36,562 bases of DNA, taken from contig JACPII010000104.1 in NCBI GenBank assembly GCA_016188175.1, positions 1-36,562 of the forward strand, read 5' to 3'. This DNA comes from Candidatus Woesearchaeota archaeon (GTDB lineage: Archaea > Nanobdellota > Nanobdellia > Woesearchaeales > JACPBV01). A program made the position numbers and the translations under genes. This document shows, in pieces, positions 1 through 36,562 of this stretch (positions within the stretch are counted from its first letter, which is position 1; every line of letters starts with the position of its first letter). The notes beneath the pieces are model-generated. The model saw only the letters and a program-made list of their open reading frames with translations, ran no database searches and was not told where the DNA came from.

Positions 1-177
1 GGTGATGTGATTAGTAGCCTTAAGATTAAGGGATTAATAGAAGAAGATGAGAATATTATTCAATTAACTATTGGCGGATTAATCATAGCTGAAGAAGTTT
101 CCGCAATGTTTTATTCTAGTGATGTCAAGAAGAGATTAGCGGATTTAGGTAATAGTTTCGGAAGAGATGGATTATAG
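1..177 (+). CDS. 3' fragment of a CDS, possibly the C-terminal domain of a HemN/HemW-like radical SAM protein
   Basis: Frame 1 is open from the window edge to TAG at 175-177: GDVISSLKIKGLIEEDENIIQLTIGGLIIAEEVSAMFYSSDVKKRLADLGNSFGRDGL. 'GLIEEDENIIQLTIGGLIIAEEV' resembles the C-terminal winged-helix pattern of HemN/HemW. Too short for certainty. Confidence 0.45.
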   Translation, partial: GDVISSLKIKGLIEEDENIIQLTIGGLIIAEEVSAMFYSSDVKKRLADLGNSFGRDGL

Positions 178-339
178 ATATCATCAAAGCGACTGCTATT
201 AAATTAATCTCAAAATCTATGATTTTGACTGTATGCCCCGTAGGGATTAAGGCGGCAACCCCTATCTAATAAATCTACACTACGGTCGGATAGAACAAAC
301 ATTTATTAACCAAAACCTAACTTGGTTTTATAATAAACT

Positions 340-1674
340 ATGGAAAGCCCTATCTCTTATTACAGCACGAACAGGAACATTTCCTTAGAAGGCAGGCCAG
401 GGTTCAAGAAGTTAGTTTCCTTTAAGGAAGCCCTAATTGTGGATTTGAAGGGAAAAGCATTTCCTCAGGTGGCTTTCGAAGTCTTAAAAAAGTTTCTTGA
501 AAACGAAATCGGCCTAAAAGGCCTGCAATCGATGGTGAAAGATGCATACAATTTTCCTGTCCCGCTCATAAATCTAAAGGACAACAGGCATATGCTCAAT
601 CTTGGACAGGGCCCTACGGCATCGTTCAAAGATTTTGCTGCCCAGGTGATGGCAAGGCTCATGGAATACCTAAGGCCAAAAGACAAAGAGATAACCATCT
701 TGGTTGCCACCTCCGGAGATACCGGAAGCGCAGTAGGGGAAGCATTTCGCAGCTTAAAAGGTTTTAAAGTGTATATCCTTTATCCGAAAGATGAAGTGAG
801 CCAGATCCAGAAGAAAACGCTGGACTGCATCGGAAACAATGTTGGCGCGTTGGCTGTCGATGGGAAGTTTGATGACTGCCAGAAATTGGTCAAAAGCGCT
901 TTTGCCGACTCTGAACTTGATAAGTTGAACCTCACCTCTGCTAACTCCATCAATATCGGAAGGATACTTCCCCAGATTACCTATTATTTCTATGCCTATG
1001 CCCAGGCCGCCAAAGATGGTGAAGAAATCATTTTCAGCGTCCCATCTGGGAATTTCGGCAATGCCTTTGGCTGCGAGCTTGCAAGGATGATGGGCATCCC
1101 GATAAAAAAAATTATCATTGCTGTAAACGAAAACGATGCTTTCCCAAAATTTCTGGAGACTGGAAAATACGCTAAAGTTTCTCCTTCAAAGAACTGCCTT
1201 TCCAATGCGATGAATGTTGGCAATCCAAGCAACCTTGCACGATTCTTTGACATATACGGCGGGAACCTGGATAAGGAAGGCATAGTCCACAAGATACCGG
1301 ATCTGAAAGAGATGAGCAACAACCTGTTCTCGGCCTCTATGGACGATGGTCAGACGATGAAAGCTATGAAAGAAGCCTTTGAAAATGAAAATCTTATTCT
1401 CGAGCCCCATGGAGCAGTTGCATTTGCTGGGCTGAATAAATATCTGGCTAGCCATTATCATGATGGCATGGGCGATGGTGATGCGCCTTCGATATTCCTT
1501 GAAACCGCTAACCCGGGAAAGTTCCCTGAAATTGTGGAAAACGTTTTAAGGCAAAAGCCAGCTCTTCCAAAATCCCTCAGGAAGATGCTTTTAAGGAGAC
1601 CAAACGTGCAATGCATCCCAAACTCATATGAAAAGCTCAAGGCAATTCTGCTGATGGACCATGGAAATCATTAA
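340..1674 (+). CDS. thrC: Threonine synthase
   Basis: 444 aa; PLP-lysine motif region GPTASFKDFAAQ, ATSGDTGSAV, VPSGNFGNAF; followed by homoserine kinase. Confidence 0.95.
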   Translation: MESPISYYSTNRNISLEGRPGFKKLVSFKEALIVDLKGKAFPQVAFEVLKKFLENEIGLKGLQSMVKDAYNFPVPLINLKDNRHMLNLGQGPTASFKDFAAQVMARLMEYLRPKDKEITILVATSGDTGSAVGEAFRSLKGFKVYILYPKDEVSQIQKKTLDCIGNNVGALAVDGKFDDCQKLVKSAFADSELDKLNLTSANSINIGRILPQITYYFYAYAQAAKDGEEIIFSVPSGNFGNAFGCELARMMGIPIKKIIIAVNENDAFPKFLETGKYAKVSPSKNCLSNAMNVGNPSNLARFFDIYGGNLDKEGIVHKIPDLKEMSNNLFSASMDDGQTMKAMKEAFENENLILEPHGAVAFAGLNKYLASHYHDGMGDGDAPSIFLETANPGKFPEIVENVLRQKPALPKSLRKMLLRRPNVQCIPNSYEKLKAILLMDHGNH

Positions 1675-2587
1675 AGTATTTTCACCTGCCACCATCGGGA
1701 ACATCGGCCCTGGTTTTGACGTCCTTGGGCTGGCGATCAAAGGTTTGGGTGATGTTGTTGAAGCAAGAAAAATTTCTTCCGGCATTGTTGTAAAGGCAAA
1801 TGGCTCAAAGTGGAACGTTCCCTTAAACTCCAGAGAGAATACAGCGTCAATAGCTGCCCAGCATGTTTTAGACATATTGGGCGAGAAAGGGGGCATTGAG
1901 ATTACCCTCACCAAAGGCCTTCCTATCGGTTCCGGGCTTGGCTCGAGTGCTGCATCTGCCGCAGCAGGTGCGTTTGCAGCGAACTACCTTTATGGCAACA
2001 GGCTTTCGAAGGAAGAGCTTATCCTTCCCGCAACGAAGGCTGAGGCTGTCGTGTCAGGAGGATTCTTCGCTGACAATACGGCGCCTGCATTATTGGGTGG
2101 AGCAACATTGACGAGGTCATGCGAGCCGCTTGATGTTACCAGGATTGGCTCGATCGATGCGTTAAAACTGGTCATCGTTATCCCGGACCTGGTCGTTTTG
2201 ACAAAAGATGCGAGAGCTATACTCCCGAAGTTTGTCAATCTACACAATTTTGTCATGAACATGGCAAACACTGCTTTGATCACCGCTGCTTTTTCTAAAA
2301 ATGATTACGGGCTGTTTTCCCGATGCCTTAATGATGCTATCATCGAGCCCGTTAGGTCAACGCTCATCAGAGGATACCATACGGTGAGAGATAAAGCATT
2401 GGAAGCCGGTGCAGATGGGATGGCGATTTCCGGGTCTGGGCCGACGCTTTTTGCAATCACCAACTCAATGGAAAAGGCAAAAGCTATCCAGAAAGCGATG
2501 GTTCAAGGCTTTAAAGAAAACGACGTTCATGCTGAATCCCATATCACTGAAGTTGATCGTGAAGGGACGAGATTATTGCCAAAGTAG
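1661..2587 (+). CDS. thrB: Homoserine kinase (GHMP family)
   Basis: 308 aa; FSPATIGNIGPGFDVLGLAI, PIGSGLGSSAASAAAGAFAAN, GADGMAISGSGPTLFA; overlaps thrC by 14 nt. Confidence 0.95.
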   Translation: MEIIKVFSPATIGNIGPGFDVLGLAIKGLGDVVEARKISSGIVVKANGSKWNVPLNSRENTASIAAQHVLDILGEKGGIEITLTKGLPIGSGLGSSAASAAAGAFAANYLYGNRLSKEELILPATKAEAVVSGGFFADNTAPALLGGATLTRSCEPLDVTRIGSIDALKLVIVIPDLVVLTKDARAILPKFVNLHNFVMNMANTALITAAFSKNDYGLFSRCLNDAIIEPVRSTLIRGYHTVRDKALEAGADGMAISGSGPTLFAITNSMEKAKAIQKAMVQGFKENDVHAESHITEVDREGTRLLPK

Positions 2588-2714
2588 TACTCATTTAGTG
2601 ACGATTTATTATGGATAATCTTAAATATGGGGTGCAATGTTTCTCATTTCAAGAACAATTAACCGGCTGATAAGAAATGATTGTTGATGTCAGTAACATG
2701 TCGAGTGGTCAAAA

Positions 2715-4076
2715 ATGGCAAATGTTCACATGGGCAATGGGGAGATTGAGTGGCACGGTGTAAAGTTTCCGAAGTATACTTCTGGGATTGAGTTTGTTAG
2801 GCCCGGTGTTGCAGTGTATCGTCCAGCTGGGTTAATAAACAGTATAGACATCGGGAAAAGAACGGACGAAAGGGGGGTTCGTTATTGGGCTGCTCTTGAG
2901 CCGATAATGGTGGGTTTATGCCCTACCGATCAGGCTGGTGGGAACGGATCATTTCCGCCAGAGAGCACACGGCCTTTTGGTTTAGAAAATGAACCTGCAG
3001 TCGGGGGACATGAGGGTGTTTACATATTGAAAGCGGCACATCCAAGGGGCCTGAAAATATTAGCTAGGCAGGGTATCATCCCGGGGGATTATGTTACTGG
3101 AAATATCAACATTGGCGATGGAACATGCCTTGCGTGCAGACGGGGAGCTCCTGCTCTTGATTGTTATAACGGGCCAACATTTGTTGGCATCGGGACAATG
3201 GTCGAAGCTGAAAAATGGGTTAAACGAGAGACGGGAAGGACCCAACTGCCAGGTGCCTATGTGGGTTCTGGCGGTGCTGTTTTTGTCCCCATTAGTCACG
3301 TCCATAAGATCCCCGCTAATATGGCCGAAACCGATAGGGGGCTGGCTCTTGGTACACAGATTGATGCTGTTGCCTGCGCATATTCCTTATGGGATGCTGT
3401 CGGCCTTGAAACATACGTCCAGGGTTTTAGGGGTGTTCATGAACTTAATATATTGGCCATCGGGTCTGGGAGGGTTGCCCTTTGGGGCCTCGATGTTCTT
3501 AAAGAGCGGTTAGGACAATTAGGTGCAAGGGGGAACATCTTTTTATGTGACACTCGGGAAGGTAATCTTGAACGAGTTGGAGATGCATGTGGAGTTCCAG
3601 ATGAAAATAGGTATCTGGTGGGGAGAAGTAGAAATCCTTTTTCCATGAGAAATTTAAGAAGTGGATTTAATTATCCTAGTTTGGGGGGTGATTTCAGGTT
3701 TGATATTGCTGTTGACTTTGCCGGCCCTGGTGCTTTAGACCAAAAAAGAATTTGCGAGCTTTTTGACGATGTTATCGCTCCTCAGGGAATAGTTGCGACG
3801 ATGGCCCATGGGGGTTATCCAGGCCATGAACTTAAGATGGCTTCTGGAGAACGGCTTTTAAAGGGGCATCGGTTAGTCATTGGGTTATCTCCAAGAAATA
3901 ATATGGGAAGGGGTGCGGATTTTCTTTCCCGGCATGCTAATAAATTTAAACCTATGATGAGGGAAATCCCCGGTGGATTGGATGAGCGACTGGCTGAACA
4001 GGTTGCTAGCGGCGGGGCGGCCGTTAAAAACGAAATGGAAGCCACGGTTTTTTACACCCGCATAAGCTCCAATTAA
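2715..4076 (+). CDS. MDR-superfamily zinc-dependent dehydrogenase (glucose/alcohol dehydrogenase-like)
   Basis: 453 aa; GHEGVY motif, Cys cluster CLACRRGAPALDC, Rossmann-like LAIGSGRVALWGLDVL. Confidence 0.75.
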   Translation: MANVHMGNGEIEWHGVKFPKYTSGIEFVRPGVAVYRPAGLINSIDIGKRTDERGVRYWAALEPIMVGLCPTDQAGGNGSFPPESTRPFGLENEPAVGGHEGVYILKAAHPRGLKILARQGIIPGDYVTGNINIGDGTCLACRRGAPALDCYNGPTFVGIGTMVEAEKWVKRETGRTQLPGAYVGSGGAVFVPISHVHKIPANMAETDRGLALGTQIDAVACAYSLWDAVGLETYVQGFRGVHELNILAIGSGRVALWGLDVLKERLGQLGARGNIFLCDTREGNLERVGDACGVPDENRYLVGRSRNPFSMRNLRSGFNYPSLGGDFRFDIAVDFAGPGALDQKRICELFDDVIAPQGIVATMAHGGYPGHELKMASGERLLKGHRLVIGLSPRNNMGRGADFLSRHANKFKPMMREIPGGLDERLAEQVASGGAAVKNEMEATVFYTRISSN

Positions 4077-4084
4077 ATTTTTGG

Positions 4085-5821
4085 TTAATTTTCCATTGTA
4101 AAGGTCTTCTTCACCATATAGCAATCTTCCTTCCTGTAACCAAGCTTCCGGTAATACTCCCTCGCTCCGATGCCGGAGATGACGACCATCTTATCCTTTC
4201 CGTTTTCCTTCGCGATGCCCTCTGCCCGGGCCATCAATCTTTTTCCAATACCCTTATGCTGGGTTTTATCGTCATCACTACCGCCGATAGCAACCGCCTG
4301 ACCATAAACATGTAATTCTCTGATCAAAGCAGAATCCTTTGTGATTGAAGGATGGAGGCTTCGGGGCGGAAAGCGGAGCCTGAGGAAACCAAGTATCCTA
4401 TCATCTGATTCCATGCTGATAAAGAGTTCTTTTCCGTTGCTGGCAGTGTATTCCCGGACGATAATGGAGAGATTTCCCCTGATTTTATCATTTCCTATCT
4501 CCCTGCACCGGATGCACCTGCACCGGATGCCCTGTTCTTTTGCAAGCTGTTCGACATATTGGCGTAAATTAGTCTTGTCAACCCCTGCAGAAGTAACATA
4601 CGTCGGGATATCTCTCTGGACCCTCATGATCCGGCAGTATTCAGGAACATATCTTTTTGCCTGGACGATAATTTCGGCTGCCTCTTTGGTCGATATCGGT
4701 GAAAAGATGCCTTTTTGGTAGTCCTCCATCAAGGGTGTTCCCGGCATAACCATGCAAGGGTAGATTTTCATCATATCCGGCCGGAATGATTCATCGTCGA
4801 AGATTACCTTTAAGCCTGCGATATCTTTCTCCTTCGAGATCCTTGTTCCATCCGGCTCCGGCAACCCCGGCATCATGTGGAAGTTTAGCTTGAACCCAAG
4901 GTCGCGCAGGTCAGCGATGCTTCGTTTCGTGTCCTCAAGGGTATGCCCCCGATGGGTGGCTTTCAAAATGCTTCCGAAAATTGTCTGGATCCCTAGCTCG
5001 ACTCTCGTTGCACCGAGTTTGAGAAGCTCCAAGCCATGCTTTGCGAACCCCCAGTCCGGCTTTGTCTCGACGGTAAGCCCGATCGACCTGATGCCGGAAG
5101 TTTCGTTTTCTGTCTGCTCGTCGGCAAGGCTCTTTTTTCCTGCTTCCCTTAGCTTGAGGAGCTTTTCTTTAATGTGCAATGCCCTTTTCTCATCCCCGAC
5201 TTTTCCGGGAAGCTCAAAAAATTCCTTGAAGGAGCCCATATCCACAACACCGTTCCTGAAGAACATCCGGGAAAAGTCATTGAAGGCCTTAAAGCAGTAA
5301 TACACGTATTCTTCCTGATATTTTTTTGGAAATGCGCAAAATGTTCCGCCTTGGATAATCTGCTCAACTTTATCGCAGTTTTGGCCCAGTGCAACATATT
5401 GTTCCAGGCGGTTAAAGACAATCCGGTAGGGGTCATAATCGTTCCTGACAGCCCTCATCGTCGAAGGCTCTTTTCCGGTATAACTCATAGGGACGTCGCC
5501 GAAAATGCTTCCCAAGCCTCCGGGGCAGAATGTGCATTTTCCATGGGGGCACCGGTAGGGCTTCGTCATCGTGGCAATGACCGCTACCCCCGAGCCGGTC
5601 CTTACGGGCTTTGTCTGGAGGAATGGCCTTATTATTTTTGCATTTTTTCCATCCGCATTAAGATAGATTTCGATGTCGGTGGGGATATGCTGAAGGCGAT
5701 GCAGCCTGCAAAGCTTGATCTTTTGCCTGGCAATGGCCTTTTTGTCCGGCTTATTGGCTTTAATCCAGGATACCATCTCCTTAAAATATAGTTTTTGCTT
5801 AGATGGTTCCTGCATGGCCAT
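4085..5821 (-). CDS. elp3: Elp3-type radical SAM/GNAT tRNA uridine-34 modification enzyme
   Basis: 578 aa; CPHGKCTFCPGG radical SAM cluster, GLTVETKPDW, LGIQTIF, C-terminal GNAT domain (GIGKRLMARAEGIAKENG). Confidence 0.95.
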   Translation of the reverse strand: MAMQEPSKQKLYFKEMVSWIKANKPDKKAIARQKIKLCRLHRLQHIPTDIEIYLNADGKNAKIIRPFLQTKPVRTGSGVAVIATMTKPYRCPHGKCTFCPGGLGSIFGDVPMSYTGKEPSTMRAVRNDYDPYRIVFNRLEQYVALGQNCDKVEQIIQGGTFCAFPKKYQEEYVYYCFKAFNDFSRMFFRNGVVDMGSFKEFFELPGKVGDEKRALHIKEKLLKLREAGKKSLADEQTENETSGIRSIGLTVETKPDWGFAKHGLELLKLGATRVELGIQTIFGSILKATHRGHTLEDTKRSIADLRDLGFKLNFHMMPGLPEPDGTRISKEKDIAGLKVIFDDESFRPDMMKIYPCMVMPGTPLMEDYQKGIFSPISTKEAAEIIVQAKRYVPEYCRIMRVQRDIPTYVTSAGVDKTNLRQYVEQLAKEQGIRCRCIRCREIGNDKIRGNLSIIVREYTASNGKELFISMESDDRILGFLRLRFPPRSLHPSITKDSALIRELHVYGQAVAIGGSDDDKTQHKGIGKRLMARAEGIAKENGKDKMVVISGIGAREYYRKLGYRKEDCYMVKKTFTMEN

Positions 5822-5840
5822 ACCTGCTTAGGGGTGTATG

Positions 5841-5852
5841 GGCATTTAAAAA
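5841..5852 (-). promoter_or_regulatory. Putative TATA box of elp3 (leaderless arrangement)
   Basis: ATTTTTAAATGCC on the minus strand, centred ~27 nt upstream of the ATG at 5821. Confidence 0.45.
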
Positions 5853-5972
5853 TATAACACTATACGGTATCATCCAGTTGTTTGAAACTCACCGACGATA
5901 CACGAATGGAGGGTATTTTTCTCCCTCGACGGGCATTTTCAGGAGGCTGAATGATTATGGCAAAAATGCCAA

Positions 5973-5982
5973 TTTTTAAATA
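5973..5982 (+). promoter_or_regulatory. Putative TATA box of the VKOR gene
   Basis: TTTTTAAATA centred ~27 nt upstream of the ATG at 6005. Confidence 0.5.
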
Positions 5983-6004
5983 GGGGTATACCTACATAGA
6001 CCCT

Positions 6005-6406
6005 ATGACTGAAACAACTGTTGAAGTTTTGGCCCTATTGGGTTTTGTGATATCCTATTACTCTCTCTATGTGGAAAAGCGATTTGCCCAAGAGAAAAAT
6101 TACAAGCCTATATGCGACATCAATGATAGGATATCCTGCTCAAAGGCGTTTACGAGCAAATACGGAAAGTTTGCCGGGATACCCAACCCTTACCTTGGGT
6201 TTGTGTTTTACCTTGCCGTATTCCTTCTTGCGGCGAATGGATTTGCGATGGCCGTATTTTGGCTTTCAGCAATATCCCTTGCCGGTTCTCTTTACCTGGC
6301 CTATCTCCAGTATTTTAAAGTGAAGACGTTTTGTTTAGTGTGCACATCGCTCTATGTTATCAACATCCTGCTTGCGGTCTATTCTTATAAAACCGCTTTT
6401 TTATGA
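6005..6406 (+). CDS. Vitamin K epoxide reductase (VKOR) family protein
   Basis: 133 aa, four predicted TM segments; CDINDRISCSKAF...GIPNPYLGFVFY...CLVCTS, the VKOR cysteine layout. Confidence 0.88.
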   Translation: MTETTVEVLALLGFVISYYSLYVEKRFAQEKNYKPICDINDRISCSKAFTSKYGKFAGIPNPYLGFVFYLAVFLLAANGFAMAVFWLSAISLAGSLYLAYLQYFKVKTFCLVCTSLYVINILLAVYSYKTAFL

Positions 6407-6496
6407 CTTTGCAGGGTGTTGGCGTAGAGAAAAAGTCCGTAGAGTTCTTAGCGCATGCTATGCATCCCCGCTTGGCATAAATGAGGGGTTGTTTAA

Positions 6497-6517
6497 GGTT
6501 AAATTTATAAGTTAACC
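6497..6517. promoter_or_regulatory. Inverted repeat GGTTAA-N9-TTAACC enclosing the putative TATA of the receiver-like gene
   Basis: GGTTAA at 6497-6502 and TTAACC at 6512-6517 flank ATTTATAAG; ATG at 6537. Confidence 0.4.
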
Positions 6518-6536
6518 ATAATTCTTGTAGGATACA

Positions 6537-6920
6537 ATGGACCCAAATGTTAAATCCGCATTAATTGGATTACATGAGCATTTAAATCTAGAGACAATGG
6601 TTGGTTTAGCCCAAACAAAGGGATATCAGGTAGATTCTTGCTCAACTCCAGAAAGAATGAGGGAATTAACTGGAAGTGATTTATACAGGATGTATATCAT
6701 GGATGTTAATCTTGGACATCCCGGTAGTGAGGAAGTAGGAATTGCACTTGAGGTTTATCGCATGATTAAAGGCAGGTTAGAAAATAAAGAAGCTAAACTC
6801 ATGATAGTCTCTGCAACTGATGGAGCCATCCAGAAAGCTATGGGTTTGGGAATCCCGAAGGAATATTTTAAGACAAAGGACCGTGGGATAGACTTCTTAA
6901 GAGAATTCTTCACCGATTAA
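6537..6920 (+). CDS. Response-regulator receiver-like domain protein (stand-alone)
   Basis: 127 aa; MDVNLG (phospho-Asp position), IVSAT (Thr/Ser switch), YFKTKD (conserved Lys). Confidence 0.6.
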   Translation: MDPNVKSALIGLHEHLNLETMVGLAQTKGYQVDSCSTPERMRELTGSDLYRMYIMDVNLGHPGSEEVGIALEVYRMIKGRLENKEAKLMIVSATDGAIQKAMGLGIPKEYFKTKDRGIDFLREFFTD

Positions 6921-7128
6921 ACAAGACCTGTCTTTTCTTGGTTGCGTTCACTTCTCTCAGCACCGTCTTTGGCGGGCGGTGGTCGGCGAACTTTTGACGC
7001 TTCATCCAAAAAAATAAAAACGCTCCTTTTGGGGATTGTGAACCCTATCTCAATATTTGGGGGACCGGGATTTTCATATAGCAAGTTTTTTAAACTCCAA
7101 GGCCCCCAATCACATTGAGGTGGTATCT

Positions 7129-7332
7129 ATGCTAGGATGTAAAAAATGCAATAGCCTGTGCGGAGTGTTGGTGTTGATTGCAGGAATCTTATTCCTGCTG
7201 AGAGATTTAGGAATTTGGGGCTTTTGGAACATCCAATGGTTTACCGTGGTGTTCCTGCTTTGGGGGTTTGGCTCCCTTGCCGGAAACAGCTGCCCAGAAT
7301 GTGTTGCTATAAGGTCTGGAAAAAAGAAGTGA
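7129..7332 (+). CDS. Small two-TM membrane protein (LiaF/DUF5668-like) with terminal cysteines
   Basis: ORF track starts at 7057, but ATG 7129 has a Shine-Dalgarno (GAGGTGGT, 7117-7124): MLGCKKCNSLCGVLVLIAGILFLLRDLGIWGF...CPEC. Confidence 0.6.
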   Translation: MLGCKKCNSLCGVLVLIAGILFLLRDLGIWGFWNIQWFTVVFLLWGFGSLAGNSCPECVAIRSGKKK

Positions 7333-7395
7333 TTTATTAATCATTTTTTTTATTTTTTTCTTATTTTTTGGACGGGGTACACCACTACTGCACTC

Positions 7396-7854
7396 TCAGT
7401 AGTCTGGTTTTTCTAACTCCTCAATCTTGGTTTCCAAATCGCCTCTTAAATCCCGGGTAATATCTTCTGCAGTTTTAATAAGCCTATACCCCCCATACAC
7501 CGTTAACGCGGTGATGAGGAAAGCCAGCGCGTAACCTGCGATTTTAGCGGCTTTATGGTCGTTGTGAAATGTAAAAGACGGGCCTGGTTTGGGGGACGTA
7601 TAATGGGTTAACGCTCCGAGCATCGTTGAATAGAAGAATCTTCTTTTCTTCCTAGCCAATTGATCCAGCAAGTTGCGGTAATGGTCAAAGAGTTCGGGCT
7701 GGGTATATCTTTTTCCATCAACAAAGGTTTCTATCTTCTTGCGGTTTTCTTGTAATTCCGTAAAAAACAACGCCTCAGCCCCCTTGGATTTCTTAGGGTC
7801 CCCTAAGTCGGCAAGAAAGAGTGCGATGTCGAGATCAGGCCTGTTGCCCATCAT
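7396..7854 (-). CDS. Hypothetical protein with one TM segment
   Basis: 152-aa ORF; hydrophobic AGYALAFLITALTVYGGY; no family recognised. Confidence 0.55.
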   Translation of the reverse strand: MMGNRPDLDIALFLADLGDPKKSKGAEALFFTELQENRKKIETFVDGKRYTQPELFDHYRNLLDQLARKKRRFFYSTMLGALTHYTSPKPGPSFTFHNDHKAAKIAGYALAFLITALTVYGGYRLIKTAEDITRDLRGDLETKIEELEKPDY

Positions 7855-7898
7855 AATGAATTGTATTGGCTATTATACCTGAGATAACAGCTTTATTC

Positions 7899-8504
7899 TC
7901 ACAAAATCCACTTCTGGGGGTTATTCAGGTAGTTGGTCGTGATATTAAAATTATCTTCGTCAACATACCCTTTTTCTTTCATGTAGGCAAGCAATTCCTT
8001 AAGGGTTATCAATGAATGGAGGCTGACGGCGTGCTCTGCAAGGGTTTCGCTGCCACCCTGCTCGCGGTCAAGGATGACGAGGACATCTTTGACGACCGCC
8101 CCTTCATTATGCAGCCCTTCGATGAAGCCCATCTTTGACTTTCCATCGGTGATCATATCATCGATGAGGACTGCGTTCTGGCCTTTTTCGATGATTCCTT
8201 CGACAAGGGACTGGGTGCCGTACCCTTTTGGCCTTTTTCTCACATAGACCATCGGCAATTTGGCTTTTATCGCTATTGCGGCAGCGATGGGGATCCCGGC
8301 AGTTTCTGAGCCGGCAACGACATCAACACCGAGGGCTTTCACCTTAGCGACCAGCGCGTCGGTGACCGCCGCGAACGGCCCCGGAAATGAAGGGATAATG
8401 CGGATATCAACATATACCGGCGTCTTTCTTCCGGAGGCAAGGGTAAACAACCCAAATTTCATCACCTTCGCTTCTGACAATGCTTCTGCAATTTTTTCAT
8501 CCAT
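7899..8504 (-). CDS. pyrE: Orotate phosphoribosyltransferase
   Basis: 201 aa; VYVDIRIIPSFPG, VAGSETAGIPIAAAIA, YVRKRPKGYG, PRPP motif AVLIDDMITDGKS; SD GGAGG upstream of ATG; overlaps the pyrC end. Confidence 0.93.
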   Translation of the reverse strand: MDEKIAEALSEAKVMKFGLFTLASGRKTPVYVDIRIIPSFPGPFAAVTDALVAKVKALGVDVVAGSETAGIPIAAAIAIKAKLPMVYVRKRPKGYGTQSLVEGIIEKGQNAVLIDDMITDGKSKMGFIEGLHNEGAVVKDVLVILDREQGGSETLAEHAVSLHSLITLKELLAYMKEKGYVDEDNFNITTNYLNNPQKWIL

Positions 8505-9819
8505 TGTTCTCTTCCTCCTGTTGTAATGATAGCGAGCCCTCTTTCTCCCGTTGTAATGATGGGGAGTTCTCTCCTTCTGGGTTTTCAGGGATCAGGTTTT
8601 GTTCCCGCGTTGGGGGCTGGGGGCGACGGGCAATGATGGTAATTTCCTTCCCTTGATGGGGAAAAAAGTTCCCATCCCTGTACACCAAGGTCCCCCGGAT
8701 AAAAGTCGCAACCGGCCACCCTTTTAATACTTTTCCTTCAAAGGGGCTCCAGGCGCATTTGGTCAATAGACAAGTTCCCCTGACTTCTTTTTCTAGGTCC
8801 AAATCGATCACGGCAAGGTCGGCATCAAAGCCTTCCTTCAGCTGGCCTTTGTTGTGTATCCCGAATACTTTTGCCGGGTTCCTTGATGTTAACACGACAA
8901 CATCCTGGAGGGTGAGCCTTTTTTCATTGACTGCATGGAGAAGAAGCGGAATTACCGTTTCGAGGCCGGGAAATCCATAGATTTCTTTTTCCATCTTTTC
9001 CTCTTTTAGGTGGGGGGCATGGTCGGTTGCGATAGTGTCCACAAGGCCGCCTGCAATGGCGTTCCAAAGCGCTTCCTGGTCAGCCTTTGTTTTGAGGGCT
9101 GGCCTGACATGGCCAAGCATACCCAGGCTTGCTGCATCATCTTCGGTAAGAAATAAATGGTGGGGCGCCACTTCGGCAAAAACGCTCTTCCTGTTTTTCC
9201 TGATTTCCTGAATTTCAGCTGCTGTTGAGATATGGCAGGCATATACTTTCTTTTTCAGCCCGGAAGCCAGAGAAATTACGTTTGTAAGATTTTCTTGTTC
9301 GGCGTGGACAGCGCAAAAAGGGGCAATGTTCAGGATTCTTTCAACCGATGAAAAATCATCGAGCTTCAGGCCTCCGGTTGTCAGGTCAAGGTAGAGCTTG
9401 ACCGAAGCGATATTCTTCGCGTTTTTGATCTCTTGTTCGTTTTTCCCATCGGCGCCAAAATGGAACCCGTAGTCCACGAGCGATTTTTTTGCAAGAACAC
9501 GTTTTTCTTCCAGGCGCTCAACGGTGGTTGTCGGCGGGGTATTGTTCGGCATATCCAGGAAGGTTGTAATTCCGCCTTTTGCCGCTGCCCTGCTTATCGT
9601 CAGATAATCCTCTTTTTGGGGATTTCCCGGCTCTCTGCAGTGGACGTGGCAGTCAATCATCCCGGGAATGACGATTTTTCCCTTAATGTCTATCACTTCG
9701 TCAGCGGTGATGGGATCGTCGCTGATATGGCCGATTTTTTCCCCTTCAAGGAAGAGGTGGCAGGAAATAAGCTTGTTGTTTTCGACAATCCGGCAGTTCT
9801 TGAGGAGAGTAGATTTCAT
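8497..9819 (-). CDS. pyrC: Dihydroorotase
   Basis: 440 aa; GMIDCHVHCREPG, TTFLDMPNNTPPTT, CHISTAAE, ATDHAPH. Confidence 0.95.
   Translation of the reverse strand: MKSTLLKNCRIVENNKLISCHLFLEGEKIGHISDDPITADEVIDIKGKIVIPGMIDCHVHCREPGNPQKEDYLTISRAAAKGGITTFLDMPNNTPPTTTVERLEEKRVLAKKSLVDYGFHFGADGKNEQEIKNAKNIASVKLYLDLTTGGLKLDDFSSVERILNIAPFCAVHAEQENLTNVISLASGLKKKVYACHISTAAEIQEIRKNRKSVFAEVAPHHLFLTEDDAASLGMLGHVRPALKTKADQEALWNAIAGGLVDTIATDHAPHLKEEKMEKEIYGFPGLETVIPLLLHAVNEKRLTLQDVVVLTSRNPAKVFGIHNKGQLKEGFDADLAVIDLDLEKEVRGTCLLTKCAWSPFEGKVLKGWPVATFIRGTLVYRDGNFFPHQGKEITIIARRPQPPTREQNLIPENPEGENSPSLQREKEGSLSLQQEEENNG
8509..8568. repeat. Imperfect 30-bp tandem duplication at the pyrC 3' end / pyrE ribosome-binding region
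   Basis: CTCTTCCTCCTGTTGTAATGATAGCGAGCC (8509-8538) then CTCTTTCTCCCGTTGTAATGATGGGGAGTT (8539-8568), 24/30 identical; encodes NSPSLQREKE/GSLSLQQEEE. Confidence 0.85.
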
Positions 9820-9841
9820 CTGGGTATTTGGAACAATCGAG

Positions 9842-9851
9842 GTTTAAATAA
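9842..9851 (-). promoter_or_regulatory. Putative TATA box of pyrC
   Basis: TTATTTAAAC on the minus strand, ~28 nt upstream of the pyrC ATG (9819). Confidence 0.45.
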
Positions 9852-9889
9852 GTAACGGAAACTAGCAGGATTCTTAATTGAGAAATGGT

Positions 9890-9919
9890 GGGTCAAAATA
9901 AGGATGGATTTTCTGACCC
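9890..9919. repeat. Inverted repeat / hairpin in the pyrI-pyrC spacer
   Basis: GGGTCA (9890-9895) and TGACCC (9914-9919), with inner AAAT/ATTT pairing across a bulged C. Confidence 0.5.
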
Positions 9920-9928
9920 GTAGTAAAG

Positions 9929-9940
9929 GAGATTAATCTC
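9929..9940. repeat. Perfect 12-bp palindrome GAGATTAATCTC
   Basis: GAGATTAATCTC is its own reverse complement; in the pyrI-pyrC spacer upstream of the putative pyrC TATA. Confidence 0.7.
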
Positions 9941-10016
9941 AATAAGTGAATCCCCTTGCCTATCAGACTTTGGCCTAAGGCCCATAACATATATTTTCTG
10001 ATGGCACCAACAAACC

Positions 10017-10478
10017 CTACTTCAGCACAATCTCCTTTTCTTCTACGACCCTTTCACAATAATGGCAGGCAGCCGAAAGGGGTTCCTGCCCAACCACATG
10101 GAACAAAGTGCTTATTTTCTGCTTGTTGGTGATGCAGTTTGGATTTGGGCACCTGATGATGTTGGAAAAATGCTCCGGCAGGGCGACTGGCTCTTTTTTT
10201 ATGACGGAGAAGTCCTTTATGATGTTGATCGTCGCTTTTGGGGCGATGACGGCAATCTCATCAACTTCTTCTTTGGTTAGCTCTCTCCCGGCGATTTTCA
10301 CAATGCCTTTTTTTCCCAGCTGTTTGCTCTTCAGGTTCATCCCCAGGGAGATGACGTCGGGGTGTGCCCGGAGGTTTAGAATATCCACTACGTCAAATGT
10401 TCGTTCGGCTGGGATGTGGTCAATGACCGTCCCATCCCTAATTGCGGATATTTTGTACTCTGGAGGCCTGTCGGTCAT
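10017..10478 (-). CDS. pyrI: Aspartate carbamoyltransferase regulatory chain
   Basis: 153 aa; IRDGTVIDHIPA, zinc ligands CPNPNCIT...CHYCE. Confidence 0.95.
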   Translation of the reverse strand: MTDRPPEYKISAIRDGTVIDHIPAERTFDVVDILNLRAHPDVISLGMNLKSKQLGKKGIVKIAGRELTKEEVDEIAVIAPKATINIIKDFSVIKKEPVALPEHFSNIIRCPNPNCITNKQKISTLFHVVGQEPLSAACHYCERVVEEKEIVLK

Positions 10479-10569
10479 TTTACACCCCTTTAAACTGCGA
10501 GCATTAAATTATTTATGGTTCGGTCATGATTATCTTATCATTGATTTATTCATTTTTTCTCTTTCTTTG

Positions 10570-11502
<933 letters not shown>

Positions 11503-11520
11503 CTAAAATGGGCGGGGTGG

Positions 11521-11530
11521 TATTTAAATG
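11521..11530 (-). promoter_or_regulatory. Putative TATA box of the pyrB operon
   Basis: CATTTAAATA on the minus strand, ~29 nt upstream of the pyrB ATG (11496). Confidence 0.5.
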
Positions 11531-11664
11531 TTTTTCGGTCTTGGGTGCGGTGTGTGCTAAACCATAATTATGTTACGGTAGTATCTCTTTGGCGGTTTAG
11601 TAGAGTCTTGGATATTTTTTTAGTACACTTGGAGATGGTTGGATGATCCTACACCCCAACAATG

Positions 11665-11674
11665 TTTATATACT
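11665..11674 (+). promoter_or_regulatory. Putative TATA box of the secreted CARDB protein
   Basis: TTTATATACT, ~33 nt upstream of ATG 11703. Confidence 0.4.
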
Positions 11675-11702
11675 CCGTTAGAGCTCCCCTATACGGGGGA
11701 AC

Positions 11703-14549
11703 ATGAAGACGCTGCTTTTTATGGTGCCTATCCTATTTCTAGCCTATCAACCTCATGTTGCGGAAGGCCTGGGGGCTGACCTTTTGACCCCGAGCATAAC
11801 GTTTTCACCTCCAAGGCTTAACACAACCATCGAATCCCGGATTGATGCAACGGTCCGGCTCATCGGCCAGGGGTTCGCTTTCAGCTATATCGAAGTTGAT
11901 ATCACCAAACTGGGGAATACCACGCCGGAATGGGTCGGCACCTATGAGTTTGCACTTTCGCCCGGCCAGAATATAACTCAGGAGATCAACAATACCAACA
12001 TCTTTGATATTTTTCCCCTGCATTGGAAACCAAAAGAGAACGGCGTCTATATTGCATCAGTTTCGGTTGACCCGGAAAATGTGGTGTTTGAAACAAATGA
12101 AACCAATAACGTTTTTTATACCCATATCCAGGTCGGGATGCCTGATTTTGACATTGTCAATGGGTCGATTGAAATCTCTCCAGAAACAATCAAGGCCGGG
12201 AACATCACGTCCATCAATCTTTCTGTTGTCAATTCTGGAGACGGCCCATTCAAAAGCTTTGTTGAATGCGACATAACTCCCTGGAGGTCCGAAACGCCCG
12301 ATTGGGTCGGGACGTTCAATTTCAGCCTCTCAAAAAATGAAAGCATAACCCTCCAGGTAATAAACGAAAATGAAAGTGATGATTTTACCGTGTTGTGGTC
12401 CCCGGAGGCGAATGGGGTTTATATCATGGGCTGCGCAGCTGACCCACCTTTTAACAGTTCAACGGAAGGGGACTATCCTTTTGGCTCGCTTCTTGAATTA
12501 GACGAAGAGAACAATGCTGAATATACTGCCCTCCAGGTTGGAACACCTGACTTTTTCTTTGTCCAGGATTCAATACTTTTCTTTCCCAGGACCGTATTTG
12601 TCAATGATACGATGAACATCAGCGCAACGGTCGTTAATTCTGGCGAAGGCCCTTTTATCAGCTATGCGGAGATGGATATCAACCCCTGGGGCGAAGAGGG
12701 AGAGACTCCAGCATGGGTCGGGACTTTTGAATTTAATCTGGCCGACAACCAAACGATGGAAGGAATATTCCTTAATGAAAAAGCCGATGACGAATGGGAA
12801 AATGGCCCCTGGGTTCCCGATAAGGAAGGGATTTACATCGCGGCAGCGCTCATTGACCCACCGTTTAACAGCACGGAAGAAGGATACCGCCCTCATGGGT
12901 ACCTGCTTGAATCGAATGAGTCCAATAATAAAAATTATAGCGCGCTATTCGTCTACAGCAAAAAGAAAAACTCAACAAATCAGGTGGAATGGCTTGAGGC
13001 CCAGCTTTCTGAAGAGCAAGAGGACGGCCCTGGAAAGCTCGTTAAAAGCTACGGCCAGGAATCTTTAATCCCGTTTAATGGCTATTCATATGACCAGGCG
13101 TTGGCTGTCATCGGATTTTTCCTGGAGAATAGGACAGACCTCGCAAAACAGACGCTGGAAGAGCTTCGGCATCTGCAAAGCGAAGATGGCAGTTTTCCGT
13201 TTTGCTGGATGGCTTACCGGCCCAATACAACCAAATGCTGGCCACGAAAGATGGTCGGCTCGAACGCTTGGATCATCATGGCCGTCAATGCGTACACCAT
13301 CTACACGGGTGATGCGGCATTTATTCCCCTGGCTGAAAAAAATGCTGCATGGATCCTTAATTTTCAGGAGGAGGATGGCGGGCTTACCGGGGGCATAGAC
13401 TTTAATGGAACAGACTTTAAGCCGATAACATGGAAAAGCACCGAGCATAACCTTGATGTATATTCTGCGCTTCACTACCTTTTCCTCCTTACTGGGAACG
13501 AAACGTATGAAAATGCGTCGGTGGAAGTTAGGAAGTGGCTCGAAACGGAAGCGTGGAACGAAGCGGAAGGAAGGTTTAACCAGGGAGAAAATGACAGCTA
13601 TCCCGTCACCGATACAAATACATGGGGAATTCTTGCTCTTGGGGCTGGAAACAGCTCATTGAATTTTAGCAGGGGTATGCGCTGGATACTTAATTATACG
13701 AAGTATTTTGACATTAACACAGGGGTGGAAGGTTTTGATTTCAACTATGACAACGGGACCGGGATGGATAACGACGGAACAAATGACGGAGTTGACACGG
13801 TCTGGGTGGAAGGGACTGAGGGAGCGGCGCTGGCGTTCCATGAAATTGGGGATGAAGAAAATGCCTTATTTTTTCATGCCGAAATGGGCAAGCTTGTCCA
13901 GCCTGACGGATCATTGCCCTATGCGACGAGAGAAGGCTCATTGCCCCAGCTTGGGACGACAAACAACTGGACATCGGTCGCGGGGACAGCATGGAATATC
14001 ATGGGCAAGCATAAGTACAACCCTTTCAAGCCGTTACTTGCAAACATGCGAATCCCCCTCCAGGATGGATGGAACCTCATCTCAATCCCCGTCAACACGA
14101 GCAACAGCTCTGTCAAGTCATTATTATGGAATGTAAACTTCTCTTATCTGGTTTCCTTTCCCCCTCTGGCCTATTACATAAACGGGGGCAGCCACACATT
14201 TGAAGATATCAATACATCAAAGTCCTATTGGGTCAAATCGGAAGGGATGCAGACAATTTCTGCACTTGGCAATTATGCTGATCACCCGCTCATGGAGCTC
14301 AAAGAAGGCTGGAATTCGATTGCGTATCCTTTTTTCTCGGCAGCGTGGGCAAATCAGACGTTCAACAATCCTTCGATACTTTCTGTCTTTGCGCTGAACA
14401 ATTCATTGAACAGCTCCCAATGGCTTTCTTACAGCCCTGCCCGCCCAGATTCAATCAATACCCTGAAGAAGATAACTCCGGGGATGGGGCTTGTCATTGC
14501 GGCGAATGATGATACGAACATAAGCTTGCGGGTGCTAAATGCAAACTGA
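11703..14549 (+). CDS. Secreted/surface protein: three CARDB-like domains, an alpha/alpha-toroid-like domain and a C-terminal tandem 'GWNLIS'-type region
   Basis: 948 aa; N-terminal signal MKTLLFMVPILFLAYQPHVAEG; three repeats with ETPxWVGTFxFxL...GVYI...DPPFNS..E.NN; helical QSEDGSFPFCW/QEEDGGLTGG; DGWNLISIPVN and EGWNSIAYPF; many N-X-S/T sequons. Confidence 0.7.
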   Translation: MKTLLFMVPILFLAYQPHVAEGLGADLLTPSITFSPPRLNTTIESRIDATVRLIGQGFAFSYIEVDITKLGNTTPEWVGTYEFALSPGQNITQEINNTNIFDIFPLHWKPKENGVYIASVSVDPENVVFETNETNNVFYTHIQVGMPDFDIVNGSIEISPETIKAGNITSINLSVVNSGDGPFKSFVECDITPWRSETPDWVGTFNFSLSKNESITLQVINENESDDFTVLWSPEANGVYIMGCAADPPFNSSTEGDYPFGSLLELDEENNAEYTALQVGTPDFFFVQDSILFFPRTVFVNDTMNISATVVNSGEGPFISYAEMDINPWGEEGETPAWVGTFEFNLADNQTMEGIFLNEKADDEWENGPWVPDKEGIYIAAALIDPPFNSTEEGYRPHGYLLESNESNNKNYSALFVYSKKKNSTNQVEWLEAQLSEEQEDGPGKLVKSYGQESLIPFNGYSYDQALAVIGFFLENRTDLAKQTLEELRHLQSEDGSFPFCWMAYRPNTTKCWPRKMVGSNAWIIMAVNAYTIYTGDAAFIPLAEKNAAWILNFQEEDGGLTGGIDFNGTDFKPITWKSTEHNLDVYSALHYLFLLTGNETYENASVEVRKWLETEAWNEAEGRFNQGENDSYPVTDTNTWGILALGAGNSSLNFSRGMRWILNYTKYFDINTGVEGFDFNYDNGTGMDNDGTNDGVDTVWVEGTEGAALAFHEIGDEENALFFHAEMGKLVQPDGSLPYATREGSLPQLGTTNNWTSVAGTAWNIMGKHKYNPFKPLLANMRIPLQDGWNLISIPVNTSNSSVKSLLWNVNFSYLVSFPPLAYYINGGSHTFEDINTSKSYWVKSEGMQTISALGNYADHPLMELKEGWNSIAYPFFSAAWANQTFNNPSILSVFALNNSLNSSQWLSYSPARPDSINTLKKITPGMGLVIAANDDTNISLRVLNAN

Positions 14550-16371
14550 CCAGCTTTCGAAGATCGCCCAAAAGATGAGGGCGGCAAATGAAAAAGATAT
14601 CGAAAAAGCCCAACGGAAAGTGCAGGGAGCTGTACAATCGGGCTTCCATTCGGTAAAAAAATATTTTCCCGGGCTTATCACCTTTTATATTGATTACAAG
14701 AGGTATCCTGACGCGATTGAGCTGGCGAACAGATATCTCCGGCTTTCCGGGTTAAATCACCGGGTTAAGGATACTCGTGGGCTTAAAAAGCTCTTTAACT
14801 GCCGCCCAGGCATCTTTAAGCTCCCCATGTTCTGCGGCAGCGTCGATGATTGGGAGAAGGCAGTGATGAGGCTGAAGGAGATCCGAAGAAAGAATATTCA
14901 AAAGGTTGTTGCCTGTTTTTTGTCCATTGTGTTCGGCATTTTCCTGTTTTCTGCCTATACCCATTCCCAATACAGCTCTTTTGATGTGAAGAAAAACGAC
15001 ACGGCGAACCTTTATGGCAATATTGGGGTCCTCGAAGGGTCGCTCCCTTTTTGGGGAAAAAGCATTCTGCTTGAGGAGTATTACGGGCTGTACTTCAAAC
15101 AATTAGTGACCGGCCCGCAATATCTGGATATGTATGATTATAACCTTTTCAAGAAGAGCATCTCCGATAACGAAAAGCTTGTTGAAAAGATCCAATCCTG
15201 GAAACTCAGCGATGAAACCAGGGACAGGTTTCTGAATACTATCGCTAAAGTCAATTTTGGGCTCCAGGGCAGGATCCTCAAGCAGGAAAAGGACTACCAG
15301 CAGGCATCCATGTTCTTTATGAAAGCGCTGAACGAGAACGATGTTGTTGAAGATATCTTCGGGAATGATTTTATCAACTCGCAGATAGCATTGCTGAATG
15401 CAGAGATCAATATGCCTTTGGAAGAAATAAAGAAATTCATGAAAAGCGAGCTTAAGGAAGGTAACTTCAATACGTACATGGCATACGGCGACCTTTTCAA
15501 GATGCTCGCCCCGCCTAATGCGACGGCACCGGAATTCATCGAATATTACGGGGAAGCGGAGAGCAATTATCGCAAGGCCGTGAGCATAGAGCCTGGAAAT
15601 GTCTGGGTGCATATACGCCTCGGGCATCTTCTCCGGGATAAGTTCACCCTTACGGGGAATGAGTCATTCTATAAGATGGCAGAAATAGAGTATCTCTCAG
15701 CAAAAGAATTATCCGCGAAGCAGGGCCTCCTGCCCCTGGGAGCCCTCATCTCTTTAGGGCATCTCCACAAAGATAGATATTACCGGACCGGGGATAAACA
15801 AGAATTGCAGGAAGGGATAGGGAATTATGAAAGCGCCCTCGAGCTTGACCCCAACAATATTGTTGCGTTTTATAACCTGGGAGGGATTTACCTCCGTGAA
15901 AAAGAGGCTGACGCGGCAATTTCCTATTTTGAAAGGATCCTTGCAATCAACGATAAATTTGTCGATTCAAACTTCCGGGCCGGGGATGCTTACTACCTCA
16001 AATTTAAGGAAACCTACAACAGCACCTATCTTGAGAAAGCGAAGTTCTTCTTCCGCCAGCAGCTTGAGCAGGACAAGCAGTATGGGGTAACCGATTTCCT
16101 GGAGCGCGGCGGAATCCAGGGATACGGCCAGGTCATCGAGCAATACACATTGATGATCAAGGTTTTGAAAAATGACCAAAAGAATGCACCGCTTATATCG
16201 AGGGCGAGGCACATCCTCATCGAGGCATATCTCCGGAGGAACGAACAGAAAGATATCAAGGCAGCGTTTGAAGAATTCCAAAGGATCAAAGACACCCTGA
16301 GCGCCAAGGACGCGGAATCCATCCTGTCCAGGATTCAGGCACGAAATTTAGTGGCGCAACTTGATAATTGA
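14539..16371 (+). CDS. TPR-repeat protein with one TM segment
   Basis: 610 aa; TM VVACFLSIVFGIFLFSAY; TPR-like YESALELDPNNIVAFYNLGGIYLREKEADAAISYFERILAIN; overlaps the preceding CDS by 11 nt. Confidence 0.75.
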   Translation: MQTDQLSKIAQKMRAANEKDIEKAQRKVQGAVQSGFHSVKKYFPGLITFYIDYKRYPDAIELANRYLRLSGLNHRVKDTRGLKKLFNCRPGIFKLPMFCGSVDDWEKAVMRLKEIRRKNIQKVVACFLSIVFGIFLFSAYTHSQYSSFDVKKNDTANLYGNIGVLEGSLPFWGKSILLEEYYGLYFKQLVTGPQYLDMYDYNLFKKSISDNEKLVEKIQSWKLSDETRDRFLNTIAKVNFGLQGRILKQEKDYQQASMFFMKALNENDVVEDIFGNDFINSQIALLNAEINMPLEEIKKFMKSELKEGNFNTYMAYGDLFKMLAPPNATAPEFIEYYGEAESNYRKAVSIEPGNVWVHIRLGHLLRDKFTLTGNESFYKMAEIEYLSAKELSAKQGLLPLGALISLGHLHKDRYYRTGDKQELQEGIGNYESALELDPNNIVAFYNLGGIYLREKEADAAISYFERILAINDKFVDSNFRAGDAYYLKFKETYNSTYLEKAKFFFRQQLEQDKQYGVTDFLERGGIQGYGQVIEQYTLMIKVLKNDQKNAPLISRARHILIEAYLRRNEQKDIKAAFEEFQRIKDTLSAKDAESILSRIQARNLVAQLDN

Positions 16372-16394
16372 GCAATAATTAAGGGGCATAATCT

Positions 16395-16434
16395 AAGAAC
16401 ACAAACTATTTTGCTTAATCATATTTGTGTTCTT
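16395..16434. repeat. Perfect 11-bp inverted repeat between the TPR and methyltransferase genes
   Basis: AAGAACACAAA (16395-16405) / TTTGTGTTCTT (16424-16434), 18-nt spacer. Confidence 0.7.
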
Positions 16435-16547
16435 CGCTATATTTGAGGATATGATAAGCAAACCGGGAAAAGTTCTGTGGGCGGGCAGGCATCAACGGGA
16501 AATGGGCGGGGAACCCCAATAGAATAAGGCACGGGTGAGGCGTCAGT

Positions 16548-17906
16548 ATGAGAAACATCATTGAAAGCCTTAACAAAGTATACGAGTTAAAAAACAAAAG
16601 GGAATTTGAAAAAGCTCTTCCCCTGCTCCGGTTTGTATTGGAAAGCCTCATTGCGCTTCAGGAGGAGCATCTGGAAAAAAAATCTTTTGGCGAGCTCGAG
16701 AGCATATCGAAATCCCTTGCTCATCTATTTGATACATACAACTACCTGGCTAAGATTGTCCATAATGGGGGTTCCAGGACAAAGAAATTTGACCTCCCCT
16801 TAAAATTCACAAAAGTTTTGGCCGAGCTGTTAAAAACAAATGATGAGAAGCTTGTGGCGGAATATGCCGGGGCGGTCAAGTACCTTATTGGAAAGGAATA
16901 CCCTGGTGAAGAGCTTTTAGTTGAAGGGCTCCTCCACGAGATTCTTGAAGAAAAAAACATACCGCTTATCATCAAGAGCTTCAGGAACCAGATTTTCCTG
17001 TATATCATGCACCATACCCACAAATCAATCCCCCTTGATTTTCCTGAGGCATGGTCAGCGTCTGACGGGGGGCCTATGCTGAAGGCGCTTCTTTCGTCAA
17101 AATACCGTTCCAGCTACAATGCAGAAAAGCTGCTCGTGGAAGAATGCATCGGTGATGCGCTCCGGAGGGTTGGGTCTGGCAGCAGCGAACTGAACTATGT
17201 TGATTGGGGGCCGGGGGACGGGCAAAAAACCGCAGCGATCGTGCGCTGCGCTGCCGGGATGTTCAGGAACGTGAATGGCTATGCCGTTGACTGTTCAGCA
17301 ACCATGCTTAAGGCGTCGTCGTTGAATATCGGCAAAAAGGGAAATGTCCGGATGACCGAGATATGCACTTCCTTTGATAAGCTTGCCGAAAACGAAATTT
17401 ATCGGGGCATCCGTGGGAAGAAGTTCCATTCGTTCCTTGGCACAACATTCTGTAATTTTGACCCTAAACTCATCTGCAGGACGCTCAAGAGGACTCTTGG
17501 GGAAGGGGATCATGCCCTTATCGGCGTGCATCTCTATTTCCCCAACCGCGATGACAGCCTCATCCAGGCATATAAATCCCGGGAAATGGCCGATGTCAGC
17601 TTCCATGGGCTGCGGGATATAGGTTTTTCCCGCAACGACCCTTCTGAAATTTCTTATAAGGTAATTCTGCTTAAAGGGGACGACCCTAAACTCGGGACGC
17701 TCGCAAAAGTGATAACTTATTTTGAAGTCCTTAAACCGATGAAGAAGGGCCTGTTATCCTACAGCCGGGGCGACCAGATTCCTGCCATCCTCTCTATCAA
17801 ATATTCTGAAAGGCAGTTTCAATCCATCATGGGGGAATATTTTGAAGTCGTTAAGGTTTACTCCAAGGGGGAGATAGGGCTTTTTCTGGTTAAGAATTCT
17901 TCTTAG
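16548..17906 (+). CDS. EgtD-like SAM-dependent methyltransferase with an N-terminal helical domain
   Basis: 452 aa; YVDWGPGDGQKTAAIVR (SAM motif I), GYAVDCSATML, SFLGTTFCNFDP resembling the EgtD-family FxGSxIGNF motif. Confidence 0.6.
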   Translation: MRNIIESLNKVYELKNKREFEKALPLLRFVLESLIALQEEHLEKKSFGELESISKSLAHLFDTYNYLAKIVHNGGSRTKKFDLPLKFTKVLAELLKTNDEKLVAEYAGAVKYLIGKEYPGEELLVEGLLHEILEEKNIPLIIKSFRNQIFLYIMHHTHKSIPLDFPEAWSASDGGPMLKALLSSKYRSSYNAEKLLVEECIGDALRRVGSGSSELNYVDWGPGDGQKTAAIVRCAAGMFRNVNGYAVDCSATMLKASSLNIGKKGNVRMTEICTSFDKLAENEIYRGIRGKKFHSFLGTTFCNFDPKLICRTLKRTLGEGDHALIGVHLYFPNRDDSLIQAYKSREMADVSFHGLRDIGFSRNDPSEISYKVILLKGDDPKLGTLAKVITYFEVLKPMKKGLLSYSRGDQIPAILSIKYSERQFQSIMGEYFEVVKVYSKGEIGLFLVKNSS

Positions 17907-18012
17907 AGCCCACCTCATTTGGCAGGTGAGCTAATTAATACTCCGACTAGTCCTATTGAGCTTGAAATGTCTATCAGGATAGGCTGTTAATTATTCTCAC
18001 CGGCAATCCTTG

Positions 18013-18969
18013 TCAATAATACCCGATCATCACTTCTTCAAAGAGGAGCATTGTCTCGTAATCCTTGAGTATGTTTGAGAATTTTGACCTTAGCTCCCTC
18101 ATCAATTCATGCAGTTCATTCCTATTGCGGAGCATGGCTTCAAACTCAAGGTCGCTTGCCCCTATCGCTTTGGTGATATAGATGACGTTTGGATGGAATC
18201 TCAGATAGGTGGTGAGCTTCGCCATGAGCTTCTTTGTCGTATTTTCCAGGAAGAGGAAGACTTTGTAATGCTCGTAACCAAGCAATTTCGTATCGAGCTT
18301 TGCCCTGAACCCGAGGATGACGCAGGATTTTATCAGCCTGTTTATCCTGTATTTCGCTGCGTTCGGGGTCAGGTTTACCTTTTTTGCGACTTCTATCAAG
18401 GGCAGCCTTGCGTCAGGGGAAAGGACTTTCAGAAGGTTTAGGTCGGTCGGGTCAACGTCAACCGTTCCTGCGCCGCCAAGAACCATTTCTGAGAAGTCAT
18501 CAGTTCCAAAGAGATAATTGTGCCGGAAGTGGTATATTTTTGTAGCGATAGAAACGCTCCTCTCCGCAAGGTAATCTCCATACTTATAAGTAAGGCTGTC
18601 ATAAACCTCTTCCAGCTCATGGATGCTTTTAACATACACCGCAAATACAAGGTTCCATCTATTGTCGATGGTATACAGCCACCCAATCGATCGAGTTTGC
18701 TTGCAGTATTGGATGATCTCCTCTTCCTTGCGGGGGTCAATTTTCTGAAACCGCAAAAATATCCTGCAAAACAAGAAGCCAAGCTTGGAAACGTCAATGA
18801 CCGTATAAAATCCGCCAATAACCCCTTTATTGACGAGTTGATTGAGCCGGTAGTTGACAATATCCCTCGATAAGCCAACTTTTTTTGCTATCTGCGAGAT
18901 GCTTTGCCGGCTGTTGCTGTCAAGCTCGAAAAGTATCCTCTTGTCCTTTACGGTTAATTTTACCCCCAT
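18013..18969 (-). CDS. Lrp/AsnC-family transcriptional regulator with two HTH/RAM-like modules
   Basis: 318 aa; LTVKDKRILFELDSNSRQSISQIAKKVGLSRDIVNYRLNQLVNKGVI and LLKVLSPDARLPLIEVAKKVNLTPNAAKYRINRLIKSCVI. Confidence 0.88.
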   Translation of the reverse strand: MGVKLTVKDKRILFELDSNSRQSISQIAKKVGLSRDIVNYRLNQLVNKGVIGGFYTVIDVSKLGFLFCRIFLRFQKIDPRKEEEIIQYCKQTRSIGWLYTIDNRWNLVFAVYVKSIHELEEVYDSLTYKYGDYLAERSVSIATKIYHFRHNYLFGTDDFSEMVLGGAGTVDVDPTDLNLLKVLSPDARLPLIEVAKKVNLTPNAAKYRINRLIKSCVILGFRAKLDTKLLGYEHYKVFLFLENTTKKLMAKLTTYLRFHPNVIYITKAIGASDLEFEAMLRNRNELHELMRELRSKFSNILKDYETMLLFEEVMIGYY

Positions 18970-19064
18970 TATTACATAAAACGTGTTATTTATTATATAA
19001 ATTTTTCGGAATTATGGAATTTTTACATGAAAGGTTTATAATATGGTTTCTGCGTTCCAAATTC

Positions 19065-19919
19065 ATGGGGCGCCATTCCGTCGTAGGCATCTTAGGAAAA
19101 AGAAACTCGCATGGCAAATATCTGACTGTTGAATGCAAGGACCGGGTTGACCATCTCGTTGACCTGATCAGGAAAGAAGAGATAAGGCCTGATTCGGTCG
19201 TTTTTTCCGGAGGGAGGAGCGGTTCCAAATGTATGTTTTCCGAAGCCGGCCTCATGAAAGACTATTTCGAAGGGCAAGTTGATTTTCCTTCTGATAGGAT
19301 CTATGTTGACACTGAGGCAAGAGACACCCGGGAGAACATTGCCAATATTGCAGGCTATATCCGGAGGATGGGTATTCCCGGGGAAGAGATTGATTTTGCC
19401 CTTTGCTCGTCAGATTACCATCTGCGGCGCATCGAGAAAGTTGACAACAGTGTCAGGGCTGAGTCGTGCCTTGTTCCTGCGTATGAATTAGGGATAAAAA
19501 ATATTCGCTATTTGCCAGCCCCCTACACGTTCCGCGATTCAAAAGATCCGCTGCAAAGGCTCCAGGCAAACTTGTATGAAGTGGGGCATGATTTAACCGT
19601 CACTCAGATACTTATGAAGCACGCAGGACTGCATGAAGGCGCAGGCATACCTCCAGACGCTGCACAGGAGTTTCAAGCCGGGCTGCTGAGGATATCAGAA
19701 AATCTTCATTTTGACAGGTTAACGCCTGAAGAGCAGCGCGTTGAATATGTAGGGCTGCAGGCGCTGGCGTTGCTCTCTCCCTGGAACCTGTTTCTAAGCA
19801 CCCTTTCCCGCCAGCCGGCCCTAAATCAGGACAACAGAAACGTCCTTGGGGGCGGTGTCCAACTTTTCGATCATGCTGTCAAGCTGCTAAAGGGGCTTGA
19901 TCCCGATGAGGCGGCTTAG
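19065..19919 (+). CDS. DUF218/YdcF-like protein
   Basis: VVGILGKRNSHGKYLT...VVFSGGRSG...VDTEARDTRENIAN...ALCSSDYHLRRI. The track start (18885) overlaps the Lrp gene; ATG 19065 lies ~26 nt after a TATA-like GTTTATAATAT (19034-19044). ATG 19014 is an alternative. Confidence 0.65.
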   Translation: MGRHSVVGILGKRNSHGKYLTVECKDRVDHLVDLIRKEEIRPDSVVFSGGRSGSKCMFSEAGLMKDYFEGQVDFPSDRIYVDTEARDTRENIANIAGYIRRMGIPGEEIDFALCSSDYHLRRIEKVDNSVRAESCLVPAYELGIKNIRYLPAPYTFRDSKDPLQRLQANLYEVGHDLTVTQILMKHAGLHEGAGIPPDAAQEFQAGLLRISENLHFDRLTPEEQRVEYVGLQALALLSPWNLFLSTLSRQPALNQDNRNVLGGGVQLFDHAVKLLKGLDPDEAA

Positions 19920-19976
19920 CCCGATGACAGCAAAAGTTCTCGTCGGGAAAGTGACTCAACAAACGGCCAGGAAAAG

Positions 19977-20912
19977 ATGAGTATCGAAAATACTATTCGA
20001 TGTATCTTGAGGGAGAAAGTGCTGCCTTCCCATAAGGAGAAGCAGTTAACTGAGCGGGGAATGATTTATGTGGCCCAAGGCGTAAACCTTGATGAGGCGC
20101 TTGGAGGAAATAAACCGAAGGAAATTGTGTTCTGCCCACACCAGGATGATGCAGAGATTGGGATTGGTCCGTATCTTGCCAAATATTACCATGCTAAAGG
20201 ATTTTTATTTGTCTACCACACGAACGGTGTCGGGGGCCTTATCCGGGATGCTGCCTCAAGGGAAAGGGCTTTACAGCTTTTTGGGAAGGAGCCAAACGAG
20301 ATAGTTCCTGAGGAGCTCGTGCAAAGGAGAAGGGAGCAGGCAGAGAAAGCGATGGAATTTTTCCAAGTTCCCGCGGGAATTTTTCTTGGTTATGACAGCA
20401 TCAAAAAAGGCCACGCTAGGGAAAGGGAAGCCTCGATTGAAACGGTTGCCCTTCTGCTCAATGCCATCAAACCGGAAAAGATATTCATACCGCAGCCGTT
20501 TGACCAGCACTTAACACACCGGATTGCAACGTATATTTGCGGTTGTGCAGCTGCCCGTGCATCCTGGGACGGTGAAATTCTTGGTTATTCGGTATGGGGG
20601 CCGGTACCCTATGATGTCCCTACCCAAGACGAATTTTTTGAGGAAGGATACGTTGACATGATGAGGGCAGCCATACACTTGCATAAGACTGAGATGGTGA
20701 AAAATTATGGAGAGGCCAAAGCGTGCATGATGAGGATGGACGCGATCGCAACGGTAAACAAGCCCGATGCTCTTTCTGAAAGATACCTTATGCGGAACAT
20801 GAAGCTCGGTCACCTCAAAGGAATGACCAGACAAGGGGTACGGGATTCCATCGCTTCCTGCATCCATGACAAAAAGATGGCAAATGAATTTTTAGAGAAT
20901 TGTGATAAATAA
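19977..20912 (+). CDS. PIG-L/LmbE-family deacetylase
   Basis: 311 aa; IVFCPHQDDAEIGIG (variant of HPDDxxxG), RRREQAEKAMEFF, QPFDQHLTH. Confidence 0.8.
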   Translation: MSIENTIRCILREKVLPSHKEKQLTERGMIYVAQGVNLDEALGGNKPKEIVFCPHQDDAEIGIGPYLAKYYHAKGFLFVYHTNGVGGLIRDAASRERALQLFGKEPNEIVPEELVQRRREQAEKAMEFFQVPAGIFLGYDSIKKGHAREREASIETVALLLNAIKPEKIFIPQPFDQHLTHRIATYICGCAAARASWDGEILGYSVWGPVPYDVPTQDEFFEEGYVDMMRAAIHLHKTEMVKNYGEAKACMMRMDAIATVNKPDALSERYLMRNMKLGHLKGMTRQGVRDSIASCIHDKKMANEFLENCDK

Positions 20913-20952
20913 TTTTTCAGGTATGGGATATCAACGGACGGAGGCTGAGAAC

Positions 20953-21915
20953 ATGGGATTTAAAGTTTTGATAACGGAAGATTTTGAGCGGATGAGCGAA
21001 GCCGCTGCAAGGATTTTAATTCCGCAGATGAGGGCTACTACGGTTGGTGAGGGGCGTAATTTTAACCTGGGATTAGCAACAGGAAATTCGCCGACCGGAT
21101 TGTACGCGAGAATTGCCGAGCGCCAGGGTATGTTTGAGGCTGCAAAAATAAAAACCTGGAGTTTGGATGAATATGCGGGGCTGCCTGGAGAACATGCGTC
21201 AGCACGAGCGCTGCATCCCGAAAGTTATGCCTATTTCATGATTCAAAACCTCTTCGGGAAATTGAACCATCCCTTTGCAAGGACGCACATTCCGCCCGGC
21301 ACTGAAATAGACCAAAAGAGGCTGGAAGAGGCAATTGCAGAAGCAGGAGAGACGGTCACGTTTGAGGGAAGCGATAATGGGAAGGCAGTGGTTATTTCGC
21401 CCTCATGCACTGTCCCTTACCTTAGTTTTATCAGAGACCAGCTGATGGCGTCTTATGTTAAGGGAATTGCAGATGCCGGAGGCATTGACTCGTGGGTTGT
21501 TGGCGTCGGCGGAAGAGGGCATATCGCATTCCATGAAAGTGGGATTCCCCTGGGACATCAAATTTTGCTTGTTAGGCTGGATGACAACACCGTTGAAAAT
21601 GCCGTTAAGGATGGCCATTTCAAGACCAAAGAAGACTCACCGAGGTATGCTCTTTCCATGGGCGCTGGGGGAGTTGTTGAGCAGTCAAAGAATGTTTTGC
21701 TATTAGCCTATGGGGCTCGAAAAACCGGGCCGATTGCTGAATCGTTGTTAGGCCCAGAGACATCCAGTGTACCGATATCCATCCTTCAGCGTTATGCATC
21801 CCAAACAGGTAGGAATGCGACATATATCCTCGATGAGATTGCGGCCGGGGGGATATTGGGGAATGAAGCAAAATTGAGTGAGAAAGGAATTTCCGTGAAG
21901 GATATCAGGGCTTAG
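20953..21915 (+). CDS. Glucosamine-6-phosphate deaminase/isomerase family (NagB-like)
   Basis: LGLATGNSPTGLYARI, WSLDEYAGL, HPESYAYFM, GVGGRGHIAFHE. The track start is GTG 20902; ATG 20953 has SD GGAGG 8 nt upstream and is preferred. Confidence 0.85.
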   Translation: MGFKVLITEDFERMSEAAARILIPQMRATTVGEGRNFNLGLATGNSPTGLYARIAERQGMFEAAKIKTWSLDEYAGLPGEHASARALHPESYAYFMIQNLFGKLNHPFARTHIPPGTEIDQKRLEEAIAEAGETVTFEGSDNGKAVVISPSCTVPYLSFIRDQLMASYVKGIADAGGIDSWVVGVGGRGHIAFHESGIPLGHQILLVRLDDNTVENAVKDGHFKTKEDSPRYALSMGAGGVVEQSKNVLLLAYGARKTGPIAESLLGPETSSVPISILQRYASQTGRNATYILDEIAAGGILGNEAKLSEKGISVKDIRA

Positions 21916-21985
21916 AGCTATCCACCGGGGCGGGTCATGATTTCGGACAGGATCAATTGAAGGTAAACCAACTTCAAGGCTATAC

Positions 21986-22948
21986 ATGGCAGAGTCCCCG
22001 AACAATGAACGGCTGGTGTACCATAACGGATCGTTAGTCCCTGAGGCGCAAGCCCGGCTGTCAATTTATGACTCGGCGATTGCGACTGGCGAAAAGGTTG
22101 TAGAAGTTTCACGGACGTTTGCGCATAAGATTTACGGGCTTGACACTCACCTTGAAAGGCTGTTTTCCAACCTGCAATTGCTTCGGATCGACCCAGGTTT
22201 GAGCAAAAGAGAGATGGAAGAAGCGACTTATGAAACCCTTCAAAGAAATTTAACTACGCAGCCAAAAAGCGTCGATTGGCAGGTTCTCCATTATATATCG
22301 CGAGGTCCAGCAGCACATTTTGGGATTGTTCCTGAAGGCCAGATTTATCCAACTGTCCTCATCCAATGCATTCCCCTCGTAAACCGTTTGGGAAAGATGG
22401 CAAAACGGTACACCGAAGGCGCAGACCTGGTTGTCGTTGACCAACGGTTAGTCCCTTCTGAAGTCATCCCTGCCCAATTAAAAAGCAGCGGGAGGATGGA
22501 CCATATCATCGGGCGGCTCCAGGCAAATGCGATAAAACCGGGCTCTATTGGTGTTCTTTTAGGCCAGGATGGCTATGTGGCTGAAGGGACAGGCTCCAGC
22601 CTTTTTATCGTAACGTCCGGGAAAATCCAAACAGCCCCCTCATCTCGTGTTCTCGATGGCGTTACAAGAGGAATGATCTTTTCGATTGCGAAAGATCTGG
22701 AAATAACCATAGAAGAGGCAGACTTTACCCCCGAAGAGGCTGCCCGGGCCGATGAGATGTTCATCACTTCAACGGTCATCTGCCAGGTGCATGCGCGTTC
22801 GTTCAATAATCAACTCGTCAACGGAGGCAGGATCGGGCCACTTTCAAAGCTTGTGAGAAAGGCTTTTTCAGAAAAAGTCGGGCTTGATTTTGCCCAGCAA
22901 GCCCTCGATTATGGGAAATTTCTCCGGGAAAATGGCCCCATCACATGA
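21986..22948 (+). CDS. Class-IV PLP aminotransferase (branched-chain aminotransferase / aminodeoxychorismate lyase superfamily)
   Basis: 320 aa; YHNGSLVPEAQARLSIYDSAI, LDTHLERLFSN, EGTGSSLFIVTSGKIQTAPSSRVLDGVTR, ADEMFITSTV. Confidence 0.83.
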   Translation: MAESPNNERLVYHNGSLVPEAQARLSIYDSAIATGEKVVEVSRTFAHKIYGLDTHLERLFSNLQLLRIDPGLSKREMEEATYETLQRNLTTQPKSVDWQVLHYISRGPAAHFGIVPEGQIYPTVLIQCIPLVNRLGKMAKRYTEGADLVVVDQRLVPSEVIPAQLKSSGRMDHIIGRLQANAIKPGSIGVLLGQDGYVAEGTGSSLFIVTSGKIQTAPSSRVLDGVTRGMIFSIAKDLEITIEEADFTPEEAARADEMFITSTVICQVHARSFNNQLVNGGRIGPLSKLVRKAFSEKVGLDFAQQALDYGKFLRENGPIT

Positions 22949-23661
22949 AATCGGAACCCTGGATTGACAGCATTATTGGCCATTCTTTAGGTTTAACTGC
23001 TAATATACAACCCCTTTATCGGGATAGGGCTGATGCCGGGGAACAACTTGCTGAATTGGTTCTGGGACAGGGTTATGTGAATCCTGTCTTGATAGCGGTC
23101 CCGATGGGCGGTATTCCTGTAGCATTGGCTATGCGGGATTGTTTGAAACAGCAGCTGTATTTTTCGTTTGCCGCCAAAATACCATTTTCAGAGGATAGTG
23201 ATTACCGGTTCGGGATGGGCGCTGTTGCACAGGGCGTTGTTGCCCTAAACGATGAGTTGGTTGAAGTTTTGAAGTTAAGCAAACCTGATTTTTCTTCCGA
23301 ACAAGGGATTTTACGGGCAACAGAAAAATTAAAAAGAACGATGAGGGAACTGAAAGAATACACGTTGCCGCTTCCCGACCTGGAGGGAAAGACGGCGATC
23401 CTAATTGATGATGGCCTGGCCACGGGGTATACTGCCCTTGCTGCTGCTTTCCCCTTGAGGCTATTAAGGCCAAGGCGATTAGTTGTTGCATCCCCAGTTA
23501 TGAGCGATGAGGCATGCAAACGGTTGGAGCAGAATGGAATTGAGTATGCTGCGTGCCATAAAAGAGGTGAACCGGCAATCCTTATTGACCATTTTTACTC
23601 TTCATTTCCTAAAGTTTCGGTGTCGGATGCAATAAAGATGGTATGGCAAAGCCGGCTTTAA
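22945..23661 (+). CDS. Type-I phosphoribosyltransferase-domain protein (COG1926-like)
   Basis: 238 aa; YRDRADAGEQLAELV, VPMGGIPVA, MGAVAQGVVALND, PRPP-type AILIDDGLATGYTA; 4-nt ATGA overlap with the aminotransferase. Confidence 0.8.
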   Translation: MKSEPWIDSIIGHSLGLTANIQPLYRDRADAGEQLAELVLGQGYVNPVLIAVPMGGIPVALAMRDCLKQQLYFSFAAKIPFSEDSDYRFGMGAVAQGVVALNDELVEVLKLSKPDFSSEQGILRATEKLKRTMRELKEYTLPLPDLEGKTAILIDDGLATGYTALAAAFPLRLLRPRRLVVASPVMSDEACKRLEQNGIEYAACHKRGEPAILIDHFYSSFPKVSVSDAIKMVWQSRL

Positions 23662-23779
23662 TCCCCATCTTTAGGCTCGTGATAGAATCATTGTCGGCCC
23701 ACCTCATCCAGAAGACGATTGGATAAAGGCAAATGGTATATATGAATATTAGGATTGTGCCTTTTTTGATAAAGAGGTT

Positions 23780-25228
23780 TTAGTAACTCTTCCCCCACAA
23801 CACATTAAACTTTGCCTGCTTTCCGCATCCGACGCAGGTTCCGGTGACCAGCTTTCCACCAAAAGGGATGTTTCTTGAGCCGGCACCTCCGGTTTTCTCT
23901 TTGATTTCTGCTTCACAATCCCCAGAGCCGCAGAACAATGCTTTGACGAGCTTTTTTTCTTCAATCGCTTTGGAGAACTGCTCCATCGTCTTCACTTCAA
24001 TGATGTTTTCTTCAAGGACCCTTTTTGAGCGCTTGAGCAAGTTTGATTGGATGTCCTCAAGGATGGCTTCGACCCTTTTGGGAATGTCTTTGAGATGAAC
24101 GTTCTCTTTTTTCATGGTATCCCTTCGGAATAAAACAGCCTGGCTTTTCTCAAGGTCCTTTGGGCCAATCTCGATGCGTATCGGAACTCCTTTCAGTTCC
24201 CATTCATTAAACTTCCACCCGGGGTTGTATTCATCCCTGTCGTCGAGGAAGACGGAGAAAGTGCCAGCAAGCTTGTCTTTAATATCTCTTGCTTCCTTCA
24301 GCACCTTGTCTTTTGAATCCCTGAAAAGGATAGGGACAATCACTGCCTGGAGGGGGGCCAGCCTGGGAGGAAGGACCAAACCTTTATCGTCCCCATGCAC
24401 CAAGATGAGGACGCCGATCATCCTCGTCGTTATAGCCCATGTGTTTTGGTAAACGAACTGTTCCTGCCCATTGTTATCAAGGAATTTAATCCCGAACGCC
24501 TTTGCAAAGTTCTGGCCGTCGTGGTGAGAGTCAGGACCCTGGATGGCTTTTCCGTTCGGTAGGAAAATCTCGATGGAAAGGGTGTAATCGGCCCCGGCAA
24601 ACTTCTCGTGGTCTGTCTTTTTTCCCTTTACACCTTCTATGGAGAAATGTTCTTTTAATACGCCGTCATACATATTGAGGATATCAAGGCACTCTTTTTC
24701 TGCCTCTTCCTTCGTTGCGAAGCAGGTATGCCCTTCGTTCCAGAGGAATTCCCTTGTCCTCAGGAAGGGGACGGGGTGTTTGAACTCCCATCGTACGACA
24801 TTGTTCCATTGGTTGAGTTTAAGCGGCAAATCTCTCCATGACCGTATCCATTTTGCGTAGCTCTCATACATGATCGTTTCGGACGTTGGGCGGATGGCAA
24901 GGCGCTCATCAAGCTTTGTTGAGCCTGCTTCGGTGACCCATGCAACTTCAGGGGAAAAACCTTTTACGTGGGCCTGCTCTTTCCTCAGAAGCTTTTCCGG
25001 GATGAAAAGGGGAAAGTAGGCATTCTTTACGCCCATCGCCTTTAATTTGGTGTCGACAGCCTGCTGAATCTTCTCCCAGATGGCATAAGCATAAGGCTTT
25101 AGGATGATGCAGCCCGAAACGCTCGAGTAGTCCGCCAAATCAGCCTTTTGGATGATTTCTGTATACCAAGCCGACATGTCGCCAGTCTTTTTTGCCGTTA
25201 AGCCTAGAGACGTTTCTTTTTTCTCCAT
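23780..25228 (-). CDS. proS: Prolyl-tRNA synthetase, archaeal/eukaryal type
   Basis: 482 aa; DYSSVSGCIILKPYAYAIWEKIQQ, RPTSETIMY, VRWEFKHPVPFLRTREFLWNEGHT, FRDTMKKENV-like C-terminus. Confidence 0.96.
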   Translation of the reverse strand: MEKKETSLGLTAKKTGDMSAWYTEIIQKADLADYSSVSGCIILKPYAYAIWEKIQQAVDTKLKAMGVKNAYFPLFIPEKLLRKEQAHVKGFSPEVAWVTEAGSTKLDERLAIRPTSETIMYESYAKWIRSWRDLPLKLNQWNNVVRWEFKHPVPFLRTREFLWNEGHTCFATKEEAEKECLDILNMYDGVLKEHFSIEGVKGKKTDHEKFAGADYTLSIEIFLPNGKAIQGPDSHHDGQNFAKAFGIKFLDNNGQEQFVYQNTWAITTRMIGVLILVHGDDKGLVLPPRLAPLQAVIVPILFRDSKDKVLKEARDIKDKLAGTFSVFLDDRDEYNPGWKFNEWELKGVPIRIEIGPKDLEKSQAVLFRRDTMKKENVHLKDIPKRVEAILEDIQSNLLKRSKRVLEENIIEVKTMEQFSKAIEEKKLVKALFCGSGDCEAEIKEKTGGAGSRNIPFGGKLVTGTCVGCGKQAKFNVLWGKSY

Positions 25229-25248
25229 TAGGGAAAGAATTAACAGTT

Positions 25249-25262
25249 AGGGATATATTAAG
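25249..25262 (-). promoter_or_regulatory. Putative TATA box of proS
   Basis: CCTTAATATATCC on the minus strand, ~27 nt upstream of ATG 25228. Confidence 0.45.
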
Positions 25263-25309
25263 GTTGTGAAAAGTTGTAGTAGGTTAGCCGGCTGATGGGA
25301 CATAACCAA

Positions 25310-25430
25310 GAAACCCAACAACAACAATGGGCTCGACGGTCAAATCCTCGCTACGCTCGGATTTGCCCTGCTCGGTCACCCCGGAGGGGGCAAGTCCCCC
25401 GACCTCGCCTCGCCATTGTTGTTGGGTTTC
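25310..25430. repeat. ~121-bp structured element bounded by long inverted repeats
   Basis: GAAACCCAACAACAACAATGG (25310-25330) vs CCATTGTTGTTGGGTTTC (25413-25430), complementary except for one extra 3-nt unit on the left; interior has CAAATCC/GGATTTG and GGGGG-CAAGT-CCCCC hairpins. Confidence 0.8.
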
Positions 25431-25519
25431 CCAATCGGATAAATAGGAATGTCAAAACCAAAACTTCAGGCTCCTGACTAATTACGAAAAGTTTGGGTAT
25501 ACTGCGGATTTTTGGCTCT

Positions 25520-25566
25520 ATGGATAATTCGGTGGGTTATATGGCCTTTTGAACCGAATTATCCAT
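25520..25566. terminator. Perfect 14-bp inverted repeat just downstream of atpD; candidate 3'-end structure of the ATPase operon
   Basis: ATGGATAATTCGGT (25520-25533) / ACCGAATTATCCAT (25553-25566), 19-nt loop; atpD ends at 25613 on the minus strand. Confidence 0.45.
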
Positions 25567-25612
25567 CAGATAGTCTGCCTATTTGCCATCCAAGTTACTG
25601 AACCATATATAG

Positions 25613-26263
25613 CTAAGGAGACTCTAGAATGACTGGAACAATCTCAACATCCTTCTTCTTTATCCTTTTCATCCTAAACGTGTTGTCCCTTTCCATCTCC
25701 TCAAGGCGGAACTTGATGAATTTCTGCTGGGTAAGCATCCGGGGGATGACAACATATTCGAGTGCATTGACCCGGCGTTTTGTCTTTTCAATCTCCTTGA
25801 GGAGCTTTTTCATCGCGGTTTCAATCTCTGCAACCCTCAGGGCAGCTTCGATCACTTTTTCATAGGATGATGCAGCCTCATCGACTGCTGCAGAGGTCAG
25901 GATTCCAAAACCTCTCTCCAGGGGCTGCTTTTTTACCTCACCTGACTCGACAATGGGAACTTTAACTCCCAGGATATTCTTCATTTTCAAGGAGACAGGA
26001 GGTGTTCCACTGACTGCCATCGCGATCGATGAGAGGGCAAGGTCCGATTCCAAAAGCCTTGCTTTGGTAATGGCATCAAGCGCAGGCAGATATGCATGGA
26101 GCAAATCAAAACGCAGCGACTTGGCTTTTTTCATGACACTAAAGAATTCAAAGATGAGGCCTTCTCTTTTCTTTTTTAAAAGCTTGTAGCCGGATTGGGC
26201 CAGCTTAATCTTCCTTTTTAGCTGGATGAGTTCTGACCTTGTTGGCTTGATGTTCTGGCTCAT
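25613..26263 (-). CDS. atpD: A-type ATP synthase subunit D
   Basis: 216 aa; PTRSELIQLKRKIKLAQSGYKLLKKKREGL, INALEYVVIPR-type motif (VNALEYVVIPRM). Confidence 0.95.
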   Translation of the reverse strand: MSQNIKPTRSELIQLKRKIKLAQSGYKLLKKKREGLIFEFFSVMKKAKSLRFDLLHAYLPALDAITKARLLESDLALSSIAMAVSGTPPVSLKMKNILGVKVPIVESGEVKKQPLERGFGILTSAAVDEAASSYEKVIEAALRVAEIETAMKKLLKEIEKTKRRVNALEYVVIPRMLTQQKFIKFRLEEMERDNTFRMKRIKKKDVEIVPVILESP

Positions 26264-26275
26264 GGTGTTCTATAG

Positions 26276-26381
26276 ATAATTGCGATATTTAGTTAAATTT
26301 GTCGCAATTATTTAATACTCGAATTGCGTCTGATGTGGTGGTAATTCAAACCATCACTTTTTTACCTAATCAACGCAATTC
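26276..26381. promoter_or_regulatory. Cluster of four AATTGCG half-sites forming two perfect inverted repeats upstream of atpD
   Basis: ATAATTGCGA (26276-26285)/TCGCAATTAT (26302-26311); GAATTGCGT (26321-26329)/ACGCAATTC (26373-26381). Confidence 0.6.
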
Positions 26382-26437
26382 TCCATATCAAAGGTTAGGG
26401 GCATTGAATGGTGCATCGGTTAATAAATCCCCAGCGG

Positions 26438-26455
26438 CCAAGGATGCTGCCTTGG
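26438..26455. terminator. Hairpin downstream of atpB
   Basis: CCAAGG-ATGCTG-CCTTGG, 13 nt past the atpB stop (26468). Confidence 0.35.
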
Positions 26456-26467
26456 AGCCTGAAGGGC

Positions 26468-27961
26468 TCATTTGTTATCCTCTTCGTCGAGGCCTTGCAG
26501 GGGTTTTCTCACGCTAACCTTTGTCCCTCTTTCATCGGCCTTTTGGGCAGATTGTCCATGGTGTTCTTCTTTCTGGCCGGAACTGGTTTTGGCAGCGTTC
26601 GCCTTAAAGTATTTTTCCTTGAATTCAGGGCTGATCCTGGTGAGATCTTCCTTGTTCATCGAGCCGAGGAGAGCCCATGCAAGGTCAAGGGTCTGCTGGA
26701 TGCTCCGGTCATCGCGCTTCCCCTGGCGCACGAATTCCTGCTCAAAGATCGCTGCGAAATGGAGAAGGCGCTTGTCTTTCTCTGACAACGCATCTTCCCC
26801 GACGATGGCGACAAGCCCCCGAAGGTCGCGGCCTTCAGCATAGCTTGCATAGCACTGGTCGGAAACCTGCTTGTGGTCTTCTCTGGTGTTTTTCTTCCCA
26901 ATGCCCAGATTCATCAGGCGGGATAGGGATGGAAGGACATCTATCGGCGGGTAGACATTTTTGGTATGAAGCTCCCTGCTCAAAACAATCTGGCCTTCAG
27001 TGATGTAACCCGTCAGGTCTGCAATAGGATGAGTGATATCGTCGCCTACCATCGTCAGGATGGGTAGCTGGGTTATTGACCCTTTTTTACCTTTGATGAT
27101 GCCCGCGCGCTCATAGATAGTGGCAAGGTCGGTATACATATACCCAGGGTAACCCCTTCGTCCAGGAATTTCCTCACGGGCGCTCCCTATCTCACGCAAG
27201 CTTTCGCAGTAGTTGGTCATATCAGTCAAAATGACGAGGACGTGCATGTCTTTTTCATAGGCAAAATATTCTGCGGCGGTCAGCGCCATCCTGGGTGTGA
27301 TCAACCGCTCGACAGCCGGATTGTCGGCAAGGTTGAGGAATACGATACTTCTTTCAATTGCACCGGTCTCCTCAAAATCCTTGATAAAATGCTGGGCCTC
27401 CTCATTGGTGATGCCCATTGCTGCAAAGACAACAACGAATTTCTCCTTCATCCCGATAACTTTTGACTGGCGGGCAATCTGAAGGGCAATCTCATTGTGG
27501 GGAAGCCCGGAACCCGAGAAAATCGGGAGCTTCTGGCCCCTGACAAGGGTGTTCATCGCATCGATGGTAGAGACGCCCGTCTGGATGAAATCAGCAGGGC
27601 TTCCCCGAGCATAAGGATTAATAGCGGCGCCCGTGATATCGAGTTTTTTTTCGGGAATGATCCCCGGCCCCTTATCTAACGGCTCTCCCTTCCCGTTGAG
27701 GATCCTGCCGAGCATATCTTCGCTCACTCCCAGCTTCATGGAGTCCCCTAAAAATTTAACAGTTGCATTTTTGTCAATCCCCCTTGTCCCTTCGAAGACC
27801 TGGACGACAACGAGTTTTTCAGAGGTATCAAGCACCTGGCCAGTCCGGATTTCCCCGTCACCAAGCCTCAGTTTGACAATTTCACTGTATCCGACCGGCT
27901 CTGTGTTCTCGACAAAAACCAGCGGCCCTTCAATCCTTGTTATGGTCTTATACTCTTTCAT
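26468..27961 (-). CDS. atpB: A-type ATP synthase subunit B
   Basis: 497 aa; [59 protein letters not shown]. Confidence 0.97.
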
Positions 27962-28066
27962 TTTGACTTTTCACCTTCCGTCATTGCTCTCAAAATGGAA
28001 GCTACAAACTGGGGGGAGTATGCTTTCATTTTGACATTTCACCTTTTGTAATTGCTCTCAAGATGC
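27955..28066. repeat. Tandem direct repeat (44-bp copies at 68-bp offset) across the atpB translation-initiation region
   Basis: CTTTCATTTTGACTTTTCACCTTCCGTCATTGCTCTCAAAATGG (27955-27998) vs CTTTCATTTTGACATTTCACCTTTTGTAATTGCTCTCAAGATGC (28023-28066), 38/44 identical. Confidence 0.85.
27958..28029 (-). CDS. Candidate 23-aa micro-ORF B upstream of atpB (ATGA overlap with atpB)
   Basis: [30 protein letters not shown] upstream; TGA overlaps the atpB ATG. Confidence 0.35.
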
Positions 28067-28097
28067 GGCCTTCAATGGGATGTGAGCCTGCATTCAT
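28026..28097 (-). CDS. Candidate 23-aa micro-ORF A just after atpA (ATGA overlap with micro-ORF B)
   Basis: [30 protein letters not shown] lies inside the atpA 3' end; same length and C-terminal pattern as micro-ORF B. Confidence 0.35.
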   Translation of the reverse strand: MNAGSHPIEGRILRAITKGEMSK

Positions 28098-28098
28098 C

Positions 28099-29835
28099 TC
28101 AGTTCACCGACACAACGCTAAATTCTTTTGCCATCTCTTTTTCAAGCTCATGGAGCAAAGGCTCGTATTGGGCAACGAATTTCAGCTCCCCAATCCTGTC
28201 CTTCGATTTAATGGAAAGTATCCTTCCAATGTCTGCCCCCTTTTCCAATGCGTCAATGGAGGCTCTGCCATACTCCAAAATGATGCCCATGGTCTTATAA
28301 GCCTTTTCGAGGGTGCAGAAGGTATCGACCTCATGGTAGGCATTCTGCTGGAGGAAAAATTCTCTGATAAGCCTTGAGACTTCCAACGTAATCTGCTGTT
28401 TTTCTGGCAGGGCATCGGATCCGACAAGCTGGACAATCTCCAAAAGCTTTTCTTCTTCCTGGAGAAGGGTTTTCATCTCTTTAACCCGGGCAGTCCAGTC
28501 TGGAGCGACATGCTTATCGAGCCATGGGCCCAGAGTTTCAAAATAGAGGGAATAACTGGTCAACCAGTTTATCGAAGGAAAATGCCTTCGCTGGGCAAGC
28601 TTTGCATCAAGGGCCCAAAACGTTTTGATGACTCTTAACGTTCCCTGGGTGACCGGCTCAGAGAAATCACCGCCTGGGGGGCTGACTGCACCGATAACAG
28701 TGACGCTGCCAAGCTTTTCCGTCCCGAAGGGGATGACTCTTCCGGCGCGCTCGTAAAATTCAGCCAATCGTGTGGAAAGGTATGCCGGGTAACCTTCTTC
28801 TCCGGGCATCTCTTCGAGGCGGGAAGAGATCTCCCTCATTGCCTCTGCCCAGCGTGATGTAGAATCCGCCATCAATGCAACATCATAACCCATATCCCTG
28901 AAGTATTCTGCGATGGTTATCCCGGTGTACACAGAAGCTTCCCGGGCTGCAACAGGCATATTGGATGTGTTGGCAATAAGGACTGTCCTGTTCATCAGCG
29001 GTTTTCCTGATTTTGGATCGGTCAAATGCGGAAATTCCGTCAGGACTTCAGTCATCTCATTTCCACGCTCACCGCAGCCGATGTAAACAATGATGTCGGC
29101 ATCACACCATTTGGAGAGAGCCTGCTGGGTAACCGTTTTTCCAGCCCCGAAGGGGCCGGGAATAGCGGCAACTCCGCCTTTTGCGACAGGAAATAGGCCA
29201 TCGATAACGCGCTGCCCCGTGATAAGGGGTGTTTCCGGCAAAAGTTTTTTTGCGCTTGGGCGCGGGATCCTCACGGGCCACAGGTGGAACATCCTGAGGC
29301 TTGTCCCATTTTCCAAAGTTGCAACAGGCTCGTCGATAGTAAAACTTCCGCTTTTGATAGAGTTTATTTTTCCTGAAATTCCCGGCGGGACAAGAACCTT
29401 GTGGATGATTCCGGGCATCTCTTCAACCGTTCCAAGGATAAAACCGGAGGAGACAGCGTCCCCTTTCTTTGCAGCAGCAAAAAACTGCCATCTTTTTTCG
29501 TGGTTTAGCCCGGGGGCCTGAACTCCCCTTTTGATAAAATCCCCCATCTTATCCTTGAGGATCGGGAGGGGCCTTTGGATACCGTCATAGATGCTCGATA
29601 AGAGGCCGGGGCCAAGCTCAACAGACAATGAGGCTCCCGTCGGCTCAACATCTTCTCCGGGCTTCAGGTTTGATGTATCTTCGTAGACCTGGATGGTGCT
29701 CAGCTCCTCCTGGATCCTGATAACTTCCCCCATGAGCCTTTCCTTTCCGACAAAGACGACATCATACATCTTTGCGTCGATTCCTTTCGCCTCGATGACC
29801 GGGCCGGCAATTCGGTAAATTTTTCCTTTATCCAT
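28099..29835 (-). CDS. atpA: A-type ATP synthase catalytic subunit A
   Basis: 578 aa; [70 protein letters not shown]. No intein insertion seen. Confidence 0.98.
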
Positions 29836-29843
29836 GTTATCAC

Positions 29844-29931
29844 CTGCAAATTCTTTTCTGTCTTTTATGACCCCTGAGCATCAGTTTTTTGCCTCTGTAT
29901 CTTCTCTGCAAATTCGTTGCTGTTTTTTATG
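29844..29931. repeat. Direct repeat (26-bp core, 62-bp offset) in the atpF-atpA spacer
   Basis: CTGCAAATTCTTTTCTGTCTTTTATG (29844-29869) vs CTGCAAATTCGTTGCTGTTTTTTATG (29906-29931), 23/26 identical. Confidence 0.75.
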
Positions 29932-29952
29932 CCTATCTCTCTTCGGGTTCCC

Positions 29953-30267
29953 CTATTTCCAAAGGTCAACTCCAATTGATCTTCGCACCATTGAACGCAA
30001 TGCTTCGTCACCCATATGTTTCGAAAGGGAGACAAAAACGGGCTTTATTGAGTTTTCCACAAGGCGCTTCCTCATCGGGCTAACGCCCTCCAAGACCTCA
30101 TCTTCAAGGAGGATGACGTTCGATTCCTGGTCGGCAAGGAGGGACTTCATCTCAGTTTCGGGAGATCCTTCAGTGATAAATACCTTTTTGACTCCGGCGA
30201 GCATAAACCCGAGGGCAAAGTCTTTTGTCCCGTATACTGCCAATCCTTTTTCGTTTTCCATCGGCAT
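29953..30267 (-). CDS. atpF: A-type ATP synthase subunit F
   Basis: 104 aa; YGTKDFALGFMLAGVKKVFI, position between C and A, size fits. Confidence 0.88.
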   Translation of the reverse strand: MPMENEKGLAVYGTKDFALGFMLAGVKKVFITEGSPETEMKSLLADQESNVILLEDEVLEGVSPMRKRLVENSIKPVFVSLSKHMGDEALRSMVRRSIGVDLWK

Positions 30268-30285
30268 TCCTATTGCACGTTTACA

Positions 30286-31401
30286 CTACCTTACTATCAA
30301 CTGGGCAAGCTGCTCTTCCGTCAAGCCAAGGTGTTTTCCTTTCGCGATTGTCCGGATGTTCCTTCCTTCAATCTCCTTTGCGAACATAAACCCGAGGATG
30401 ACATCAACAGAGAGGGGATGCTGGTGCTGCAAAATCAGTGTTTTTTTGAGGAGGATAGAATATAAGTTGATCTCGGCCTGCCCCAGTGAGATGACGCTGC
30501 TGGAGGCATTTTTTGTTACATCCCCAAACGGGGAGTTTTTGAGGATTTTGAAGAGTTCCTCAGGAGTAAGCGAAGATGCATTGAGGACTCGTTTGATCTT
30601 TTCCCCAAATTGCTTTCCACGGAGGCTGGCTGGTTTCCCCGCTATGAAATATTTCTCAATGTCCAAAGAGGGGATTCCTAAAGATTTTAGCTTAACTGCA
30701 GTAAGGAAATCTAGGATGTATATCTCTTCCATCAGGAATTCCCTGAAAAGCGCCCCGGCTCTGCTCAGGAGGGGAAGGACATGCAACACTCCCGCGTAGT
30801 ATCTCCTATCAAGGAAATTTTCAACCGAGATTAGGTTTTTTGACCTGTCAAACGAACTGGCGAGGAGCTTTCTTTCCTTTTTTTCCAAAAAAGGGATGGT
30901 GTCGATAGCTTCGGCGACCGAAGTGCTGTTGAGCATATCTTCAAAATCGTGTTGACCTAAGGCTCCAACAAAGAAGAGGGATTCTTTAATGATCTCTTTT
31001 GGGATTACAGAAAAAATTGCTCTCAGGATTGTTTTGCAATTTGAATAATCATACCTTCCGAGATAAAGGTCAATAAGAATCCGCAGTTCGGGTGAGCTGA
31101 TAGCCCTAAGTTTTGAAAATGTTTTTTCCAGGCTGAGTGTTATTGACCGTTCAATCAGGTCAACTCCATGAAACCTTGATCCGAGGCTGGTTATCTCCTC
31201 CCGGTAGGAAGAGTCCTGCATAAACCGGCTTATCTCAGGGAGAGACATCTTAAGGAGCTTATCATAGTCGTGCTGCTTGAAAAGCGCGGTCCGCATAACG
31301 ATGACACGGACAAACGTGTAGGGGTATTCCCCAAGGCGAATCCTGCGTTTCGGCATATCGCCCATGCTGAAAACCTCCTGTTCAAACTGTCCCATGCTCA
31401 T
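30286..31401 (-). CDS. atpC: A-type ATP synthase subunit C
   Basis: 371 aa; YPYTFVRVIVMRTALFKQHDYDKLLKMSLPEISRFMQDSSYREEI; AtpC/AhaC family pattern and operon position. Confidence 0.9.
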   Translation of the reverse strand: MSMGQFEQEVFSMGDMPKRRIRLGEYPYTFVRVIVMRTALFKQHDYDKLLKMSLPEISRFMQDSSYREEITSLGSRFHGVDLIERSITLSLEKTFSKLRAISSPELRILIDLYLGRYDYSNCKTILRAIFSVIPKEIIKESLFFVGALGQHDFEDMLNSTSVAEAIDTIPFLEKKERKLLASSFDRSKNLISVENFLDRRYYAGVLHVLPLLSRAGALFREFLMEEIYILDFLTAVKLKSLGIPSLDIEKYFIAGKPASLRGKQFGEKIKRVLNASSLTPEELFKILKNSPFGDVTKNASSSVISLGQAEINLYSILLKKTLILQHQHPLSVDVILGFMFAKEIEGRNIRTIAKGKHLGLTEEQLAQLIVR

Positions 31402-31946
31402 CCACCAAACAATATTTTTGCGATTTCACCCAGCTCTTTTTCTTTTATCTGATCGAGGATAGCATCATAGGTGAAGTCAAGGGAGACCTTGCCCTCTTTG
31501 TCTGTCATGAGGAATCCTCCGCTTAGGGCGGCATTTTGAACGTTGAGGCCGGGAAAAAACTGCTTGTCCTCTGGGTTTGCGGCCACTGAGCCAGGGGATA
31601 TACGGCTTTTGGCGATCCCCAACAGGCTGCTCATGCGTTTTCTCCGCTCATCGGCGCTTTCGTGAGAAAGTTTTTCCTTTGCCTGCCCAAACACTTCTTT
31701 GATGAGCTTGCTTTTTGCCTCAAGGGCTGCCTTGCGTGACTCCAGCCTGGATTTAGAGAGTTCATTGTCCTTCAAGGACCTGAGTTCTCCGGCAACCTTT
31801 TCGGAAAGGTTTGCGCGATACCCGTCTATTTCCTGCTTGACCCGCTGCGCCATCTCCTTCAGCTCGCGATCTGCCTTTGCGAGGATATCTCCTGCTTCCT
31901 TTTTCGCTGATGCTATTATCTCCTCTTTTACTGATTCAAGGCCCAT
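31398..31946 (-). CDS. atpE: A-type ATP synthase subunit E
   Basis: 182 aa; coiled-coil N-terminus (IIASAKKEAGDILAKADRELKEMA), typical E-subunit C-terminus; ATGA overlap with atpC. Confidence 0.87.
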   Translation of the reverse strand: MGLESVKEEIIASAKKEAGDILAKADRELKEMAQRVKQEIDGYRANLSEKVAGELRSLKDNELSKSRLESRKAALEAKSKLIKEVFGQAKEKLSHESADERRKRMSSLLGIAKSRISPGSVAANPEDKQFFPGLNVQNAALSGGFLMTDKEGKVSLDFTYDAILDQIKEKELGEIAKILFGG

Positions 31947-31963
31947 ACGGGATACCCCCCTTG

Positions 31964-31995
31964 TTGTTATCCTTAATCGTTGTTATCCTTAATTG
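31964..31995. repeat. 16-bp tandem repeat in the atpK-atpE spacer
   Basis: TTGTTATCCTTAATCG (31964-31979) + TTGTTATCCTTAATTG (31980-31995), 15/16 identical. Confidence 0.85.
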
Positions 31996-32016
31996 TCTTT
32001 TTCCTTCACATCTGGA

Positions 32017-32241
32017 CTATAATTTCCCTAAGATCAAGATGGCAATAACCAGGCCGAAGATGACAATGGTTTCCGGAATTACCGTAAGGATCAGGCCTTT
32101 TCCGAATAATTCCTCTTTTTCAGCCATCGCACCAACTGCTGCTGTTCCAATCTTGTATTCTGCCCATGCTGCTGCAAATGCTGTTGCGGCAATCGCTGCT
32201 GCGGCACTGGCAAACCCTAACCCACCTGCTATTCCTTCCAT
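32017..32241 (-). CDS. atpK: A-type ATP synthase subunit K (proteolipid, single hairpin)
   Basis: Two TM helices, VIPETIVIFGLVIAILIL with the conserved Glu. The track start at 32247 is TTG; ATG at 32241 with SD GGAGGAA is preferred (74 aa). Confidence 0.9.
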   Translation of the reverse strand: MEGIAGGLGFASAAAAIAATAFAAAWAEYKIGTAAVGAMAEKEELFGKGLILTVIPETIVIFGLVIAILILGKL

Positions 32242-32304
32242 GTTCAATTCCTCCGTTTTGTTTTATTAGTACTCCCTCACTTAGGGCATTACTATTCATA
32301 ATCA

Positions 32305-34206
32305 TTAATCTTCGTAAACTCCTTTTTGCTTCTGCCCAAAAGGGGCATAAGGAATCCCGCCACCTTGAAAAAACTTGCTGAAAAACTCCACATAGTGGAG
32401 ACGCAACGAATGCAAAAATGACCCTAAAAGCCCAAGGGCGATGTTGATGGTGTGGCCGACTAGCATGAGAAGGATGCCGCCAAGGATCCCAACAATACCG
32501 CTATGGAACATCTCCAATGCATTCTCGTTGATGACAATCGCAAGCTGGACAGAAGAAACTCCAATCGCCATGAGGCGCGCGTAGCTCAGCATATTGCTGA
32601 AGATCGCGGGCATCTCGACCAGCCCCTTGATGCCTTCGCCTTTTACGGCCAAAACTCCAAAGACAAGGATAACGAGTACCAGGAAGAGTCCAAGGCCGGC
32701 GCCTGACAGGAGGTGAAAAGAGAAAAGGACGATGCCTACGATGATGCCCAGCTGCAGGATGAACCAGCTTCCTTTTTCAAAAACAGCAAACATAAGCCCA
32801 TGATGCTTGAGGGCATTAAAAAATCCGATTGCGAGGCCAAGGTTGATATGAAGGAAACCAATTCCAACAGCGATGTACATAAGCTCGTTGAGCTCGTGAG
32901 CCCTGCTGATCAGGTGGGGGAATGCAAAGCTGCCTATTTCCTCAAACCCAAAATATTCCCCAAAAATGAGGCCAAAGAATATGCTGGAGAGCGATGCATA
33001 AAAGATTATTGAAAACAGGGGAAAATCTCCGAATTTTTTCTTAAGCCAGCGGACCAATAAAATGGTTGCTAAACCATACCCCACATCACCGAGCATGAAC
33101 CCAAAAAGGATGGGGAATGTGAATGCGATGATATTGCTTGGGTCTTTTTCATGGTAGGAAGGGAGGGAATAAAGGTTGAGAAAGAATTCAAACGGCTTGA
33201 CTTTAGGGGGGTTTATGAGCTGGACGGGCAGATGCTCATCGTGGCCGGTGTGCACTTTTTCAAAGAGCATTTTTCCCTGGGTTGCCTTAGAAAGGGAGCC
33301 AAGGACGGCATCATAGGTATCCGTCGGGACATAACCGGAAACGGCATAGGCATAATCGGTTGCGGCAAACAACAGTGGCGCTTCCTGCCTTTGAATCTCC
33401 TGGGAAAGATACCTGTTGGCTGAAACCAGCATCGGAAACGATTTTTTTGCGATCCCTGAAATGCCTTTTTCAGCAGCCTGCAGATTATCCTGGAGCTTTT
33501 CCAGATATTCTCTTTTCATCTTTAAGGCAGCCGGGATGGTCCCTTTCAATGAAATGCCAGACATATCAAGGGGCTGAAATTCAACCTGGGAAAGCGCGCC
33601 CATAAACTCTTTTTTTGAAGACATTTTCACGATTAGGGCAAGGACAACCGTTTCCTTAACTTCGGAGGTGCGGAGAAGAAAATCATAAGAAATTTTTTTC
33701 AGGATGGGGCTTATTTCTACACCCTTCTTAGCTGTTCCGACCACAAGGGACAGGTTTTCCGAAGGAGTTAAAATATTACGGGAAAGCTTAAGGGCTGAAG
33801 CGCATTCGAGCAAAAAAAGGTCATTTTCCTCGCGCGAGATGGCTTTTGCCAAGTTTTCCTTTTTTTGGAGAACCTCCTGAACTTTGCCTTCTAACAATCC
33901 GAATTCGTTTTCGAGAGATGCCAGCGAAGGAATTTTTCCTAAATCCCGGCCCTTTTCCTGGTTTTGCTCCGAGGAACCATCTTTAGGCAAATTTAAAGAA
34001 AGAGAGCCGGCAATTGACCGAATCTTGAGCAATAAGGCAGAAACACGTCCTGAATCTGCTAAAGGGGCCCCAATATCATGGGTTTCGTCCTTTTTATGCT
34101 CGATGATATGCAGGGCGCCTGCTTTGTAGAGGGCAGAAATTGCAGGCTTAACCTTACTTTTGGGGACTACTGCAATGACCTTGGTCATAGGCTGTGGGCT
34201 TACCAT
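32305..34206 (-). CDS. atpI: A-type ATP synthase subunit I (a subunit)
   Basis: 633 aa; multiple TM helices, FPILFGFMLGDVGYGL, ANMLSYARLMAIGVSSVQLA-type motif (FSNMLSYARLMAIGVSS), LGSFLHSLRLHYVEFFSKFF. Confidence 0.96.
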   Translation of the reverse strand: MVSPQPMTKVIAVVPKSKVKPAISALYKAGALHIIEHKKDETHDIGAPLADSGRVSALLLKIRSIAGSLSLNLPKDGSSEQNQEKGRDLGKIPSLASLENEFGLLEGKVQEVLQKKENLAKAISREENDLFLLECASALKLSRNILTPSENLSLVVGTAKKGVEISPILKKISYDFLLRTSEVKETVVLALIVKMSSKKEFMGALSQVEFQPLDMSGISLKGTIPAALKMKREYLEKLQDNLQAAEKGISGIAKKSFPMLVSANRYLSQEIQRQEAPLLFAATDYAYAVSGYVPTDTYDAVLGSLSKATQGKMLFEKVHTGHDEHLPVQLINPPKVKPFEFFLNLYSLPSYHEKDPSNIIAFTFPILFGFMLGDVGYGLATILLVRWLKKKFGDFPLFSIIFYASLSSIFFGLIFGEYFGFEEIGSFAFPHLISRAHELNELMYIAVGIGFLHINLGLAIGFFNALKHHGLMFAVFEKGSWFILQLGIIVGIVLFSFHLLSGAGLGLFLVLVILVFGVLAVKGEGIKGLVEMPAIFSNMLSYARLMAIGVSSVQLAIVINENALEMFHSGIVGILGGILLMLVGHTINIALGLLGSFLHSLRLHYVEFFSKFFQGGGIPYAPFGQKQKGVYED

Positions 34207-34529
34207 TTTCCGTAGGAATCAAACGCCTTGAGAACGAGCGATACTGCTTTTCCCACCTGTTTCCGGGCAGCCTGGAGCGACCCTTCTATTTCATGAGCTG
34301 ATCTCCCCATGATCTTTTCCCGTTCTGACTGGACAGCCTTCAGGGCTTCTTTTTTCTTAGACTCAAATTCATCACTTATCTCATCAAATTTTTGCTTTTT
34401 TAAAGCGGAGAAGTGAGCAATGCCATCATCTACCATCTTTTTGCTTTTTTGGCGCGCATCTTCGACGATCCTTTTCGCCTCGCGCTCAGCCTCTTTTACA
34501 GACACAAAAACCCGTTCCATCTCGTCCAT
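34200..34529 (-). CDS. atpH: A-type ATP synthase subunit H (peripheral stalk)
   Basis: 109 aa coiled-coil, VKEAEREAKRIVEDARQKSKKMVDDG; first gene of the operon; overlaps atpI. Confidence 0.87.
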   Translation of the reverse strand: MDEMERVFVSVKEAEREAKRIVEDARQKSKKMVDDGIAHFSALKKQKFDEISDEFESKKKEALKAVQSEREKIMGRSAHEIEGSLQAARKQVGKAVSLVLKAFDSYGKW

Positions 34530-34547
34530 TGCTGGGTTTGCTGGGTT
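34530..34547. repeat. Perfect 9-bp tandem repeat abutting the atpH start codon
   Basis: TGCTGGGTT x2 (34530-34538, 34539-34547); minus strand reads AACCCAGCA-AACCCAGCA-ATG. Confidence 0.85.
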
Positions 34548-34553
34548 AACCCG

Positions 34554-34565
34554 TTATTTAAATAG
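34554..34565 (-). promoter_or_regulatory. Putative TATA box of the A-type ATPase operon
   Basis: CTATTTAAATAA on the minus strand, ~30 nt upstream of the atpH ATG (34529). Confidence 0.55.
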
Positions 34566-34662
34566 TTTACTGTTTCGGGAAAATGGGGTTTTGGGGTGAG
34601 AAATGGGAATAAGCATAGAATTCTTTTAAGGCGCATAAGGGGCATTTGGGTTATAGGGAGTT

Positions 34663-34694
34663 TTGAATAATCCCCCATCTAGCGGGTTATTCAA
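34663..34694. repeat. Hairpin upstream of the ATPase operon / downstream of the YkgJ-like gene
   Basis: TTGAATAATCC (34663-34673) pairs with GGGTTATTCAA (34684-34694) with one G-T wobble; YkgJ-like CDS ends at 34734 (-). Confidence 0.5.
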
Positions 34695-34733
34695 GGTCCT
34701 GTATATTTAATCATTCAGATATGCCCGTTCACG

Positions 34734-35180
34734 TTATTTACCGGGGGTATCTTCAAACGTTTTAGGCCTGCAATCAGATATGGGGTCGCCAAAGAAGGGA
34801 TATTTCCTGCATATTGCAGGCCGGTGCTCGTAAATCGAGCAGTTAAAGGTTCCATCCGATTCTTCTTTCAGGAATATGCATCCGCTGCCATCGGCTTTTT
34901 TCTTAAGGACAAGCGCGCCTTTCCCCAGATTGCTGTCCGGCTCGGAAAATTCTTCTTTTGAGAACCCAAGAGATTCAATCCTATGGACATCCCAGGGGCT
35001 CAGCCACACGAATGTTTTTTTGCAGCATTCACCGCAGAAGCGGCAGCACTGGAACGTTTTTGGGTTGAGGAAACCAGTTTTTTTGTCCCGTTGGCTTTCA
35101 AGAAAGGTATCAATAAGAACTATCTGGTTGTTGGATGGCTGGGGAAAAGGGGAGCTGCTGGGCTGCCAGGATGCGCTCAT
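34734..35180 (-). CDS. YkgJ-family Zn/Fe-chelating CxxCxxC protein
   Basis: 148 aa; CCRFCGECCKKTFVWLSPWDVHRI, GCIFL, CSIYEHRPAICRKYPF. Confidence 0.87.
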   Translation of the reverse strand: MSASWQPSSSPFPQPSNNQIVLIDTFLESQRDKKTGFLNPKTFQCCRFCGECCKKTFVWLSPWDVHRIESLGFSKEEFSEPDSNLGKGALVLKKKADGSGCIFLKEESDGTFNCSIYEHRPAICRKYPFFGDPISDCRPKTFEDTPGK

Positions 35181-35938
35181 TTTCTGGAAGAAAGGCCTTT
35201 GATGTATTCAATAAGCTCGATAGGGACGGGAAGGATGATAGTGCTGTTTTTTTCTGTCGCGATGTCGCTCATCGTCTGGAACAGCCTCAACTGGAGGGCA
35301 GCAGGCTCTTTTCCGATGGTTTTTGCTGCAAGAGCAAGCGAGTGGGCTGACTGCTCCTCTGCTTTTGCAAGCGTGATCCTTGCCCTTCGGTCACGTTCTG
35401 CTTCTGCCTGGTGGGCCATAGCACGCTTCATCGTTTCCGGAAGCTCGATATCCTTGAGTTCAATCTTGTCAATCTTAATCCCCCAAGGGTCGGTGTCTTT
35501 ATCAACAATCGCCTGGATCTTCTGGGAGATTAACTCGCGCTGGGCAAGTATTTCATCAAGCTCAAACTCGCCGATGATATTCCTCATCGTCGTCTGGGCG
35601 AGCTGGGAAACGGCATAATCAAAGCTCTCAACCTCGATGACGGCTTTTTTCGAGTCGCTGATGCGGTAATACAAAACGGCGTTGACCTTTAGGCTCACAT
35701 TATCCTTGCTGACACATTCCTGGGAGGGGACGTCAACTGTCTTGACTCGGATGTCAATCTTCTCGTACGTTTGGACGATAGGTATAAGGACCCTTAATCC
35801 GGGTTCCATGATCCCGGAGAACTTTCCGAGGGTGAACCGGACGGCGCGCTCATACTGTTTTATCACTTTTAGGCAGGCAAGGACAATAACAGCTACCCAA
35901 AACAAAAAGAACCAGGATGAGCCAAAACCTAAAACCAT
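35177..35938 (-). CDS. SPFH/stomatin-prohibitin (slipin) family protein
   Basis: 253 aa; N-terminal TM, IKQYERAVRFTLGKFSGIMEPGLRVLIPIV, KDNVSLKVNAVLYYRI, MAHQAEAERDRRARI; 4-nt overlap with the YkgJ-like CDS. Confidence 0.93.
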   Translation of the reverse strand: MVLGFGSSWFFLFWVAVIVLACLKVIKQYERAVRFTLGKFSGIMEPGLRVLIPIVQTYEKIDIRVKTVDVPSQECVSKDNVSLKVNAVLYYRISDSKKAVIEVESFDYAVSQLAQTTMRNIIGEFELDEILAQRELISQKIQAIVDKDTDPWGIKIDKIELKDIELPETMKRAMAHQAEAERDRRARITLAKAEEQSAHSLALAAKTIGKEPAALQLRLFQTMSDIATEKNSTIILPVPIELIEYIKGLSSRK

Positions 35939-35946
35939 TACTGCTG

Positions 35947-36562
35947 TTAGTTAGCCCCTGGCTTAAATAGTTTTTGGTAATATTGAGAACAAATGGGCGG
36001 TTGGGCAAATATTGAATCCGTATTTGGAAAAAAGGTTTTGGTTAGTGCAGTTGAAAATTCAGGGTTATTTTCACCATCGGTTGCTTCTCCACGGTGGGAT
36101 TTCCAATACCACTGAAGCCCCGACCCGATTCTACGAAATGGTCCACGTTCATAGGAGTAGAGACTTAAAAGGCAGAGAAGATGGGCCAAATATCCAAACA
36201 AGTCTTTTTGAGGCCTCTTTGGAGCCATATTGTTTCCCATAAGCAAATCCGGGGTATTTGCAGAAACCGCTCCCTCTTCGAGTGTCAGGCACATGTTCAT
36301 TTGGGGAATTGCGGTTTCCAAAAAGGAAGAAAGCTGCTGCCCATCTACCCCATGGTCCGTTGCAAATGCATTAATGGCTGGGTCCAAAAAGAGGTAGATA
36401 TCACCGGCTCTATGAATTAAAGGCATGATCCATTCTGCCACTGTTTTATCGGAACAGGTATCGGCGAGAAAGGAAAAAAGCCCGCCTACCTTATTTCCAT
36501 CTTCATGAATTCCTAAGATCCGTTCCCGATAAGGGAGGGAAATCCTATAAACATTTTGAGTA
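35947..36562 (-). CDS. Hypothetical protein, 5'-truncated by the window edge
   Basis: The track ORF starts at an internal GTG (36441), but the frame is open to 36562: ...TQNVYRISLPYRERILGIHEDGNKVGGLFSFLADTCSDKTVAEWIMPLIHRAGDIYLFLDP...; family not recognised. Confidence 0.55.
   Translation of the reverse strand, partial: TQNVYRISLPYRERILGIHEDGNKVGGLFSFLADTCSDKTVAEWIMPLIHRAGDIYLFLDPAINAFATDHGVDGQQLSSFLETAIPQMNMCLTLEEGAVSANTPDLLMGNNMAPKRPQKDLFGYLAHLLCLLSLYSYERGPFRRIGSGLQWYWKSHRGEATDGENNPEFSTALTKTFFPNTDSIFAQPPICSQYYQKLFKPGAN

Follow-up and report, generated by a model that had tools for sequence, protein, structure and literature searches.

Dispersed palindromic elements of Woesearchaeales and a putative termination-reinitiation relay between atpA and atpB

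The 137-nt gap between the genes atpA and atpB in a Woesearchaeales genome, coding for the subunits A and B of the A-ATPase, is occupied by two mini-ORFs. These probably belong to a tandem pair of Woesearchaeales T-core-T′-linker-T elements and, judging from the sequences, would form a termination-reinitiation relay which links the synthesis of AtpB to that of AtpA. The value of this finding rests in the element family and not in the two peptides, and the feature is more general than could be seen from this one locus. The analyzed stretch of DNA (the window) comprises 36,562 nt and is contig 13 of a 1.64-Mb genome with a completeness of 75%. The closest relatives of its AtpB carry the label Woesearchaeota. 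The junction contains the following features:

28099 to 29835, minus strand: atpA (A-ATPase subunit A; Pfam ATP-synt_ab, ATP-synt_ab_Xtn), stop codon at 28101-28099
28104 to 28108, minus strand: GGTGA, Shine-Dalgarno-like, 6 nt ahead of the ORF1 start
28026 to 28097, minus strand: mini-ORF 1 (ORF1, 23 codons), beginning 1 nt past the atpA stop, its TGA shared with the ORF2 ATG (ATGA)
28039 to 28043, minus strand: GGTGA, Shine-Dalgarno-like, 9 nt ahead of the ORF2 start
27958 to 28029, minus strand: mini-ORF 2 (ORF2, 23 codons), its TGA shared with the atpB ATG at 27961 (ATGA)
27971 to 27975, minus strand: GGTGA, Shine-Dalgarno-like, 9 nt ahead of the atpB start
26468 to 27961, minus strand: atpB (A-ATPase subunit B; Pfam ATP-synt_ab, ATP-synt_VA_C)

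An earlier sequence-only reading had described two tandem, ATGA-linked ORFs of 23 codons between atpA and atpB, each start, including that of atpB, preceded by a GGTGA motif, and had taken the two ORFs to be related. The present analysis agrees on all of these points (ORFs at 28097-28026 and 28029-27958), and the 68-nt units that carry the ORFs align gap-free with an identity far above chance. The junctions atpA/ORF1, ORF1/ORF2, and ORF2/atpB amount to +1, −4, and −4 nt on the minus strand. At all three junctions, stop and start codons overlap or lie next to each other, as is characteristic of termination-reinitiation coupled ORFs.

Structure and distribution of the element family

The 68-nt units belong to an element family which is dispersed upstream of unrelated genes, carries arms matched to its targets and shows a bias in reading frame. 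By its sequence, the element is palindromic and restricted to the order Woesearchaeales. Two profile models were used, the sequence-only profile R1, which includes copy 1 of the window, and R2, which was made without any window sequence. In the window, the elements comprise the following parts:

28030 to 28097, minus strand: element copy 1 (68 nt, decayed), 49/68 identical to copy 2
28070 to 28090, minus strand: degenerate core of copy 1, CAGGCTCACATCCCATTGAAG (sequence comparison, model R1)
27962 to 28029, minus strand: element copy 2 (68 nt), 34.7 bits and E=5.2e-10 in the window by model R2
28023 to 28033, minus strand: T1 arm of copy 2, CAAAATGAAAG, including the ORF2 start codon
28002 to 28022, minus strand: core of copy 2, CATACTCCCCCCAGTTTGTAG (family consensus CATACTCACTnnCGTTCGTAG)
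27990 to 28001, minus strand: T′ anti-start arm of copy 2, CTTCCATTTTGA, complementary to the ORF2 and atpB start regions with one mismatch
27955 to 27966, minus strand: T2, TCAAAATGAAAG, the atpB start region and a direct repeat of T1 (direct-repeat score 16)

Copy 1 reaches E=1.4e-7 with R1, a model that includes this copy, and E=0.37 with R2, which was built without it. As R2 barely recognises copy 1, its assignment is based on the tandem position and the similarity to copy 2. A simulation with 19 random substitutions left 44% of the copies open, and hence the two open frames of the window have little weight alone; it is the related elements elsewhere that carry the weight. In the genome of the window itself, the profile model found four matches, including the two in the window and one partial core match at C69:5112-5136. 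The latter is the only other exact core of this genome and lies within a terminator-like palindrome (CCGGCGGCATACTCACTATCG...GGCCGGATTTTTT). A high-copy repeat in this genome was rejected, as a second full copy was absent by blastn.

Within the order, the unit or its core is present in 72 of 353 genomes (R1, E≤0.02). The best-scoring R1 copies are located upstream of genes other than atp; confirmed or readable targets encode a Dph6-type diphthamide synthase, a transaldolase, a cytidylate kinase, a UDP-sugar dehydrogenase, an epimerase, a methyltransferase, and PurH, and atpB is found among the targets as well. A strict pattern with three mismatches matched the genome G041 only, so an exact, rigid motif dispersed in the relatives was discarded and a profile was required. 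Twelve of 371 sampled genomes of the phylum contain the exact core, all of them within the order and none outside, and the reversed control pattern gave zero matches. The core occurs in no IMG/VR viral contig, which speaks against a viral origin. A known RNA family was rejected by the Rfam covariance models, which remained without a hit in 27850-28200 at E-values of up to 1; at 12 other element loci, tRNA was the only family matched. The mini-ORF peptides have no Pfam match over the cut-off. A search of openly accessible journal papers brought up no description of a comparable element for DPANN archaea.

In the copies at start codons, the order is T1, core CATACTCACTnnCGTTCGTAG, T′, linker, and T2. 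Here, T2 corresponds to the genuine start region of the gene (typically TCAAAATGAAAG), which T1 repeats directly and to which T′ is antisense. The arms vary with the gene, as seen for the loci L229 (ATGCAAGC..GCTTGCAT..ATGCAAG), L234 (ATGAGGCA..GCCTCAT..ATGAGGCA), and L217 (ATCTTCATTTTGAA against TTCAAAATGAAGAT). When T′ of 44 elements was compared with the start of its own gene, the best complement scored 10.7, compared to 8.2 ± 0.2 for permuted genes (p≤2e-4), and the T1-T2 direct repeat scored 10.4, compared to 7.8 (p≤2e-4). This matching of the arms can reflect the origin of the element, selection on pairing, or both. A conserved RNA fold was rejected for the first alignment, for which RNAalifold predicts none; as modeled, the pairing of the arms is target-specific and does not follow a consensus. 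The core terminates in GTAG, and the following 45 nt are folded with a mean z of about −2.0 in start-codon copies and about −1.2 in the others, relative to mononucleotide shuffles.

The core is also found outside of coding contexts. One copy within a tRNA gene (L320) reaches the Rfam tRNA cut-off (51 bits) with the insert in place, and four copies (L241, L246, L277, L278) were assigned to the T-loop of tRNA genes by eye. Furthermore, ~60-nt intergenic palindromes with the core in the loop form genome-specific families, with 24 exact cores in G304 (L283-L301) and 14 in G341 (L303-L312). Coding and non-coding copies show the same core variants. As the core is kept in tRNA genes and in non-coding palindromes, its conservation is not due to the peptide.

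The core CATACTCACTnnCGTTCGTAG within Woesearchaeales tRNA genes (L320, L241/L321, L246, L277, L278, L158) is intron-like, with arms matching the tRNA; it lies in the anticodon loop in L320 and apparently in the T-loop in several others. In addition, arrays with at least three elements in tandem were observed before single genes including atpB (G295:C4:40451-40654 and 46920-47149, G295:C7:69424-69556, G296:C3:37608-37772). The spacings in these arrays are 80, 107, and 47 nt, and every spacing in G295 is 2 mod 3.

Reading frame of the mini-ORFs and the atpA-atpB spacers of relatives

A mini-ORF ends on the ATGA of the gene only if the distance between the ATG of the element and the ATG of the gene is 2 mod 3. 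This applies to 34 of 45 start-codon elements (binomial p=8e-9) and, without the commonest length of 68 nt, to 20 of 31 (p=4e-4), p-values which are optimistic since insertions of shared origin are not independent. Apart from 68 nt, distances of 44, 47, 50, 53, 56, 62, 65, 101, and 122 nt are represented. For these final counts, four elements with wrong automatic starts, mostly from tandem arrays, were removed or corrected. The TGA of the upstream gene also overlaps the ATG of the element in 12 of the 45 cases. The coupling frame is missed by 11 of the 45 elements and some others end 2-29 nt early, from which it follows that coupling is not obligatory. Within the linker, the frame of the mini-ORF has the fewest stop codons (16/335, compared to 23/329 and 40/324 in the other frames).

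The atpA-atpB spacers were taken from 107 distinct loci, in which the genus of the window is represented by one genome. Most of these spacers have a length of −5 to +15 nt and no ORF, and thus a micro-ORF strictly specific for atp was rejected. Several long spacers contain a unit that is recognisably related to that of the window, namely those of G156 (MKEYSLKFAAFILRTYQEDNSK∗), G159 (MKAASLTFVAFILRAKNKSINSK∗), G147/G354 (MKEYSLTFVASILTINNLEDSSK∗), and G041 (MKQTHFVRSFILKAIRRQAK∗), the last with ATGA at each end. In the spacer of G170 (L099), a tandem pair is found with a spacing of 68 nt as in the window. The sequence-only reading had named a lack of the micro-ORFs in close relatives as an argument against itself; they are indeed lacking in many relatives, which fits recurrent insertion and not an ancient feature of atp.

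An ORF that opens with ATG and ends exactly on the atpB ATGA is present in 11 of the 24 spacers with a length between 30 and 200 nt, where 2.6 are expected from shuffled spacers (p=6e-6, again optimistic, as related insertions are not fully independent). The core is absent from five of these 11 (L003, L012, L049, L052, L108), which suggests that the atpA-atpB junction has been bridged repeatedly. The coupled mini-ORFs of these five loci without the ACTCACT core have a length of 11-21 codons.

These counts bear on a neutral dispersed palindrome as an alternative, which inserts at or duplicates AT-rich starts, its in-frame ORFs being a by-product of a 68-nt unit that happens to be 2 mod 3. The prevalence of 68 nt in the sample, the core conserved in non-coding contexts, the unremarkable openness of both window ORFs and the out-of-frame elements are in line with it. 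However, 2 mod 3 is also preferred among the lengths that differ from 68 nt, the atpA-atpB gap repeatedly holds coupled ORFs that lack the core, and the linker stops are least frequent in the frame of the mini-ORF. We therefore consider a neutral palindrome unlikely, though worth keeping in mind. A related proposal of the sequence-only reading, a tandem duplication of the atpB start, holds in so far as each unit contains a copy of the start region; it falls short in that the constant core, the antisense arm and the dispersion of this palindromic element go beyond a local duplication.

Several further observations were made at the atp loci. A whole extra gene lies between atpA and atpB in L087, L088, and L110 as well as in L059 and L070, by eye coding for a glutamine-amidotransferase-like protein or a small membrane protein. 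In a comparison that involved G001, G003, and G027, the AtpB of the window (26468-27961) shares ~79% identity with genomes of other families and ~62% with its own family. Both AtpB types occur on one contig in G027, which points to two A-ATPase lineages and transfer.

A putative ribosome relay and its alternatives

In Haloferax and Escherichia coli, reinitiation drops steeply with the distance between stop and start, and ~20-40 nt nearly abolish it; in one Haloferax gene pair, it was lost completely with a gap of 22 nt (PMC10666635, PMC6728339). For reinitiation, no more of the upstream gene than its final 15 nt is needed, as shown in E. coli, and overlapping gene pairs are enriched among the subunits of heteromeric complexes (PMC10666635). 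A gap of 137 nt between atpA and atpB is thus expected to break the coupling, which the chain of +1, −4, and −4 nt junctions would restore.

According to the relay that we favour, a ribosome finishing atpA would reinitiate on ORF1, next on ORF2 and next on atpB, so that the 23-codon relay keeps the synthesis of AtpA and AtpB coupled past the inserted hairpin. The translation of each unit would melt the T′:T hairpin able to mask the next start, and the peptides would be by-products. The best reading of the family is therefore an interspersed palindromic element which seems to be tolerated since its mini-ORFs provide such a relay. Most likely, the elements are small palindromes, selfish or generated by mutation, which spread and were retained at starts where coupling survives. 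We infer from the sequences that the mini-ORFs are translated, that reinitiation and T′:T melting occur, and that the elements are mobile and involved in regulation. A reinitiation relay had already been proposed by the sequence-only reading, and it gains support from the elements in the ATGA frame at unrelated genes as well as from the excess of coupled atpA-atpB spacers. As a counterpoint, the GGTGA ahead of each start could serve independent initiation.

A regulated attenuator was considered in addition. Here, T′ would pair with either T1 or T2 and the progress of the ribosome on the mini-ORF would switch the downstream gene, as in mgtQ-mgtB. The fact that T′ is complementary to the start of its own gene fits such a switch, as does the predicted pairing with the element interior, which has a mean probability of 0.62 for the gene ATG and 0.39 for the element ATG with a favoured partner that differs among elements; several copies also carry SD-like motifs within the hairpin loop. 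On the other hand, the targets show no common signal or pathway, a consensus structure is missing in the initial set, and the atpB start of the window is predicted to be mostly open (0.79), which makes an attenuator rather improbable. The ORF2 start is predicted to be paired with T′ in the element interior (0.94), so that the hairpin in the window would gate ORF2 and not atpB.

An intron that is spliced from the mRNA, as must happen in the tRNAs which carry the element, would restore a single start codon, and a splice joining the direct repeats would leave the gene intact. The cores inside tRNA genes agree with this, but the bias towards the ATGA frame is needless if the element is spliced, and inspection by eye did not demonstrate a bulge-helix-bulge motif at the element borders, so that we rate splicing as very improbable. 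The sequence-only reading had also suggested micropeptides with a function at the A3B3 ring of the ATP synthase, in favour of which are the open ORFs with SD-like motifs between the genes of the catalytic subunits. We regard these as hardly credible, as almost the same peptides are encoded ahead of unrelated genes and the core persists in tRNA introns and in palindromes outside of coding regions. Moreover, the two window copies encode different peptides (14 codons, 11 of them nonsynonymous, unlike purifying selection), no Pfam domain is matched, and many relatives are devoid of the ORFs.

Beyond the relay at single genes, the family may tentatively be seen as an undescribed class of archaeal mobile hairpins. 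By copying their target, these would insert at start codons and into the loops of tRNAs, with the constant 21-nt core between direct and inverted copies of the target; at genes, the translation of the mini-ORF would open the anti-start hairpin and pass the ribosome on via ATGA, and tandem insertions would form multi-step relays. If the favoured relay holds, short interspersed repeats of a large uncultured archaeal order hit start codons and yet leave operons functional, as a relay ORF in the coupling frame comes with each repeat. Such a family would offer a natural test bed for archaeal termination-reinitiation as well as a route to micro-ORFs without peptide function, which might be mistaken for micropeptides. 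It would also raise the question of how an insertion gains an antisense copy of its own target.

Comparison with known systems

By analogy, the element would functionally be most like attI1 ORF-11 of integrons and mgtQ-mgtB. In class 1 integrons, a short ORF of the recombination site attI1 (ORF-11/ORF-17) boosts the next gene by translational coupling, with a minor role of the peptide sequence (PMC8876359). In contrast to the element, attI1 is bacterial and bound to one fixed site adjacent to the integrase, and has neither a target-matched antisense arm nor a genome-wide dispersion at start codons. The short ORF mgtQ is located between mgtC and mgtB of Salmonella and controls the downstream start over alternative stem-loops (PMC8092293), but it is a single regulated locus and not part of a repeat family. 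Archaeal termination-reinitiation pairs with ATGA overlap (Huber et al., 2019, PMC6728339; 2023, PMC10666635) share the 4-nt overlap of stop and start and the subunits of heteromeric complexes with the window. However, these pairs couple gene to gene directly, whereas the coupling in the window would run via two non-conserved, repeat-supplied ORFs.

Among the dispersed repeats, GTAG-tagged REP palindromes and Rickettsia palindromic elements (PMC3733652) are similar in that they are short dispersed palindromes. The GTAG tag is directly followed by a palindrome in REPs as well as in the element, where GTAG ends the core right before the hairpin, and some REPs are also located inside or beside ORFs (PMC3733652). 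The element differs from REPs in being archaeal, in its constant 21-nt core and in its arms, which follow the target and are not uniform within a genome as REP stems are. A Y1_Tnp domain (RAYT-type) was found in 12 of 20 genomes searched, including that of the window, and is absent from the near-complete G295, G014, and G041, all of this referring to presence at genome level. The genome of the window contains two genes for Y1 (IS200-like) transposases (C74:13235-13504 and C2:13025-13372).
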